The position numbers and the translations under genes are program-made. A DNA stretch of 64,000 nt from assembly GCF_012317585.1 (NCBI RefSeq), contig NZ_CP042909.1, positions 682,001-746,000 on the forward strand, read 5' to 3'. Each line of letters begins with the position of its first letter. Positions within the stretch are counted from its first letter, which is position 1. This document shows positions 1 through 64,000 of the stretch, piece after piece. The stretch is from Thermosulfurimonas marina. GTDB lineage: Bacteria > Desulfobacterota > Thermodesulfobacteria > Thermodesulfobacteriales > Thermodesulfobacteriaceae. The notes beneath the pieces are model-generated. The model had not been told where the DNA came from. It was given only the letters and a program-made list of their open reading frames with translations, and ran no database searches.

Positions 1-1670
1 TCTGGCAGGGAGAGCCGGACGACGAGGTCCGGGTCTACACCTACCAGATGCTCCACCGGGAAGTCTCCCGCTTTGCCAATGTGCTCAAAAAGCTCGGGGT
101 AAAGAAGGGAGATCGGGTCTCCCTTTACCTTCCCATGATCCCCGAGCTTCCCATCGTTATGTTGGCCTGTGCCCGGATCGGGGCCATTCACTCCGTAGTC
201 TTCGGGGGCTTTTCCGCCGAAGCCTTGAAGACCCGCATCCAGGACTGCGAGGCCAAGATCCTCATTACCGTTGACGGTTACTGGCGGGCGGGCAGGAAGG
301 TGGAGGCCAAGAAGAACGCTGACGAGGCCCTCAAGGATTGTCCTACGGTTGAAAAATGCATTGTGGTCCGGCGCCTGGGAAACGAGGTGAACTGGGTGGA
401 GGGCCGCGATCTCTGGTATCACGAGCTCATTAACGATCCCGAGATCTCCGACGAGTGCCCCTGCGAGGAGATGGACGCCGAGGATATTCTCTTCATCCTT
501 TACACCTCCGGTTCCACCGGAAAGCCCAAGGGGGTCTTTCACACCACCGGAGGTTACCTGGTCTATGTGGCCCATACCCTCCAGTGGGTTTTCGATCTCA
601 AGCCGGAAGACATCTTCTGGTGCACGGCGGACATCGGCTGGATCACCGGACACTCCTATATCGTCTATGGACCGCTGGCCCTGGGGGCCACGGAGATCAT
701 GTACGAAGGGGTGCCTACCTATCCCCATCCGGGGCGTTTCTGGGAGTTGGTCCAGAAATTTAAGGTCACCCTCTTTTACACCGCACCTACGGTAATCAGG
801 GCCCTCATGCGGGCCGGAGATGAATGGCCTCACAAATACGATCTTTCGAGCCTGAGGATCCTCGGTACGGTGGGAGAGCCCATCAACCCCGAGGCCTGGC
901 TCTGGTACCACAAGCATGTGGGCCGTAGCCGCTGCCCCATTGTGGATACTTGGTGGCAGACGGAGACTGGAGGGTTCCTCATTTCCCCTCTTCCGTATGC
1001 CATACCTCAAAAGCCGGGTTCGGCCACCTTTCCGCTTCCGGGGGTGGAACCGGTCATCCTCCGGGACGACGGGACCGAGGCCGATGTGAACGAAGGGGGA
1101 CACCTCTGCATGAAACGGGCCTGGCCCGGCATGCTCCGGGGGGTTTGGGGCAATCCTGAACGGTTCAAGGAAGTTTATTTCAGCCGCTTTCCTGGGCTCT
1201 ATTACACTGGAGACGGGGCCCGGCGGGACGAAGACGGCTACATCTGGATCATTGGACGGCTGGATGACGTGATCAATGTTTCCGGGCACCGTCTGGGGAC
1301 CATGGAGTTGGAAAGTGCTCTGGTGGCCCATCCGGCGGTGGCCGAGGCGGCGGTCATCGGAGTGCCCCACGAGGTCAAGGGAGAGACCATTTACGCCTTT
1401 GTGATTCTGCGGGAGGGTTATCAGCCTTCGGAGGAGCTGGCCAACGACCTGCGTCAGCACGTGCGCAAGCTCATCGGCCCCATCGCCACTCCGGAGTTCA
1501 TCCAGTTCGTCCCCGGGCTTCCCAAGACCCGGAGCGGAAAGATCATGCGCCGGATCCTCCGGAAGATCGCTACCGGTCAGTACGAGGACCTCGGAGACAC
1601 CTCCACTCTGGCCGATCCCTCGGTAGTGGAGGAACTCATCCGCACGCGCAAGGAAATGGAGAAAAAATAA
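1..1670 (+). CDS. acs: acetyl-CoA synthetase, 5'-truncated by window edge
   Basis: This ligase activates acetate to acetyl-CoA through an acetyl-AMP intermediate in the cytoplasm. The reading frame is open from base 3 ([15 protein letters not shown]), so the true start lies outside the window and the ATG at 48 is internal. Visible family motifs are the phosphate-binding loop [11 protein letters not shown] (bases about 500-535), the adenylation motif [14 protein letters not shown], and the C-terminal [13 protein letters not shown] with the catalytic lysine that is acetylated in this family. A sirtuin gene follows directly; CobB-type sirtuins are known to deacetylate Acs, so the neighbourhood fits post-translational control of this enzyme. 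That functional link is inferred from order only. About 100 N-terminal residues are missing from view. Confidence 0.95.
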
Positions 1671-1695
1671 TCTTTCCCCTTTTTGCCTTTTCCTT

Positions 1696-1725
1696 GGGCG
1701 GGCTTAAGAGCCCGCCCTTTTTGTT
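1696..1725 (+). terminator. intrinsic terminator after acs
   Basis: A perfect 9-bp GC-rich stem (GGGCGGGCT with AGCCCGCCC) around a TAAG loop is followed by TTTTTGTTTT. It sits 26 bp after the acs stop and ends just upstream of the sirtuin start, so acs and the sirtuin are probably separate transcription units. Confidence 0.85.
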
Positions 1726-1739
1726 TTAAAATTCAGGAT

Positions 1740-2447
1740 ATGCGGTTTCAGAGGCTGGTTATCCTTACCGGAGCGGGGATTTCGGCCGAGTCCGGAATTC
1801 CCACCTTTCGGGACCCAGGAGGGCTTTGGGAAAGGTATTCTCTGGAGGAAGTGGCCACCCCGGAGGGTTTCCGGCGCAATCCTCGTCTGGTGCACGAGTT
1901 TTACAATGCCCGAAGACGCGATCTCCTTCGGGTAAGGCCCAATCCGGCCCACCGGGCCCTGGCTGAACTGGAAAGGCGTTTTCCGGGGGAGGTCCTCCTG
2001 GTCACCCAGAACGTGGACGATCTTCACGAGCGGGCGGGCTCAAAAAGGGTGCTTCATATTCACGGGGAGCTCCTCAAGGTGCGCTGTGAGGCCTGCGGGG
2101 GGATCTTTCGGGAGGAGGGTGAGGTCTTCCCGGAAACCCCGTGTCCGGCCTGCGGGAAGACCGGGGGCCTTCGGCCCCATGTGGTCTGGTTCGGGGAGGA
2201 GCCCTTTTATCTTCCGGAGGTCTATGAGGCCCTTCTTTCCTGCGATCTCTTTGTGGCCATCGGGACCTCGGGCACGGTTTGGCCGGCGGCAGGCTTTGTG
2301 GAGGTGGCCCGGCGGGCCGGGGCCCACTGCGTGGAGATCAATCTTAAACCCGCGGAAAATGCCCATCTTTTTCAGGAACACCGTTATGGGCCGGCCAGTC
2401 GGGAGGTCCCGAAATGGGTGGAGGAAATCCTCAGGGAGGGGCGCTGA
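1740..2447 (+). CDS. cobB: NAD-dependent protein deacylase, SIR2 family
   Basis: This is a class III (sirtuin) deacylase that removes acyl groups from lysines using NAD. The 235-residue protein shows the Rossmann start GAGISAESGIPTFRD, the NAD/catalytic stretch TQNVDDLHERAG, the catalytic histidine in HIHG, and a zinc module with two CxxC pairs (CEACGG and CPACGK). I chose the ATG at 1740 because a longer in-frame start at 1683 would lie upstream of and across the acs terminator, while this one begins right at the usual sirtuin N-terminus. The stop TGA shares its last base with the ATG of hslO, so the two are translationally coupled. It lies next to acs, a classical sirtuin substrate. Confidence 0.93.
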   Translation: MRFQRLVILTGAGISAESGIPTFRDPGGLWERYSLEEVATPEGFRRNPRLVHEFYNARRRDLLRVRPNPAHRALAELERRFPGEVLLVTQNVDDLHERAGSKRVLHIHGELLKVRCEACGGIFREEGEVFPETPCPACGKTGGLRPHVVWFGEEPFYLPEVYEALLSCDLFVAIGTSGTVWPAAGFVEVARRAGAHCVEINLKPAENAHLFQEHRYGPASREVPKWVEEILREGR

Positions 2448-3322
2448 TGGCTTATGTGGTCAGGGGACTGGCTCGGGAGGGGAGCTTCCGGGTCTTTGCC
2501 GTGGAGTGTCGGGAGGTGGTGGAGGAGGTGCGCCGGCTCCAAGGGCTTTCTCCTACGGCCACCGCGGCCCTGGGAAGGGCCCTGGCTGGGGTGGCCCTTC
2601 TGGCTGCAGATCTTAAGACCGGTCGGGTGATGCTCCAGATCAACGGAGGCGGCCCTTTAGGGGAGATCTTGGCCGAGGGAGATGCCGAGGGGAACCTCCG
2701 GGGGATGGTTCAGCACCCTTGGGTGCATCCCGAGCCCCGGGGAGGGAAACTTTCCGTGGGGGAGGCCGTGGGAAAGCAGGGCTTTCTTTCGGTAATCCGG
2801 GATCTGGGGCTCAAAGAGCCCTACCAGGGTTCGGTGCCCCTGGTCTCCGGGGAGATCGCCCAGGATCTGGCCTATTATCTTACGGTCTCCGAGCAGATCC
2901 CTTCGGCGGTGGCCTTGGGGGTCCTGGTGGAGGTGGATGGCTCGGTCAAGGAGGCCGGAGGCTTCTTGGTTCAGCGTATGCCCGGGGCCAGCGAGGAAGA
3001 TCTCCGGGCCGCAGAAGAGGCCATTTCCAAGGCCGGGATGGTGACCCAGCTTCTTTCCCAGGGGCTCTCCCCCGAGGATATTCTGGAAAAGCTTTTTCCA
3101 GGGCGGGTGGAGATCCTGGAAAAGAGGGAGGTCCGTTTTCGTTGCCGATGCTCCCGGGAAAGGGTAGAGAATGCGCTTGCGGCCCTGGGACGGGAGGAAC
3201 TCCTCAAGCTTATTGAAAAAAATGAACCCGCCCGGGTGACCTGCCATTTTTGTCGGCAGGAATATGAGGTGCCGCTGGAGGACCTGCGGCGCCTTCTTTC
3301 CGAACTGGAAAAGCCCCACTGA
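2447..3322 (+). CDS. hslO: redox-regulated molecular chaperone Hsp33
   Basis: Hsp33 is a cytoplasmic holdase activated by oxidation of a zinc-bound four-cysteine centre. The 291-residue product has the usual Hsp33 length and ends with the C-terminal redox switch CRC (in RFRCRCSRE) plus CHFC about 46 residues later, which is the CxC/CxxC pattern of the family. The N-terminal substrate-binding core is recognisable in TGRVMLQINGGGPLG and in YYLTVSEQIPSAVALGV. The ATG overlaps the sirtuin stop in a TGATG arrangement, with a GGGAGGGG ribosome-binding site inside the sirtuin end. Its own stop overlaps the next ATG in the same way, giving a three-gene operon. Confidence 0.95.
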   Translation: MAYVVRGLAREGSFRVFAVECREVVEEVRRLQGLSPTATAALGRALAGVALLAADLKTGRVMLQINGGGPLGEILAEGDAEGNLRGMVQHPWVHPEPRGGKLSVGEAVGKQGFLSVIRDLGLKEPYQGSVPLVSGEIAQDLAYYLTVSEQIPSAVALGVLVEVDGSVKEAGGFLVQRMPGASEEDLRAAEEAISKAGMVTQLLSQGLSPEDILEKLFPGRVEILEKREVRFRCRCSRERVENALAALGREELLKLIEKNEPARVTCHFCRQEYEVPLEDLRRLLSELEKPH

Positions 3323-4419
3323 TGCGCCTTCTCCCTCTACTTGATCTTCTCAAGGAGGCCGTGTCTCGGGGGGTCTTCCCCGGGGCGGTGGCGGCCATCC
3401 ATTTTCAGGGGCGGGATTACTTTTTCGCCGCGGGCTTTCGGGCCTTGGTCCCGGAGCGGGAATTCAATGATTCGGGAACTTTTTACGACCTGGCCTCCCT
3501 CACCAAGCCCCTTTCTACCACCCTGGTGACCTTGAAACTTCTTGCCGAGGGCCGGCTCGGCCTGGAGACCCCTCTCAAAGGGCTCTATCCGGGGGAGTTT
3601 TTCGGGGAAAAGGCCTATCGGAAGGTCACCGTGCGGGAGCTTCTGGCGCATACCGCAGGCTTTCCAGACTGGCGGCCTTACTATCAAGATCTGGCGGGGC
3701 TTCCTTTCGCTCAAAGGCGTCCGGCTCTCCTTCGGGCCATTCTCTCGGAACCTCCGGTCTATCCTCCCGCTAGAGGGGAACTTTACAGTGATCTCGGATT
3801 TTTTCTCCTGGGTGATCTCCTGGAGCGCCGGGCCGGGAAGAAACTGGAGGCCCTCTTCGAGGAAGCCCTCCTTGAGGTGGCTCCGGAGACCGCAGGGGAG
3901 ATCCTTTTTCGGCCTCTGGAGCACGGTCTTCCCAGGGAAAAAATTGCCCCCACGGAGATTTGTCCCTTTCGGAAAAGGCTTCTTCGCGGAGAGGTTCATG
4001 ACGAAAATACCTGGGTGCTCGGGGGGGTCTCCGGGACCGCCGGCCTTTTCGGGACCACTCGAGGCGTCCTGGGCCTTCTTAAGGCCTTTCTAGAGGTCTA
4101 TCACGGAAGGCCCCGGGGCTTTCTTACCCCGGAATTATTACGCACCTTCTGGGACTATCGCCATCCTTATGGAGTAAGGGCCCTGGGCTTTGATCGTCCC
4201 TCTGGAGGGGCCTCAAGCGCCGGGCCCTCCTGGCCCCGGAAGGGGCTCGGTCATTTGGGCTATACCGGCTGCGCCTTTTGGATAGCCCCCGAGGAGACCC
4301 TCATCGCGGTGCTTCTTACCAACCGGGTGCATCCCACCCGAAAAAACCGCCTCCTTCAGGGCTTCAGACCTCGCTTTTTTAACGAGGTGTGGCAGGCCGC
4401 AAGAGGCAAGGTTGGTTGA
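3322..4419 (+). CDS. serine hydrolase, beta-lactamase/esterase family (class C fold)
   Basis: The protein (365 residues) belongs to the serine beta-lactamase-like hydrolases (PF00144). The catalytic SxxK is SLTK at residues 59-62, the second-motif tyrosine is in ELYSDLG, and GHLGYTG near residue 310 stands at the place of the KTG/HTG box. HTAGFPDW matches the conserved HTSG-type stretch. No signal peptide is obvious, so a cytoplasmic esterase or peptidase is more likely than a secreted beta-lactamase. The substrate cannot be told from sequence. It is the last gene of the sirtuin-hslO operon (1-bp overlap), and its stop codon lies inside the -35 box of the tRNA-Glu promoter. Confidence 0.85.
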   Translation: MRLLPLLDLLKEAVSRGVFPGAVAAIHFQGRDYFFAAGFRALVPEREFNDSGTFYDLASLTKPLSTTLVTLKLLAEGRLGLETPLKGLYPGEFFGEKAYRKVTVRELLAHTAGFPDWRPYYQDLAGLPFAQRRPALLRAILSEPPVYPPARGELYSDLGFFLLGDLLERRAGKKLEALFEEALLEVAPETAGEILFRPLEHGLPREKIAPTEICPFRKRLLRGEVHDENTWVLGGVSGTAGLFGTTRGVLGLLKAFLEVYHGRPRGFLTPELLRTFWDYRHPYGVRALGFDRPSGGASSAGPSWPRKGLGHLGYTGCAFWIAPEETLIAVLLTNRVHPTRKNRLLQGFRPRFFNEVWQAARGKVG

Positions 4420-4443
4420 CAAGCAAGCGAGAGCCGTTATCAT
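4416..4443 (+). promoter_or_regulatory. sigma-70-type promoter of tRNA-Glu
   Basis: TTGACA (4416-4421), a 16-bp spacer and TATCAT (4438-4443) lie 13 bp upstream of the tRNA-Glu 5' end. The TGA within the -35 box is the stop codon of the preceding serine hydrolase gene. Confidence 0.7.
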
Positions 4444-4456
4444 TAAAAACGTCTGC

Positions 4457-4532
4457 GGCCCCATCGTCTAGCGGCCTAGGATACTGGCCTCTCACGCCAG
4501 AGACCCGGGTTCGAGTCCCGGTGGGGCCGCCA
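4457..4532 (+). tRNA. tRNA-Glu (anticodon CTC)
   Basis: The cloverleaf is complete. The acceptor stem GGCCCCA pairs with TGGGGCC, the discriminator is G, and CCA is encoded. The anticodon stem CTGGC/GCCAG encloses the loop CTCTCAC with anticodon CTC. The T arm contains GGTTCGAGTCC. Confidence 0.96.
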
Positions 4533-4596
4533 GTATTTTCAAGGGTTTCCAAACACCCTCTGTTTCATAAGTCTCCTTGGTGTCCATAAACCGGTC

Positions 4597-4622
4597 CGAA
4601 TAACCGTCGGTATTCGTTTTTT
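4597..4622 (+). terminator. intrinsic terminator after tRNA-Glu
   Basis: CGAAT pairs with ATTCG and the inner ACC with GGT, with one bulged A, followed immediately by six T. It lies 65 bp past the tRNA on the same strand. Confidence 0.65.
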
Positions 4623-4743
4623 ATCAACTTTGACTTTTCAGGGCTACTTTCCGTATAAAAACGCACGGGAGGCGGGGCGCTTGTCAAGTTTTCTGTGTCT
4701 GGACTTAGTGGTCATCTTTAGAAAACCTCTCCTCAAAAAGGTA

Positions 4744-6001
4744 GGTAGTGTTTCACAAATTGTGTCCGAGGGGGTAAATAAAGAGGCCTTCCTCCTTGCG
4801 ATAATAAGTGGGAGTCAAACCAAAGGGAAGGAGGAAGGCCATGCAGGACAGAGAAATTATAGAAAAGCTGGAGGACCTCATCAAGGAGGCCATTAAAAGC
4901 GTGATTGAGCGACTGGCTATTGAGGAAAGAAGCCTTTACCTTGAGGAACCCCCTGAAACCAAAGGCAATGGTTTCTACTCTCGCTCCCTTCTCACCAAAT
5001 ACGGGCCTATTGAAGGCCTTATGGTTCCCAGAACTCGAGATGGAAACTTTAGAGCTCAGATTCTACCTCCTCCAAGGAGAAGAGCCGGTCTCGACTTGGG
5101 AGAAGCTGTATTGGCCTTGTACGCTTCGGGAGCCAGTACCAGGGCGGTTTCAAGATTTATCGAGACCATTTACGGGGCTTACTATTCGCCAGCCAGTATA
5201 AGCAGACTAACGGAGGTAGCCGAGGACCAAATTGAGTCCTGGAGAAAGCGAAGGCTTTCGGAGGAATACTTTGCCCTTTATCTGGATGCTACTTTTCTGC
5301 CGGTGAGGAGAGGAACTGTGGCCAGGGAGCCGGTGTATCTGGCTTTGGGGATAAGGCGAGATGGGACCAGAGAGATTGTGGGCTTTTGGACCAGTGGAGG
5401 GGAAGGTGAGAGCGCTCTGGTTTATCAGGAAATTTTCAACGAACTGCGCGAAAGAGGTCTCAAGAGGATTGAGGTGGTCATAGGGGACGGGCTATCAGGC
5501 TTGAAGGAGGCGGTTCTCAGGGTTTATCCTGGGGCCAGGTTTCAGAGATGCGTTCTTCACAGTCTCAAGTATAGCCTGAGGAAGGTTCGGAGGTCTCACC
5601 GAGAGGCGCTGGCTCAGGATTTGAGGAAAATTTATCGGGCTGGGAGGAGGTCCGAGGCCCTGGAGGCCTTCAGGGCTTTCAAGGCCCGGTGGCAAGGGAA
5701 GTATCCGGAAGTAGTGAAGCACTGGGAGGAGAACCTCGAGGATCTCTTGGTTTTTCTGGAATATCCGGAGCCTATTCGGAATTATATTTACACCACGAAT
5801 CAGCTTGAAAGGCTGATTAAAGAGGTCAAGCGCAGGACCAAGGTGATAGAGGTTTTCTGTGAGCCTGGGGCACTTTACAAGGTAGTCTATCTGGTGCTTA
5901 GGGGTCTAGAGGAGAAATACCGTTCGCGAAAACTGAGAGGTTTTGAGGATCTTATGGAGGAAGGCCTCTTATCCTGCGGACACAGTTGACGAAACACTAT
6001 G
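4744..6001 (+). mobile_element. IS256-family insertion sequence, copy A (1258 bp)
   Basis: The element carries one DDE transposase. Its ends are imperfect inverted repeats: left TAGTGTTTCACAAATTGTG, and right, read inward, TAGTGTTTCGTCAACTGTG, both continuing TCCG. It is bounded by a perfect 8-bp direct duplication AAAAGGTA at 4736-4743 and 6002-6009, which fixes the limits. The same 1258-bp unit occurs at 9449-10706 in the opposite orientation with a different duplication. The two copies differ by one residue in the transposase, so transposition is recent. Confidence 0.92.
4841..5989 (+). CDS. IS256-family transposase (mutator type)
   Basis: This DDE transposase (382 residues, PF00872) moves the surrounding element. 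The first aspartate is in LYLDATFLPV, the second in VIGDGLSGL, and the glutamate in ERLIKEVKRRTKVIE; the spacing and the YTTNQLERLIKEVKRRTK stretch are typical of the family. I use the ATG at 4841 (AAGGAGGAAGGCC upstream) rather than an earlier in-frame GTG-type start at 4808, because the ribosome-binding site lies directly before it. Residue 3 is Asp here and Gly in the second copy; the proteins are otherwise identical. The gene appears intact and probably active. Confidence 0.95.
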   Translation: MQDREIIEKLEDLIKEAIKSVIERLAIEERSLYLEEPPETKGNGFYSRSLLTKYGPIEGLMVPRTRDGNFRAQILPPPRRRAGLDLGEAVLALYASGASTRAVSRFIETIYGAYYSPASISRLTEVAEDQIESWRKRRLSEEYFALYLDATFLPVRRGTVAREPVYLALGIRRDGTREIVGFWTSGGEGESALVYQEIFNELRERGLKRIEVVIGDGLSGLKEAVLRVYPGARFQRCVLHSLKYSLRKVRRSHREALAQDLRKIYRAGRRSEALEAFRAFKARWQGKYPEVVKHWEENLEDLLVFLEYPEPIRNYIYTTNQLERLIKEVKRRTKVIEVFCEPGALYKVVYLVLRGLEEKYRSRKLRGFEDLMEEGLLSCGHS

Positions 6002-6178
6002 AAAAGGTACCTCAGGAGATGAGCTACTTCCCGATACTTCCAGTTAGGACGCCTCCAGCGACCCTCTAAAAGTTCTTTGGCCAATAGCCCGTACCGAAAA
6101 TTCCGATCCCTTTCCGAAGCCCTGCAGATTACGGGAGTTCTGAGGGTGGTCCTTTACAGGATGAGAATTTAAGTAGGC

Positions 6179-6203
6179 GGGCCCGGCCGGCCAAGCCGGG
6201 CCC
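6179..6203 (-). terminator. strong GC hairpin downstream of the porin gene
   Basis: GGGCCCGGC pairs perfectly with GCCGGGCCC around a 7-nt loop, 19 bp past the porin stop. On the minus strand no clear T-run follows, so it may act as a 3' stabiliser or a weak terminator rather than a classical one. Confidence 0.4.
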
Positions 6204-6221
6204 TGTTTCGCAAGATCGGCC

Positions 6222-7013
6222 TTAGAAGGAAAAGCTCACACTCACGCCGCCGAAGAAGTGGTCGTGGTGGTTGTCCAAGGAGCCGGCCTCAAGGAGATCG
6301 TCGGCGTCGTCGGAAAGGGAAAAGCTGTAGTAGACCTTGGGGGTCACGGTGAAGTACTGACCAACTGGGACGCTGACCTCCGCCCCAAGCTGGAGATAGA
6401 GCCAGCCGGAAAACTCATCGTTAGGATCGTCGGGATCGGGATAGGCACCCTTGTCGTCGGAGTCGAGGTACATGGCCGAGGCCGAGAGGCTCAAAGTGGC
6501 CTTGTACCAGGGTAGCCCAAAGTCCCGCCCGGCCGAGAGCTCATACCAGGTGCCGGGATAGTGGGAGAGTTCGCGATAAATCGTAAGACCGAAGTTGATC
6601 CCGGTCTTGGGACAGGTGGCCGAAAGCCCGGCAAAGAGCTCAAAGGAATCGTCGATACCATCCAGGGCGTAATAGATGCCTCCCACATCCAGACTCATTC
6701 CGTAGGGCAACTTGTCGTAGGTATATCCGAAGGTGAAATCCGTCTCGTTCCAGTTGGCATCGTCACTACCCTTCTCGTCGGTGTCATAGTTACCCCAGAG
6801 GTTCACATAGGCCCCGAGGTAGGAGACCGTCATCGAGGGTTGAATCACTACCGAGTCGTCCGAAAGTCCGAAGCCCCGCCAGACATACTGGGAGAGCACA
6901 TCTACCGTGAAATCCGCCGAGGGCTTGGCCTCCTCAGCCCTTACCCCTCCCGCAAGAAGCCATAACCCGAATACCACAAACCCTAACATTACCCAAATCC
7001 TTCTAGCACCCAT
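6222..7013 (-). CDS. putative outer-membrane beta-barrel protein, TorF-like porin family
   Basis: The 263-residue protein has a signal peptide (hydrophobic core VMLGFVVFGLWLLAGGV, cleavage near VRAEE) and then alternating aromatic beta-strand segments. It ends in the outer-membrane C-terminal signature GGVSVSFSF with terminal Phe. The stretch DFTVDVLSQYVWRGFGLS is the characteristic start of the TorF/Gcw_chp putative porins. It follows glnK after 67 bp and has AAGGAGG before the ATG, so it is probably cotranscribed with amtB-glnK. A role in outer-membrane passage of ammonium or another nitrogen compound is an inference from context only. Confidence 0.72.
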   Translation of the reverse strand: MGARRIWVMLGFVVFGLWLLAGGVRAEEAKPSADFTVDVLSQYVWRGFGLSDDSVVIQPSMTVSYLGAYVNLWGNYDTDEKGSDDANWNETDFTFGYTYDKLPYGMSLDVGGIYYALDGIDDSFELFAGLSATCPKTGINFGLTIYRELSHYPGTWYELSAGRDFGLPWYKATLSLSASAMYLDSDDKGAYPDPDDPNDEFSGWLYLQLGAEVSVPVGQYFTVTPKVYYSFSLSDDADDLLEAGSLDNHHDHFFGGVSVSFSF

Positions 7014-7080
7014 TCTATACCTCCTTTACATTTTTGTTATTGGATAGTCTAAATTTTTTAACATTTACCCAACAAAGAAT

Positions 7081-7419
7081 TTAAATAGCGGCCTCTCCCC
7101 GTTCGCCGGAGCGTATCCTGAGGGCCTCAATGACCTCATAGACGAAGATCTTTCCGTCTCCGATCTCGCCGGTACGGGCCGCCGAAGCGATGGCCTGCAT
7201 AATCTTTTCCACATCTTCGTCCTTACAGACCACCTTCACTTCTATTTTGGGCAAGAGATCCACCCGGAATTCCCGTCCCCGGAACTGTTCCACCAGGCCG
7301 GCCTGCCGCCCGTGACCCTCCACCTGATAGACCGTGACCCCGGGATGGCCCACTTTTTCCAAAGCCGCCAAAACCTCCTCCATTTTTTCTGGTCTAATGA
7401 TGGCTCTTATTTCCTTCAT
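7081..7419 (-). CDS. glnK: P-II family nitrogen regulator, GlnK type, without Tyr51
   Basis: P-II proteins sense ATP/ADP and 2-oxoglutarate and block AmtB through the T-loop. The 112-residue length and the blocks MKEIRAIIRPEKMEEV and ARTGEIGDGKIFV (phosphate and nucleotide binding) are typical. In the T-loop, RQAGLVEQFRGREFRVDLLP, the two tyrosines of enterobacterial GlnK (46 and 51) are both Phe, so uridylylation at residue 51 is not possible and control would rest on ligand binding alone. The gene starts 4 bp after the amtB stop with GGAGG 7 bp before the ATG. Confidence 0.93.
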   Translation of the reverse strand: MKEIRAIIRPEKMEEVLAALEKVGHPGVTVYQVEGHGRQAGLVEQFRGREFRVDLLPKIEVKVVCKDEDVEKIMQAIASAARTGEIGDGKIFVYEVIEALRIRSGERGEAAI

Positions 7420-7423
7420 GGTC

Positions 7424-8803
7424 TTACCTCCTTACGGTATAGAATTCGGGATAAGCCGGGGTACCGTGTTCCAATAGATCAAGCCCCTGAATCTCCTCTC
7501 GCGGAGAGACCCGAATACCGATAAGAACATCTAGGAGCTTGAAGAGGATAAGCCCCACGCCAAAGGCCCAGACGAATAGGGCCCCCGCTCCGATCAGCTG
7601 GGCGATGAGCTGATCTACCCCGCCCCCGTAGAAGAGTCCCTTCACGAAGGGAGGTTCGATGGCGTAGTTTCCGTAAGTTCCATCGGCAAACAGACCCACG
7701 GCGATAAGACCCCATAGGCCGTTAAAACCGTGTACCGGGACGGCTCCCACCGGGTCATCAACCTTTATAGCCTCAAGGAAATAGACCCCGGCCACAAGGA
7801 TGATACCGGCCACCACCCCGATCACCACCGCGGCCCAGGCCTCAACCCAGGCACAGGGAGCGGTAATGGCCACCAGGCCAGCAAGCACGCCGTTCAGGGC
7901 CATACCCAAGTCGAACTTCCGGGTCTTGGCGAGCACGATGAGAAGCGCAGTTAGAGAGGCCGCCGCGGCCGCAAGGGTAGTATTCACCGCGATCACCGAG
8001 ATGCGCAGATGATGGGCAGAAAAGGTAGAACCGGGGTTGAAGCCGTACCAGCCGAACCAGAGGATGAAGACCCCGAGCGTAGCCAACGGGATGTTGTGGC
8101 CGGGAATGGCCCGGGGTTTGCCGTTTTTGTCGAACTTCCCAAAACGCGGCCCGAGAACGATGGCCCCGGCAAGCCCCACCAAACCTCCTACGGCATGCAC
8201 CACACCGGAGCCCGCGAAGTCCAGATGTCCGAGACCAAAGGGAAGCTTCGAAAGCCAGCCCCCACCCCAGACCCAGTGGGCGTAAACCGGGTAGATGAAA
8301 CCGGTAATCGCTATGGAATAAAGGAGATAAGCCTGAAACTTGATACGTTCGGCCACGGCCCCGGAGACGATGGTCGCCGCCGTGGCGGCAAAGACCATCT
8401 GCCAGAAAAAGGAAAGGTAGTTGCCGACATCGTAACCCTCACCAGAGAGGAAAAAGCCCGAGGTCCCGATGAGGCCCTTCCAGTCCGTGCCGGTAATCAG
8501 GGCATAACCCACGGCCCAGAAGGCCAGTGCCCCCACCACAAAGTCCATGAGGTTCTTGGTTAAGAGATTGGTGGCGTTCTTGGCCCGGCAGAAACCGGCC
8601 TCTACCAGGGCAAAGCCCGCCTGCATGAACATCACCAGGAATCCGCACACCAGCACCCACACGTAGTCCACCGGAAGCCCAGGATCCGCCTTGAGCGTCT
8701 TGGCCCCGGTGGGGTCCCCGGCCAGGGCTACCCCGGCCAAACCCCCTAAAAGCGCCACCAGCAATGGACCAAACTTTGGTCTTACCCCTAACCTGTACCG
8801 CAT
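7424..8803 (-). CDS. amtB: ammonium transporter, Amt/AmtB family
   Basis: This inner-membrane channel takes up ammonium. The 459-residue protein begins with a signal-like segment (LLVALLGGLAGVALAG) and then about eleven membrane helices. Family landmarks are QAGFALVEAGFCRAKNATN, the first pore histidine in SGVVHAVGGLVGLAG and the second in VPVHGFNGLWG. It is the first gene of an amtB-glnK-porin operon. A -24/-12 type promoter lies 35 bp upstream and AAGGAGG precedes the ATG, so it is probably induced under nitrogen limitation through sigma-54. Confidence 0.96.
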   Translation of the reverse strand: MRYRLGVRPKFGPLLVALLGGLAGVALAGDPTGAKTLKADPGLPVDYVWVLVCGFLVMFMQAGFALVEAGFCRAKNATNLLTKNLMDFVVGALAFWAVGYALITGTDWKGLIGTSGFFLSGEGYDVGNYLSFFWQMVFAATAATIVSGAVAERIKFQAYLLYSIAITGFIYPVYAHWVWGGGWLSKLPFGLGHLDFAGSGVVHAVGGLVGLAGAIVLGPRFGKFDKNGKPRAIPGHNIPLATLGVFILWFGWYGFNPGSTFSAHHLRISVIAVNTTLAAAAASLTALLIVLAKTRKFDLGMALNGVLAGLVAITAPCAWVEAWAAVVIGVVAGIILVAGVYFLEAIKVDDPVGAVPVHGFNGLWGLIAVGLFADGTYGNYAIEPPFVKGLFYGGGVDQLIAQLIGAGALFVWAFGVGLILFKLLDVLIGIRVSPREEIQGLDLLEHGTPAYPEFYTVRR

Positions 8804-8837
8804 ATCCTACCTCCTTCGCGTTTTTGCCAAAAGTAGA

Positions 8838-8853
8838 TACAAAATTTGTGCCA
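8838..8853 (-). promoter_or_regulatory. candidate sigma-54 (-24/-12) promoter of amtB-glnK
   Basis: On the minus strand TGGCAC, five bases and TTGT match the sigma-54 consensus TGGCAC-N5-TTGC with one mismatch. The predicted start of transcription falls about 22 bases before the amtB ATG, leaving room for its ribosome-binding site. The surrounding 250 bp are AT-rich, as expected for an activator-dependent promoter region. I did not find a clear NtrC site. Confidence 0.55.
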
Positions 8854-9071
8854 AAAATGAAAAATAATGTGCTATAAGCAAATGGGTCACATAGAACTCC
8901 GCGATTTCCAGGCATATTTTGACAAAAAAGTAAAATAAATTTTAACAGAAATAACAAAAATGTGATACGCAGGGGGGCTTCCTTATGGATTTTTAATGGA
9001 GGTAACTCGGCTCTTGGTCAAAAAGCGCAAAATATGCTATTTATAAATCAAAATTTGATTGTCAAAGCAAA

Positions 9072-9185
9072 ATGGCAAAGAGCAAGGTAATTACCGTTAC
9101 CCTTCCTGAAGAAACCTGGCGCGAACTCAAGAGAAGAGCGCTTTACGGAAAAAGCATATCGGCCTTTGTGAGAGAAAGGATTTGA
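9072..9185 (+). CDS. small ribbon-helix-helix-type protein, probably frameshifted
   Basis: The open frame gives 37 residues with the pattern ITVTLPEETWRELKRRA followed by SISAFVRERI, which resembles ribbon-helix-helix antitoxins and CopG-like repressors. Directly after the stop, a neighbouring frame continues with GFEEELERKKDPYEELHREI, an acidic helical segment of the kind that follows such DNA-binding domains, so a single-base change has probably split a longer gene. No toxin gene is recognisable next to it. It stands 229 bp before an integrase pseudogene and is likely part of the same decayed element. Confidence 0.45.
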   Translation: MAKSKVITVTLPEETWRELKRRALYGKSISAFVRERI

Positions 9186-9448
9186 GGAAGAACTGGAGAG
9201 GAAGAAGGATCCATACGAAGAGCTTCACCGGGAAATTCGAGAGATAGCCCACAGAGCCCGCGGGCGTCCCTGTCCCCTTCGAAAAAAGTTCGAAATGGCA
9301 AGGCTGCCCCGGGCTAATTTCCTAAAATTTATACCGAGGGGCAGCAAATGGGGAAACTTGCCCCCGCCTTTGTGGCTTTGCTATCATCCTCCCCGCCGGA
9401 GGAGGGCCGCAGGGTGTACATTCGGACCAAGGAGCGGTGCCCCAAGTG

Positions 9449-10706
9449 CATAGTGTTTCGTCAACTGTGTCCGCAGGATAAGAGGCCTTCCTCCATAAGA
9501 TCCTCAAAACCTCTCAGTTTTCGCGAACGGTATTTCTCCTCTAGACCCCTAAGCACCAGATAGACTACCTTGTAAAGTGCCCCAGGCTCACAGAAAACCT
9601 CTATCACCTTGGTCCTGCGCTTGACCTCTTTAATCAGCCTTTCAAGCTGATTCGTGGTGTAAATATAATTCCGAATAGGCTCCGGATATTCCAGAAAAAC
9701 CAAGAGATCCTCGAGGTTCTCCTCCCAGTGCTTCACTACTTCCGGATACTTCCCTTGCCACCGGGCCTTGAAAGCCCTGAAGGCCTCCAGGGCCTCGGAC
9801 CTCCTCCCAGCCCGATAAATTTTCCTCAAATCCTGAGCCAGCGCCTCTCGGTGAGACCTCCGAACCTTCCTCAGGCTATACTTGAGACTGTGAAGAACGC
9901 ATCTCTGAAACCTGGCCCCAGGATAAACCCTGAGAACCGCCTCCTTCAAGCCTGATAGCCCGTCCCCTATGACCACCTCAATCCTCTTGAGACCTCTTTC
10001 GCGCAGTTCGTTGAAAATTTCCTGATAAACCAGAGCGCTCTCACCTTCCCCTCCACTGGTCCAAAAGCCCACAATCTCTCTGGTCCCATCTCGCCTTATC
10101 CCCAAAGCCAGATACACCGGCTCCCTGGCCACAGTTCCTCTCCTCACCGGCAGAAAAGTAGCATCCAGATAAAGGGCAAAGTATTCCTCCGAAAGCCTTC
10201 GCTTTCTCCAGGACTCAATTTGGTCCTCGGCTACCTCCGTTAGTCTGCTTATACTGGCTGGCGAATAGTAAGCCCCGTAAATGGTCTCGATAAATCTTGA
10301 AACCGCCCTGGTACTGGCTCCCGAAGCGTACAAGGCCAATACAGCTTCTCCCAAGTCGAGACCGGCTCTTCTCCTTGGAGGAGGTAGAATCTGAGCTCTA
10401 AAGTTTCCATCTCGAGTTCTGGGAACCATAAGGCCTTCAATAGGCCCGTATTTGGTGAGAAGGGAGCGAGAGTAGAAACCATTGCCTTTGGTTTCAGGGG
10501 GTTCCTCAAGGTAAAGGCTTCTTTCCTCAATAGCCAGTCGCTCAATCACGCTTTTAATGGCCTCCTTGATGAGGTCCTCCAGCTTTTCTATAATTTCTCT
10601 GCCCTGCATGGCCTTCCTCCTTCCCTTTGGTTTGACTCCCACTTATTATCGCAAGGAGGAAGGCCTCTTTATTTACCCCCTCGGACACAATTTGTGAAAC
10701 ACTACC
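9449..10706 (-). mobile_element. IS256-family insertion sequence, copy B (1258 bp)
   Basis: This copy has the same length and ends as the one at 4744-6001 but lies inverted. It is bounded by a perfect 8-bp duplication CCCAAGTG at 9441-9448 and 10707-10714. The insertion splits the first CxxC of an integrase gene. Because each copy carries its own matching duplication, the two arose by separate insertions and no inversion of the intervening 3.4 kb has taken place since. Confidence 0.92.
9461..10609 (-). CDS. IS256-family transposase, copy B
   Basis: This 382-residue DDE transposase is identical to that of copy A except for Gly instead of Asp at residue 3. It shows the same catalytic boxes (LYLDATFLPV, VIGDGLSGL, ERLIKEVKRRTK). 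The start was placed at the ATG equivalent to copy A, preceded by AAGGAGGAAGGCC. It lies antisense to the integrase it interrupts. It appears intact. Confidence 0.95.
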   Translation of the reverse strand: MQGREIIEKLEDLIKEAIKSVIERLAIEERSLYLEEPPETKGNGFYSRSLLTKYGPIEGLMVPRTRDGNFRAQILPPPRRRAGLDLGEAVLALYASGASTRAVSRFIETIYGAYYSPASISRLTEVAEDQIESWRKRRLSEEYFALYLDATFLPVRRGTVAREPVYLALGIRRDGTREIVGFWTSGGEGESALVYQEIFNELRERGLKRIEVVIGDGLSGLKEAVLRVYPGARFQRCVLHSLKYSLRKVRRSHREALAQDLRKIYRAGRRSEALEAFRAFKARWQGKYPEVVKHWEENLEDLLVFLEYPEPIRNYIYTTNQLERLIKEVKRRTKVIEVFCEPGALYKVVYLVLRGLEEKYRSRKLRGFEDLMEEGLLSCGHS

Positions 10707-11884
10707 CCCAAGTGCAAGGGGAAGTTTCAGGAAACTCCGGTGGGCCTTCTTTGCCTCAAGTGTCTCACCATGCCCCGACGCTTCTACATCCTGGAAGGGC
10801 CGCAAGATCAAAGTCTACTCCTTCAAAGACGGCCAACCCCTTTCCTCCTGGGAGCTGGCCAACCGGGCCTGCGAGGTGATCACGCACGAGATCGAAAGTG
10901 GAACGTTCGATCCCTCCAAATGGGTCAAAGGTGAGCTTGAGCACTTCCGGGTGGCCAACCTGATCCCGACCTACCTCCGTTCCCTTAGCCTGGCCCCCTC
11001 AGTCTCTATGCCAAGCGGAACTGGCTCTCCTACGTCCTGCGGGAGCTCGGCCACATGGATGTTCGGGAAATTCGGGCCTTCCACCTAGAGGACCTCCTTC
11101 AAAGGCTCCGGGAAAATCCCGGGAAACGGGGGAGGGCCCTGCAGAAGATCTTCGTGGAACTCCGGGCCTTTCTTAACTGGTGCCGCAAAAGAGAAATCAT
11201 CGACCGGGTACCGGCCCTTCCGGAAATCAAAGTGCCTGAGTCTCCTATACGCTTCCTCACGCCACACGAACAGGCCCTCGTGCTTGAGGCTATACCCGAA
11301 GAACACCGACCCATCTTCACCTTCCTCTTTGCCACCGGATGCCGTGTAGGCGAGGTCCGGGCCCTCATGTGGGATTGCGTTTACCTGTCCGAAGGGTTTC
11401 TTCTCATCCGTCGGACCTTCTCCGGGGACTACCTCCGGGAAATCCCTAAAGAGGGAAAACAGAAGGCCATCCCTCTGGTGAGCGTGATCCGAGACGTCAT
11501 AGAGCACCAGGCTCGGAACAAAAAGGCCGTGTGGGTCTTCCCTTATCGACATCCCCGCCGCAAGGACTACTACACCGCTTACCCCACAAGCGCTTGCTCG
11601 CCATCTTTAAGGAAGCCTGCGCGAAAGTGGGAATACAGGGCGTCACCCTCTACCAGGCCTCCCGCCACTCTTTCGCCTTGCAACGCCTGCAACAGGGCTT
11701 CTCTTACGAAGAAGTGGGGGCCGCCTTGGGACACAGTTCGCCTCAAACCACCAGACGCTACGCCCGCCTACGGGCCGAACAGGTCAAAAGCGTCTTCGAA
11801 GGGGCCAGGATCCTCCCCTTTCCAAAAGCCAAAATCGATCTGGAATAATCGCCGAAAATCGGAAACAGTCCTCCGGACTCCCAC

Positions 11885-11906
11885 CTTATTGAGAAGGAAT
11901 TGCAAC
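11885..11906 (+). repeat. solitary CRISPR-repeat-like sequence
   Basis: The 22 bases here match the 3' 22 bases of the CRISPR repeats at 29438-29551 in 18 positions, including AGAAGG and ATTGC, and end in AAC where those end in GAC. Only one copy is present, 36 bp after the integrase stop and about 110 bp from tRNA-Lys. It may be a relic of a related array, or chance. Confidence 0.3.
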
Positions 11907-12014
11907 ACAATTTTGACGATTTTACAAGAAGTTATGAATCAGGTGCCCCAGGAGAGGTATCGTAAAGGAATCTCAATTACTGAGTGATATAACTAAGCTT
12001 TTTATCGAAATTTT

Positions 12015-12090
12015 TGGTGGGCCGCGGAGGACTCGAACCTCCAACCTATGGATTAAGAGTCCATTGCTCTACCAGTTGAGCTAGCGGCCC
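12015..12090 (-). tRNA. tRNA-Lys (anticodon CTT)
   Basis: On the minus strand GGGCCGC pairs with GCGGCCC, the discriminator is A, and CCA is encoded. The anticodon stem ATGGA/TCCAT encloses CTCTTAA with anticodon CTT. Its 3' end faces the decayed integrase, a common layout for tRNA-integrated elements. Confidence 0.96.
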
Positions 12091-12100
12091 ACCGCCCCTT

Positions 12101-12128
12101 AAATTAACACCCGCGGGGAGTCTGTCAA
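12101..12128 (-). promoter_or_regulatory. sigma-70-type promoter of tRNA-Lys
   Basis: On the minus strand TTGACA (12123-12128), a 16-bp spacer and TAATTT (12101-12106) lie 10 bp upstream of the tRNA. The TGA of the -35 box is the stop codon of cobA-hemD. Confidence 0.65.
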
Positions 12129-13627
12129 GCAAAATGCTCCCGGATGGCTTCTACCAGACCCTGGATGGTATATTCTCGAGCCTCAATATGGGGGGGATGG
12201 CCCAACTCCCGCAGGGTTTCACTGGTGATGGGCCCAATGGAGGCCAGGCGTATCCCCTGAGGCAGTTCTCGCCCTCCCAAAAGCTTGAAAAAGTTACGGG
12301 CCGTGGAGGAACTAGTGAAGGTCACCAGGTCCACTCCTTGAGAAAGGGCCTCTTCTAGTAACCTTTGGGACTCTTCGGGGAGTACCGTGCGATAGGCCGG
12401 GACTACCTCCACCTGGGCCCCCATCTCCCGGAGGCTTTCCGGAAGGATCTCTCGAGCCTCCTCAGCCCGAGGAAGAAGCACCTTTTTCCCCTGGAGATCC
12501 ACCTTGGAGAAGGCCTCAATCAGCCCCTCGGCCCGATATTCCCGAGGAAGGAGATCCGGTAAAAGACCGAGCTCCCGTAAGGCCTCCCCGGTAGCCACTC
12601 CAATTACCGCAAGGCGGGCCCGGCTTAAAGCTCGAGCATCCCTCCCCAAGGCAAAGAGCCTTTCCCGGAAAAAGCGCACCGCATTCTGGGAGGTGAAGAT
12701 CACCCAGTCAAACTCCTCGAGGCTTTGCAGGGCCTGGTCTAAGGGCTCAAAACTTTCCGGCGGCACGATCTTAATGGTGGGAATCTCCAGAACTTCAGCC
12801 CCCAATTCTTCCAGGGCCTCGGTGAGGCGACTGGCCTGTTCCCGGGTACGGGTTACGATCACCCGGCGGCCAAAAAGGGGACGATTGTCAAACCAGCGGA
12901 ACTTTTCTCGCAGACGGGCTACCTCTCCCACCAGAATGATGGCCGGGGCGGAAAGGCCCGCCCGTTGCACCTCCTCCACAATGGTAGAGAGGGTTCCGGT
13001 GGCTACCCGCTGACGGGGGGTGGTCCCCCACTGGATCACGGCTACCGGAGTCTCTGGAGACCGGCCCTGGGAGAGGAGATGCTCACAGATTCGGGGAAGA
13101 TTTTTCATCCCCATGAGAAAGATCAGGGTACCGATACGCGAGAGAGCCTGCCAATCAATGGCCGAGTCCTCTTTGCCCTCGGCCTCGTGTCCGGTCACCA
13201 GGGCTAGGGTAGAGGTGAAACGGCGATGGGTAACGGGAATTCCGGCATAGGCCGGGGCGGCCAGGGCCGAGGTCACCCCCGGGACCACCTCGAAGGGGAT
13301 CCCGTGGGCCAGAAGGGCCTCGATCTCCTCTCCTCCTCGTCCGAACACAAAGGGATCCCCCCCTTTGAGGCGAACCACGATCTTCCCGGCCAGGGCCTTT
13401 TCCACCAAGAGGCGGTTGATCCCCTCCTGAGAAAGGGTATGGTGCCCGCCCTTTTTGCCTACGTAAATCTTTTCGGCGGTCTCGGGGGCGTGAGAGAGAA
13501 GTCGGGGATTGGCTAGATAATCGTAGACTACCACCTCGGCCTGGGCCAGGGCTTTGAGACCCCGCAAGGTGATAAGCCCCGGATCTCCCGGCCCGGCCCC
13601 TACCAAATAGACCTTGCCCTTTCTCAT
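12125..13627 (-). CDS. cobA-hemD: fused uroporphyrinogen-III C-methyltransferase / uroporphyrinogen-III synthase
   Basis: One 500-residue protein carries two consecutive steps of siroheme/cobalamin synthesis. Residues about 1-245 are the SAM-dependent methyltransferase that makes precorrin-2 (VYLVGAGPGDPGLITLRG, VRLKGGDPFVFGRGGEE, GMKNL). Residues about 255-500 are uroporphyrinogen-III synthase (GRRVIVTRTREQASRL, VIFTSQNAVRFF, VTFTSSSTARNFF). This fusion is known in several anaerobes. The start overlaps the hemC stop by 4 bp (ATGA), so the two are coupled. Together with the precorrin-2 dehydrogenase and AhbA/B genes elsewhere in the window it points to the siroheme-dependent heme route. Confidence 0.95.
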   Translation of the reverse strand: MRKGKVYLVGAGPGDPGLITLRGLKALAQAEVVVYDYLANPRLLSHAPETAEKIYVGKKGGHHTLSQEGINRLLVEKALAGKIVVRLKGGDPFVFGRGGEEIEALLAHGIPFEVVPGVTSALAAPAYAGIPVTHRRFTSTLALVTGHEAEGKEDSAIDWQALSRIGTLIFLMGMKNLPRICEHLLSQGRSPETPVAVIQWGTTPRQRVATGTLSTIVEEVQRAGLSAPAIILVGEVARLREKFRWFDNRPLFGRRVIVTRTREQASRLTEALEELGAEVLEIPTIKIVPPESFEPLDQALQSLEEFDWVIFTSQNAVRFFRERLFALGRDARALSRARLAVIGVATGEALRELGLLPDLLPREYRAEGLIEAFSKVDLQGKKVLLPRAEEAREILPESLREMGAQVEVVPAYRTVLPEESQRLLEEALSQGVDLVTFTSSSTARNFFKLLGGRELPQGIRLASIGPITSETLRELGHPPHIEAREYTIQGLVEAIREHFA

Positions 13628-14544
13628 GAGAGAAGCTCCGCTAAAATTTGCTCCCCACCCTGAGAGAGGAGATCCTCGGCCAGGGCCACCCCTAGGGCCT
13701 CGGCCTCCCGAGGATCTCCCTCGCGTCCGGCCCGATAAAAACGCCGCCCCTCCGGATCGGCGACAAAACCTTGCAGGTGCAGGCGGCCATCCTCGAGCCG
13801 AGCGTGGGCCGCAAGAGGCACCTGACAGCCCCCCTCCAGACGGTGCAAAAAGGCCCTTTCGGCCCGGGCACAGAGGGCGGTCTCCTCGTGGTGCAGGGCC
13901 GCAAGGAGGGCCGCGGTCTCCCGGTCTTCCTCCCGGGCCTCCACGGCCAGGATCCCTTGCCCCACCGCCGGAAGAAACTCCTCCACCGGAAGCGGGGTCC
14001 GCTCCACATTCACCCCCAGCCGGCGGAGCCCGGCCTCAGCCAGAAGAATGGCCTCGTACTGCCCCTCGGAAAGTTTGCGCAAACGGGTATCCACGTTTCC
14101 CCGCAGGGGAAGGATCTTGAGATCTGGACGCCGGTGACGCAACTGAGCCGCCCGGCGCAGACTACTGGTGCCTACCCGGGCCCCGGCAGGAAGATCAGAA
14201 AGCCCCTGGCCTACCCGACTCACCAGGGCGTCTCGTGGATCCTCGCGGGGAGGGAAGGCGGCCAGATAAAGCCCTCTCGGAAGCTCCGAAGGGACATCCT
14301 TTAGGCTATGCACGGCAAAGTCGATCTCTCCCCGCAGAAGGGCCTCCTCGATCTCCTTTACAAAAAGGCCCTTGCCCCCAATCTTGGCCAGGGGAACGTC
14401 CTGGATTTTGTCCCCCTTGGTCTTGATGATTACGGTCTCAAAATGGACCTCGGGAAAACGCTCCCGGAGGCGGGAAAGGACCCACTGAGTCTGGGTGAGG
14501 GCCAGCTTGCTTCCGCGGGTGCCGACCCGAAAGGTCTTTTTCAT
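13624..14544 (-). CDS. hemC: hydroxymethylbilane synthase (porphobilinogen deaminase)
   Basis: This enzyme joins four porphobilinogens into hydroxymethylbilane. The 306-residue product begins with VGTRGSKLALTQTQWV, has the DVP/LKDVP stretch (VHSLKDVPSELP) and the cofactor-attachment cysteine in LEGGCQVPLAAHA. It overlaps the following cobA-hemD by 4 bp and shares one base with the preceding FmdB gene, so all three lie in one operon. Confidence 0.96.
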   Translation of the reverse strand: MKKTFRVGTRGSKLALTQTQWVLSRLRERFPEVHFETVIIKTKGDKIQDVPLAKIGGKGLFVKEIEEALLRGEIDFAVHSLKDVPSELPRGLYLAAFPPREDPRDALVSRVGQGLSDLPAGARVGTSSLRRAAQLRHRRPDLKILPLRGNVDTRLRKLSEGQYEAILLAEAGLRRLGVNVERTPLPVEEFLPAVGQGILAVEAREEDRETAALLAALHHEETALCARAERAFLHRLEGGCQVPLAAHARLEDGRLHLQGFVADPEGRRFYRAGREGDPREAEALGVALAEDLLSQGGEQILAELLS

Positions 14545-14765
14545 CAGTGGCAGGAGCTACAGGTCCCGCCGGCACACCCACTGCAGCCTCCGGCAGGCCC
14601 AGAGGAACTCACAAAACGACTCCCACTCTTAAACCCGAAGGCCGACATCAAACGCCGCACCCGGTCGCTTCCGCACTTGCGGCACTTCACCCCCTCCGCG
14701 GAGCCAAAGACCAGCTCCTCGAAGGTCTCACCACAGTCCTCGCACTCGAACTCATAGATCGGCAT
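14544..14765 (-). CDS. small FmdB-family zinc-ribbon protein
   Basis: The 73-residue protein starts MPIYEFECEDCGETFE and has a second CxxC in CRKC, which together form the zinc ribbon of the FmdB/CxxC_CXXC_SSSS family. The tail is rich in Gly and Cys (GGCSGCAGGTCSSCH), which could bind a second metal. The family has no settled function. It lies between a conserved unknown gene (14-bp overlap) and hemC (1-bp overlap). A second member lies at 36305. Confidence 0.85.
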   Translation of the reverse strand: MPIYEFECEDCGETFEELVFGSAEGVKCRKCGSDRVRRLMSAFGFKSGSRFVSSSGPAGGCSGCAGGTCSSCH

Positions 14766-15714
14766 CTTCGCCCTCCCACATCTCCACTACCGCCCCGTGA
14801 AGGAGCGGGATCAAGATCTCGTGATGTCCGGTAATACTATAACCCTTTCCGGCGGAAAGGGTAGGCCGGTGCACCACATTGGTAAGAGGGCGATATTGAC
14901 GAAGAAAGTCTAAGTTAGCGGTCACGAAATGTTCTACCCGATGGCCCAGGTTCCGCACCGCGGAAAGGGCCTTGAGAAAGACCTCCGGTAAGAGGACCGC
15001 AGAGCCGGAAAGGACGAAGACCCCCCCTTCGAGTTCAGAGACCAGACGGCAGAAGATTCGAAAATCCAGATAGGTGGCCTCCCCAATGGCTGCCCCCTCG
15101 GCCGAAGGATGGATGTGTACAATGTCTGTGCCTATGGCTACATGTACGGTAAGCGGCACCCCCAGCTCGTAGGCCCGGGCAAAGAGGCTCAGGTGTTTGT
15201 AAGGGAAATTCCCCTCGGCGATGAGTTTTCCTAGGGCCCAGCCCAGCCCCTGGCCCCGGGCCCCGAGACGGGCCGCCTCATTGAGGAGTTCCCCGGTCTC
15301 CTTTGCAGCCCCAAAGCTTCCATCACGCAAGGCCGCAGCCACATCCTCTGAGGTGTTCCCGCACATGGCCAGTTCTGCATCGTGGACCATAGAGGCTCCG
15401 TTGGTGGCCAAGGCAGTCACCAGGCCCCTTTCCATAAGATCCAAGAGATAGGGGGAAGCCCCCACCTTGATCACGTGGGCCCCGAAGGCCCAGATCACCG
15501 GCCGATCTCTTTTCCGGGCCCGGACTATCTCCCGGGCCAGATCCAGAAGATCCCGGGCGGCAAGTTCTTTAGGGAGAGCCCTTAAGAATTCACGAAGAGT
15601 CCTCCCCGGCCCCAGGGGGCGACCCAGTTTCTCTACGGAGACCTTGCTGGGACGTTCGAAAAGGCTGTAAGTGCGCAGGTCCTCAAAGGAAAGGGGCTCA
15701 GGCCGTTTCCCCAA
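14752..15714 (-). CDS. conserved protein of unknown function, possibly deoxyhypusine-synthase-like
   Basis: I do not recognise a named family with certainty. The 320-residue frame is soluble and contains IWAFGAHVIKVGASPYLLD, ATNGASMVHDAEL, HVAIGTDIVHIHP and GGVFVLSGSAVLLPEVF. The TNGASxxHD stretch is loosely like the nucleotide-binding part of deoxyhypusine synthase, a low-confidence comparison. I chose the TTG at 15714, preceded by GAGGAGG at good spacing. It gives a 17-bp overlap with gmhA, whereas the longer in-frame start at 15873 would place some 53 low-quality residues inside gmhA. It sits between gmhA and hemC. Confidence 0.6.
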   Translation of the reverse strand: MGKRPEPLSFEDLRTYSLFERPSKVSVEKLGRPLGPGRTLREFLRALPKELAARDLLDLAREIVRARKRDRPVIWAFGAHVIKVGASPYLLDLMERGLVTALATNGASMVHDAELAMCGNTSEDVAAALRDGSFGAAKETGELLNEAARLGARGQGLGWALGKLIAEGNFPYKHLSLFARAYELGVPLTVHVAIGTDIVHIHPSAEGAAIGEATYLDFRIFCRLVSELEGGVFVLSGSAVLLPEVFLKALSAVRNLGHRVEHFVTANLDFLRQYRPLTNVVHRPTLSAGKGYSITGHHEILIPLLHGAVVEMWEGEDADL

Positions 15715-16291
15715 AGCAGGCCTCCTCGAGGAGCTCCGCAAAAAGATGCAGGAAAAGGAGATGTCCCTCCTGGATGCGGGGGGTCTCGTTGGAGGGCACC
15801 AGGAGCACCAGGTCGCAGACCTCCGGGAGTCTCCCCCCGTCTCCCCCTCCGAGGCCCACGGTGTAAAGGTCAAGTTCCCGAGCCCGGGAAAGGGCCCGGA
15901 TCACGTTTGCGGAGCGACCACTGGTACTGATCCCCAAGGCAATGTCTCCCGGACGCCCCAAGGCCTCGATCTGTTTGACAAAGATCAGTTCAAAGTCGTA
16001 GTCGTTGCCTATGGCCGTAAGAATAGAGGTGTCCGTGGTGAGGGCTAGGGCCGGAAGGGGGGAGCGCTCGCGTCGGAAACGATTCACCAGCTCCGCAGCC
16101 AAGTGTTGCGCGTCGGCCGCACTTCCGCCATTGCCAAAGATAAGAAGTTTCCCTCCCCGGACAAAACATTCCCAGGTGGTGGTCACCAGGGAAAGAATTT
16201 TTTCTCCTTCTTTTTCAATAAAGGCCCGGGTGGCCTGGTGGGAGGCCTCGAGGATCTCCAAAAGACGCGCCTTGGGGAAAGGGCTTTTCAT
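15698..16291 (-). CDS. gmhA: sedoheptulose-7-phosphate (phosphoheptose) isomerase, SIS domain
   Basis: The enzyme makes D-glycero-D-manno-heptose 7-phosphate for lipopolysaccharide inner core, which implies a Gram-negative envelope. The 197-residue protein has the SIS fold motifs LIFGNGGSAADAQHLAAELV and GISTSGRSANVIRAL, and ends with SNETPRIQEGHLLFLHLF, the conserved stretch with the active-site Glu and His. It overlaps the upstream YdcF-like gene by 4 bp. No other heptose gene (hldE, gmhB) is in the window. Confidence 0.93.
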   Translation of the reverse strand: MKSPFPKARLLEILEASHQATRAFIEKEGEKILSLVTTTWECFVRGGKLLIFGNGGSAADAQHLAAELVNRFRRERSPLPALALTTDTSILTAIGNDYDFELIFVKQIEALGRPGDIALGISTSGRSANVIRALSRARELDLYTVGLGGGDGGRLPEVCDLVLLVPSNETPRIQEGHLLFLHLFAELLEEACFGETA

Positions 16292-17064
16292 GTCTCTCTC
16301 CTTAAGAGAAGGTCTCTTATCCGGTAAAAAGCAAGCCCCAGGTATTCGTGTACGGCCTCATTGGTGAGCTCCAGATACACGGGATCCGGAAGGAGATAGA
16401 TTAGATGGAAGGGCCGAAAACGACTCTGATGAGAAAGATAGACCGCGGGATAGGGAAGGGGTTTAAGCCCTACCCTTCGGAAGAGATAGAGGGCCCGACG
16501 GAGATGGTGCGCACTGGTGATGACCACAAAGCGCTTTCCGGAAAGTTTATCCTTCAAGGCCGCCACGCTGGAAATCGTATCCCGAGGGGCGTCCAAGAAT
16601 TCCGCCTCTATTCCACATTCTCGGGAAAGCTCCGCCAGATAAACGCTTCCTGGACCTTCTAGCGAGCCGCCCACCAACAAAAGGTGCGCCCGGAGGAGCT
16701 CCTTCTTGAGCCTTACGGCGGCAAGCCAGCGGGCCAAGGTCTCCCGGCTAAAACGTTCTTCTAAATAGAGCCCCGGGGCCCCATAGATGCGGGCCGGAAG
16801 GACCACCAGATAGTCCACCTCCCGGAGGCTTTCCAGCGGAGGACGCTCAAAGCCGGCCTCTAGGGGCCGCAGAAGAAAATAGGGCAAGAAGGGTGTGCTG
16901 GCCAAATAATAAAGGACCAGGGCCGTGAAAAGAAGGGCCCGGCGCCTTCCCCGCCTTTTCCCCCAAAGAGCATAAAAACTAACCCCCAACAAAAGGAGGA
17001 AGATCACCCCTGAAGGGTAGAGAAGATAAAGCAAGACCTTTTTGAGGAGAAAGCCTACAGGCAT
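16288..17064 (-). CDS. membrane-anchored YdcF/ElyC-like DUF218 protein
   Basis: The 258-residue protein has two N-terminal membrane segments (VLLYLLYPSGVIFLLLLGV and ALLFTALVLYYLASTPFL) followed by a DUF218 domain with DYLVVLPARIY, LLVGGS, DTISSVAALK and FVVITSAHHLRRA. Members such as ElyC and SanA affect envelope integrity, but the reaction is unknown. It is the first gene of the ydcF-gmhA run (ATGA overlap) and starts 17 bp after tRNA-Asp, so it could be transcribed through from the tRNA promoter. Confidence 0.82.
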   Translation of the reverse strand: MPVGFLLKKVLLYLLYPSGVIFLLLLGVSFYALWGKRRGRRRALLFTALVLYYLASTPFLPYFLLRPLEAGFERPPLESLREVDYLVVLPARIYGAPGLYLEERFSRETLARWLAAVRLKKELLRAHLLLVGGSLEGPGSVYLAELSRECGIEAEFLDAPRDTISSVAALKDKLSGKRFVVITSAHHLRRALYLFRRVGLKPLPYPAVYLSHQSRFRPFHLIYLLPDPVYLELTNEAVHEYLGLAFYRIRDLLLRRET

Positions 17065-17080
17065 CTTGAAAAATTAAAAC

Positions 17081-17158
17081 TGGCGGGGCTGACGGGACTT
17101 GAACCCGCGACCTCCGGCGTGACAGGCCGGCGTTCTAACCGTGCTGAACTACAGCCCC
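17081..17158 (-). tRNA. tRNA-Asp (anticodon GTC)
   Basis: GGGGCTG pairs with CAGCCCC, the discriminator is G, and CCA is encoded. The anticodon stem CCGGC/GCCGG encloses CTGTCAC with anticodon GTC. The T-arm sequence is GGTTCAAGTCC. It lies 29 bp downstream of tRNA-Val in the same direction. Confidence 0.96.
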
Positions 17159-17187
17159 GCCTCTTTTTCTAAATATAACCCAAATCC

Positions 17188-17262
17188 TGGTGGGCGGAAG
17201 AGGATTCGAACCTCTGACCCCCGGCTTGTAAGGCCGATGCTCTCCCACTGAGCTATCCGCCC
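17188..17262 (-). tRNA. tRNA-Val (anticodon TAC)
   Basis: GGGCGGA pairs with TCCGCCC, the discriminator is A, and CCA is encoded. The anticodon loop is CTTACAA with anticodon TAC. The T-arm sequence is GGTTCGAATCC. It is the first gene of a Val-Asp tRNA pair. Confidence 0.96.
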
Positions 17263-17273
17263 GCCGAGGGGCA

Positions 17274-17301
17274 AAATAACCGGTTTTCCTTTAAGTGTCA
17301 A
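17274..17301 (-). promoter_or_regulatory. sigma-70-type promoter of tRNA-Val-Asp
   Basis: On the minus strand TTGACA (17296-17301), a 16-bp spacer and TTATTT (17274-17279) lie 11 bp upstream of tRNA-Val. The TGA of the -35 box is the lon stop codon. Confidence 0.6.
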
Positions 17302-19715
17302 TGAGGCCGGATCTCTTCCGCCTCCTTCTCCTTTACCAGGGCCCAAATGTCCAGCGGAGGTACATCCCGAAAGAGCTTTTCCGGATCCTCCAGCACCAGG
17401 GCGGCTTTGAGCACCTCGTCCATGTGCTCCACGGTGAGGATCCGCAGACCCTTAAGGACCTTGGCCGGGATCTCCTTGAGGTCCTTTTCGTTTTCTTTGG
17501 GAAGGATCACCGTCTCGATGTTCCCCCGCTTGGCCGCCAGCAACTTCTCCTTAAGTCCTCCCACCGGAAGGACCCGCCCTCTCAGGGTGATCTCCCCGGT
17601 CATGGCCACCGTATTTTTGACCGGGATCTTGAGAAGGGCGGAGACGATGGCCGTGGCGATGGTGATCCCTGCACTGGGACCGTCTTTAGGGATAGCCCCC
17701 TCAGGCACATGCACATGGATGTCGATCTTCTGGTAAAAGTCCCAGGGCAGGCCCAGCTGATGAGCCCGAGAGCGCACGTAGCTCATGGCCGCCTGAACCG
17801 ACTCCTGCATCACCTCTCCGAGCTTTCCGGTAATATGGAGCTGACCCTTTCCAGGCATGATCACCGCCTCGATCTGAAGGAGGGAGCCCCCGCTTTCCGT
17901 CCAGGCCATGCCGGTAGCCATCCCCACTTCGGGTTTGCCCTCCGCCACTCCATAGCGGTAACGCGGCACCCCGAGGAACTTGGTCAGGCGCCGGATGGTC
18001 ACCGTGGTAGGCCGGAAGGCCTTGGGATCTTTGGCCACCTCCTTGGCGATCTTGCGGCAGATGGAGGCCAGCTCCCGCTCCAGATTCCGCACCCCGGCCT
18101 CCCGGGTGTAGCGCCGGATAATCTCCAGAAGGGTCTTGTCCGGAATGGGGACCTGTTCGGGTTTCAGGCCATGGGCCTCAAGTTGCCGCGGAAGGAGATA
18201 GTTCTTGGCAATCTCTAACTTTTCCTCCTCGGTATAGCCCGGAATCTCAATGATCTCCATCCGATCCAGAAGTGGAGCCGGAATGGTATGGAGGGCGTTG
18301 GCCGTGGTAATGAAAAAGACCTGCGAGAGATTGTAGCCCAGTTCCAGATAGTGGTCCTGGAAGGCATGATTCTGTTCGGGATCGAGCACCTCGAGCAGGG
18401 CCGCCGCGGGATCCCCCCGGAAATCCACCCCGATCTTGTCCACTTCATCCAGACAGAAGACCGGATTGATGGTTCCGGCCTTGCGCATACCCTGGATGAT
18501 CTTTCCGGGAAGGGCCCCGATGTAAGTCCGCCGATGCCCCCGGATCTCGGCCTCATCCCGCACCCCACCCAGGGACATGCGCACAAAGTTCCGACCCAGG
18601 GCCCGAGCCACCGAGCGGGCCAGGGAGGTCTTGCCCACACCCGGAGGCCCCACCAGACAGAGGATGGGTCCCTTGATCTTCTTGGAGAGTTTTTGGACCG
18701 CCAGGTGCTCTAGGATGCGCTGTTTGGGCTTTTCCAGGCCGAAGTGGTCCTCGTTGAGGATGCGCTCCACTTCCTCGAGATCTAACTTGTCCCTGGTCTT
18801 TTCATACCAGGGGAGGGAAAGGATCCAGTCAATATAGTTGCGGACCACCGTGGCCTCAGCACTCATGGGGGACATCATGGAGAGCTTCTTGAATTCGCGC
18901 CGGACCACGGCCGCGGCCTCCTTGGGCAGGCGCTTTTTCTTGATACGGCGCTCCAGTTCCGCGAGATCGCTGCGACCGTCCTCCCGCTCGCCCAGCTCCT
19001 TCTGGATGGCCTTCATCTGCTCGTTGAGGTAGTAGTCGCGCTGGCTCTTTTCCATCTGCTTCTTGACCCGCTCCTTGATGCGCTGCTCCACCCGGGCCAC
19101 CTCGATCTCTCCCCGCAGGTATCCATAGACCAGCTCTAGACGCTTGCGCACGCTGGTAAGCTCCAGGAGCCGCTGCTTCTGGGGGAGCTTCAGGTTCAAA
19201 ATGGTGGCCACCTGGTCGGCCAGCTTGGCCGGCTCGTGAATCTTGAGGATGTTCTGGACCAGTTCCGCGGAAAGCTTCTTGTTGATCTGGCTGTATTCCT
19301 GAAAGGCCTCGTGGGTGAGTTTCACCAGGGCCTCAAGCTCCGGGCCGGCCTCGATGACCTCGGTCTTGGGCTCCACCTCCACCACAAAAAATTCGTACTC
19401 CGGAACAAAACGCACGATGCGGCCCCGCTGTTTGCCCTCCACCAGGGCCTTGATAGTCCCGTCCGGGAGACGCAGGACCTGGACCACCTGGCCAATGGTC
19501 CCCACCCGGTAGATGTCATCCTCACCGGGCTCGTCCAGCTGGGCGTCCTTCTGGGCCGCCAGGAAGATCTCTTTTCCTGTGGAAAGGGCGTGTTCGATGG
19601 CCAGGATGCTCTTTTCCCGGCCGATAAAAAGCGGAACCAGAGAGTTAGGATAAAGGACGATGTCTCTTAAGGGCAAAAGGGGCAGTCTTAAAAGTTCCTG
19701 ACGTTCGATACTCAT
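17298..19715 (-). CDS. lon: ATP-dependent protease La
   Basis: Lon is a cytoplasmic homo-oligomeric AAA+ protease that removes damaged and regulatory proteins. The 805-residue length is typical. The order is an N-terminal LAN domain ([20 protein letters not shown]), the AAA+ module with Walker [12 protein letters not shown] and Walker [10 protein letters not shown], and the protease domain with the catalytic serine in [13 protein letters not shown] and the catalytic lysine about 40 residues on, before [13 protein letters not shown]. It follows clpX by 36 bp and closes the tig-clpP-clpX-lon cluster. Confidence 0.97.
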
Positions 19716-19751
19716 AACCCTCCTTCGGCCTTCTGGCCTTCGCCATCTTTA

Positions 19752-20999
19752 TTAGGCCTCCTGGGCCCTTTTCTCATAAATTAAAATCGGCTTCTCCCGG
19801 TGCAAGATGACCTCCTCGGTGACCACACACTCCTTGACCCCCTCGAGGGTCGGAAGCTCGTACATCACCTCAAGCATAGCCTCTTCCATGATAGCCCGCA
19901 GGCCCCGGGCCCCGGTCTTGCGCCGGATGGCCTCCCGGGCCACGGCCTTAAGTGCCCCCTCGGTAAAGCGTAGGGTCACCCCGTCCATCTCAAAAAGCTT
20001 TTGATACTGTTTGACCAGGGCGTTCTTGGGCTCGGTGAGGATGCGCACCATTTCCTCTTCGGTAAGCTCGTCCAGGGTAGCCACTACCGGGACCCGCCCC
20101 ACAAATTCCGGGATCATGCCGTACTTGATCAGATCCTCCGGCTGCACCTGGGCCAGGATCTCCCCCAGGGACATATCTTTGACCCGCTTGATCTCTGCCC
20201 CGAACCCCAGGCCGCTTTTCCCCAGACGCTGCCGGATGATATCCTCGAGACCTACAAAGGCTCCCCCGCAGATAAAGAGGATGTTCGTGGTGTCCATCCG
20301 GATGTATTCCTGCTGGGGGTGCTTGCGCCCGCCTTTAGGAGGGATGTTGGCGATGGTTCCCTCTAGGATCTTCAGCAGGGCCTGCTGCACCCCCTCCCCG
20401 GAGACATCCCGGGTAATCGAAGGACTTTCGGTCTTGCGGGCGATCTTGTCGATCTCGTCGATGTACACAATACCCCGTTGAGCCAGCTCCAGATCAAAAT
20501 CTGCGGCCTGCAGGAGATTGAGGAGGATATTTTCCACGTCTTCGCCCACGTAACCGGCCTCGGTAAGGGTGGTGGCATCGGCGATGGTGAAGGGCACGTT
20601 CAGGAACTTGGCCAGAGTCTGAGCCAGAAGGGTCTTTCCGCAACCCGTGGGCCCGATAAGAAGGATATTGCTCTTCTGGAGCTCCACATCCTTCAGGGCC
20701 TCGGCTCCCTCGATCCGTTTGTAATGGTTGTGGACGGCCACGGCCAGGATCTTCTTGGCCCGCTCCTGACCCACCACATACTGGTCAAGAAAGGCCTTGA
20801 TCTCCGAAGGCTTGGGGATGCGCTTGAGCCTCTCTTCGGAGATCTCCTTTTCGTAGTCCTCGGCGATGATCTCGTTGCAGAGTTCCACACATTCGTCACA
20901 GATGTAGACCGAAGGCCCGGCAATGAGCTTGCGGACCTCTTGCTGACTCTTTCCGCAAAAGGAGCAGTGGAGTTCCATTTCTCCCGATGACCGCTTCAT
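19752..20999 (-). CDS. clpX: ATP-dependent Clp protease ATP-binding subunit ClpX
   Basis: ClpX unfolds substrates and feeds them to ClpP. The 415-residue protein has an N-terminal zinc-binding domain ([11 protein letters not shown] and CDECVELC), Walker [13 protein letters not shown], Walker [12 protein letters not shown], sensor residues near [10 protein letters not shown], and the ClpP-docking IGF-type loop region near [11 protein letters not shown]. It overlaps clpP by 4 bp. A start a few codons later (MELHCSF) is also possible. Confidence 0.97.
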
Positions 21000-21610
21000 G
21001 CCTTCTCCTTTTCCTCCTTCTTCTGAGCCTCACGCGGCTCGATGATCTTATCTATGATACCATATTTCTGCGCCTCTTCACCGGACATATAAAAGTCCCT
21101 TTCCGTGTCCTGACGAATGCGCTCTACCGGCTGTCCGGTGTGCCGGGCCAAAATATTATTTAGAATCTCGCGCAACCTCAGGATCTCCCGGGCCTGGATG
21201 TCCACATCCGTGGCCTGACCCTGAAAGGCCCCTATGGGTTGGTGAAGCATGATGCGGGAGTGAGGAAGGGCATACCGCTTGCCCTTGGCCCCTGCGGCCA
21301 GGAGCACCGCGGCCATGCTTGCGGCCTGCCCCATACAGATGGTGCAGATATCCGGCTTTACGTATTGCATGGTGTCATAGATGGCCAGTCCCGCAGTCAC
21401 CAACCCTCCGGGAGAGTTTATGTAGAGCATAATGTCCCGTTCCGGATCTTCGGCCTCCAGGAAAAGGAGCTGGGCGATCACCAGGTTGGCCAGATGGTCA
21501 TCAATGGGACCTCCGATGAAGACGATGCGCTCCTTAAGCAGCCGAGAATAAATGTCGTAGGCCCGCTCTCCACGGCCGGTCTGTTCGATAACGATAGGGA
21601 TAAGGGGCAT
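20996..21610 (-). CDS. clpP: ATP-dependent Clp protease proteolytic subunit
   Basis: ClpP forms the two-ring serine protease chamber capped by ClpX. The 204-residue protein has the catalytic Ser in [14 protein letters not shown], the His in [11 protein letters not shown] and the Asp in [15 protein letters not shown]. It begins [27 protein letters not shown]-like sequence with the usual short processed N-terminus. It lies 3 bp after tig and overlaps clpX by 4 bp. Confidence 0.97.
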
Positions 21611-21613
21611 GCG

Positions 21614-22924
21614 CTATTCCTCCTCTTTCTTTTCGGACTCCGCAGTTCCGTTTTTGATTCGGGCCTGGGAGACCAAGAATTCTAGGGTCTTTTCCGCAAG
21701 CAGTTTGGGGACCATGTAGGTCATGATGACCCGGAGGGCCTCCTCCGGACGCCCTCCAGAGGCCCGGGCCATCTCCCGGGCCTTTTCTTCAAGCTCTTCC
21801 TGGCTTACGGTTATGCCCTCCTGCTCGGCAATCTTTTCCAGGACAAACTCCTCCCGGGCCTGCCTTTCGGCCACCGGCCGCAGGCGTTGCTTGAGCCGCT
21901 CCACGGAAATACCCGCACTCTCGAAAGTATGCCCTCTCTGCTGAAGGTCCTGCTCAATCCCCTCAAGCATCTGGGCGATCTTGAATTCCACATACCGCTC
22001 CGGCACAGGAAAATCTACCTTCTCCAGGATCTTCGAAAGGAGGTCTTCGCGGAGCTTTTCTTCGGCCTTGCGCCGACGCTCTTCTTCCAGCCGCGCCCGG
22101 ACCCTCTGCCGAAGATGTTCCGCAGACTCAAAGCCCAGTTTCATCTTCTTCACAAATTCGTCGTCTAGGGGGGCCAGTTCCCGGACATAAATCTCCCGCA
22201 GGGTCACCTGGTAGCGGATCTTTTTCCCGGCCAAAAGTTCATTAAGGGCATCCTCGGGATACTCCACCTCCACCTCGATCTCCTCGCCGGCTTTGTGCCC
22301 CAGAAGGGCCTCCTCCACCCGCTCGTCAAACTCCCCGGTGCCCACATCCACATAAAGGGCCTCGGCCTCATGCCCGGGCACCGGCCGATCCCCCTCAAAG
22401 GCCTTAAAAGCGATAATGGCCACGTCTCTTTCCTGAAGTTCGTGATCCTCCGGGGCCTTTTTCACCTCGGCAAAGGTATAGCGCAGGGCCTCCAGATATT
22501 CCTCCACCTCTTCCTCCGAGACCTCCTCCGAGGGCTTTTCCACCTCAAGCCCCACATAGGCCTCCCGGGGAAGTTCAAACTCCGGACGGATCTCCACCCG
22601 GGCTGAGTAGGTGAAGGCCTGGTCTTCCCGGAGTTCCCCGTAATCTTCCACCGTGGGACGCAGGATGGGTTCCAGACCGCTTTCCCGGATGGCCTCCGGA
22701 AGGCTCTCCCTCACGATAAGCTCAATGGCCTCCTCTTCCACGTGTTCTTTAAAGAGCCTCCGGAGGACACTCTTGGGAACTCGCCCCTTGCGAAAACCTT
22801 TGAGATCTACCCGGTGAGAGAGTTTTTGACAGGTGCGGTCGATAGCCCGGGCTACGGCCTCCGGCGGGATCTCCACCTGCAGGCGCTTTTCTACCCTAGA
22901 AATATCCTCCACATTGACCTTCAT
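21614..22924 (-). CDS. tig: trigger factor, ribosome-bound chaperone and PPIase
   Basis: Trigger factor meets nascent chains at the ribosome exit tunnel. The 436-residue protein has the ribosome-docking signature FRKGRVPKSVLRRLF near residue 45, a FKBP-like PPIase domain (ERDVAIIAFKAFEGDRPV) and a long helical, charge-rich chaperone domain. Its C-terminal tail is acidic/basic (AESEKKEEE). It is the first gene of the tig-clpP-clpX-lon run, a widely conserved order. Confidence 0.95.
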   Translation of the reverse strand: MKVNVEDISRVEKRLQVEIPPEAVARAIDRTCQKLSHRVDLKGFRKGRVPKSVLRRLFKEHVEEEAIELIVRESLPEAIRESGLEPILRPTVEDYGELREDQAFTYSARVEIRPEFELPREAYVGLEVEKPSEEVSEEEVEEYLEALRYTFAEVKKAPEDHELQERDVAIIAFKAFEGDRPVPGHEAEALYVDVGTGEFDERVEEALLGHKAGEEIEVEVEYPEDALNELLAGKKIRYQVTLREIYVRELAPLDDEFVKKMKLGFESAEHLRQRVRARLEEERRRKAEEKLREDLLSKILEKVDFPVPERYVEFKIAQMLEGIEQDLQQRGHTFESAGISVERLKQRLRPVAERQAREEFVLEKIAEQEGITVSQEELEEKAREMARASGGRPEEALRVIMTYMVPKLLAEKTLEFLVSQARIKNGTAESEKKEEE

Positions 22925-22988
22925 AATTCGCCTCTCCTTAAAGATTTTTCGGCTTTAAGCTAACGGGAAAAACGATAAGAGACAAGGC

Positions 22989-23333
22989 CTACCGGAAATA
23001 GGCCTCGGGAGTGCTGGCGAGAGCCACCTGAGAAAGAAAGAGCTGAAGGTGCTGGCGGACCTGAAAGGGGACATCCTGGAATTTAAGCCCGGCCTCGTAA
23101 CCCTGAGGGGTCTTTTTGACCCAACGCACCTCCGCCCCAAGTTTAATGGGGGGTTTGGCCTGGATGCAGAACTTGATCACGTCTCCGGGCTTGAGACGCC
23201 CGAGATCCCCGCGAATGCGGGCCCCCTCCGCGCTAAGATCCAGGACCTCCACCCGACACATTAAGGCCCCGTTGGCCAGACTGCCGTCCACATGGACAAG
23301 GTATCGATTGTACCAGCGTTTTTCTTCACCCAT
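22989..23333 (-). CDS. PilZ-domain protein (putative cyclic-di-GMP receptor)
   Basis: The 114-residue single-domain protein has the PilZ c-di-GMP motifs: RWYNR near the N-terminus (RxxxR) and DLSAEGARI (DxSxxG). It is soluble, with no output domain, so it would act by binding a partner. The upstream gene overlaps it by 8 bp. The window also encodes a GGDEF-EAL protein and an HD-GYP protein, so c-di-GMP signalling is present. Confidence 0.85.
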   Translation of the reverse strand: MGEEKRWYNRYLVHVDGSLANGALMCRVEVLDLSAEGARIRGDLGRLKPGDVIKFCIQAKPPIKLGAEVRWVKKTPQGYEAGLKFQDVPFQVRQHLQLFLSQVALASTPEAYFR

Positions 23334-24093
23334 GTCCTAATACCGCCTGTTTTAACACTATAATGATCTTCTTAAAATTGGCAACCCTCTGCAAGAGTTG
23401 CTGTAGCAGGCGCTCCTGCTGGGCCAGGTTCTTCTCCATTTCTTCCAGGAGATGACGGTTGGGCTCTCCGCGGGCCCCTCCGGGAAAACGGGACGCAAGG
23501 GCCCACACGTAAAGGACCAGGGGCAGGGCCTGGCTGTAAGGGATAAGGATGACCCGATTTTCCAGAAAACTCCGGGAAAGGATGCGACAGGCCTCGGGAT
23601 AGACCCCGTCGGGTACCGCCGCCAGGGCCACCCCGGCGGCCCGAGAATCCTTGAGATATTTGGTAAGCTCCCGGGCCCGGGAAAGAAGCCTTCCCGAAAG
23701 ACCCCTGGAGTCGGTCCCGGGCTCCACAAACTTGCTGTCCAGGGGAATAAGGGAGCCGTCCGGAAGGCGTAAGGCAAATTCCACCCGGCCCTCCCCCATC
23801 TCCACTCCCCGGGCCAGGATCTCCGGAGGAAGATCGGCCAGGACCTCCTCCAGGAGATTTTCTCCCCCCTTTCCCGAACGGCGGCCGGAAAGCACTGCCG
23901 CCATGCGGGAGACTTCCTCGGCTACGGCCTCCAGGCGGGCCTCTACCGGAGAAAGCGCTTCACTGCGCCACCGGATCTCCCGCAGGGAATCCTCAGCACT
24001 TTTAAACTTCTCCGAAAGACGCGAAAGCTCACGAAAAAGAAAAATTTGAGTCAACAAAAGAAGAAAAATACCTATAAATAGGAGATAAATCAT
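23326..24093 (-). CDS. short RmuC-family protein
   Basis: The 255-residue protein has one N-terminal membrane segment (MIYLLFIGIFLLLLTQIFLF), a coiled coil, and the RmuC core with GKGGENLLEEVLADLPPEIL and the nuclease-like motif LPDGSLIPLDSKF. E. coli RmuC is about 475 residues, so this is a reduced version with a shorter coiled coil and no long C-terminal tail. RmuC limits DNA rearrangements, but its biochemistry is not settled. It overlaps valS by 4 bp and PilZ by 8 bp. Confidence 0.75.
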   Translation of the reverse strand: MIYLLFIGIFLLLLTQIFLFRELSRLSEKFKSAEDSLREIRWRSEALSPVEARLEAVAEEVSRMAAVLSGRRSGKGGENLLEEVLADLPPEILARGVEMGEGRVEFALRLPDGSLIPLDSKFVEPGTDSRGLSGRLLSRARELTKYLKDSRAAGVALAAVPDGVYPEACRILSRSFLENRVILIPYSQALPLVLYVWALASRFPGGARGEPNRHLLEEMEKNLAQQERLLQQLLQRVANFKKIIIVLKQAVLGHG

Positions 24094-26729
24094 TCCTTTA
24101 AGGCTTGATGCAGGACTTCCAGATTGGTCAAGAGCCGCCGGTAGCGTTCCTCAAGTTCCCGGGCCCGTTCCTTTTCCTTTTCCACCACTTCCTCCGGGGC
24201 CTTTTCCACAAAGGCGGGGTTCTCAAGCCGGGCCTTCACCCGCTGCCATTCCTTTTCCACCTTGGCTTTTTCTTTTTCCAGCCGGGCTATTTCCTGGCGA
24301 AAATCCACCAGTCCGGAAAGGGGGACGAAGATCTCCGCCCGGGAAAGGACGGCCGAGGCCGCAGCCTCCGGACGCCCCGAAGCCCTCACCGCAAATTCCC
24401 CCACCCGAGCCAGCATGCGGATGAGGGCAGCCTCCCTTTCGAAGAAGGCCCTGGTCTCGGGATCTTCGCTTACGATCACCGCGGGAATCTCCTGGGTGGG
24501 ATGCAGACGATAGTCGGCCCGGATGTTTCGCAGAGCTACCACCGCTTCCATGAGAAGGCCCATTTCCTCTTCCGCGGCCCCATCCCGCGGAAAATCCTCG
24601 GGGCGGGGATAAGGAGCCACCATGATACTTTCGCCTTCGTGGGGGAGGTTCTGCCAGAGTTCCTCAGTCACAAAAGGCATAAAGGGGTGGAGGAGGCGCA
24701 AAGAGGCCTCAAGCACCCGGTGGAGCACCCGCTGGGTAAGGCCTCTCTGACCCTGCTGGCGCAGATAGAGTTTGGAGGCCTCTACATACCAGTCACAGAA
24801 CTCGTGCCAGAAGAAGTGGTAGAGGGCCAGGGCCGCCTGATCGAATTCATAGGCCTCCAGGCGATCCCTCACCCGCTCTACGGTGGCCGCAAGCCGGGAA
24901 AGGATCCAGCGGGAAGGCAGCGGCAGGGCCTCTTGCGGGATCTCTCCCGGCTCAAAGTCCTCCAGATTGAGGAGCACGAAGCGGGCGGCGTTCCAGATCT
25001 TATTCACGAAGTGGCGGTAGCCCTCGATCCGGGACTCGGAAAGCTTGATATCCCGACCCTGGGCGGCCAGGGCCGCCAGCGTAAAACGCAGGGCGTCGGC
25101 CCCGTACTTTTCGATCATATCCACCGGATCGATCACGTTGCCCCGGCTCTTGCTCATCTTCTGGCCCTTCTCGTCCCGCACCAGGGCGTGGATATAGACC
25201 GTGCGGAAGGGCACCGCCCCCATGAAATGGAGCCCCATCATGATCATCCGGGCCACCCAGAAAAAGAGGATATCAAAGCTGGTGACCAGAACCGAAGTAG
25301 GGTAAAAGGTCCGGAGATCCTCGGTTTTTTCCGGCCATCCCAGGGTAGAAAAGGGCCAGAGGGCCGAAGAAAACCAGGTATCCAGCACATCCTCTTCCTG
25401 GAGGATCTTTTCCGAGCCGCACTCCGGACAGCGCTCCAGGTCCTCCCGGGAGACCGAGGTCTTACCACAGTGCTCGCAGGTCCAGGCTGGGATACGGTGT
25501 CCCCACCAGATCTGCCGGGAGATACACCAGTCACGAATGCGGTACATCCAGTCGAAGTAAAGGTTGTTCCAGTTCTCCGGGACCAGACGAATAAATCCGT
25601 AATCCACCGCGGCGATGGCCGGCTGGGCCAGGGGCTTCATCCGCACGAACCACTGTTTGGAGACCAGGGGTTCTACCACGCAGTCGCAGCGGTAGCAGTG
25701 TCCCAGCATGACCTCGTAGTCCTCGGTCTTGACCAGAAATCCCTGAGCCTCAAGGTCCGCAAGGACCCGGCGTCGGGCCTCAAAACGGTCCAGCCCCGCG
25801 TAGGGGCCGGCTTCAGGGGTCATCCGGCCGTTTTCGTCCATGATCTTTACCAGGGGCAGGCCGTGACGCTGGGCCATCTCAAAGTCCGCAAAGTCATGGG
25901 CCGGGGTGACCTTGACCGCCCCGGTCCCGAATTCCGGATCCACCGCCGGGTCGGCCACCACCGGAATCTCTCTTCCGAGAAGGGGAAGGCGCAGGGTCTT
26001 CCCCACGAAGGCCCGATAACGCTCGTCTTCGGGATGGACGGCCACCGCAGTGTCGCCCAACATGGTCTCGGGCCGGGTAGTGGCCACCACGATCTCTCCG
26101 GAGCCCTCACTCAGGGGATAGCGGATGTACCAGAGGTGTCCGGGGGTGGGGCGGTGTTCCACCTCTATGTCCGCCAGCGCCGTATGACACCGGGGGCACC
26201 AGTTGATGATGTAGTCTCCCCGGTAGATGAGGCCCTCTTCCCAAAGGCGCACGAAGACCTCCCGCACCGCCCGGGAAAGACCCTCGTCCATGGTAAAGCG
26301 CAGGCGGGACCAGTCGCAGGAGGCCCCGAGGCGTTTCAACTGCTCAATAATGCGGTTCCCGAAACGTTCCTTCCACTGCCAGACCCGTTCCAGAAATTTC
26401 TCCCTACCGAGATCGTGCCGGGTCTTGCCCTCCTTGGCCAGTTCCCGCTCTACCACGTTCTGGGTAGCGATCCCGGCATGGTCCGTTCCCGGAACCCACA
26501 GGGTATCATAGCCGTCCATGCGCTTGTAACGCACGAGGATGTCCTGGATGGTGTTATTCAGGGCATGCCCGATATGGAGGCTCCCGGTGACGTTGGGAGG
26601 AGGAATAACCACAGAAAATTTGGGCTTTTTCGGGTCAAGAGAAGGTCTAAAGTATCCTCTTTCCTCCCAGAAACGGTACCATTTGTCTTCCGCTTTCCGG
26701 AAGTCATAACTCTTTGGGAGTTCTTTCAC
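24090..26729 (-). CDS. valS: valyl-tRNA synthetase
   Basis: The class I synthetase charges tRNA-Val; a tRNA-Val gene lies in the same window. The 879-residue protein has the HIGH box in PPPNVTGSLHIGHALNNTI, the KMSKS box in KMSKSRGNVIDPVDM, an editing domain between them (VVATTRPETMLGDTAVAVHP), a zinc pair region with CEHCGK and CPECGS, and a C-terminal coiled coil. The length is normal for bacteria. Confidence 0.97.
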   Translation of the reverse strand: MKELPKSYDFRKAEDKWYRFWEERGYFRPSLDPKKPKFSVVIPPPNVTGSLHIGHALNNTIQDILVRYKRMDGYDTLWVPGTDHAGIATQNVVERELAKEGKTRHDLGREKFLERVWQWKERFGNRIIEQLKRLGASCDWSRLRFTMDEGLSRAVREVFVRLWEEGLIYRGDYIINWCPRCHTALADIEVEHRPTPGHLWYIRYPLSEGSGEIVVATTRPETMLGDTAVAVHPEDERYRAFVGKTLRLPLLGREIPVVADPAVDPEFGTGAVKVTPAHDFADFEMAQRHGLPLVKIMDENGRMTPEAGPYAGLDRFEARRRVLADLEAQGFLVKTEDYEVMLGHCYRCDCVVEPLVSKQWFVRMKPLAQPAIAAVDYGFIRLVPENWNNLYFDWMYRIRDWCISRQIWWGHRIPAWTCEHCGKTSVSREDLERCPECGSEKILQEEDVLDTWFSSALWPFSTLGWPEKTEDLRTFYPTSVLVTSFDILFFWVARMIMMGLHFMGAVPFRTVYIHALVRDEKGQKMSKSRGNVIDPVDMIEKYGADALRFTLAALAAQGRDIKLSESRIEGYRHFVNKIWNAARFVLLNLEDFEPGEIPQEALPLPSRWILSRLAATVERVRDRLEAYEFDQAALALYHFFWHEFCDWYVEASKLYLRQQGQRGLTQRVLHRVLEASLRLLHPFMPFVTEELWQNLPHEGESIMVAPYPRPEDFPRDGAAEEEMGLLMEAVVALRNIRADYRLHPTQEIPAVIVSEDPETRAFFEREAALIRMLARVGEFAVRASGRPEAAASAVLSRAEIFVPLSGLVDFRQEIARLEKEKAKVEKEWQRVKARLENPAFVEKAPEEVVEKEKERARELEERYRRLLTNLEVLHQALKE

Positions 26730-26808
26730 GGTACCCTCCGGATTCCATTTGGGGATCTTTCTTGGTTAACAGTTTTCTTTAAGCCAAAAGCAGGGTAAAA
26801 GCAAGCAC

Positions 26809-27324
26809 ATGCGGACCTTGATTCTGGGGGGTGCGGCCTCGGGAAAGAGTCGGCTGGCCCTGGAGCTGGCCCGCAAGGGGCCTCCTCCGCGGGTCTTCGT
26901 GGCCACGGCCGAGCCCTTGGATGCGGAGATGGCCGAAAAGATCGCCCGCCATCGTAAAGAACGGGGCCCGGACTTTGAGACCCTGGAGGTGCCTCTTGCG
27001 CTGGCCGAGACCCTCGAGGGGTTTTCCGAAGGTACCGTGGTGGTGGACTGCCTCACGGTCTGGCTGGGGAATCTCTTTCATTACCGGAGGGATCCGGAGG
27101 CCGAAATCCGCCGTCTCCTTTCCGCGGTAGAGAAGTTTCCCGGAAGGCTCATTCTGGTCTCCAACGAGGTGGGTCTCAGTCCAGTGGCCCCGGACCCCGC
27201 CCTCCGGCGCTTTGTAAACCTCCTGGGAAGGCTCAATCAGGAGCTTGCCAGCCGGGTTGAAGAAGTGAGGCTGGTGGTGGCGGGGCGGAGCCTATCTCTG
27301 AAACCCGGTCCAGATAAATATTGA
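26809..27324 (+). CDS. cobU: adenosylcobinamide kinase / adenosylcobinamide-phosphate guanylyltransferase
   Basis: This enzyme activates cobinamide phosphate with GTP during assembly of the cobalamin nucleotide loop. The 171-residue protein has the P-loop LGGAASGKSRLALEL, the guanylylated-His region KIARHRKERGPDFETLE, VVVDCLTVWLGNL and LVSNEVGLSPVAPDP. It stands alone among non-cobalamin genes and runs divergently from valS. Its last 92 bp overlap the convergent gene at 27233-27979. Confidence 0.92.
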   Translation: MRTLILGGAASGKSRLALELARKGPPPRVFVATAEPLDAEMAEKIARHRKERGPDFETLEVPLALAETLEGFSEGTVVVDCLTVWLGNLFHYRRDPEAEIRRLLSAVEKFPGRLILVSNEVGLSPVAPDPALRRFVNLLGRLNQELASRVEEVRLVVAGRSLSLKPGPDKY

Positions 27325-27979
27325 GATGTCCCAGAGAGATATCTCCCTCTCCGGCCAGCGGCAACCCTTCCCGCACATAGAGCTTGGCCCGGCGGGAACG
27401 CCGAATGAGCTCGCTTTCAAAAGAAAATTCGATATCAAGGCGCAGGGCCTTCTCCCAGCCCCGGAAGGTCTTAACCTTCTCAAAATCGCGGGCCGTAACC
27501 TTGGTGGGGTGTACGCCCTCCCCGGCAAAGACCGAAAGAACCCAGGTTTCTCCCGGCCGGAAGGGGTGTTTCAGGACCGCATAAAAGGCCGAAAGTTCGT
27601 CATAGGCCGGAAGGCGGGCCCGGAAGACCTCCCGGCGCTCCTTTTTCGGGGTAATCTTGCGCTTTTCCACCCGGCCCTTTTCCGGAAAAAAGACTATCTC
27701 CTTGCGTTTGGGGTGTCCCCTCTCTAGGACTTCGATCACCGTGCGTCGGGGAAAGCCCCGGGCGTCAATTTCCGTGCGCCAGAGGGAGCGGAAGGGAAAA
27801 ATCCAGGCCCCAATTCCGGTGGTGTACGCATAGGCCGTAAGGCGGGGCGGGGAAAGCCAGAGTTCGATTCGGCCCACCGGGATAAATTCCCAGGCTACCC
27901 GAAAGCGTAAATAATACCCCGAGGCCAGAGAGGATCCGGTGAAAAGGAAAAACCCGCAGAGAAATAGAAGGAGCCTCAC
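27233..27979 (-). CDS. exported DUF3108-domain protein
   Basis: The 248-residue protein has a signal peptide (LLLFLCGFFLFTGSSLASG) and a DUF3108 domain (RFRVAWEFIPVGRIELWLS, FRSLWRTEIDARGFP, PYDELSAFYAVLKHPFRPGETW-like order). Its function is unknown; such proteins are predicted to be periplasmic. The start overlaps coaD by 4 bp. The last 31 codons overlap the 3' end of cobU on the other strand, which is unusual; the tail SAPPPPASLLQPGWQAPD looks like a read-on extension. Confidence 0.72.
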   Translation of the reverse strand: MRLLLFLCGFFLFTGSSLASGYYLRFRVAWEFIPVGRIELWLSPPRLTAYAYTTGIGAWIFPFRSLWRTEIDARGFPRRTVIEVLERGHPKRKEIVFFPEKGRVEKRKITPKKERREVFRARLPAYDELSAFYAVLKHPFRPGETWVLSVFAGEGVHPTKVTARDFEKVKTFRGWEKALRLDIEFSFESELIRRSRRAKLYVREGLPLAGEGDISLGHLNIYLDRVSEIGSAPPPPASLLQPGWQAPD

Positions 27980-28497
27980 GGAGCCCCCTCGAGGGAGGCG
28001 AACTTTTCCCGAAGGCGTCTTTCCACCCCCGGAGGCACCAGTCCCTCCAGATTACCTCCGAAGCGGGCGGCCTCTTTGATGATGGTGGAACTGATGAAGA
28101 TCCAACGAAAGCCCGGCATGAGAAAGATGGTGTCCACATGACGGCAGAGGCGGCGATTCATGAGGGCCAACTGAAACTCATATTCAAAGTCTGAGACTGC
28201 CCGAAGACCCCGCACGATGACCCGGGCTCCCCGGGCCCGGCAGAATTCCACCAGAAGACCGGAAAAACTTTCGATCTCCAGACGCTCTCGCTCTTCTTCC
28301 GGAAGATCGGCCACAGCCTCCTCCAGCATTTCCAGCCTTTCCTCCAGACTGAAAAGGGGCTTTTTGGCCGGGTTTTCCCCCACGGCCACGATCAGACGAT
28401 CAAAAAGCCGCAGGGCCCGCCGGATAAGATCCAGATGCCCGTTGGTCACCGGATCAAAGGTTCCCGGATAAACGGCTATCTTGGGCTCCGGGGCCAT
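27976..28497 (-). CDS. coaD: pantetheine-phosphate adenylyltransferase
   Basis: The enzyme makes dephospho-CoA from phosphopantetheine and ATP. The 173-residue protein has the nucleotidyl-transfer motif YPGTFDPVTNGHLDLIRR, VRGLRAVSDFEYEFQLALMN and FISSTIIKEAARFGG. It is slightly longer than the usual 160 residues. It overlaps rsmD by 22 bp, a pairing (rsmD-coaD) found in many bacteria. Confidence 0.95.
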   Translation of the reverse strand: MAPEPKIAVYPGTFDPVTNGHLDLIRRALRLFDRLIVAVGENPAKKPLFSLEERLEMLEEAVADLPEEERERLEIESFSGLLVEFCRARGARVIVRGLRAVSDFEYEFQLALMNRRLCRHVDTIFLMPGFRWIFISSTIIKEAARFGGNLEGLVPPGVERRLREKFASLEGAP

Positions 28498-29048
28498 TCT
28501 CTCGACTCCTCGCGGACTTTTAGAAAATAAAGACTGGTATCCCCGTACTTTCGAATCTCCTGAACTTCAAAGGGCGTCTTTCCCGGATCTATCCTGCTGT
28601 TCCTCCTTTCTTCTAACACGATTATGGCCTCCGGGGCAAGGATCTCCGGAGGCAGGGCCGCGAGGGTCCTTTCCCCAAGGCCTTTTCCGTAAGGGGGAGT
28701 AATAAAGACCAGCTGGTAGGGGCCAGGCGGGATCCTTTTCAGGGCCTGGGGGAGGCTTCCCCGCACCAGCTGCACCCGGTCCTCCAGCCCCAGGGCCTGG
28801 ACGTTTTTTCGGATCACCGAAAGGGCCTCGGCCGAGGCCTCCACGAAGACCACACTGGCGGCCCCCCGGGAGAGGGCCTCCAGCCCCAGGGCTCCGCTTC
28901 CGGAAAAGAGATCCAGGATACGGGCCCCGGAAAGCCCTCCCAGGATGTCAAAGAGGGCCTTGCGCACCCGCTCGGTCATGGGACGGGTGCCCACCCCCCG
29001 AGGGGTGGCCAGCCTCCTTCCCCGAAAAATCCCTCCGGTAATCCTCAA
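28476..29048 (-). CDS. rsmD: 16S rRNA (guanine(966)-N(2))-methyltransferase
   Basis: RsmD methylates G966 of 16S rRNA. The SAM-binding motif is LDLFSGSGALGLEALSRGA, and the catalytic motif is ITPPYGKG, where most RsmD proteins have DPPY; Asp is replaced by Thr. I chose the TTG at 29048, preceded by GGAGG at 6-bp spacing. It makes the product start RITGGIFRGRRLATPRG, as family members do, and gives 190 residues. An in-frame ATG at 29126 would add 26 residues without similarity to the family. Confidence 0.85.
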   Translation of the reverse strand: MRITGGIFRGRRLATPRGVGTRPMTERVRKALFDILGGLSGARILDLFSGSGALGLEALSRGAASVVFVEASAEALSVIRKNVQALGLEDRVQLVRGSLPQALKRIPPGPYQLVFITPPYGKGLGERTLAALPPEILAPEAIIVLEERRNSRIDPGKTPFEVQEIRKYGDTSLYFLKVREESREWPRSPR

Positions 29049-29176
29049 ATCCTTCCTCCGTTTCCGACCGACACCTGACCCCGATTCTCGTTCCGTATAA
29101 TCGGGTTCGATCAGGAATTCAAGCAAGTGTTGGCCCCTGCCCCTTTACAAGTTTCTTTATGTTGTGCTTTAAAGGT

Positions 29177-29379
29177 AGAAGAGGGATTAGTTCTTTGAAA
29201 AGTGGCCGATAAGCCTACCCGTTTGAGAGGGAGGATTATAACCGGGCGTAGTTTCGTCGTTTTTTGACTTGTCTCAAAAAAGGCCGATCATTTTCAATTT
29301 TTGCGATTAAAAGCCCGGTTAGGTTGCAGATCCTTTTCGGAGATCGTTGGAGGGCCTCGATCGAGGAGGCCCTCCTTTT
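29177..29379 (+). ncRNA. candidate small RNA ending at an intrinsic terminator
   Basis: No protein frame explains 29127-29437. A possible promoter (TTTACA at 29143-29148 and TTTAAA near 29168) precedes about 200 bases that end in a strong plus-strand terminator, although no plus-strand gene lies upstream. Internal complementary segments (for example GATCC/GGAGATC near 29330-29345) suggest folding. I could not match it to 6S, SRP, tmRNA or RNase P RNA by eye. The 5' end is a guess. Confidence 0.22.
29349..29379 (+). terminator. strong intrinsic terminator without an upstream gene
   Basis: GGAGGGCCTC pairs perfectly with GAGGCCCTCC over 10 bp around a 7-nt loop, followed by TTTT. The nearest gene upstream (rsmD) is on the other strand, so the terminated transcript is unidentified. 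Confidence 0.75.
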
Positions 29380-29437
29380 AACCCTATCATTTTAGGCCTT
29401 AAAATTTTCGGTAAAATAAGGAATTATAACATCCACC

Positions 29438-29551
29438 GTGAGAAAACCCTCCCTCATTAAGAAGGGATTGCGACGTGACTACTATGGTGAATGGCGTCAT
29501 TCTCCGACTTGAGGGTGAAAAAACCCTCCCTCATTAAGAAGGGATTGCGAC
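29438..29551 (+). CRISPR. two-repeat CRISPR remnant, one 40-nt spacer
   Basis: Two 37-bp repeats (29438-29474 and 29515-29551) differ at one base (position 5, G/A) and share a 3' half ending AAGAAGGGATTGCGAC. They flank a 40-bp spacer (29475-29514). Repeat and spacer lengths fit a CRISPR unit, and the ATTGCGAC end resembles the 3' ends of type I/III repeats. AT-rich DNA upstream (29380-29437) could be leader. No cas gene is in the window and no third repeat follows, so it is an orphan or decayed array. Confidence 0.65.
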
Positions 29552-29651
29552 CTAACGGTCTTTTGGGGTACGAAGGATTTTTCCCCATCCGGTTAAAGGG
29601 ATCAGCCGGAAGGTGAGAAGGCCGAAAAAGGCTCTGTGGGAAATATTTAGA

Positions 29652-31502
29652 CTCAAGTTTGACAGTCGGGAAGGATCGACGAATCTGAAGTAAGCATTTT
29701 CGGTCCAAAATACCCCAAAAATGCCCTCTATTTCCCCCTCTCTTTTCATGCTCTACTGTTTTCATTTTCAAATGTTGTGCTACGTATACAAGAATTACCT
29801 CTTGATATAAAGAGAGATAATGCTAGCATGTTAGTGCTATGTATATCCGAACCAAAACCTTCAAAAACAAGGACGGGTCCACTAGAACCTACCTCTATAT
29901 TGTGGAGGGCAAGCGGGTCAACGGAAAGGTACGCCAGAGGATCGTGGCCAACCTGGGGCGCCTGGAAAAACTCCAAGAGGGAGAACTGGATAAGCTGATA
30001 GAGGGGCTGGCCAAGTTTTCCCGGAGACAATGGATAGAAGCTCAGGCTCGAAGCATTCAGGCCCAATGGGCCAAGGACTTTGGTCCGGCTTTGATTTTCA
30101 GAAGACTTTGGGAAGATCTTAAGCTTAGTAGCATACTGAAGGAGCTTCTTGCCGGAACGGAGATTGCCATAGATGTGGAGGAAGCGGTTTTTGCCATGGT
30201 TTTGAACCGGCTCTGTGATCCGGCCTCAAAACTCGGGGTCAGCCGATGGAAGGAGACAGTCTATCGGCCGGAGTTTGAAAGGCTTAAGCTACACCATTTC
30301 TACCGGGCTCTTGATTTTCTGGCCGATCATAAGGAGGAAATAGAGGAGAAGCTTTTTGAGAGGATAAGGGATCTATTTCATTTGGAGCTTGATTTGGTGT
30401 TTTGGGACACGGCGAGCGTGTATTTTGAGGGGAGAGGGGCGGAGGGGTTTTGCGAGTATGGATTTTCGAAGGATCATCGTCCGGACAGGGTGCAGGTGAT
30501 ATTGGGGTTTCTTATGACGCGGGAGGGGATACCGATAGCCCACGAGGTATTTCCGGGGGCTACGGCGGACGTAGAGACCTTTCGGGTGGTGCTAAAAGAC
30601 TTACAGAATCGGTTCAGGATAAGGCGGGTCATTCTTGTGGCGGACCGGGGGATGGTGAGTCGGGAGGTGTTAAAGGAGATAGAGGCTATGGGGCTTGAGT
30701 ACTTGGTGGGGGTGAGGATGCGGAGGCTCAGGGCCATGAAGGAAGTGCTGGGCAGAGGGGGGCGTTTTCGGGAGGTGAAGGGTAACCTTAAGGTGAAGGA
30801 AGTCTGGCATGAGGGGAGGCGTTATCTGATTTGTTTCAATCCGGAGGAGGCGGAGAGGGAGAGGCTTTCCCGTGAGGAGATGGTAGGGAAGCTTGAGGAG
30901 AAGCTCAAGGCCGGGGGTCTTAAGGGGCTTATAGGGAACCGGGGTTATCGTCGGTATTTGAAGGTGGAGGGGAGTTCGGCGGTTGTTGATCGGGAGGTTT
31001 TGGAGGAGGAGGCTAGATATGATGGGAAGTATGTGCTTGAGACGAATGCGGGGTTAAGTGTGGAGGAGGCGGCTTTGGCGTATAGGGGACTTTGGCAGGT
31101 AGAGAGGGCCTTTCGGGAGATGAAAAGCGGTCTGGATCTTAGGCCGGTGTATCACTGGACGGAGAAGCGGATTCGGGGGCACATCATGGTATGTTTTTTG
31201 GCCTTTGTGCTGGAGGTGGTGCTGATGAGGAGGCTGAGGGAGGTTGGCTACGAGGGAAGTTATCAGGAGGTGATGACGGATCTTGAGCGGCTTAAGGCGG
31301 TGGAGGTTACGGTGGATGGGAGGAATTACTTGGTGAGGACGGAACTTGAGGGGAAGGCCTATGAGGTATTCAAGGCGGTGGGGATAAGGGTACCAGGGAG
31401 GGTTCTTGAGGTGGGAGGAGAGGATGTTGTGGAACGCGGGGGTAGTATGCCCGGAAACCGTTGATACAAGCGAATTTTTTTGCCCGGGGTGTCAAAGTTG
31501 AG
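29652..31502 (+). mobile_element. IS1634-family (IS4 superfamily) insertion sequence
   Basis: One large transposase gene lies between imperfect inverted ends: left CTCAAGTTTGACAGTCGGG from 29652, and right, read inward, CTCAACTTTGACACCCCGGG from 31502. They agree at about 15 of 19 positions. I found no convincing target duplication, so the exact limits are uncertain, but the transposase identity is clear. It inserted about 100 bp downstream of the CRISPR remnant. Confidence 0.6.
29839..31464 (+). CDS. IS1634-family transposase
   Basis: The 541-residue DDE transposase begins MYIRTKTFKNKDGSTRTYLY, typical for this group. It has its first catalytic Asp in LVFWDTASVYFEG, the second in LVADRGMVSREVLKEI, and the Glu in GLWQVERAFREMKSGLDLRP, followed by HWTEKRIRGHIMVCFLA. 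The reading frame is complete. Codon use from about 30400 on favours short purine-rich codons (GGG, GAG, AGG) more than its neighbours, consistent with separate origin. Confidence 0.93.
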   Translation: MYIRTKTFKNKDGSTRTYLYIVEGKRVNGKVRQRIVANLGRLEKLQEGELDKLIEGLAKFSRRQWIEAQARSIQAQWAKDFGPALIFRRLWEDLKLSSILKELLAGTEIAIDVEEAVFAMVLNRLCDPASKLGVSRWKETVYRPEFERLKLHHFYRALDFLADHKEEIEEKLFERIRDLFHLELDLVFWDTASVYFEGRGAEGFCEYGFSKDHRPDRVQVILGFLMTREGIPIAHEVFPGATADVETFRVVLKDLQNRFRIRRVILVADRGMVSREVLKEIEAMGLEYLVGVRMRRLRAMKEVLGRGGRFREVKGNLKVKEVWHEGRRYLICFNPEEAERERLSREEMVGKLEEKLKAGGLKGLIGNRGYRRYLKVEGSSAVVDREVLEEEARYDGKYVLETNAGLSVEEAALAYRGLWQVERAFREMKSGLDLRPVYHWTEKRIRGHIMVCFLAFVLEVVLMRRLREVGYEGSYQEVMTDLERLKAVEVTVDGRNYLVRTELEGKAYEVFKAVGIRVPGRVLEVGGEDVVERGGSMPGNR

Positions 31503-31584
31503 GTAAAAAGGAGGACTGGAAACGGAATTCGGCCGAATAACGGTAGATCCCGAAAAATTGGGAAGGGGAAGCGGTTAAGGCAAA

Positions 31585-33897
31585 TTATTTCACCAGAGCC
31601 CGATAGGGAAGCAGTCTTTCGGCCAGCGGGTGCCCACTTTCCAGATAATCCTGGGGAGGACCTTCAAAGACCGCGCGGCCCTTCTCGAGGACCAGGAGAT
31701 GGTCCGCCAATAAAACGAGGAGCGGGTGATTGTCGGCCACTACCAGGGTTTTTCCCGCGGAAAGCATGGCTTCAAAGACCTTCAAGAGCCCCTCGAGATC
31801 TCCCAGATGGAGGCCCATAGTGGGAAGGTCGAGGAGGATCAGCTCTTTCCCTCCTCCGGAAAGGAGCTCTCGCGTAAGACGCAGGCGCAACTTCTCTCCC
31901 CCAGAAAGGGCCTTCAGGGGCTGGCCCAGGCGCAGATAACCGAGCCCCAGGGCCTCGGCCCTGGAAAGAGGCTCCACCATGCGGGCCACCCGGGAAAAGA
32001 CCGAAAGGGCCTCGGTGAGGGTAAGGTCGAGGATCTCGGGCACGGAAAGGCCCCGGTAGGTTATCCGCAGAGCTTCCGGGCGCAGCCCCGTGCCCTGACA
32101 CCCCTCGCAAGGGACCTCCGTGGAAAGTACTCCCGGAATTTCAAAGGTTCTTTCCCCCCTTCCTCCGCAGGTGGGGCAGCGTCCTTCCCGGGAAAAGGGG
32201 CTGAAATGCGCCGGACGAAGCCCCAGTTCCCGGGCCCGAGGGGTGGCGGAAAGGAGCTTGCGCAACTCGTCAAAGATTCCCAGGTAGGTGGCCACTAAAG
32301 CCCGGGCCGGGGCCGAGATCTCTCCTTCTACCAGGAGGGGATCCCGGTCCTGATACCCGGCCTCTTCCTGTATTTTTCGGAGAAAGAGGGTCTTTCCCGA
32401 GCCGGAAGGTCCGCAGACCACGGTAAGGGCCTCCTGGGGCAGGCGCACCCCGGAAAAAGAGAGAAATTTTCGAGGCCTCCGGCGGGGACGCGTAAGGATG
32501 CGGCCCCCGGAAAGAAAGGCCCCGGTAGGAAGATCCGCCCGGCGGGAAAGTTCCTCCGGGGGACCACAGAAAAGGAGTTTTCCCCCCTTGCGACCGGCCC
32601 CCGGCCCCAGCTCTACCACCATCTCTGCGCTGCGGATAAAGAGGGGATCGTGTTCCACAATCACCACCGTATTCCCGGAAAGGATCAGCTCGCGGACCAG
32701 GACCAAAACCTTTTCTTTTTCCAGAGGCGAAAGCCCCAAGCCCGGCTCATCCAGCACGAAAAGGGCCCCGGAGATTTCCAGAGAAAGGAGGGTGGCCAGC
32801 TCCACCCGCTGGCGTTCCCCGGTGGAAAGCCGGTGAAAGGGCGAAAAGAGATGAAGATGACCCAGTTCGAGAAAGACCAGTTTTTCAAGAATCCGCAGGA
32901 GACGACGGCGGAAGGGACCCCACAGGTCTTCCGGGGCCGGAAGCTTGAGGTCCCGGACAAAGTTCCGCAACTTGCCCAGAGGGGTGGAAAGGATCTCCCG
33001 CAGAGGGCTTCCGGAAAGGCGCACCTCAAGGCTTTCCCGCCGGAGGCGAAGGCCCTGGCACCGGGAGCAGATCTCTCCCTCCTTTTCTCCCAATCCCTGA
33101 CAAGAGGGACAGGCCCCGGCGGGATGATTGTAAGAAAAGGCCCCCGGAGAAAGAGGGGGCAAACCTCTCCCGCAGTAAGGGCAGTAATCGCCTAGGGTGA
33201 AACGGAAGAGAGGCCCCTCAAGGACCTCGAGGATCACCGGCCCTCCGGAAAGTCCCTGGGCCAGACGCAAGGCCTCCAGATAACGAAGCCTTTCGGCCCC
33301 CTTTTTGATCAACCGATCCACCACCGCCTCAAGACTCTGAATCTCTTTCGGAGGGGCTTCTTCCGTAAGATCCACCGGAGTCCCGTTAATGATGAAACGA
33401 GAAAAACCCTCTCCCTGAAGGTAGGAAAGGACCGCCGGAGAAGGCCCAAAGATAGGGGCCCGCACCACTAAGCGCCTTCCCTCCGGAAGTTCGTCGTAAA
33501 GGGAAAGGGCTTCGGCCAGGCTTAGGGGACGTACGGGATGCCCGCAGCCCGGGCAGGGTCTTTCTCCGAACTCCGCAAGGAGACCCCGGAGGATCTCCAG
33601 GATTCCGGTGACCGTGCCTACGGTGAGGCGGGGATTTTTGGGAGGGACCCTCTGGGGAAGGGCCACCGCCGGGGGAAGGCCTTCGGCCCCCTTTACCGAA
33701 GCCGGAGGGGGGACCCTCACCGCCTCCCGGCGCGAGAGGGCCAAAAGGTAGCGGCGCTCCCCCTCCCGGGCCAGGGTATCAAAGGCCAGACTGGATTTTC
33801 CGGAACCCGAGGGCCCGGTAACGACAATCAGGGCCCTTTCGGGAAGTTCGAGCTCCCTGATCCGGAGATTATGGGTGGTGATTCCCTCAAGACGCAC
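31585..33897 (-). CDS. UvrA-like ABC ATPase paralogue with a degenerate second ATPase site
   Basis: The protein (770 residues) has UvrA architecture: Walker A GPSGSGKSSLAFDTL at the N-terminus, an ABC signature LSTGERQRVELATLL with Walker B LFVLDEPGLGLS, a second Walker A GPSGSGKTLFL, and a second signature LSGGEKLRLRLTREL. CxxC zinc pairs are present (CPYCG, CPSCQ, CPTCG, CEGCQ). It is about 170 residues shorter than housekeeping UvrA. The second Walker B reads LILLDLPTMGLH, so the catalytic Glu of the DEPT motif is replaced by Leu, and the switch His region (VADNHPLLV) is altered. A role in nucleotide-excision repair is doubtful; it may be a regulatory or resistance-type UvrA2-like protein. 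Confidence 0.82.
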   Translation of the reverse strand: MRLEGITTHNLRIRELELPERALIVVTGPSGSGKSSLAFDTLAREGERRYLLALSRREAVRVPPPASVKGAEGLPPAVALPQRVPPKNPRLTVGTVTGILEILRGLLAEFGERPCPGCGHPVRPLSLAEALSLYDELPEGRRLVVRAPIFGPSPAVLSYLQGEGFSRFIINGTPVDLTEEAPPKEIQSLEAVVDRLIKKGAERLRYLEALRLAQGLSGGPVILEVLEGPLFRFTLGDYCPYCGRGLPPLSPGAFSYNHPAGACPSCQGLGEKEGEICSRCQGLRLRRESLEVRLSGSPLREILSTPLGKLRNFVRDLKLPAPEDLWGPFRRRLLRILEKLVFLELGHLHLFSPFHRLSTGERQRVELATLLSLEISGALFVLDEPGLGLSPLEKEKVLVLVRELILSGNTVVIVEHDPLFIRSAEMVVELGPGAGRKGGKLLFCGPPEELSRRADLPTGAFLSGGRILTRPRRRPRKFLSFSGVRLPQEALTVVCGPSGSGKTLFLRKIQEEAGYQDRDPLLVEGEISAPARALVATYLGIFDELRKLLSATPRARELGLRPAHFSPFSREGRCPTCGGRGERTFEIPGVLSTEVPCEGCQGTGLRPEALRITYRGLSVPEILDLTLTEALSVFSRVARMVEPLSRAEALGLGYLRLGQPLKALSGGEKLRLRLTRELLSGGGKELILLDLPTMGLHLGDLEGLLKVFEAMLSAGKTLVVADNHPLLVLLADHLLVLEKGRAVFEGPPQDYLESGHPLAERLLPYRALVK

Positions 33898-33948
33898 CCC
33901 TTTACTATAATCCGAACCCGTGAGCCATGTAGGCTCCCCCTTCCGGGC

Positions 33949-35373
33949 TCAGTCCCTCTCCAGCTCGATCAAATCCAGACGGTGACTCCTGTGGGAGCCC
34001 AGGAAGGTGCGCTGGAGGGAAAGTACCAGGCCTTCCTTGAGGACGTTTTTGCGCAACCAGTGCAGCGCTAGCCCCTGCCAGTCGCTAAGGCTCTGTGAAA
34101 GAAGCACCGGTCGGATACCGTAATAGAAGAGTAGACGTTGACAGACAGACTCGTGGGGGCTGAAAGCATAGATCCACACCGGCAAACGAAATCGAGCCAC
34201 CTTTATGGCTGTTTCCCCGGATTCCGTGGGAATGATCACCGCCTTCACCTTCAGGTGTTCCACGGTGGTAAAAACATCCAAGGAGAGAACTTCGTCCAGA
34301 TCAAGCTTCTTTTTCCCCCGGGCCTCAAGGATTTTTTCCCGGACCGGGAAGTACCGCCGCTCCTTTTCGGTGGTCCGGGCGATGCGGGCCATCATCCTCA
34401 CCGCTTCCACAGGATAGAGCCCGGCGGCGGTCTCTTCCGAAAGCATAAGGCCGTCGGTCCCATCCAAGATGGCGTTGGTCACGTCGGTAACCTCCGCCCG
34501 TGTAGGGCGCCGAGTGGTGGTCATGGATTTGAGCATCTGGGTGGCGGTAATGACCACCTTTCCGGCTAGCGCAGCCTTTTCAATAAGAGACTTCTGCACG
34601 ATAGCGATTTCCTCTATGGGGAGCTCTACCCCCAGATCTCCACGGGCGATCATGATCCCATCGGCCTCCGCCAGGATGGCCGAAAGATGGCGAACCCCTT
34701 GGGCCCGTTCGATCTTGGCGATAAGAAAGGGAGCATAGCCCAGAGAACGCGCATACTCTCGGGCCTCGCGCACATCCTCCGGGCCTTGGACAAAGGAAAG
34801 CCCGATGGCCTCCACTCCTTGAGAAAGGGCAAAGGCCATGAGACGCCGATCCTCTTCGGTGAAGGCGGAAATCCCTAGGTCCATCCCGGGGAGATTTACT
34901 CCCTTGTGGGAAAAGAGTTCCCCTCCCACCACCACTCTTGCTTGGGCCCTGCCTCTGGAGACCTCTTCTACCAGAAGCTGGATAAGACCATCATTTAGAT
35001 AAATGCTCTGTTTGGGACGCAGGAAATCCAAGAGTCCCGGGAGAGGGATGGGAATAGTCCGGGGATCGGAGGATTTTTCCTCGGGCACAATAAATACTCG
35101 AGTTCCCCGTTTGAGTTCCAAGGGTTCTTGAGGGAGAAGCCCTACCCTTATCTTGGGTCCCGGGAGATCGGCCAGAAGGGCTACCCGGCGGCCCACGGCC
35201 CGAGCCGCGGCCCGCACCAGAGAGATATATTTTTTGTGGGTCTCCAGGTTCCCATGGGCCAAATTGAGCCGGGCGATCTCCATCCCGGCCTGAATCATCT
35301 GTTGTAGCACTTTCTGGGAGGCACAGGCCGGACCAATCGTGGCCACTATCTTGGACTTGGGACGCTCTCTCAT
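33949..35373 (-). CDS. pyk: pyruvate kinase
   Basis: Converts phosphoenolpyruvate and ADP to pyruvate and ATP. The 474-residue protein has KIVATIGPACASQKVL at the start, NLAHGNLETHKKYI (substrate loop; family normally NFSHG), the active-site stretch FLIAKIERAQGV with the catalytic Lys, MIARGDLGVELP, and VITATQMLKSM. The C-terminal domain is complete but ends with an unusual basic tail SHRSHRLDLIELERD. It stands 51 bp from the UvrA-like gene, transcribed in the same direction. Confidence 0.95.
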   Translation of the reverse strand: MRERPKSKIVATIGPACASQKVLQQMIQAGMEIARLNLAHGNLETHKKYISLVRAAARAVGRRVALLADLPGPKIRVGLLPQEPLELKRGTRVFIVPEEKSSDPRTIPIPLPGLLDFLRPKQSIYLNDGLIQLLVEEVSRGRAQARVVVGGELFSHKGVNLPGMDLGISAFTEEDRRLMAFALSQGVEAIGLSFVQGPEDVREAREYARSLGYAPFLIAKIERAQGVRHLSAILAEADGIMIARGDLGVELPIEEIAIVQKSLIEKAALAGKVVITATQMLKSMTTTRRPTRAEVTDVTNAILDGTDGLMLSEETAAGLYPVEAVRMMARIARTTEKERRYFPVREKILEARGKKKLDLDEVLSLDVFTTVEHLKVKAVIIPTESGETAIKVARFRLPVWIYAFSPHESVCQRLLFYYGIRPVLLSQSLSDWQGLALHWLRKNVLKEGLVLSLQRTFLGSHRSHRLDLIELERD

Positions 35374-35494
35374 CTTTGATTATTCGAGTATATTCCTTAA
35401 TGACTAAGAAATCACCCGGGCAGAGCTACTTCCGAAAAAGGAGGAGAAACCCTTTCCTCTTGTGGGAAGAAGGGAGTCCTTTATATTCAGGTCC

Positions 35495-36238
35495 ATGGCC
35501 CTTTATCACAAACTCAAGCGTCTTATCGGACGGGCCCTTCATCGGTACGAGATGCTCGCTCCGGGGGACCGCATCCTGATCGCCCTTTCCGGCGGGGCCG
35601 ACAGTCTGGTGCTCACCTATTTCCTTGGGGAGTGGCGGCGCAAGGTGCAGTTTGATTACCAGATCCTGGCCGTACACCTAGACATGGGCTTTCCCCGGGG
35701 GCCGGAATATGAAGAGGGCCTAAAGCGCCTGGCGGCCTTCTGTGAGGACCTGGAAGTGCCTTTCCGTTTGCTAAAGACCGACTGCGGAATGCAGGCCCTG
35801 GAGGCTGCCGAGCGGGGAAAACCCTCCCCCTGTTTTGTCTGCTCCTGGCACCGCCGCAAGCATCTCTTCCGTCTGGCCGGGGAGGAGGGCTTCAATAAGA
35901 TCGCCTTCGGTCATCACCGGGACGACCTGGTGGTGACCTTTTTCCTCAATATGTGTTTTCACGGAGAACTTTCCACCATTCTTCCCGTCCAGGAGATGTT
36001 TCAGGGACGCCTCTACCTGATAAGACCTCTAATTCTCTGTGAGAAGTCCGCCCTCCAGGCCTTCGCCCAAAAGGAGGACTTTCCCATTGTGGAAAATCCC
36101 TGCCCCTTTTCCGGGGAGACCCGGCGGGTCTTTATGGAGCGGTGGCTCGAGGAGCATCTTTATGCCATCAACCCCAAGGTGCGGGGCTCGGTCTTTCGGG
36201 CCATCTTCAACTGGCGTCCGGAATATCTCCCGCGGTGA
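35495..36238 (+). CDS. TtcA-like PP-loop ATPase (tRNA thiolation family)
   Basis: PP-loop enzymes adenylate tRNA bases before sulfur transfer. The 247-residue protein has the PP-loop LIALSGGADSLVLTYF, the TtcA-type cysteine pair in PCFVCSWHRRKHLF, and KIAFGHHRDDLVVTFFLNM. TtcA (2-thiocytidine at position 32) and related Fe-S thiolases share these cysteines; TilS does not. The exact modification is not determined. I use the ATG at 35495 because family members begin with LYHKLKRLIGRAL; the in-frame start at 35462 would add 11 residues. Confidence 0.82.
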   Translation: MALYHKLKRLIGRALHRYEMLAPGDRILIALSGGADSLVLTYFLGEWRRKVQFDYQILAVHLDMGFPRGPEYEEGLKRLAAFCEDLEVPFRLLKTDCGMQALEAAERGKPSPCFVCSWHRRKHLFRLAGEEGFNKIAFGHHRDDLVVTFFLNMCFHGELSTILPVQEMFQGRLYLIRPLILCEKSALQAFAQKEDFPIVENPCPFSGETRRVFMERWLEEHLYAINPKVRGSVFRAIFNWRPEYLPR

Positions 36239-36304
36239 CCTTTACTTTAGCGAGAAAGAACTTAAATTTGAGAGATCGGAAGATTAAAGCAGGAGGTGAG
36301 GGCC

Positions 36305-36514
36305 ATGCCCATTTACGAATTCCGCTGTGAACACTGCGGTGAACGCTTCGAAAAACTCTGTCTCACCAGCCGGGACGAGCGGGAGACCCGCTGTCCCCGG
36401 TGTGGTAGCTCCCGGGTAAAGCGGGAGTTCTCTACCTTCGCCTGCACCCTCGGAGGCGGGGGCCTGGGTTTCGGCTCCTGCGGAAGCGGGGGTACGGGTT
36501 TCGGCTTCGGTTGA
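36305..36514 (+). CDS. small FmdB-family zinc-ribbon protein
   Basis: The 69-residue protein begins MPIYEFRCEHCGERFEKL and has a second pair CPRCGSS, the FmdB zinc ribbon. The tail is almost entirely glycine with two cysteines (GGGLGFGSCGSGGTGFGFG). The start at 36305 has AGGAGGTGAGGGCC before it, a very strong ribosome-binding site; the in-frame GTG-type start three codons earlier lies inside that site. Function unknown. It is 66 bp after the TtcA-like gene. Confidence 0.85.
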   Translation: MPIYEFRCEHCGERFEKLCLTSRDERETRCPRCGSSRVKREFSTFACTLGGGGLGFGSCGSGGTGFGFG

Positions 36515-36579
36515 GCTTAAGGGGCGAGGGGCCGGGCGCCCCTCCCCATAGGTTGTGCGCCCCCGGTTTTCCGGGTTAA

Positions 36580-37200
36580 ATGCCCTCCATGCTGGAGGGT
36601 GTGTTTCAATTTTTGCTCGAGACCATTGGTCGCCTCGGCTATCCGGGAATCTTCCTCCTCATGGCCTTAGAATCCTCTTTTTTTCCTTTTCCCAGCGAGG
36701 TGGTCATACCGCCAGCGGCCTATCTGGCCGCCAGGGGGGAGATGAGTCTTGCCGGGGTCGTGGCTGCCGGAACGGCGGGAAGCCTCGCCGGAGCCTGGTT
36801 TAACTACTTTTTGGCCCTAAAACTCGGACGACCCGCCCTGCGCGGATTTCTCCGGCGCTATGGCCGCTATCTTTTCCTCTCTGAGGGAGCGCTTTTTCAG
36901 GTAGAGGATTTTTTTGCCCGCCACGGCCACATTTCCACCTTCGTGGGCCGACTCCTTCCGGGCATCCGGCAATATATCAGCCTTCCGGCCGGGCTGGGAC
37001 GGATGAATCCCTGGCTTTTCAGCCTCTTTACCGCCCTGGGAGCCGGAATCTGGGTCACGGTGCTGGCCCTCTGTGGCTATCTGGTAGGGAAAAATCAGGA
37101 GTTGTTAGGCCGAACCCTTCACCGCGCCGGAGCCGGGGTCACCCTCTTTGCCCTTCTCTGTTTGGGGCTTTATCTGTGGTTTCATTACCGGAAGAAATGA
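36580..37200 (+). CDS. DedA-family membrane protein
   Basis: The 206-residue protein has about five membrane segments and the DedA family stretches [34 protein letters not shown], and [18 protein letters not shown] with the conserved Arg residues. DedA proteins are implicated in lipid carrier or phospholipid translocation (undecaprenyl phosphate flippases in some members). The specific substrate cannot be told. An alternative ATG lies three codons downstream. Confidence 0.9.
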
Positions 37201-37350
37201 AAGAAGAACACCGGTTCTCCTGGAAAAAGGGCGGCTTTCTCCCCGGCTTCCTTTACTGTGGGAGGTTTATACCCGGAAAGATGCCGCAAGGGCCCTCTCT
37301 CTAGCCCAGGCCTTTGTGGTGCTGGCCGAAGACCTGCGCCGAAAATAGTC

Positions 37351-37809
37351 TTACGGATCCAAGCGGAAGACCGCACGCAATTTGAAGAGTTTTTCCGCCG
37401 GAAAGTGTCGGGCCGCAGCGCCGGCCTCCTGCGAGATCTCGGAAAGGATCCTTTCGATCTCCTCCCAGTTACGGGCCACCAGGGTAAACCAAACGTTCAG
37501 GCGGTGACGGCGCAGATAGCAGTGGGTCACTTCGGGCCGGGAGGCGATTCTCCAGGCCACCTCCTCGGCCCTTTCCGGGGGCACCGAGACCGCGGCCAGC
37601 GTGGTCACAAAGCCCAGGCGCCGGGAATCAGGACTGGCCCCCAAATGCCGCAGGATGCCCCTTTCCTTGAGCCCTCGCAAAAGAGAAAGGACCTCTCCTT
37701 CGGAAAGACCCAGTTCCTCCCCTAACCGGGCAAAGGGACGGGAGTCTAGAGGAAGGCCTTCCTGCAGGCGATCCAGAAGGCGTTTTTCCGTGGAGGTGAG
37801 CCTGCTCAA
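37351..37809 (-). CDS. AhbA-like siroheme decarboxylase subunit (AsnC/Lrp-type fold)
   Basis: The 152-residue protein has an AsnC-like winged helix (LGEELGLSEGEVLSLLRGL) and a RAM-like domain with VTHCYLRRHRLNVWFTLVA. That signature is found in the siroheme decarboxylases AhbA/NirD-type subunits, which remove the acetate side chains of siroheme to make didecarboxysiroheme on the way to heme or heme d1. It resembles the N-terminal half of the fused protein at 45860. It ends a compact operon, 3 bp after greA. A simple Lrp-type regulator is an alternative but less likely. Confidence 0.78.
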   Translation of the reverse strand: MSRLTSTEKRLLDRLQEGLPLDSRPFARLGEELGLSEGEVLSLLRGLKERGILRHLGASPDSRRLGFVTTLAAVSVPPERAEEVAWRIASRPEVTHCYLRRHRLNVWFTLVARNWEEIERILSEISQEAGAAARHFPAEKLFKLRAVFRLDP

Positions 37810-37812
37810 CCC

Positions 37813-38283
37813 CTAGACCTCTATGGCCAGGATCTCCAGGTGCCGGACACCGGAAGGGGTACGCACCTCCACCTCTTCGCCTACCTCCTTTCCGATAAGG
37901 GCCCGCCCCAGCGGGGAGGTCACGGAAACGAGCCCTTTTTCCACGTCGGACTCATAAGGGCCCACCAGGCGATAGACCAATTCTTCCTCGGTATCCAGAT
38001 CCAGGAGTCTTACCTTCACTCCGAATTGCACCCGCGAGGGTGGTTCTTTGGGGATCTCGATCACCTCGGCTCGGGCTAGGCGATCGGAAAGCTCCTGGAT
38101 GCGCCCTTCAATATGGGCCTGACGCTCCTTGGCCGCCTCATATTCGGCGTTTTCGGAAATGTCCCCGTGGGCCCGGGCCTCCTCAATGGCCTTGACCACG
38201 TCCCGGCGCTCCACGGTCTTGAGGCGTTCGAGTTCGGCCTTCAGACGCTGAAAGCCCTCGGGAGTAAAAGGAATGCGCTCCAT
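37813..38283 (-). CDS. greA: transcription elongation factor GreA
   Basis: GreA rescues backtracked RNA polymerase by promoting transcript cleavage. The 156-residue protein has the N-terminal coiled coil with acidic tip (KAIEEARAHGDISENAEYEAAKE) and the C-terminal FKBP-like domain (TSPLGRALIGKEVGEEVEV). The length is normal. It lies 6 bp after the UbiA-like gene and 3 bp before the AhbA-like gene. Confidence 0.96.
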   Translation of the reverse strand: MERIPFTPEGFQRLKAELERLKTVERRDVVKAIEEARAHGDISENAEYEAAKERQAHIEGRIQELSDRLARAEVIEIPKEPPSRVQFGVKVRLLDLDTEEELVYRLVGPYESDVEKGLVSVTSPLGRALIGKEVGEEVEVRTPSGVRHLEILAIEV

Positions 38284-38289
38284 AAGTCT

Positions 38290-39150
38290 CTACCCCTTTA
38301 TGAGAAAATTTAGAAGTATACCCAGAAATATTACCACGCTTATGGCCCCGTTAAAGGTAAAAAAGGCCAGGTCGAGGCCTTCCAGAGTCCGGGGATTGAC
38401 CGTTAGGCGCTGGGCTAAGAAGAGGGCGGCCGTAAGAGCCAGAGCCAGATAATAGGGCCAGGTAAGGTCGAAGGCCCGACCCGCGGCGGCAAAGAAGAGA
38501 AAGGCCAGGAGGTGAAAGAAGGCCGAGAGGCGGAAGGCTCGGCGGCGGCCAAAACGGGCGGGAACGGAGTGAAGCCCGACCTGGCGATCGAAGGCCTCAT
38601 CCATGCAAGCATAAAGGATATCAAAGCCCGCCACCCAGAAGATCACCCCGGCCGCCAGAAGAAAGATCCCCGGCTCAGAGAAGGCCCCGCGCACGGCCAC
38701 ATATCCCCCCAGCGGGGCCAGGGCCAGGGCCGCCCCCAGGAAAAGATGGCAGAGCCAGGTGAAACGTTTGGTGTAAGAATAGATGAGGATCACCATGTAG
38801 GCGATGGGGGAGAGCTTGAGGGTAAGCTTATTGAGTCCTGCGGCACAGAGATAATAGAGGAAGGAGGCCGCGAAAAAGAGAAGCCAGGCCTCGGCCGGCT
38901 TTACGGCCCCGGTTACCAGATGGCGATTGCGGGTGCGAGGGTTTTCCGCGTCAAAGGGGAGATCGGCCAGGCGGTTAAAGGTCATGGCTGCGGTGCGGGC
39001 CCCCACCATGCAGCCCAGGATAAGAAGGGCCGGTTTGGCCGCCGGAAATCCCTTGGCCGCAAGCACCGCTCCGGCATAGGCAAAGGGCAGGGCAAAAATG
39101 GTGTGTTCAAATTTGATCATCTCCAGGAGGAGCTTAATTTTGGTCAACAT
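38290..39150 (-). CDS. UbiA-family prenyltransferase (menaquinone, MqnP-like)
   Basis: The 286-residue integral membrane protein attaches a polyprenyl chain to an aromatic ring. The two Asp-rich motifs are FNRLADLPFDAENPRTRNRH and DILYACMDEAFDRQVGLHS; the latter form is typical of the MqnP group in the futalosine menaquinone route. About eight membrane helices are visible. UbiX lies two genes upstream in the same operon, as often seen with this route. I leave the symbol blank because ubiA and mqnP are hard to separate by eye. Confidence 0.88.
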   Translation of the reverse strand: MLTKIKLLLEMIKFEHTIFALPFAYAGAVLAAKGFPAAKPALLILGCMVGARTAAMTFNRLADLPFDAENPRTRNRHLVTGAVKPAEAWLLFFAASFLYYLCAAGLNKLTLKLSPIAYMVILIYSYTKRFTWLCHLFLGAALALAPLGGYVAVRGAFSEPGIFLLAAGVIFWVAGFDILYACMDEAFDRQVGLHSVPARFGRRRAFRLSAFFHLLAFLFFAAAGRAFDLTWPYYLALALTAALFLAQRLTVNPRTLEGLDLAFFTFNGAISVVIFLGILLNFLIKG

Positions 39151-39165
39151 CTTGGCCTTCCAGGA

Positions 39166-39375
39166 CTACCCCAATCCTCCGATGAGAAGATACTTTATCT
39201 TTAAGATCCACCTTTCCCGGTCCCACTGGGCCTCCTCAAGGGTCCTGAATTTCTTGATCCCTCGAGGAACACGCAAGAGAGGGTAAATGGGCCGAAGCTT
39301 CCCCCGGCGCAATTTCGCAAGAAAGGAAGGGAGATCCGCGGCAGCCTCTTCCAGGGTGCGATATCTTTTGATCAT
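39166..39375 (-). CDS. small hypothetical protein with an internal repeat
   Basis: The 69-residue frame contains two related segments, RYRTLEEAAADL near the N-terminus and KFRTLEEAQWDRERW near residue 42, joined by a basic Arg/Pro-rich stretch. I do not recognise a family. The ATG overlaps the ubiX stop by 4 bp and the stop is 15 bp before the UbiA-like gene, so its position inside an otherwise gap-free operon argues that it is real. Confidence 0.65.
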   Translation of the reverse strand: MIKRYRTLEEAAADLPSFLAKLRRGKLRPIYPLLRVPRGIKKFRTLEEAQWDRERWILKIKYLLIGGLG

Positions 39376-39935
39376 AGGCCCTTCCAGCGCCGGGGATTCT
39401 CCACGGGAAATCCCAGGAATTCGGCCAGGCGCCGTGCAAAAAAGTCTACCATGTCTTCCAGGGTTCGGGGACGGTGATAGAAGGCGGGCATGGCCGGATA
39501 GATTACTGCTCCGGCCTCGGCTGCGGCCAGCATGTTCCGCAGGTGGATGAGGTTGAAGGGGGTCTCTCGTACCACCAGCACCAGGGGCCGGCGCTCCTTG
39601 AGCATCACGTCCGCGGCCCGCTGAAGGAGGTTGCGGGCCGAGCCCCGGGCTACGGCCGAAAGGGTTCCCATGGAGCAGGGCAAAACGACCATCCCTCGAT
39701 AAGGAGCGGAGCCGCTGGCCGGAGGGGCGGAGAGTTCCCCCTCCCGAAAGACCCGCGCACAGAGTTCCTCAAGGTCCGCCAGGGTGAGCCCGGTTTCATG
39801 CTCCAGCACGGAAAGGCCCGGGTCGGTCACAATGACCTCCGCCGGCTGGGAAAGCTCCCGCAGGAGTCGCAGGAAGGCCACCGCATAGGGGGCTCCGCTG
39901 GCTCCGGTTATGCCCACTAAGAGTCTTTTTTCCAT
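39372..39935 (-). CDS. ubiX: flavin prenyltransferase UbiX
   Basis: UbiX attaches a dimethylallyl group to FMN, making the cofactor of UbiD-type decarboxylases. The 187-residue protein begins [20 protein letters not shown] and has [20 protein letters not shown] and [18 protein letters not shown], all family hallmarks. I chose the ATG at 39935 (GGAGG 7 bp upstream) rather than 40013, which would add 26 residues within the preceding gene. It overlaps that gene by 19 bp. Confidence 0.94.
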
Positions 39936-41026
39936 TTCCGGGCCTCCTCGCGGGCCAGACGATCGCAGCGTTCGTTTTCGGGGTGTCCGGCATGGCCCTC
40001 CACCCAGATCCACTCCACCTGGTGGACCTTGAGAAGCCGGGAAAGCTCCTCCCAGAGGTCCCGGTTTTTCACCGCTTTACCCCCAGAGAGGCGAAAACCC
40101 GCTCTTTCCCAGCGGGGGAGCCATTCCGTAGCCCCTTGAAGGAGATATCGGGAATCGGTGTAAATCTTCACCCGGCAGGGGCGTTTTAAGGCCTTCAGGG
40201 CCTCGATGGCCGCCCGCAGTTCCATACGGTTGTTGGTGGTTTGGGGCTCACCCCCGGTGAGGACCCTTTCCTTTCCCCGGGCCCGGAGAAGAGCCGCAAA
40301 GCCCCCGGGGCCGGGATTCCCCAGACAGGCTCCGTCCACGAAGATCTCCACCGTGTCCGAGGGACCTTCCTTTCGGGCCAGATACTCCCGCACGATCTCC
40401 GCCCCGGAGCTGGTTCCCAGCCGAGCCGCCCCGGCCGAAAGCAAGGCCAGGGCCTGTTCCAGGGTGCGAATCCCTCCGGCAGCCTTGACCTTGGCCCGTC
40501 CGCGGGCGGCCTCCACCAGAAGGCGCACGTCCTCCACCGTAGCCCCTCCCGGACCAAAGCCCGTAGCGGTCTTGAGATAGGCCACCCCGGTCTCCGGAAG
40601 CCGGCGGGCCAGCTCCCGCTTTTCTTCCACCGAAAGATATCCGCACTCCAGGATCACCTTCACCGGAGCCGGTTCCGCCGCCCGGACCACCTCTTCCACC
40701 TCGGAAAGGGCCTCGGCCAGGGCCCCGGATTTCACCAGGGTCAGATTCAGCACCATGTCCAGTTCTTCGGCCCCGAGGTCGGTGTAAAGTTCGGCCTGGG
40801 CCACTTTGATCTCCACCGGCTCAAAACCCAGGGGAAACCCCACCACGGTGACTACCTTCACCGGGGAGCCGGAAAGGAGACCCCGGGCCAGAGGCACATA
40901 CACCGGGGGCACACAGACCCCGGCCATGCCGAATTCCCGGGCCTCCTCACAGAGGCGGCGGATGTCCGCTTCCGTAGCCGTAGGTCGCAAACAGGTGTGC
41001 TCGATATAGGGGGCGGGGTTGCGCAT
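39917..41026 (-). CDS. deoC-rnhA: deoxyribose-phosphate aldolase fused to ribonuclease HI
   Basis: One 369-residue frame joins two complete enzymes. Residues about 1-215 are Deo[19 protein letters not shown], the Schiff-base lysine in [15 protein letters not shown] and a second lysine in [10 protein letters not shown]. Residues about 222-369 are RNase HI with all four acidic residues: [15 protein letters not shown] (D), [11 protein letters not shown] (E), YTDSRYLL (D) and [12 protein letters not shown] (D). The linker is short ([12 protein letters not shown]), so this is not a missed stop. The start at 41026 has AGAGGT before it; an in-frame start at 41071 adds 15 residues. The gene heads the ubiX operon. 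Confidence 0.93.
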
Positions 41027-41077
41027 ACCTCTGTTTAACCCTTGTCTTTGGAGGATGGCAAGGGTTATCATGGGGCT

Positions 41078-41725
41078 ATGAGATACTATCCCGTCTTTTT
41101 AAAACTTGAAGGCCGGCTCTGTGTGGTGGTGGGGGGAGGGGAGGTGGCGGAGCGCAAGGTGGAGGCCCTGCTGGAGGCCGGGGCCCGGGTGCGGGTCATC
41201 GCCCCGGAGGTCACGGAGACCCTCCGGCGGTGGGCCGAAGAGGGGCGGGTGGAACTCGAGGTCCGTCCGTATCGGGAGGGAGATCTTTCCGGGGCCTGGC
41301 TGGTAGTCGCGGCTACCGATGATCCCGGGGTGCAGGAGGCCGTATTCCGGGAGGCTGAGGAGCGGGGGCTCTTTTGCAATGTGGTGGACAAACCGGAAAT
41401 CTGCTCTTTTATTGTCCCCTCGGTGGTGCGGCGGGGCAGGTTGCAGCTGGCCATCTCCACCTCCGGGGCCAGCCCGGCGGCGGCCCGCAGGATTCGCGAG
41501 CGGCTGGAGGAAGAATTTGGGCCGGAGTGGGAAGTTTATCTGGAGCTCATGGCCCGCTGGCGGCGGGAGATCCTCTCCCGCGATCTCCCCGAGGAGGAAC
41601 GCCGGGTCCTCTTCAACCGGCTGGCCCTGGCCCCCCTTCCGGAGTGGATCCGCCAGGGCGACTGGCATTATGTGCGGGCCCTGGCCGAAAAAGAAGGACT
41701 AAGTTTTCCGGAAGACTTAAAGTGA
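41078..41725 (+). CDS. precorrin-2 dehydrogenase / sirohydrochlorin ferrochelatase, CysG N-terminal type
   Basis: The enzyme oxidises precorrin-2 with NAD and may insert iron to give siroheme. The 215-residue protein starts [20 protein letters not shown], has the NAD site [19 protein letters not shown] and the catalytic region [19 protein letters not shown], then [20 protein letters not shown]. The methyltransferase half of CysG is absent; cobA-hemD at 12125 supplies it. The ATG at 41078 was chosen because the family begins at this motif. The gene is divergent from deoC-rnhA. Confidence 0.9.
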
Positions 41726-42633
41726 AGGCTAATCAAGGATTTACCCTCATAGAGCTGGCCATTACCCTGGTGATTATAGGGATTCTGCTAGGTATGGGTG
41801 CGGGTCTAGTAGGACTTTTGATCAAGAGGTCTCGTTACAACGAGAATCTTGAACGCCTGAGGTCCAATGTGGAGGCCCTCATCGGTTACGCCCTCACCCA
41901 CAACGGAAGACTTCCCTCCTCAGCTAATTGCTCTCAGGCCTTAAAATACATCAAGGATGTTTGGGGCAAAGATTTTGTGTGTGTTATAGCCCCCGAACTA
42001 TCCTCTACCGGTACTTGTGCTCGCCAAAAGACTTCTTTGCAGGTCATTGATTACAATGAAGGGAATCAGACCAAAAGTGACCTAGCTTTTGTAATTTTTA
42101 GTGGTGGGCCCAATTACAATCTCCAAACAGCTAGTAATTCTCCTATAAGGATCTATACCCCGGATACGGCCAGTGTGGACGATAATCCCTCGGATCTCAA
42201 TCGTCCCGAAAGTTATGACGATATGGTGCAATATGTTAGCCTTAACGAACTTAAAGCCAAGTTGAAATGTCCTTATCGAGAAGAATATCTGCGAATATTG
42301 AATAATGAGTTGCCCTCTGGCTATGAAAATTCTACATATAATGCACGAGTTTATGCGGCAGGAGGAGTCCCTTTTACGGGAGAGGCTTATGAATGGTGTG
42401 TAGAAGACCGTGACGGTTTGGTGGGTATAGGTCTCGGGCTAGACTGCAATGGTACCAATCCCGTGGCTCCTGATGGTAATTGTTCGGACGGTAATGATCT
42501 TTGGCCTCGGTGTGCTTACCTACAATTTTCAGGAAATGCCACCGGGTCCGGCACCTACAGGTTGACCTTTTTTGTGAGAGATGCGGACGGAAGCGTGGTT
42601 CAAAAGAGCCTTGCTTTGACTATCAACCCCTAG
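41722..42633 (+). CDS. type IV prepilin-like protein
   Basis: The 303-residue protein begins at a GTG that overlaps the preceding TGA (GTGA). Its N-terminus, ANQGFTLIELAITLVIIGI, is a prepilin peptidase site (G/F with Glu at +5) and the hydrophobic helix of type IV pilins or type II secretion pseudopilins. The rest is a soluble, Asn/Asp-rich domain with several cysteines that could form disulfides, ending in a beta-rich stretch (TYRLTFFVRDADGSVVQ). It is larger than major pilins, so a minor pilin or adhesin-like pseudopilin is likely. No other pilus gene is present. It has lower GC than its neighbours. Confidence 0.82.
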   Translation: MKANQGFTLIELAITLVIIGILLGMGAGLVGLLIKRSRYNENLERLRSNVEALIGYALTHNGRLPSSANCSQALKYIKDVWGKDFVCVIAPELSSTGTCARQKTSLQVIDYNEGNQTKSDLAFVIFSGGPNYNLQTASNSPIRIYTPDTASVDDNPSDLNRPESYDDMVQYVSLNELKAKLKCPYREEYLRILNNELPSGYENSTYNARVYAAGGVPFTGEAYEWCVEDRDGLVGIGLGLDCNGTNPVAPDGNCSDGNDLWPRCAYLQFSGNATGSGTYRLTFFVRDADGSVVQKSLALTINP

Positions 42634-43072
42634 CCAAGACCAGCCTCAGCAAGAGGGCCAGAGCTCCGGCGGCCAGATCGTCGGCCATGATCCCCCAGCC
42701 GCCGGGAAGTCTCTCAAAGAGCTTGAGGGGCCAGGGTTTGAAGATGTCCAGGAGACGGAAAAGTAGAAAGGCCCCCAGGAGTTCGAGCCCGGAGTGAAAG
42801 GCCAGGGCCGCCAGATAGGCCCCGGCCACCTCGTCGAGGATCACGCAGGAGGGGTCTTCCTCCGTAAGCCTCCGGGCCACCCGCCCCGAGGCCCAGACCC
42901 CGATAAGGGTGAGCCCGGCAAGGAGGGCGCCCTTTCCTCCTAAAGGCCACCCTGCGGTGGCCCAGGCCAGGAAAATCCCCACCCCCGAGCCCCAGGTGCC
43001 CGGGGCCCAGGGGATCTTCCCCAGACCGAAGCAGGTGGCCGCCAGCCAGGCCAGACGCTCAGTAATCTTCAA
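42623..43072 (-). CDS. pgpA: phosphatidylglycerophosphatase A
   Basis: Removes phosphate from phosphatidylglycerophosphate in the inner membrane. The 149-residue protein has GLGKIPWAPGTWGSGVG, VILDEVAGAYLA and FRLLDIFKPWPL, followed by GGWGIMADDLAAG, the conserved blocks of the PgpA family with the acidic metal ligands. Its 3' end overlaps the convergent prepilin gene by 11 bp, and its start overlaps the next gene by 14 bp. Confidence 0.93.
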   Translation of the reverse strand: MKITERLAWLAATCFGLGKIPWAPGTWGSGVGIFLAWATAGWPLGGKGALLAGLTLIGVWASGRVARRLTEEDPSCVILDEVAGAYLAALAFHSGLELLGAFLLFRLLDIFKPWPLKLFERLPGGWGIMADDLAAGALALLLRLVLARG

Positions 43073-44192
43073 GGATCCAGCGTCCGTTCTTGATCTTCAC
43101 GATAATCATGGAGGATTCATCGAGCCCGTTGTGGTCCTCTGGGGTAAAACGATAGACCCCGCTTATTCCCACATAACCCCTGAGGTTCTCGATGGCCTCC
43201 CGTACCCTTTCCCGATCCGGCCCCACCTTCTTCAGGGCCCGGGCCAGGATCATGACCGCATCCCAGGCGTACCCGGAATGGGTGTTGATGGGGAACTCGC
43301 GGTCGTAATGATAGACCTCCCGGTAAAGGTGCACGAAATGGGCGATCACCGGCTTCTGAGGGTCGGAGTCCGGAAGTTGCTCCCAGGCCATGAGCTTGGT
43401 GGAGGGCATGAGGTTGCCCTCGGCCGCCGGGCCGGCAAGCTCGATATATTTGGGATCCGGGAGCCCGTGACACTGGAAAAGAGGCACGGGGAGGCCCAGC
43501 TGTTTCACATTCTTGGCGATAATGGCCCCGGCCGGCCCAATAGTCCAGGCCACGATTACCTGGGGGCGCCTGCGCCAGATTTTGGCCAGCTGGGTGGTCA
43601 TGTCCGTATCCCGGGGATTAAAGGACTCGGCGGCCACAATGGTCAACCCGTACTCCGGGGCCAGCTTTTCCAGCCACTTGCGGCCGTCCTTGCCGAACCC
43701 ATCGGTGGCCGTAAGGAGTCCTACTTTGGTGAGGCCCTTTTTCCGAAGATAGCCGTAGATCTTGCGTACGGCGGTGCTTGAACGCTGGGGGGTCTTGAAG
43801 ATGTAACGGTAGGAACCGAATCGTCCCCCCATGATTACCGGGTCTCCACCCACGGTCATGATGGTGGGCACCCGGGCCGCCTCCACCAGGGGCTTTACCG
43901 CCATGCCGGTTCCGGTGCGGGTGGGGCCGATGATCGCCACCACTTTTTCCTTGTAAATAAAACCCACGGCCTTGCTGGGATCGCCCTCCGTATCTCCCAG
44001 GACCAGCTTTAGCGGCCGGCCATGAATTCCCCCCTCCTTGTTGATCTCCGCCACCAGCTTGGTGGGGGTCCCGATGAAGGCCGCCGGCCCGGAAAGGGCA
44101 AAAAGGGCCCCGATCTTGATGGACTCCTGGGCGAAAACCCCTCCGCAAAGCCCCAGAAGAAAGAGGCCCACTAAAAACAGCCCCTTCCGCAT
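43059..44192 (-). CDS. branched-chain amino-acid-type ABC transporter substrate-binding protein
   Basis: The 377-residue protein has a signal peptide (GLFLVGLFLLGLCGGVFAQ) and a type I periplasmic binding fold (IKIGALFALSGPAAFIGTP, VVAIIGPTRTGTGMAV, HSGYAWDAVMILARALKK), as in LivJ/LivK-type receptors. The reading frame is complete. The permease and ATPase genes directly upstream are broken, so this receptor has no transporter partner in the window. It could serve another Liv permease or a sensor. Ligand unknown. Confidence 0.9.
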   Translation of the reverse strand: MRKGLFLVGLFLLGLCGGVFAQESIKIGALFALSGPAAFIGTPTKLVAEINKEGGIHGRPLKLVLGDTEGDPSKAVGFIYKEKVVAIIGPTRTGTGMAVKPLVEAARVPTIMTVGGDPVIMGGRFGSYRYIFKTPQRSSTAVRKIYGYLRKKGLTKVGLLTATDGFGKDGRKWLEKLAPEYGLTIVAAESFNPRDTDMTTQLAKIWRRRPQVIVAWTIGPAGAIIAKNVKQLGLPVPLFQCHGLPDPKYIELAGPAAEGNLMPSTKLMAWEQLPDSDPQKPVIAHFVHLYREVYHYDREFPINTHSGYAWDAVMILARALKKVGPDRERVREAIENLRGYVGISGVYRFTPEDHNGLDESSMIIVKIKNGRWILEDY

Positions 44193-44227
44193 AAGCTTCC
44201 TCCTTTTAAAGGATCTTCCCCCTCATA

Positions 44228-44642
44228 TCATTTTCCCATATAGGCTTCAAGGACGGCGGGATGGTTCCGGACCTCCTCCCGAAGGGCTCGGGGAAGGTGA
44301 AGGAGGGCGGAAAGGAACCCGGTTTGGCGCCGAAGGTGGAACCCGCAAAGGACGTTTTCCAGCACACTCATCCCCGGAAAGATACGGATATGCTGAAAGG
44401 TACGGGCCAGGCCCCGGGCGGCCCTCTCCCAGGGAGAAAGCCCCTTAAGGGAGGCCCCTCCAAGGCGGACCTCTCCTTCGTCTTCGGAAAGGATTCCGGA
44501 GATAATGTTCAAGGAGGGTGGTCTTGCCCGCTCCGTTGGGCCCGATAAGGCCCACAATCTCCCCGGGCCGCACGCGAAAACTCACCCGGGAAAGGACCGC
44601 AAGCCCTCCGAAGCTTTTACTCACCCCGTCTATCTCAAGCAT
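44228..44642 (-). pseudogene. LivG-type ABC ATPase, frameshifted and internally deleted
   Basis: The N-terminal part starts [19 protein letters not shown] and has Walker [13 protein letters not shown] one-base shift near 44510 moves to [18 protein letters not shown], then ARTFQHIRIFPGMSVLENV, and the frame ends HPAVLEAYMGK, which is the normal C-terminus of LivG. About 110 residues with the ABC signature, Walker B and switch histidine are absent. No active ATPase can be made. Confidence 0.85.
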
Positions 44643-44669
44643 CTCCTCTCCAGCGCTTCCCCAGCCCGC

Positions 44670-45489
44670 TCAGGCCCTCGGGGAAAAGATGAGAAGCCCC
44701 ATGAGAAGCCCTCCATAAAAGAAATCCCGGTAGTCTTCCAGGATCTCCAGAAGGTGGGGAAGAGGGGTGAGGACTCCGGCCCCGAGGAGAGCTCCCCAGA
44801 GGGAGCCCTTTCCCCCGAAAAGGCACATGGTGACCAGTTCTACGGAAAAGAAAATGTCAAAGGTTTTGGGACTGATAAAGGAGAGATAATGGGCATAGAA
44901 GGCCCCGGCCAGAAGGGCGCAGGCCGCACTCACGGCAAAGGCCAGAATCTTGTAGCGCAGGGGAGAGATCCCCAGACAGGCGGCCGCGGCCTCCTCGGAG
45001 AGGGCCTTGAGGGCCCGGCCCTCTCCGGAGTGCACCAGGTTAAAAAGGAAAAAAAGGCGGCCAGGGTCACCCCCCATAAGAAGTAATAAAAGAGGGGGTC
45101 CCCGGAAAGGACATAAGGGCCTAAACGGTAGGGAGGTATACCCGGAAGGCCCGGAGGGCCTCCGGTGAGTCCTTCGGCCTCCACCAGGAAGTAGTAAACC
45201 ATGAGGTTGAAGGCCAGGGTGGCCATGACCAGGTAGTTTCCTTTAAGGCGCAGGATCAGGCGTCCGAGGAGAGCAGCCAGCAAGGTCCCTCCGGCCACCA
45301 CCGCCAGGGTGGAAAGAAGGGGAGGGATCCCCAGCCTGAGGGAAAGGAGGGCCGAGCCATAGGCTCCCAAGGCCCAGAAGCCGGCGTGCCCCAGCGAGAT
45401 CTCCCCGGCATAACCGATGAGAAGGACCAGACCCGAGACCGTGAGTACATTTAAGGCAGTGAAATTGGCCACCGTGAGCGTGCAGAAAG
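44670..45489 (-). pseudogene. LivM-type permease, 5'-deleted and frameshifted
   Basis: LivM sequence runs from NFTALNVLTVSGLVLLIGYA through GEISLGHAGFWALGAYG to LKGNYLVMATLAFNLMVYYF. In a run of A/T near 45040-45060 the frame shifts, and it continues in another frame with GISPLRYKILAFAVSAACAL, FGGKGSLWGALLGAG and a stop at 44670. The N-terminal part is missing: the remnant is joined directly to a LivH fragment. Confidence 0.8.
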
Positions 45490-45807
45490 ATGGAGGCCCC
45501 GATGGTGATAAAAATGAGGGCGAGGGGGCCCCGGGTGCGGGCCGGCCGAAGGGCCACCCTTTCCAGGAGAAAGCCGCAAAGGCCCGCTCCGAGGACGGCC
45601 AGAAGGGCCGCAAGGAGCCAGGGGAGCTCCAGGTCCTTTAAGGAGGGTTCCGGCGAGAAAGCCGGCCAGGGTCAAAAAGTCCCCCTGAGCAAAGTTTACG
45701 ATGCACAGGCTCTTTTCCACCACGCAGAAACCCAGGGCCACCAGGGCATAAATGGCCCCGGCCGTAAGCCCGGAAAAGACAAACTGCAGAAGAACCCAGG
45801 CCTCCAT
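45490..45807 (-). pseudogene. LivH-type permease, N-terminal fragment
   Basis: MEAWVLLQFVFSGLTAGAIY and SLCIVNFAQGDFLTLAGFLA are the LivH N-terminus. Near 45640 the frame shifts to LERVALRPARTRGPLALIFI and TIGASIFLHA. The remaining two thirds of LivH are gone and LivM sequence follows at once, which indicates a deletion fusing livH to livM. The boundary at 45490 is approximate. Confidence 0.78.
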
Positions 45808-45859
45808 ACGCCTGTCTTTCCTACCCCAAAAACCCTCCCGGACAATTCCCAGGGGAGGC

Positions 45860-46819
45860 CTATTCCGTAAAGAGTTTCAGGCGGGTCTTTTTGAGTTCCT
45901 TTACGGTGCGGAGGGGAAGGTAGTCGGTGAGATGGTGGCGGCGGGCTATCTCCGCAACCCGCTCCTCGGGGGCCTTCCGGGCGTGCAACATGGTGTAAAG
46001 ATTGTAAGGCCAGTCGGGGTAGCTTTCCCTCTCGTAACAATGGGTTATGCCCGGCTCAGAGGCCAGGGCCCGGCCTATCTCCTCCATCCTTTCTTCCGGC
46101 ACCCGCCAGGCCACCATGATGTTTTCCCGGAATCCGGCCCGATGGTGACGCACCAGTCCGGCAAAGCGCCGCATAACCCCTCGCCGGAGCATCTCCCGAA
46201 TCCAGGTGAGGAGTTCCTCCTCCGAGACCCGGGCCTGCCGGGCCACCTCGGAAAAGGGCCGGGGGACAAGGGGCAGAGGCTCCTGGGTGGCCCGCACCAG
46301 CCGGACGGTTCTTTCGTCCGGGATCAGGTTTTCCGAAATCCGGGGAGGCCCTCCATCTCCGGTCACCCCCTCCTCCAGATCAAAGACCACCGCAATGCGA
46401 AAGACCCTCCGGATGGGGAGTATAAGATACCGCCTGGCGGCCGCGGCCCGGGCCAGAGAGGCCAGTTCTTCCTCCAGGTTCCGTCCCGGGGGTACCGCCA
46501 GGGTGAACCAGAGGTTCAGCCGGTGATCCCGCAGGTAGTTATGACTCACCCCCGGGTGGGCATTGATCACCTCTGCGGCCCGAGAGATCCCCTCCTCCGG
46601 TACCTCAAAGGCCGCCAGAGTGGTCCGATAACCCAGGGCCTGGGGATTGAAAATCCCCCCTATCTGGCGCAGGATTCCCTCCTGGGAAAGCCGTTCCAGG
46701 CGGGAAAGGACCTCCGTTTCCGAAAGCCCTAGGCGTTCCCCCAGGAGAGCAAAGGGGCTTTCCTCCAAAGGGAATTCTTTCTGGACCAGGTTAAGGAGCT
46801 TGCGATCTTTCTTATCCAT
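45860..46819 (-). CDS. fused siroheme decarboxylase AhbA-AhbB (NirDL type)
   Basis: The 319-residue protein has two AsnC-type modules. The first contains VSHNYLRDHRLNLWFTLAV (AhbA/NirD-like) and the second THCYERESYPDWPYNLYTML (AhbB/NirL-like), the paired signatures of siroheme decarboxylase. It would convert siroheme to 12,18-didecarboxysiroheme in the alternative heme pathway. I chose the ATG at 46819 (MDKKDRKLLNLVQKEFP), where the winged-helix domain begins; an ATG at 46870 would overlap the start of the divergent DUF362 gene. The ahbC/ahbD radical-SAM genes are not in the window. Confidence 0.85.
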   Translation of the reverse strand: MDKKDRKLLNLVQKEFPLEESPFALLGERLGLSETEVLSRLERLSQEGILRQIGGIFNPQALGYRTTLAAFEVPEEGISRAAEVINAHPGVSHNYLRDHRLNLWFTLAVPPGRNLEEELASLARAAAARRYLILPIRRVFRIAVVFDLEEGVTGDGGPPRISENLIPDERTVRLVRATQEPLPLVPRPFSEVARQARVSEEELLTWIREMLRRGVMRRFAGLVRHHRAGFRENIMVAWRVPEERMEEIGRALASEPGITHCYERESYPDWPYNLYTMLHARKAPEERVAEIARRHHLTDYLPLRTVKELKKTRLKLFTE

Positions 46820-46868
46820 AGCTTTAATAGTAACTGGAAAGCCCGGATCGGGGAAAGGGGGTTTTCTC

Positions 46869-47990
46869 ATGGCGAGCCGCGTCTTCTGGGTGGATCTTCA
46901 TCTAAAAAAGAAGGCCTCCCTTCTGGAAAAGGTTACGGCCCTCCTTTCCGCTCTGGAAATGAAAGGGCGCTTTCGCCCCGGGGCCCTGGTAGGGGTAAAG
47001 CTCCATTTTGGCGAGGCCGGGAACCTGGCTCATCTCCGGCCCCAGTGGGTCCGCCGGGTGGTGGATCATCTGAAAGGCCTGGGGGTCAAACCCTTTCTTA
47101 CCGACACCAACACCCTTTACCGGGGAAGCCGCTCCGATGCGGTAAGTCATCTGGAGACCGCCATCGCCAACGGATTCGATTATGCGGTGGTGGGGGCCCC
47201 CCTTATCGTTGCCGACGGCCTGCGAGGCAATTCCTATGAGCGGGTGGAGATGGATTTCCCGGTGCTCAAGGAGTTTTTCCTAGCCAAGGAGATCGTCCGG
47301 GCCGACGGCCTGGTGGTGCTCACCCACTTCAAGGGCCACGAGCTTTCGGCCTTCGGCGGAGCCCTGAAAAACGTAGGCATGGGGTGTGCCGCCCGCAAGG
47401 GAAAACTCGAGCAACACTCCACCGTGGCCCCGAAGATCGACAAGAAACTCTGTGTAGCCTGTGGGACCTGTGCGGAGTTCTGCCCGGTAGGAGCTCCGGA
47501 GCCGGCGAAAGGGGTGAAAAAACCCCGCTACCGCATTAACGAGAAACGCTGTATCGGTTGCGGAGAATGTATCGCCGTGTGCCCCCAGGAGGCCATCAAG
47601 GTCCAGTGGAACGAAAAAGCCGAACTTTTTATGCGCAAGATGGCCGAATACGCCGCGGCGGTCATCCTTCCCAAGAGAGGAAGAGTCTTTTTTCTCAACT
47701 TCGTCCTTCAGGTCTCTCCGGCCTGTGACTGCTATCCCTTTAACGACTATCCCCTGGTGCCCGACCTGGGTATCCTGGCCTCGGAGGATCCGGTGGCCCT
47801 GGATCAGGCCTCGGTGGATCTGGTCAATCAGGCCGCAGGACTTCCGGGCTCCAAGGTAGAAGCCTGTGGACCGGGAGAGGATAAGTTTCGGCGGCTTTAT
47901 CCGGAATTGCCCTGGGAAATCACCCTGGATCACGCCGAAAAACTGGGCCTGGGAAGCCGGAAATACGAACTGATAAAGCTGGAGGAGTGA
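46869..47990 (+). CDS. DUF362-domain protein with a two-cluster 4Fe-4S ferredoxin insert
   Basis: The 373-residue protein starts at an ATG preceded by GGGGAAAGGGG. It has a DUF362 domain (LVGVKLHFGEAGNLAHLRP, TDTNTLYRGSRSDAVSHLE, ADGLVVLTHFKGHELSAFGG) and a ferredoxin module with two four-cysteine motifs, CVACGTCAEFCP and CIGCGECIAVCP, each able to hold a 4Fe-4S cluster. It is cytoplasmic. The reaction of the family is unknown. It is the first gene of a run that continues with Smr, THEP1-Tmk and a cyclophilin-like gene. Confidence 0.88.
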   Translation: MASRVFWVDLHLKKKASLLEKVTALLSALEMKGRFRPGALVGVKLHFGEAGNLAHLRPQWVRRVVDHLKGLGVKPFLTDTNTLYRGSRSDAVSHLETAIANGFDYAVVGAPLIVADGLRGNSYERVEMDFPVLKEFFLAKEIVRADGLVVLTHFKGHELSAFGGALKNVGMGCAARKGKLEQHSTVAPKIDKKLCVACGTCAEFCPVGAPEPAKGVKKPRYRINEKRCIGCGECIAVCPQEAIKVQWNEKAELFMRKMAEYAAAVILPKRGRVFFLNFVLQVSPACDCYPFNDYPLVPDLGILASEDPVALDQASVDLVNQAAGLPGSKVEACGPGEDKFRRLYPELPWEITLDHAEKLGLGSRKYELIKLEE

Positions 47991-47995
47991 AAACA

Positions 47996-48580
47996 ATGGG
48001 GTTTAGACCCTTTGAGGTCCTCAAGGAAAAGATCCGCAAGGAGGAACTCCCTCCGGGGCCAGAAAGACCCATCTGCGAGGAGGACCCGGAGGAATTCTTT
48101 CGCCAGGTCAAGCCTCTCCGGCCCAAAAAGGAGATCTTCTGGGCCCCGGGGTTCCGGAAGCCTCCGCGTTTTGAAGAGAAGACCTGGCCCCCGGAGCCCC
48201 TGCGGGTGCGGGTCTGGCAGACCTCGGAATACATGGAAGGGCGGGCCCCGGGGGTCACCAAGGAACTCCTGCGCAAGCTCCGGGAGGGACGGATTGCCTG
48301 GAGCCGGGTCCTGGATCTTCACGGCCTTACCGTGGCCGAAGCCGAAGAGGCCTTCCATCAGTTCCTCAGGGAATGCCTCTTTCGGGGAGACCGCTGTGTG
48401 CTCATCATCCACGGTCGGGGTCTTTCCTCTCCGCGAGGGCCGGTCCTTAAAGAAAAGGTGCGCTTCTGGTTGGAAAAGGGGCCCTTAAGGAGGCACGTCC
48501 TGGCCTACGCCACGGCCCGGCCCTGTGACGGTGGGCCCGGAGCCACCTATGTTTTACTTACCCTGAGAAAATGGCGATGA
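47996..48580 (+). CDS. Smr-domain protein
   Basis: The 194-residue protein ends in an Smr domain: RVLDLHGLTVAEAEEAFHQF gives the LDLHG motif and CVLIIHGRGLSSPRGPVLK the HGxG motif. Stand-alone Smr proteins are nucleases or ribosome-rescue factors (SmrB-like) in other bacteria. The N-terminal half is charged and unstructured-looking. The ATG at 47996 has GGAGG 10 bp upstream; a GTG at 47987 overlaps that site. It is 5 bp from the DUF362 gene and overlaps the next gene. Confidence 0.86.
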   Translation: MGFRPFEVLKEKIRKEELPPGPERPICEEDPEEFFRQVKPLRPKKEIFWAPGFRKPPRFEEKTWPPEPLRVRVWQTSEYMEGRAPGVTKELLRKLREGRIAWSRVLDLHGLTVAEAEEAFHQFLRECLFRGDRCVLIIHGRGLSSPRGPVLKEKVRFWLEKGPLRRHVLAYATARPCDGGPGATYVLLTLRKWR

Positions 48581-49692
48581 GACTCCCGGCCCACGGACGA
48601 CGCAAGGTGCTCATCCACGGGCTTCCCGGCACCGGGAAGACCACCCTGATTTCCCGGGTAGTGGAAGACCTTTCCGGGCCCAAACGGGGCTTTATAACCC
48701 GGGAGGTACGCGAGGGCGGGCGGCGGATCGGTTTCAAGATCCACACCCTGGATGGGCGGGAGGCCTGGTTAGCCAGGAAGGGGCGGGGCTGGCCCCAGGT
48801 AGGAAAATATCGGGTCTTCTTGGAGACCTTCGAGAAACTGGCCCTTTCGGCCCTGGCCCCGGCCGAGCCCGGGACCCTCTACGTGGTGGACGAAATCGGC
48901 AAAATGGAGATCTTCTCCGAGGCCTTTCGCCACCGTATCCGGGAGCTCCTTTCCGGCCCGGAACCTCTGCTAGCTTCGGTAGGCTACGGCAAGGTGCCCT
49001 TTCTGGAAGAAATCTTCGAGCTCGAAGGCCCCATCTTCTGTGAGATCACCCCGGAAAACCGGGACTTCCTGGTAAACCGTATCCGGGTGGAGTTTGACCG
49101 TCCGGGAAGACTCCTGGTCTTTGAAGGGCTTGATGGCTCGGGGAAAAGCACCCTGGCCCAGGAGGTGGCCCGGAGGCTCAAGGCCCAGGGCCTTCCGGTA
49201 GTCCTCACCCAGGAGCCCTCCGGCGGAGAATGGGGGCAGAAGATCCGAGAACATCTGACCAAAGGCACTCCTCTTTCTCCCCAGGCCTATGCGGAGCTCT
49301 TTTTTCGGGATCGCTGGGAACACGCAGAAAAGCTCCTTATCCCGGCCCTCCTCCAGGGCAAAATCATTCTCTGCGACCGTTACTACCCCTCTACTCTGGC
49401 CTATCAGGGAAGTCAGGGGCTTTCCCTGCAGGGACTCTGGCGGCGGAACGAGACCGTAGCCCCGGTCCCGGATCTGGTAGTCTTTGTGGATCTTCCCCTG
49501 GAAGAGGCCCTGCAACGAATTAAAAGGCGGGGACAAGGGCGGGAAGCTTTTGAGACCCCGGAAAGGCTTGCGGCCATTTCCCGCCTCTACGAAGACCTTC
49601 TTCCCCGCTTCCGGCATTTGAGGGTTTTCGGCAGAGAACCCCTGGAGAAACTGGTAGAGGAGGTCCTCCATGCCCTATCCCATCTGGATTGA
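48571..49692 (+). CDS. THEP1-type NTPase fused to thymidylate kinase
   Basis: One 373-residue frame joins two P-loop enzymes. Residues about 10-165 are a THEP1/NTPase_1 domain: Walker A LIHGLPGTGKTTLISRV, KRGFITREVREGGRRIGF and Walker B LYVVDEIGKMEIFS. Residues about 180-373 are thymidylate kinase: LLVFEGLDGSGKSTLAQEV, the CDRYYPSTLAYQG motif, FVDLPLEEALQRIKRRG with the LID arginines, and FETPERLAA. The usual dTMP-loop TREPG is here LTQEPSGG. The linker is only a few residues long and has no start codon. An ATG at 48577 (ATGA overlap with smr) is an equally good start. No other tmk is in the window. Confidence 0.9.
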   Translation: MAMRLPAHGRRKVLIHGLPGTGKTTLISRVVEDLSGPKRGFITREVREGGRRIGFKIHTLDGREAWLARKGRGWPQVGKYRVFLETFEKLALSALAPAEPGTLYVVDEIGKMEIFSEAFRHRIRELLSGPEPLLASVGYGKVPFLEEIFELEGPIFCEITPENRDFLVNRIRVEFDRPGRLLVFEGLDGSGKSTLAQEVARRLKAQGLPVVLTQEPSGGEWGQKIREHLTKGTPLSPQAYAELFFRDRWEHAEKLLIPALLQGKIILCDRYYPSTLAYQGSQGLSLQGLWRRNETVAPVPDLVVFVDLPLEEALQRIKRRGQGREAFETPERLAAISRLYEDLLPRFRHLRVFGREPLEKLVEEVLHALSHLD

Positions 49693-50044
49693 GATCGGAG
49701 GCCTCAAGCTTAAAGCAGAACTTGCCGAGACCGAATGTGCCCGCCGGATCTATGAGGCCCTGCCCCTGGAGGCCGAGGTCCAGGAGTGGGGAGACGAGTT
49801 TTACTTCCGGGTACCCGTAGAATGTGAACCCGACGAGACTTACACCCTGAAGGTGAGGGCCGGAGATCTTGGCTACTGGCCTCCGGGCCGCGCCCTGGCC
49901 CTCTTTTTCGGGCCCACCCCGGCCTCCACCGGCCCGGACCCTGTACCCGCAAGCGAGGTCAACCTGGTAGGACGCCTCCTGGACGACCCTTCCCGCCTTA
50001 GAGAGGTCAAGGGCACAAGCCGCATCCGCCTGGAAAAAAGATAG
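49670..50044 (+). CDS. cyclophilin-like fold protein (TM1367 family)
   Basis: The 124-residue protein matches the small cyclophilin-like family (PF04126) by its start IWIEIGGLKLKAELAETECA, WGDEFYFRVPVECEPDE, the WPPGRALALFFGPTP stretch and the length. Members have a cyclophilin-like barrel but no proven PPIase activity. It overlaps the THEP1-Tmk gene by 23 bp and ends the operon that begins with DUF362. Confidence 0.8.
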   Translation: MPYPIWIEIGGLKLKAELAETECARRIYEALPLEAEVQEWGDEFYFRVPVECEPDETYTLKVRAGDLGYWPPGRALALFFGPTPASTGPDPVPASEVNLVGRLLDDPSRLREVKGTSRIRLEKR

Positions 50045-50068
50045 CCCCCCCTTGACCCGCCCCACCTC

Positions 50069-50103
50069 TTTGAATTAGCATTCAAAATATGAACAGGCGT
50101 TCA
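50069..50103 (+). promoter_or_regulatory. tandem palindromic operator over the tetR start
   Basis: Two inverted repeats with 4-nt centres stand 19 bp apart: TTTGAAT-TAGC-ATTCAAA (50069-50086) and TGAAC-AGGC-GTTCA (50090-50103). Both fit the TGAAN-N4-NTTCA form common to TetR operators. The first covers the likely -10 region (TTGACC at 50052 is a possible -35) and the second includes the last two bases of the ATG. Autorepression is the simplest reading. Confidence 0.7.
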
Positions 50104-50694
50104 AAGAAGGCCCTCCGGGCCGAGCTACGCCGGGAGATCCTAGCCGCGGCCCTTTCCGTCTTTTCCGAGAAGGGCTTTCACGGGGCGCGCATGGTGGACA
50201 TCGCCCGGAGGGCCGGGGTGGCCGTAGGGACCCTTTACCAGTTCTTCTCCGGAAAGGCGGACCTCTACCAGACCCTGCTCGAAGAGGTGGCCCGGCGGAT
50301 CCACGGGCGGGTTCTTGCGGTCCTCAGGAAGGAGGCCCCGGTCCTTCCCCTCCTCCGGGAATTCCTGACGGTGAAACTTGCGGCCCTTGAGGAAAACCAG
50401 GACATCCTGGGCCTCCACCTACGGGAGGTCTGGGAGGCTCGTTTCCAGGGGGTAAGGGCTCGGGTACTTCCGGAACTTTATGAAGAGTATCTTTCGGCCC
50501 TAGGGGAGGTTCTTTCTCGTCTTCCCCATCCCCTTTCCTCAAGACCCCGGCTCTACGCCGCCCTGGTGGACGGGGTGATCGCCACCGCGGTGGTGGAGGC
50601 CCTGGAGGGGCGGAGTCCTTTCCCCACCGCCAAAGACCTCTGGCCTCTCCTTACCCGGGCTCTAATCCCCGAGGAGGAAGCCCATGCCCCCTAA
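50089..50694 (+). CDS. TetR/AcrR-family transcriptional regulator of the efflux operon
   Basis: The 201-residue protein has the TetR N-terminal helix-turn-helix (EILAAALSVFSEKGFHGARM, then VDIARRAGVAVGTLYQFFSG) and a variable ligand-binding C-terminal domain. The ATG lies inside one of two palindromes, has no visible ribosome-binding site, and lies less than 10 bp after the likely -10 box, so translation may be leaderless. It overlaps the following membrane-fusion gene by 11 bp and probably represses the whole operon. Confidence 0.9.
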   Translation: MNRRSKKALRAELRREILAAALSVFSEKGFHGARMVDIARRAGVAVGTLYQFFSGKADLYQTLLEEVARRIHGRVLAVLRKEAPVLPLLREFLTVKLAALEENQDILGLHLREVWEARFQGVRARVLPELYEEYLSALGEVLSRLPHPLSSRPRLYAALVDGVIATAVVEALEGRSPFPTAKDLWPLLTRALIPEEEAHAP

Positions 50695-51820
50695 GCATCG
50701 CCGTCTGGCGGTGGCGGTATTGGCCTTCTTTTTTCTCCTCCTGCTGGCCCTTCTGGCCCGGTTTCTCTGGCATCGGCACCTTTACGCCGTCACCAACGCC
50801 GTTTTCGTGGAGACCGATTCCTTGGCCCTGGTCTCCTTTGACCAGGTGGGGGGCCGGATCAGGAAACTTTTAAAGGAGGAAGGAGAGCCGGTCTCCGCCG
50901 GAGAGCTTCTCGCCGCTCTGGACGAGACCACCTATGCCCTGAAGGCCAAGACCCTAGAGGAAAATCTTGGGGCACTGAAGAGAAAGGCCGAGGCCCTCAG
51001 GATCGAAATTCGGCGTCTAACCCGGGAGATTGCCTTACGGGAGGCCCAGGCCGGCCACGAGATAGAACGCCTCTCTGCCGAAAGAGAGGCGGTGGAAGGG
51101 GAGAGGGCGGCCCTTTCGGCTCAACTCTCCCAGGCCGAACGCGACCGCCAACGCTTCGAAAGACTATGGCGGGAGGGTCTGGTGGCCCGCCATCGTTTCG
51201 AAGAGGTGGCCACCCAGGCCGCCACCCTCCGAGAAAGATACCGGGCCCTCACCGCCCGCCGGGCCGCCCTTGCCGCCGCCATACGGGCGGCAGAAAAAGA
51301 AAAGGCCCGGGCCCGGAACCAGCGCAAACTCATTCAAGAGAAGAAAAAGGAACTTGCGGCCCTTGAAGCCCGGATCCGGGCCCAGGAGAAGGCCTTGGCC
51401 GAGGCCCGGGTCCTCCTTTCTTACTGCAAACTTAAAAGCCCCACCTCCGGCTACATCGCCAAACGCTTTCACACCGTAGGTGATGTGGTGGGCCCGGGAG
51501 AGCCGGTTTATGCCGTGGTGGACTTCTCCAAGCTTTATATCCTGGTCCTCCTCGAAGAGAACAAACTCCGGGGGGTAAAGCCGGGCTGTGAGGCCCGCAT
51601 CCGGATCGATGCTTACCCGGGAAAGGAATTCCGCGGAGTGGTCACCGCGGTGCTCCCGGCCACCGCAGCCAAGTTCGCCCTGGTTCCCCGGGACATCTCC
51701 GCCGGAGAATTCACCAAAGTGGCCCAGAGGGTCCCGGTAAAGATCCGCCTCACTCAAGGGCCGGTAGAGCTTCTGCGCGTGGGTCTCGGGGGTGAGGTGG
51801 AGATCCGGAGGGATCTCTGA
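50684..51820 (+). CDS. HlyD/EmrA-family membrane fusion protein of efflux pump
   Basis: The 378-residue protein has one N-terminal membrane anchor (LAVAVLAFFFLLLLALLARF), a biotinyl-lipoyl-like half (GGRIRKLLKEEGEPVSAGEL), a long coiled-coil hairpin rich in Ala, Arg and Glu (residues about 95-235), and the returning barrel (LKSPTSGYIAKRFHTVGDVV). It bridges the inner-membrane transporter and the outer-membrane channel. The stop overlaps the MFS start by 1 bp. Confidence 0.91.
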   Translation: MPPKHRRLAVAVLAFFFLLLLALLARFLWHRHLYAVTNAVFVETDSLALVSFDQVGGRIRKLLKEEGEPVSAGELLAALDETTYALKAKTLEENLGALKRKAEALRIEIRRLTREIALREAQAGHEIERLSAEREAVEGERAALSAQLSQAERDRQRFERLWREGLVARHRFEEVATQAATLRERYRALTARRAALAAAIRAAEKEKARARNQRKLIQEKKKELAALEARIRAQEKALAEARVLLSYCKLKSPTSGYIAKRFHTVGDVVGPGEPVYAVVDFSKLYILVLLEENKLRGVKPGCEARIRIDAYPGKEFRGVVTAVLPATAAKFALVPRDISAGEFTKVAQRVPVKIRLTQGPVELLRVGLGGEVEIRRDL

Positions 51821-53394
51821 TGGCCGAAGTCCCGACTTCTTCCGGTTTTTACTATCCGGTTCCCACCCTGGATCGGGTGCTCATCACCTTTATCGTTATG
51901 GCCGGCTTTTTCATGGCCATTCTGGACACCACCATCGTGGACGTGGTGGTGCCCAAAATGATGGGGCCCCTTTCCACGGACCTTTACGGCATCCAGTGGG
52001 TGATCACCTCTTATATGACCGCGGCCGCCGTGGGGCTTATCTTCGTGGTCTCCCTGGCCCCGGCCGTAGGCTATGCCCGCACCTTCCTTTTCGGCCTGGC
52101 CCTCTTTACCTTCTCCTCGGCCATGTGCGGGATGAGCCACTCCCTGGCCTCCATGGTCTTCTGGCGGATAGCCCAGGGTCTGGGAGAATCCTTTATCACC
52201 GCCTCGGCCCAGACCATACTCCTGGCCGTCTATCCCCGGGAGCGTCACGGGCTGGCTATGGGGATCTTCGGGCTGGGGGTAAGCTTTGCCCCGGCCCTGG
52301 GGCCCACTCTGGGAGGGTTCCTCACCGAACACCTTTCCTGGCGCTGGGTCTTTTATGTGAATCTTCCCGTAGGGATTCTGAATCTGCTGGCCGGGCTCTT
52401 TTTCCTGCCCCGGGGTCTGGGAAAGAGCGGCCGTTTTACCTTCAACCCCCTGAGCTACCTCTTTCTTTCCACTTTCACCGTCTCCCTTCTGGTGCTTCTG
52501 GCCAAGGGGCAGCAGCTCGGCTGGTTTCAGTCGCAACTTATCGGGCTCCTGGGCTTCGTAGCCCTACTTTCCCTTCTGGCCTATCTCATAAGTGAGCTCC
52601 TTTCCCGGCGTCCCCTCCTTGATCTTTCCATCTACCTCATTCCCAGTTTCGGGTTTACCATGGCCTACCATTTCTTCGTCCTGGGCTTTTCCATGTACCA
52701 GATCTTCTATCTCCTTCCCCTTTATTATGAAAACCTCAAGGGACTCACCACCTTTCAGGCCGGACTCCACATGCTGGCCTTTGCGGCCTTCATCGGGCTT
52801 TTTTCCGTGATCTCCGGGGCCCTGAGCGATCGCTTTCGCCCGGAGTATCTCCTCCTGGTGAGCTTTCTCATCTATTCCTTCTGTTCCCTCTTTCTTCTCC
52901 CGCGGCTTAACTACTACACTCCGGCCCTTACCGCGGCCCTCTATACCGTACCCCTGGGAATAGCCATGGGGACCTTCTTCCCTCCCCTTACCCGGATCAC
53001 CCTTTCGGGCCTCGGGCCGCGCACCGGCCTGGGAGTGGTCCTCCTTCACTACCAGCGCTTTATCGGAGGTTCCTTCGGCACCGCCCTGGCCACCAATACC
53101 CTCACCTACCGCACGGATTTTCACTTCCAGGAGCTCACCGCCCTCCAGAATCCGGCCCTGGTGGAGAGGGCCCTTCGCCAGGGAAAGGCCTTCCTGGAGC
53201 CCTATTTTCCTTCGGCTCTGGCCCTTCACAAGGCCAAGGCCCTCTTTTTCGGGGTGGAAAGGCTCTACGCCACAAGCTGGGCCTTTCAGGACACCTTCCG
53301 GCGCACCTACTACTGGGCCCTTATCGGAGCGCTCTTCCTGATGATCCTCTTTTTCCGGACCCTGCGCCAGGAGATGGGGAAAGTGGGGGGGTGA
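51820..53394 (+). CDS. EmrB/QacA-type MFS drug transporter (DHA2, 14 helices)
   Basis: The 524-residue inner-membrane protein has about 14 hydrophobic segments and the DHA2 motif LDTTIVDVVVPKM in the first helix, followed by GIQWVITSYMTAAA and the motif C-like GVSFAPALGPTLGGFL. With the EmrA-like and TolC-like partners next to it, it would export hydrophobic compounds across both membranes using the proton gradient. Substrates cannot be inferred. The arrangement is the emrAB-tolC type. Confidence 0.93.
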   Translation: MAEVPTSSGFYYPVPTLDRVLITFIVMAGFFMAILDTTIVDVVVPKMMGPLSTDLYGIQWVITSYMTAAAVGLIFVVSLAPAVGYARTFLFGLALFTFSSAMCGMSHSLASMVFWRIAQGLGESFITASAQTILLAVYPRERHGLAMGIFGLGVSFAPALGPTLGGFLTEHLSWRWVFYVNLPVGILNLLAGLFFLPRGLGKSGRFTFNPLSYLFLSTFTVSLLVLLAKGQQLGWFQSQLIGLLGFVALLSLLAYLISELLSRRPLLDLSIYLIPSFGFTMAYHFFVLGFSMYQIFYLLPLYYENLKGLTTFQAGLHMLAFAAFIGLFSVISGALSDRFRPEYLLLVSFLIYSFCSLFLLPRLNYYTPALTAALYTVPLGIAMGTFFPPLTRITLSGLGPRTGLGVVLLHYQRFIGGSFGTALATNTLTYRTDFHFQELTALQNPALVERALRQGKAFLEPYFPSALALHKAKALFFGVERLYATSWAFQDTFRRTYYWALIGALFLMILFFRTLRQEMGKVGG

Positions 53395-53398
53395 AAAC

Positions 53399-54703
53399 TT
53401 GAGGACCCTTCTTTTCTGGATCCTGCTTTGGGGAGCCCTCGCCGGATCGGTCCTTGCCGAATCCCCGGTCCTTACCCTTAAGGAGTGCGAAAAGTTAGCT
53501 CTATCCCGATATCCGGCGCTTAAGGCCGCACTTTTCCAGAAAGAAGCGGCTCAGGCCCGGGAAAAGGCGGCCTTTCGAGAGCACCTTCCTAAGCTTTACG
53601 GCACTTACGAGTATCGGGCCTATCGCGACCCCGAACTGATCAAGACTCCCTTCGGGGCTTATCCCTTAAGGGATCGAGAGGAAGCCCTCCTGGCCATCAC
53701 CGTAAGGCTTCCCGTATTTCACGGGCTGGCCATCTCCACCCGACAGGCCCTGGCCAAACTCCGGGTACGGCTTTCCGCGGTAGAAGAGGCCCGGCTCCGG
53801 CAGGAGATCCTCCTCAAGGTGCGGGAGGCCTATTTCGGTCTGGTAGAGGCGGAAAAAGAGGTGGAGCTGGCCCGAAAGTCGCTAGCCCGACGCCGGGCCC
53901 ATCTCAAGGACGTCCGCGGATTTTTGCGGCAGGGACTGGTGGCCCGCAACCAGCTCCTTGAGGCCGAAGCCCAGGTAGAAGAGGCCCGCTATCGGGTTGC
54001 CGCTGCGGAAAGCCGGCTGGCCGTGGCCCGGGCCCGGCTCAATCTCCTCCTTCAGCGCCCCCTTTCGGCCCCCTTGAAGGTGGTCCCGGAGTTTCCCCAG
54101 CGGCCGTTAAAGGCCTCCTGCGAAAACCTGGTGAAATCAGCCTTTGAGCACCGCCCGGAGGTGCGGGCCGCCGAACTGGCCATAAGAATGCGGGAAAAGG
54201 AGGTGCGGCTGGCCCGCAGCCGCTACTTTCCCTGGCTGGACCTGGAGGCCCAGTACTACAAGCGGGGGGACACCTTCGCTCTTTCCGAAAACCCTTACGG
54301 CGACCGGGAAAACGCCTGGGTGGGACTCTCCCTGAACTGGGAGATCTGGGACTGGGGCCTCCGAGGCCAGGAGGTAGCGGCCGCCCGGGCGGAACTTGCG
54401 GCCCAGAAGTTTCTTCTGCAAGAAGTGAAGGACCAGGTGGCCCTAGAGGTGAAGGAGGCCTATCTCCAGCTTCGCGCCGCCCGGCGGCAGGTGGAGGCGG
54501 CCCGCAAGGGGGTGGCCGCGGCCCGGGAAAACTTCCGCCTGGTGCGGGCCCGCTTTCGGGAAGGTCTTTCCGACACCACGGAGGTCATGGACGCCGAAAC
54601 CCTGCTCCTCCAGGCTGAAACCCATGAAGTCTCCGCTCTTTCCGCTTACGAAATAGCCCGGGCCCGCCTGGCCCACGCCGTAGGCCTTCCCGACCTGCCC
54701 TGA
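53399..54703 (+). CDS. TolC-family outer-membrane efflux channel
   Basis: The 434-residue protein starts at a TTG 4 bp after the MFS stop. It has a signal peptide (LLFWILLWGALAGSVLAES) and two related outer-membrane efflux repeats (LTLKECEKLALSRYPALKA and FEHRPEVRAAELAIRMREKE), each followed by long Ala/Arg/Glu-rich helices, as in TolC. GLSLNWEIWDWGLRG is the conserved strand motif of the second repeat. It is the last gene of the tetR-emrA-emrB-tolC unit. Confidence 0.92.
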   Translation: MRTLLFWILLWGALAGSVLAESPVLTLKECEKLALSRYPALKAALFQKEAAQAREKAAFREHLPKLYGTYEYRAYRDPELIKTPFGAYPLRDREEALLAITVRLPVFHGLAISTRQALAKLRVRLSAVEEARLRQEILLKVREAYFGLVEAEKEVELARKSLARRRAHLKDVRGFLRQGLVARNQLLEAEAQVEEARYRVAAAESRLAVARARLNLLLQRPLSAPLKVVPEFPQRPLKASCENLVKSAFEHRPEVRAAELAIRMREKEVRLARSRYFPWLDLEAQYYKRGDTFALSENPYGDRENAWVGLSLNWEIWDWGLRGQEVAAARAELAAQKFLLQEVKDQVALEVKEAYLQLRAARRQVEAARKGVAAARENFRLVRARFREGLSDTTEVMDAETLLLQAETHEVSALSAYEIARARLAHAVGLPDLP

Positions 54704-54745
54704 GATCTCCTCCCGAAAATTGTGGGCCTTTTCCCTCTCGAACCA

Positions 54746-55555
54746 TCAGGGGATTCCACTTAGGGAGGAACCCTCGGCCTCTTTGAGAGATAGGCTTAGG
54801 GGATAGGCCAGGGAGTGCTTGAGACCGTCATAGGCCAAGGCCACCGGACTTTGGGGAAAGGCCCTGCCCAAATATTCCTCAAGGAAAAAGGGCGAGTGAT
54901 TCTGATGAGAGATGTGGGTAAGCAGGACCTCGTGGGCTAAAGAAAGCCCTATCTCCGCGGCCTCTCGAAGGTTATTGTGGTTTTCCGCCTGAATTTCTGG
55001 GGGATAGGTAGCATCCACCACCGCAAGATGCGGCCGGTAGCGTCGCAAAAAGGCCTCGGTCTCGAGGGGCAGCCCCTTGGTGTCCCAGAGGAAGGCCACG
55101 GAATGGCCCTCTTCGTCCTCCACCAAATATCCCCAGGTGGGGACGGTGTGCTTAAGGGAGAGGGGAAAAATCCTGAAGGAGCCCAGCTCCAGAGCTTTCA
55201 GAGGAGCACCCCGCCTCTCCTTAAGCCCCTTGGGCAAGAGCTTGCGGCCTCGGCCGGGCTCAGGAGAGACCAGGGGCAGAGGGTGGGGACTCCAGCCCAA
55301 ACGGAAAAGACCGGCATAATGGTCGGCGTGCCAGTGAGTAAGAAGGACTCCCTGAAGGTTCAGGCCGTCACAGACCTCGGCCACGTCTGTTCCGGCATCC
55401 ACCAGCAGGGCTTCTCCTCGAGCATTTAATACCAGAACTGCACTGGGCACTCGGCGAAAGAGGGGGTATTTTCGGGCCTCGCGGCAGTGGTCACAAAAAC
55501 AGTGAGGACAGGGCAACCCCTCCGACCCACCCGTTCCCAAAAAGAAAATCTGCAT
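54746..55555 (-). CDS. MBL-fold phosphodiesterase, PhnP-like
   Basis: The 269-residue protein starts MQIFFLGTGGSEGLPCPHCF with cysteines in CPHCFCDHC, which match the structural zinc site of PhnP, and has the metallo-beta-lactamase motif THWHADHYAGLF plus further metal ligands in LKHTVPTWGYLV and LTHISHQNH. PhnP cleaves cyclic phosphodiesters; no other phn gene is present, so the substrate is open. It starts 2 bp after the HD-GYP gene. It is convergent with tolC across 42 bp that contain no clear terminator. Confidence 0.82.
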   Translation of the reverse strand: MQIFFLGTGGSEGLPCPHCFCDHCREARKYPLFRRVPSAVLVLNARGEALLVDAGTDVAEVCDGLNLQGVLLTHWHADHYAGLFRLGWSPHPLPLVSPEPGRGRKLLPKGLKERRGAPLKALELGSFRIFPLSLKHTVPTWGYLVEDEEGHSVAFLWDTKGLPLETEAFLRRYRPHLAVVDATYPPEIQAENHNNLREAAEIGLSLAHEVLLTHISHQNHSPFFLEEYLGRAFPQSPVALAYDGLKHSLAYPLSLSLKEAEGSSLSGIP

Positions 55556-55557
55556 TT

Positions 55558-56823
55558 CTAAATTCCTCTACCAGATTTTGACTCCCAGTACCCTAGGGTG
55601 CTCAGCTGCTCCAGACGTTTTTCCTCAACATATCTTATCAAGTTGACCACATATTCCATATTTCCTACAACTAAAGAGACAATTTCTGGGTCAAGGGCCG
55701 ATCCCGAAAGTTCTCCCAAAATCCCTCGAGCTTTTTCCGGCAAAAAGCCCTTCCGGTAGGGTCGATCCTCTAAAAGGGCGGTGGTGACATCCGCTACGGC
55801 TAGAACCCGCGCCCCCAAGGACAAATCAGGGGCGGAAAGTTTAGCCGGATAGCCCCGCCCATCCAGCCGCTCATGATGAGCAGAAGCTATATAGTTAACC
55901 ATCTCTAAATTCGGAATTTCCTCAAGAATGCGAAAGGTATAAAAGGGATGGGCCTTCATTACGGCCCACTCCTCCTCGGTTAAGTGGCCGGGCTTGTTGA
56001 GGATGGCCTCAGGTACAGCTAATTTTCCCAGATCGTGAAGATAGGCCGCTACTCTCAAAAATACCCGCATAAAATCCCGAAATCCTAAAACCTCTGCCAG
56101 CCAGTCCGTAACCGCGGCTACTCCGGCTGAATGAATGCGGGTAAAAGGGCTCTTAAGATCGATGATCAGAGCAAAAAGCCGGGTCAAAAATTCTATCTGG
56201 TCACAGGGAAGATGAGTGGCCGTCTCCGTCTGAAAAATAACCTCCCGTTCCTTAGAAAAATTCTCAAGACGAAGCCAGAAGAGTTCCTTTTCTCCAGCAC
56301 GGTGTAAAGCCTCTATCACCTCAGGGGCGAATTCACTGCCTTTTAAAGAATTGAGATCCTCTAAGAGCCTAGAGCGGTAAAAAAGCAATGGACGAAGTTC
56401 TCGGGAGCGGATTTCTAAGGTATCTGCCAAACGAAGAATATTGCTCCCGAGGGCCCACATTTGATCGTCTTTTTCTTTTAAGATCTGCCACGGGGCATGA
56501 TGATGAAGAATAAATTCCGCGCTACGGCGCAGGTAGGGAAAACCACGAAGAAGCGCATATCCCCAGCGGGCATGCCTTTCGAGAGTTTGAGGGTCCTCTT
56601 CCAGGGCTAACTTTTTGTCTACAGAAGTAAAAAGGGCCAGGTCATGCAAGGCCCCTGCGATCACCAGGGCTTCAAGTTCTTTTCCGGAAAATCCCACTTC
56701 TCGTCCTAATATCCGGGCCAAATAAGAAACTCGGAGTTGATGTTCCGCCAAAGCAGGATAAGACATATCCAGGGCCTTGGATATAGCAAAAATGACACGT
56801 TCAAGAGGAATTAAAGGTTGCAA
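55558..56823 (-). CDS. HD-GYP-domain protein with a second N-terminal HD domain
   Basis: The 421-residue soluble protein has an N-terminal HD domain (AEHQLRVSYLARILGREVGF, IAGALHDLALF, HHHAPW) and a C-terminal HD-GYP domain with AAYLHDLGKLAVPEAILNKPG-type sequence and AHHERLDGRGYPAKL. The latter hydrolyses cyclic-di-GMP in characterised members. No receiver or sensor domain is visible; the N-terminal HD may be sensory or catalytic. Its GC content is lower than that of its neighbours. Confidence 0.9.
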   Translation of the reverse strand: MQPLIPLERVIFAISKALDMSYPALAEHQLRVSYLARILGREVGFSGKELEALVIAGALHDLALFTSVDKKLALEEDPQTLERHARWGYALLRGFPYLRRSAEFILHHHAPWQILKEKDDQMWALGSNILRLADTLEIRSRELRPLLFYRSRLLEDLNSLKGSEFAPEVIEALHRAGEKELFWLRLENFSKEREVIFQTETATHLPCDQIEFLTRLFALIIDLKSPFTRIHSAGVAAVTDWLAEVLGFRDFMRVFLRVAAYLHDLGKLAVPEAILNKPGHLTEEEWAVMKAHPFYTFRILEEIPNLEMVNYIASAHHERLDGRGYPAKLSAPDLSLGARVLAVADVTTALLEDRPYRKGFLPEKARGILGELSGSALDPEIVSLVVGNMEYVVNLIRYVEEKRLEQLSTLGYWESKSGRGI

Positions 56824-56834
56824 ACTTCCCCCTT

Positions 56835-58031
56835 TTAGCGTAGCTCCGCTAGCGCCGCCTCGAGACGGGAGACGGCCTCCTTCAGGGTCTCGAGGCTCTG
56901 GGCGAAGGAAAGGCGCAAAAAGCGGTCCTCTCCGAAGGCCACCCCGGGCACGGTGGCTACCCGCCCCTCCTCCAGGAGATAGGTAGCCAGATCCACCGAG
57001 CCCCGGATCTCCTTTCCGGAAGGGCTCCTCCGGCCGTAAAAGGAGGAGAAGTCGGCAAAGAGATAAAAGGTCCCCTTGGGTCGATGGGGCCGGATCCCCG
57101 GAATGGCCGAAAGGGCCTCAAAGAGGAAGGCCGCCCGTTCGGCAAAGGCCCGGCGCATCTCCTCCACACAGTCCTGAGGGCCGGAAAGGGCCACCACCGC
57201 GGCCTTCTGGGCGAAGGCCGTGGCGTTGGAGGTGCTCTGTCCCTGAAGTTTGGCGCAGGCCCGAATGACCTCCTCCGGCCCCACGGCCCAGCCAATGCGC
57301 CAGCCGGTCATGGCGTAAGCCTTGGAGACCCCGTTCACCAGAAAGACCCGTTCCCGCAAATCCGGGGCCACGGAAAGCAGATTTTCCGGCCGGGCCCCGT
57401 CGAAACGCAGGCGATCGTAAATGTCGTCACTTATGATCCAGAGACCATGCCGGCGAGCCATTTCGGCCACCGCCGCCAGAAAATCCCGGGAATAGATGGT
57501 CCCGGTAGGATTAGAAGGACTGTTCAGGATGAGACCTCGGGTGCGCTCGCTCAGACGGGCCTCCAGCTCTTCCGGGGTGGGCTCAAAATTTTCCTCCGCC
57601 GAAGAGGGGACGATCACCGGCACCCCTCCGGCCAGCTCCACGATGGGGGGATAAGAGACCCAGTAGGGGGCCAGAATGAGGACTTCGTCCCCGGGGTCAA
57701 GCAAGGCCTGGGCCAGATTGTAGAGGGCCTGCTTGGCCCCGCAGGTGATGAGGACTTCCGCGGGCCGGTACTCAAATCCGTAATCCTCCTTGAGGCGGAA
57801 GCAGACCGCCTCCCGGAGCTCCGGAAGACCGGCGGCCGGGAGATAGCGGGTGAAACCCTCATCCAGGGCCCTTTTGGCCGCCTCGCGGATATGGGCCGGG
57901 GTATCGAAGTCGGGCTCTCCGGCCGAAAGGTTGATCACATCCACCCCTTGGGCCCGCAACTCCTTGGCCCGGGCGTCCACGGCAAGCGTGGCCGAAGGCT
58001 TGAGCCGCCGAATGCGCTCGGAGAGTTTCAT
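56835..58031 (-). CDS. class I aminotransferase, aspartate aminotransferase type
   Basis: The 398-residue PLP enzyme begins SERIRRLKPSATLAVDARAK, a start typical of the AspC (Ib) group. It has INLSAGEPDFDTPAHIREAA, ILNSPSNPTGTIYSRD, ISDDIYDRLRFDG and the PLP lysine in NGVSKAYAMTGWRIGW. The FPGVAFGEDRFLRLSFA-like C-terminus (VPGVAFGEDRFLRLSFAQS) carries the substrate-carboxylate Arg. The ATG at 58031 gives a 4-bp overlap with truA; an in-frame start at 58070 adds 13 unrelated residues. Confidence 0.93.
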   Translation of the reverse strand: MKLSERIRRLKPSATLAVDARAKELRAQGVDVINLSAGEPDFDTPAHIREAAKRALDEGFTRYLPAAGLPELREAVCFRLKEDYGFEYRPAEVLITCGAKQALYNLAQALLDPGDEVLILAPYWVSYPPIVELAGGVPVIVPSSAEENFEPTPEELEARLSERTRGLILNSPSNPTGTIYSRDFLAAVAEMARRHGLWIISDDIYDRLRFDGARPENLLSVAPDLRERVFLVNGVSKAYAMTGWRIGWAVGPEEVIRACAKLQGQSTSNATAFAQKAAVVALSGPQDCVEEMRRAFAERAAFLFEALSAIPGIRPHRPKGTFYLFADFSSFYGRRSPSGKEIRGSVDLATYLLEEGRVATVPGVAFGEDRFLRLSFAQSLETLKEAVSRLEAALAELR

Positions 58032-58819
58032 CTCTTGACCCCCTTGGGGGCGTAATCTTTGGCTCTCCACTTTTTACCGTAATAGACCTCTTTGAGGAAG
58101 AGCCCCTGCGGCGGGGCCGGGGGCGGGGCCACCGAACGGTCCCGGGCCTCCAGGATCTTCAGAAAATCTTCCGGCCCCAAGCGTCCCCGGCCCACCTCCA
58201 CCAAAGCCCCCACAATGTTCCGCACCATGTAGCGCATGAAGCCCCGGCCGGTGATCTCAAAACGCAGAAGATGGGCCACTCCGGGCACGCGCTTGAAGGC
58301 CGCCTCGTAAACCGTGCGCACCGTACTTTTGAGATCGGTCCCGGACTTGCGAAAACTGGCAAAGTCCCGCTCCCCGATAATGTGCGGCAGACAGGCCTTC
58401 ATGGCCTCGAGATCCAGGGGTTCGGGCACCCACCAGCTGTAAAGCCGGAGAAGGGGGTGGCGCACCGGATGATTGTAAATCTGATAAAAGTAGGTCTTAC
58501 GCAGGGCGTGATGCTGGGCGTGAAACTTGAAATCCACCTCCTCCACGCGCAAGACGGCGATATCCTTGGGAAGAAGGGCGTTTAAGGCCCGAAAGAGGGT
58601 CTCCAGGTCGCGCTTGCTGGTGGTGTGGAAGTGGGCCACCTGGCCCAGGGCGTGCACCCCGGCGTCCGTGCGCCCAGCCGCCCGCAACTTCACCTTGTGC
58701 CCCAGGATCTGCCGCAAGGTATCTTCGAGGATGCCCTGGATGGTGGGGCCCTGTTTTTGGCGCTGCCAGCCTAAATAGTTGGTGCCGTCATAGGCGATGA
58801 GCAGTCGGAGATTGCGCAT
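58028..58819 (-). CDS. truA: tRNA pseudouridine(38-40) synthase
   Basis: Isomerises uridines 38-40 in the anticodon arm. The 263-residue protein starts MRNLRLLIAYDGTNYLGWQR, with the catalytic Asp in AAGRTDAGVHALGQVAHF and the family stretch GRGFMRYMVRNIVGALVEVG. I chose the ATG at 58819 because the family begins there; the open frame to 58951 lies within argC. It is 2 bp after argC and overlaps the aminotransferase gene by 4 bp. Confidence 0.96.
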   Translation of the reverse strand: MRNLRLLIAYDGTNYLGWQRQKQGPTIQGILEDTLRQILGHKVKLRAAGRTDAGVHALGQVAHFHTTSKRDLETLFRALNALLPKDIAVLRVEEVDFKFHAQHHALRKTYFYQIYNHPVRHPLLRLYSWWVPEPLDLEAMKACLPHIIGERDFASFRKSGTDLKSTVRTVYEAAFKRVPGVAHLLRFEITGRGFMRYMVRNIVGALVEVGRGRLGPEDFLKILEARDRSVAPPPAPPQGLFLKEVYYGKKWRAKDYAPKGVKR

Positions 58820-58821
58820 CT

Positions 58822-59856
58822 TTAAGGATGGAGCGGCACCCGCGGAAGCCCCAGGTCTTCCGGAAGGCCGCACATCAGGTTGAGGTTTTGCAGGGCCTGG
58901 CCGCTGGCCCCCTTGACCAGGTTGTCGATCACCGAAAGGAGAAGAAGACATCCGGTGCGTGCGTCCACCTTGAGACCTATGCGGCAGAGGTTGCTTCCCC
59001 GGACCTCGGCCACCCGAGGGGGCCTTCCGGGGGGAAGGACCTCCACGAAGGGTTTTTCTCGGTAGAACTCCCGCAAGGTCTCGTAGATCTCCTTTTCCGG
59101 AGCCCGCGGACGGGCGTAAATGGTGGCGAAGATCCCCCGCTGCATGGGAGTAAGGTGGGGGGTGAAGAGAATCCGGACCTCCCTTCCCGCAGCCCGGGAG
59201 AGTTGAACTTCCATCTCCGGGGTATGGCGATGGCTGGCCACCTTATAGGCTCGAAAGTCTTCGTGGACTTCACAGAAGGAAAGGGCCACCTCGCCCTTGC
59301 GCCCGGCCCCGGAGACCCCGCTTTTGGCATCCACCAGGAGGTCTTCGGCCTCGATAAGACCGGCCTCCAATAGGGGAAGGAGGGGCAGGAGGGCCGCGGT
59401 GGGATAACAGCCGGGATTGGCCACCAGCCGTGCCCTGCGGATCTCCGGGGCATAGATCTCCGGAAGACCGTAGACGGCCTCGGAAAGAAGATGAGGAAAG
59501 CGGTGCGGGGTCTCGTACCAGCTCTCGTAAAGGGCCGGATCCGGGAGACGGAAGTCCGCGGAAAGGTCAATGACCCGAAGGCCCCGGGAAAGAAGTTCTG
59601 CGGCCATCTCCTGGGCGGTGCCGTGAGGCACGCAGAGGAGGGCCACTTCGGCTTTTTCGGCTATGGTTTCCGGCTCCGGAGGGAGGATTTCCAGATCCTC
59701 GGGGTAGGGCTTGAAGCCCCAGTAATCGGAAAGGCGGCGGCCGGCCTCCCGACGGGAGGTCACACAGGTGACCCGTATTTCGGGGTGAGCCGCGGCCAGG
59801 CGCAAACACTCAAGTCCCGTATAACCCGTGGCCCCAACCACGGCCACCCGGACCAA
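58822..59856 (-). CDS. argC: N-acetyl-gamma-glutamyl-phosphate reductase
   Basis: The third step of arginine synthesis, reducing acetylglutamyl phosphate with NADPH. The 344-residue protein has the nucleotide motif VAVVGATGYTGLECLRL, the catalytic Cys in VANPGCYPTAALLPL and SGVSGAGRKGEVALSF, then HRHTPEMEVQL. It follows rpsI by 21 bp in the rplM-rpsI-argC-truA-aminotransferase run. Confidence 0.96.
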   Translation of the reverse strand: MVRVAVVGATGYTGLECLRLAAAHPEIRVTCVTSRREAGRRLSDYWGFKPYPEDLEILPPEPETIAEKAEVALLCVPHGTAQEMAAELLSRGLRVIDLSADFRLPDPALYESWYETPHRFPHLLSEAVYGLPEIYAPEIRRARLVANPGCYPTAALLPLLPLLEAGLIEAEDLLVDAKSGVSGAGRKGEVALSFCEVHEDFRAYKVASHRHTPEMEVQLSRAAGREVRILFTPHLTPMQRGIFATIYARPRAPEKEIYETLREFYREKPFVEVLPPGRPPRVAEVRGSNLCRIGLKVDARTGCLLLLSVIDNLVKGASGQALQNLNLMCGLPEDLGLPRVPLHP

Positions 59857-59877
59857 AAGCTCCCTCCTTTAAGGACT

Positions 59878-60279
59878 TTACCGCTTGGAGTACTGCTGTC
59901 CGCGCCGGGCCCCACGCAGACCGTACTTCTTGCGCTCTTTGACCCGGGCGTCCCGGGTAAGGAGCCCCGCCTTCTTGAGAGGGGGACGATAATCGGGATG
60001 ATACTCCGTGAGGGCCTTGGCGATCCCGTGTCGGATGGCCTCGGCCTGCGCGTTCTTGCCCCCGCCTTTTACGGTACAGATGACGTCAAACTTGCCCTCG
60101 GTGCCCGTAAGACGAAAGGGCTGCTCTACAATATAGCGGGCCACGATGTGGTCGTAAAAATATTCATCGAAATCCTTCTGATTAACTACAATACGGCCGT
60201 TTCCGGGCCTGAGCCACACCCGGGCGATGGCCGTTTTGCGCTTACCGGTGGCGTAGTATCTCTCCTGGGTTTCGGCCAT
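59878..60279 (-). CDS. rpsI: 30S ribosomal protein S9
   Basis: The 133-residue protein begins [19 protein letters not shown] and ends with the basic tail [18 protein letters not shown] that reaches the ribosomal P site. All blocks of S9 are present ([21 protein letters not shown]). It is 13 bp after rplM, the usual pair. Confidence 0.98.
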
Positions 60280-60292
60280 GAGGACTCACCTC

Positions 60293-60742
60293 CTAGATTT
60301 CAAAGGGTTTGGGGTTCTGGGCCTGGTGCGGATGCTCCGGGCCGGCATAGACCTTGAGCTTCTTGAGGAGCTTGCGGCCCAGACGGTTTTTAGGAAGCAT
60401 GCGCTTGACCGCCAGGCGAATAACCTCCTCGGGCTTTTTTTCCAGCATCTGGCGGGCCGTACGCAACTTGAGTCCTCCCATATAGCCCGAGTGCCGCCAG
60501 TAGATCTTCTGGTCGAGCTTCTTTCCCGTAAGGCGCACCTTCTCCGCATTGATCACCACCACAAAATCCCCCAGATCGAGGTGCGGGGCGAACTCCGGAC
60601 GGTGTTTTCCCCGCAAGCGTTTGGCGATCTCCGAAGCCAAGCGCCCCAGAGTCTTGCCCGAGGCGTCCACCACATACCACTCCCGCTTGGCCAAGGCCTC
60701 CTCCTTGGTAGGCATGGGCGTCTGCGGCGTAAAGATCTCCAT
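60293..60742 (-). CDS. rplM: 50S ribosomal protein L13
   Basis: The 149-residue protein has [48 protein letters not shown] and [20 protein letters not shown], all L13 signatures. I chose the ATG at 60742 with GGAGGGGAG upstream; the apparent start at 60760 is a GTG within that site. Heads the operon with rpsI and has its own promoter. Confidence 0.97.
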
Positions 60743-60776
60743 AGCCGTACTCCCCTCCACACAGATTGCCGGGCTT

Positions 60777-60806
60777 AACTAAAAAACACCCCCGCGGCCT
60801 TGTCAA
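60777..60806 (-). promoter_or_regulatory. promoter of rplM-rpsI
   Basis: On the minus strand TTGACA (60801-60806), an 18-bp spacer and TTAGTT (60777-60782) place the transcript start about 28 bases before the rplM ATG, with the ribosome-binding site in between. Confidence 0.55.
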
Positions 60807-60819
60807 GGGCAACTCTTCC

Positions 60820-60849
60820 TTGACTTTGAACCCGAGGAAAGTCTATTCT
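60820..60849 (+). promoter_or_regulatory. promoter of the GGDEF-EAL gene
   Basis: TTGACT (60820-60825), an 18-bp spacer and TATTCT (60844-60849) predict a transcript start at about 60856, which coincides with an in-frame GTG. It is divergent from and only 13 bp away from the rplM -35 box. Confidence 0.5.
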
Positions 60850-60855
60850 AATCCT

Positions 60856-62895
60856 GTGGACGGGATTGCCAAGTGGGGCTTTTTTGAAAGAAAGTGCGAG
60901 TCCTGCCTGGGAGAACTCCCTTTCCCGGTCTTCGCCCTGGAAATAGAAAAGGGGCCCTTAAGTATCCGGACTCTCCATTTCTTCGGAGGTCCCCCTCCGG
61001 GTTTGGAGGGGCCCTCCCTTCCGGAGGCCTTCCAAAGGATCATCCCTCCCGAGGAAAGGGAAAAGTTTGAAGGGGCCTTAAGGAAACTCCTTGAGGAAGG
61101 AAAAGTCTGTGAGGAACTTCCTCTGCTTTTGCCGGAGATCCGATGGGGGCGAATCTGTCTGAGGATCCTCCTTGAGGATGGGGACTCGGCACTTGCCCTG
61201 GGGGTGCTCCTAGACATCACTCTCCAGAAGGATCTTGAGGAAAATCTCCGGCGGGAAGCCCGGTTCTGGCAGGAGGTTTCCGAGAGGGCCCCGGTGGGGG
61301 TCATCCTTTATCGGGAAAAGTTCGTCTACGCCAACCCCTATGTGCTTAAGTCTCTGGGCTACACCCTGGAGGAACTGCGAGAAAAATACGTTTGGGAGGT
61401 GGTCCATCCCCGCTTCCGGGAAAAGATCAAGGAGCGGGTCCGCCGGCGACTTTCCGGGAAGGCCCCGGGCCCGGAACTCTATACCGAGATCGTCCTTCTC
61501 ACTAAAAACGGAAAGGAGAGGGTGGTCAACTTTCTGGCCGAAAGTCTCCCCTGGCAGGGGGAGGTCCTGGGCCTGGGCATCGGGCTGGATCTCACCCCGC
61601 AAAAGGTCCTGGAAAGGCGCCTTACGGAAGTAGCCCTCTTTGACGGGCTCACCGGACTCCCCAACCGCACGCTCTTTTTAGAAAGACTGCGGGCCCTGCT
61701 TCTTGGAGCCCGGAGGCACCGGGAAGAGATCCTGGTGCTGGTCCTGGATTTTCGGAAATTTCGGGAGATCAACGCCGCCCATGGTTACGAAGCGGGAGAC
61801 ACCCTTCTTAAGGAAGTAGCCCGCAGACTCGCCCATCAACTGCGGGAAGAAGATCTCAAGGCCCGCCTCTTTGCCGACAAATTCGCCCTGGCCTTGAGGG
61901 ACCTCCGGGGACTGGGAAGTGTGGCCGCGGTAATTCGGAAGATTCAAGGTCTCTTTGAAAGGCCCTTCCGGTTGGATTCTCGGGAAATTTTTCTTTTTCC
62001 CCGTATGGGAGGGGCGGTCTTCCCTCGAGACGGCGAAGATCCCGAAGAAGTGGTTAGCAAGGCCGAAATAGCCCTCAAACGGGCCAAAGAGGCCGACGAA
62101 CCCTACGCCCTCTACTCTCCGGAGTTAGAGCGACTTCTTCTGGAAGAAGACTTTCTGAAACGGGCCCTCCTTGAAGGGCTTAAAAAGGGAGAATTTTTCC
62201 TGTCTTACCAGCCCATTGTGACCCTCCAGAAAAAGCAGGTTATCGGAGCGGAAGCCCTGGTGCGCTGGCAACATCCGGAATTGGGGCCTATCGCCCCGGC
62301 GAAATTCATCCCCTTGGCGGAGCGCACCGGGCTCATCGAGCCCCTGGGAGACTATGTCCTTTCTCAGGCCCTCAAGGAGTTTGGCCCCCTGGCCCGGGAA
62401 AAGGGCCTGGAGCTGGCCCTCAATTTTTCCCCCCGCCAGTTCTGCAAAAGAGACCTTTCGCTCCGGATAGAAAAGGCCCTTACGGAAGCGAACTTTCCTC
62501 CGGAGAAGCTTTTTCTAGAGATCACCGAGTCCACGGCCATGGAAGATCCGGCCCTGACCCTCAAAATCCTTGAGGATCTTCGCTCCCTAGGGCTCAAAGT
62601 GGCCCTGGATGATTTCGGCATGGGTTATTCCTCTCTGCGCTACCTGGTAGAATTCGCCGTGGACCGGATCAAGGTGGACCAATTTTTTGTAAGCGCCCTT
62701 CCCTTGGACTCCAAGGCCCTCCATGTGATCCGCACCATTCTGGAGTTGGCCCGAAGCGTAGGGGCCCGGGGGCTGGCCGAGGGGATCGAAAGGGCTGACC
62801 AGGTGGAGATCCTTCTTAAATTGGGATGTGAGGAGGGACAGGGGTATTTCTTCGGCCGTCCCGTAAGGATCGAAGACTTCGGGAGGTTCCTTTGA
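60856..62895 (+). CDS. PAS-GGDEF-EAL protein, probable cyclic-di-GMP phosphodiesterase
   Basis: The protein (about 679 residues from a GTG at 60856) has an N-terminal region with one or two PAS-like domains (SERAPVGVILYREKFVYANP), a GGDEF-type domain (VALFDGLTGLPNRTLFLERL) and an EAL domain. The diguanylate-cyclase motif is degenerate: ADKFALAL stands where GGDEF should be. The EAL domain looks complete (GAEALVRWQHPELG, LNFSPRQF, EITEST, LDDFGMGYSSL, DRIKVDQFFV). It is therefore likely to hydrolyse rather than make c-di-GMP. The start is uncertain: an upstream in-frame start at 60766 lies before the predicted promoter, while the GTG implies a leaderless mRNA. Confidence 0.85.
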   Translation: MDGIAKWGFFERKCESCLGELPFPVFALEIEKGPLSIRTLHFFGGPPPGLEGPSLPEAFQRIIPPEEREKFEGALRKLLEEGKVCEELPLLLPEIRWGRICLRILLEDGDSALALGVLLDITLQKDLEENLRREARFWQEVSERAPVGVILYREKFVYANPYVLKSLGYTLEELREKYVWEVVHPRFREKIKERVRRRLSGKAPGPELYTEIVLLTKNGKERVVNFLAESLPWQGEVLGLGIGLDLTPQKVLERRLTEVALFDGLTGLPNRTLFLERLRALLLGARRHREEILVLVLDFRKFREINAAHGYEAGDTLLKEVARRLAHQLREEDLKARLFADKFALALRDLRGLGSVAAVIRKIQGLFERPFRLDSREIFLFPRMGGAVFPRDGEDPEEVVSKAEIALKRAKEADEPYALYSPELERLLLEEDFLKRALLEGLKKGEFFLSYQPIVTLQKKQVIGAEALVRWQHPELGPIAPAKFIPLAERTGLIEPLGDYVLSQALKEFGPLAREKGLELALNFSPRQFCKRDLSLRIEKALTEANFPPEKLFLEITESTAMEDPALTLKILEDLRSLGLKVALDDFGMGYSSLRYLVEFAVDRIKVDQFFVSALPLDSKALHVIRTILELARSVGARGLAEGIERADQVEILLKLGCEEGQGYFFGRPVRIEDFGRFL

Positions 62896-63341
62896 GGGCG
62901 GTGGTCCAGCGGGTAAAGGAGGCCGGAGTGCGGGTGACGGGCCGGGAGGTGGCCCGCATCGGCCGGGGCCTCCTGGTCCTTCTGGGGGTGGAAAAGGGGG
63001 ATACGGAGGAGGACCTCCGGTGGATGGCCGGAAAAATCGCCGGCCTGAGGATCTTTGAGGATGAGGCCGGGAAACTCAATCGGGCCCTCTCCGAAGCAGG
63101 GGGAGAGATCCTTTTGGTCTCCAATTTTACGGTCTGTGGGGATTGTCGTAAGGGCCGGCGGCCCTCTTTTGATCCCGCCGAAGACCCCGAAAAGGCCCGC
63201 GCCCTCTGTGAGGCCCTGGCCCGCAAACTCACCGAAGCGGGCCTTCCGGTAAAGACCGGGGTCTTCGGGGCCTACATGGAGGTCTTCCTGACCAACGACG
63301 GGCCGGTAACCCTCATCCTGGACTCCCGCAAGAGACTCTAA
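62892..63341 (+). CDS. dtd: D-aminoacyl-tRNA deacylase
   Basis: Removes D-amino acids wrongly attached to tRNA. The 149-residue protein starts at a TTG overlapping the previous stop (MRAVVQRVKEAGVRV after initiation) and has IGRGLLVLLGVEKGDTEED, LLVSNFTVCGDCRKGRRPSF (the SQFTL-type motif is SNFTV here) and the GAYMEVFLTNDGPVTLIL end with the conserved NxGPVT motif. Confidence 0.94.
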   Translation: MRAVVQRVKEAGVRVTGREVARIGRGLLVLLGVEKGDTEEDLRWMAGKIAGLRIFEDEAGKLNRALSEAGGEILLVSNFTVCGDCRKGRRPSFDPAEDPEKARALCEALARKLTEAGLPVKTGVFGAYMEVFLTNDGPVTLILDSRKRL

Positions 63342-63343
63342 GG

Positions 63344-64000
63344 ATGCCCTATCTGCGGGTAAAGATCCGGACCCGGGATCCGCAAGAAGTTCTGGCCCGC
63401 CTTTCCGCGGGAGGGGAAGCTCCTCTGGCCAGCCACTTCCTGGACACCGAAGGTCTTCTCATCCTGGTCTATCCCGGCGAAGGGCTCCATGAGCGTCTGC
63501 GGCGTCTAGCCCGACTTTTGCCCCAGGCCGATTTTGAAGAGACGGAACTGGCCGAGGAGGCCGATCTCCAGGAGAAAACTTTTCAGGTGGGACCTCTTAC
63601 CTTTCGCCTGACCCTCTCCCCGGGCCCGGTTCCGCCCGGGGAGATCTCCCTCCGGGCCAATCTCTCTTTCGGAAGCGGGCGCCACGCCACCACCCTCCTC
63701 TGTCTTAAGGCCCTGGTTCGGCTGGCCCAAGAGCTTCCCCTCGGGCGGGTCTTCGATCTGGGCTGTGGAAGCGGCATTCTCTCTCTGGCTGCGGCCCACC
63801 TGGGGGCCGAAAGGGTCCTGGCCGCAGACATCGATCCCCGGGCCGTGCGGGAGGCCCGTTACAACGTGGCCCTCAACGCTCTCGGGGAGCGCATCTTGGT
63901 AATCCGGGGGAGTCTCTCCGCGGCCCGTCCCGCGAGCTTCGATCTGGTGTTGGCCAATCTCACCATCGGGACCATCCTGGCCCTGGCTCCGGAGATTCCC
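63344..64000 (+). CDS. prmA: ribosomal protein L11 methyltransferase, 3'-truncated by window edge
   Basis: PrmA trimethylates ribosomal protein L11. The visible 219 residues have a variable N-terminal domain, the linker motif LSFGSGRHATTLLCLKAL (usual form FGTGxHxTT), the SAM-binding VFDLGCGSGILSLAAAHLGA, DIDPRAVREARYNVALN and LVLANLTIGTILALAPEI, matching the NILA-type motif. The ATG is 3 bp after the dtd stop. The rest lies outside the window. Confidence 0.9.
   Translation, partial: MPYLRVKIRTRDPQEVLARLSAGGEAPLASHFLDTEGLLILVYPGEGLHERLRRLARLLPQADFEETELAEEADLQEKTFQVGPLTFRLTLSPGPVPPGEISLRANLSFGSGRHATTLLCLKALVRLAQELPLGRVFDLGCGSGILSLAAAHLGAERVLAADIDPRAVREARYNVALNALGERILVIRGSLSAARPASFDLVLANLTIGTILALAPEIP

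Follow-up and report, generated by a model that had tools for sequence, protein, structure and literature searches.

Organization of the locus

The window, a 64,000-nucleotide stretch of the genome of Thermosulfurimonas marina, contains on its plus strand a single uninterrupted reading frame of 373 codons (48571–49692), in which a THEP1-type NTPase domain is followed, without a stop codon or gap, by a thymidylate kinase (Tmk) domain. The preliminary description gave the protein 373 residues, which holds for the frame; however, translation probably begins at the second ATG, at 48577, which gives 371 amino acids. This start is favoured because the ATGA at 48577–48580 overlaps the stop of the upstream smr gene and because a methionine is aligned at the position of residue 3 in many fused relatives. 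The features of the locus are as follows.

47987–48580, plus strand: Smr-domain gene, upstream, overlapping the fusion start (PF01713, E 3e-24)
48571–49692, plus strand: fused THEP1-Tmk gene, 373 codons as listed; probable start ATG 48577 (371 aa)
48604–49083, plus strand: THEP1 NTPase domain, residues 12–171 (PF03266, E 7.6e-45; aligns with 1YE8 and 2I3B)
48619–48642, plus strand: THEP1 Walker A, GLPGTGKT, residues 17–24
48889–48909, plus strand: THEP1 Walker B, DEIGKME, residues 107–113
49060–49110, plus strand: junction, residues 164–180; the end helix of THEP1 continues into the first Tmk strand
49111–49656, plus strand: thymidylate kinase domain, residues 181–362 (PF02223, E 1.8e-46; TIGR00041; Foldseek to Thermus and Aquifex Tmk)
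49123–49149, plus strand: Tmk P-loop, EGLDGSGKS, residues 185–193
49207–49236, plus strand: Tmk substrate loop, TQEPSGGEWG, residues 213–222
49375–49410, plus strand: Tmk DRYYPSTLAYQG motif, residues 269–280
49670–50044, plus strand: cyclophilin-like gene, downstream, overlapping the 3′ end of the fusion (PF04126, E 1.9e-37)

The cyclophilin-like gene adjoins the fusion in close relatives only, and a promoter and terminator scan around the fusion gave no useful operon boundary. Two further regions of the window were recorded. A 336-aa open reading frame on the minus strand (45860–46870) appears by eye to consist of two tandem AsnC/Lrp-type halves, and presumably resembles a fused AhbA-AhbB siroheme decarboxylase. 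Downstream of the fusion, an apparent efflux cluster on the plus strand (50089–54703) comprises a TetR-like regulator, an HlyD-like adaptor, an MFS transporter and a TolC-like protein, the families being assigned by eye; the same gene order is found in locus L033.

Identity and integrity of the two domains

Pfam places NTPase_1 (residues 12–171) and Thymidylate_kin (residues 184–348) in the same protein, with E-values of 7.6e-45 and 1.8e-46, respectively. The PF03266 match scores 153.2 bits against a cut-off of 23.9 and covers profile positions 1–167 of 168, and the NCBIfam THEP1 equivalog NF010248 is matched at 153 bits, approximately 3 bits below its cut-off of 156. For the C-terminal domain, PF02223 is matched at 158.6 bits (cut-off 27) and TIGR00041, dTMP_kinase, at 152.9 bits (cut-off 83.25). 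A thymidine kinase family is absent among the best 25 of the 31 Pfam matches, the N-terminal domain being NTPase_1. Both sets of Walker A and B motifs are intact. The preliminary description had thus correctly recognized a THEP1 and a Tmk domain, two P-loop enzymes with intact Walker motifs, in one gap-free protein.

For comparison, 36 fused proteins were aligned, with identities to the window protein of 38–78%. The THEP1 Walker A motif and the DEIGKME motif with its catalytic glutamate are invariant in the fused and free THEP1 members compared, and E108 of the fusion aligns with the catalytic E107 of the Aquifex enzyme aaTHEP1 (PMC1079890). The Tmk P-loop, the EP loop and the DR(Y/F) motif (DRYY) are invariant or nearly so in the 36 fused proteins. 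The dTMP loop, TQEPSGG, had earlier been singled out as altered; the variant is real but ordinary for this Tmk clade and not significant, since fused relatives carry R, Q, F, S, C, Y, E or A immediately before EP, and the unfused Tmk of related bacteria in the phylum usually have EP(T/S) in this loop.

Distribution of the fusion

The window genome, which is complete in one contig (1.76 Mb, 99.96% complete), contains one match to PF02223 and one to PF03266, both in the fusion gene, which is therefore its only recognizable tmk and its only THEP1 gene. Among 41 genomes of Thermodesulfobacteriales, an order of thermophilic sulfur bacteria, tmk is present in 38, and the gene is fused in all 38 of these, including G001, in which it is cut by a contig end. 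The relatives with names belong to Thermosulfurimonas, Thermodesulfatator and Thermodesulfobacterium. The three genomes without tmk are all incomplete: G015 (91% complete) shows no fusion match, G029 (70%) contains a fusion fragment near a contig end, and the third is G021 (72%). Neither a second canonical tmk in the window genome nor a lack of conservation, which the preliminary description had named together as signs of a chance or decaying fusion, was found. The genome G028, with 6% contamination, additionally encodes a free, very divergent 194-aa Tmk-like protein (L108:4002–4583), either a paralogue or a contaminant.

In 395 genomes sampled across the phylum, both intact domains were spanned, among the matches listed, only within Thermodesulfobacteriales, and elsewhere the domains are separate. 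A match in G284 over residues 69–365 was considered as a fusion outside the order, but at this locus (L077) the Tmk is free and follows an unrelated gene. When 84,980 species genomes were scanned by a method that relies on short exact patterns, fusions came only from this class, and other phyla gave only free THEP1. No match covering 80% of the fusion query was obtained from plasmids and phages, and none of the best 80 viral loci in a search of viral contigs contained a match spanning both domains. The long open frames around unfused Tmk or THEP1 matches at L069, L089 and L106 carry no Pfam domain beyond P-loop families. A literature search found no description of a THEP1–thymidylate kinase fusion, although domain-architecture databases may list one.

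Free THEP1 occurs in many genomes without any link to tmk, and across the remainder of the phylum the two proteins are each common in free form, with no linkage between them; Tmk is therefore not the universal covalent partner of THEP1, a point that weighs against the coupled-switch reading discussed below. Outside the order, free THEP1 is often found beside a gene of approximately 370 aa encoding a radical-SAM protein, a possible clue to THEP1 function. These neighbours are located at L049:2267–3370, L095:1496–2602, L096:1122–2264, L094:3029–4138 and L055:2777–3880, and the one in L094 is spore photoproduct lyase-like.

Origin of the fusion

The Tmk tree groups the fused Tmk domains in a single clade (SH-aLRT 97), next to which stand unfused Tmk from other lineages of the phylum. 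A single origin is also compatible with the data for the fused THEP1 domains (p-AU 0.87); a separate origin for the THEP1 domain of L065, which a quick tree placed apart on a long branch, was considered and set aside, since the one-clade tree is likelier and is not rejected by the same test. In 33 of the 34 distinct fused loci that extend far enough, the gene immediately upstream of the fusion is smr, the exception being L024. It also immediately precedes tmk, without an intervening THEP1, in the nine unfused genomes nearest the fused clade in the Tmk tree; among these nine, a full-length THEP1 match at another place in the genome is present only in G165 and G408. A Smr-domain gene is thus a conserved immediate neighbour of tmk in this part of the phylum, whether or not THEP1 is present, as in the window (47987–48580) and in L069, L071–L074, L079, L080, L114 and L119.

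Because smr directly precedes tmk in the closest lineages without the fusion, THEP1 appears to have entered between the two genes; the simplest history is a single in-frame insertion into an ancestral smr-tmk pair, at or before the base of the order. An origin from an adjacent THEP1-tmk pair was also considered, but no such adjacency occurs in the related loci examined, and the ancestral pair looks like smr-tmk. Judged from sequence, the fusion is a single-origin, vertically inherited two-enzyme protein of Thermodesulfobacteriales, made from two families that were already known.

Selection and the junction

Pairwise dN/dS values of approximately 0.02–0.25 in both domains indicate purifying selection, and among near relatives conservation is higher in the THEP1 half than in the Tmk half (88% vs. 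71%, to L004). The retention of the motifs together with purifying selection on both domains refutes the idea that either is a decaying or passenger domain. The earlier proposal of a functional fusion is thereby supported, as it also is by the sole-tmk status and the order-wide conservation described above.

Between the domains, the 36 aligned fused proteins show zero insertions or deletions, so that the length of the junction is fixed. Within it, R170, E174, F175 and R177 are kept in 36, 36, 35 and 36 of the 36 fusions, respectively, versus 3, 4, 3 and 3 of 35 free THEP1 tails. An AlphaFold2 model built from the 36-row alignment of fused proteins only is a well-ordered two-domain prediction (mean pLDDT 93.1, pTM 0.90), with values of 93–96 at the junction; the high whole-chain pTM suggests that the domains hold a defined mutual orientation. 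The conservation of the junction may, however, reflect a need for correct folding or for heat stability and not a role in signalling.

Function of the fusion protein

Tmk converts dTMP and ATP to dTDP and ADP, and the product of ndk makes dTTP from dTDP. As the only recognizable tmk product, the fusion protein very probably supplies the dTMP kinase activity of these cells. The ndk gene is present in the window genome and in 10 of 12 relatives, on which ground the idea that THEP1 stands in for NDK was rejected.

The role of the N-terminal domain is considered from the arrangement itself: an active-looking THEP1 P-loop ATPase/GTPase would be held at the N-terminus of Tmk by a junction of fixed length. 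The THEP1 domain may act as a slow nucleotide-driven switch and not as a bulk consumer of nucleotides, its nucleotide-bound or free state being relayed by the junction helix to Tmk, as a single domain or as a dimer, where it would tune Tmk activity or partner binding. The hypothesis of a regulatory ATPase domain acting on Tmk, one of the two roles proposed in the preliminary description, is favoured by the fixed-length, fusion-specific junction. The hydrolysis of ATP and GTP by aaTHEP1 proceeds at only 5–9 × 10^-3 per second (PMC1079890), approximately one turnover per two to three minutes; the coupled slow switch is preferred because this turnover would hardly suffice for pool management and because ndk is present. 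The reading as a whole, a single-origin fusion that is the sole dTMP kinase and carries THEP1 as a coupled slow switch, is ranked first, with a probability that we place slightly short of even.

Ranked second, and a serious contender, is the explanation that two independent enzymes are tethered for co-expression, each with its own job, that of THEP1 being, for example, RNA or protein modification; the fusion would have been fixed once by chance and retained since both domains are needed. The single origin of the fusion fits this explanation, as do the prevalence of unlinked free THEP1 and free Tmk across the rest of the phylum and the frequent location of free THEP1 beside radical-SAM or methyltransferase genes and not tmk. 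The fixed length and near-invariant fusion-specific residues of the junction nevertheless exceed the needs of a mere tether, and no re-splitting is seen in 35 aligned relatives across 38–78% identity.

The other role proposed in the preliminary description, that of a combined nucleotide-pool enzyme, ranks third and is improbable. THEP1 would here remove unwanted NTPs or dNTPs in a house-cleaning function, or supply a step beside dTMP phosphorylation, and it is true that both domains handle nucleotides and that THEP1 hydrolyses ATP and GTP in vitro; against this stand the low rate given above, the presence of ndk, and the assignment of aaTHEP1 to the ASCE-class ATPases and not to the kinases, no kinase activity having been detected (PMC1079890). 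That the fusion is accidental, decaying or an artefact (of misassembly or of a lost stop codon), perhaps accompanied by a free Tmk translated from an internal start, can hardly be correct: near relatives do share with the window a GTG (V173) at the junction, but this codon is not kept throughout the order and nothing resembling a Shine-Dalgarno sequence was seen ahead of it, and the fusion occurs order-wide in independent assemblies, with both domains under purifying selection and no second tmk in the window genome.

The coupled-switch reading bears on the THEP1/NTPCR family, which occurs in archaea, thermophilic bacteria and animals, humans included. For THEP1 (human NTPCR, or HCR-NTPase), published work gives structures and a slow NTPase activity but no known cellular function (PMC1079890, PMC2700126). 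Its stable union with an essential enzyme of DNA-precursor synthesis, as the sole tmk order-wide and with a specific junction, provides a genomic clue to that function, and one that can be tested directly on a single, presumably thermostable protein. If the switch reading is true, the fusion reveals a first physiological partner of the family; this stronger claim, that THEP1 is a nucleotide-driven switch controlling dTMP kinase in the order and that Tmk is that first partner, is speculative and, in our estimate, rather doubtful.

Comparison with known proteins

A thymidylate kinase to which a P-loop ATPase of another class is attached would be unusual. The TK-TMK chimera of White spot syndrome virus, the only viral match of similar reach that was inspected, likewise combines an N-terminal nucleotide enzyme with Tmk at a similar length, but its N-terminal part is a thymidine kinase, in contrast to the THEP1 domain of the fusion, and the Tmk activity of the viral protein has not been demonstrated (PMC3496565). 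The long structural match between the two proteins has an rmsd of 21 Å, and the domain arrangement thus differs.

Compared with the bacterial Tmk of Thermus thermophilus (5X7J/5X8A), Aquifex (2PBR) and Thermotoga (3HJN), the fusion has the complete fold and motifs, its Tmk half showing 30–39% identity and TM-scores of approximately 0.85–0.9 by target length. These structures are without a second N-terminal P-loop ATPase, whereas the fusion has one, and among the PDB matches listed by Foldseek none covers both domains. Residues 12–170 align over the whole domain with THEP1/COG1618 members (Aquifex aq_1292, 1YE8; human HCR-NTPase/NTPCR, 2I3B), with which Walker A, DEIGKME and the catalytic glutamate are shared. 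The known members of this family are single-domain proteins, whereas in the fusion the C-terminal helix enters Tmk directly, with residues specific to the fusion.
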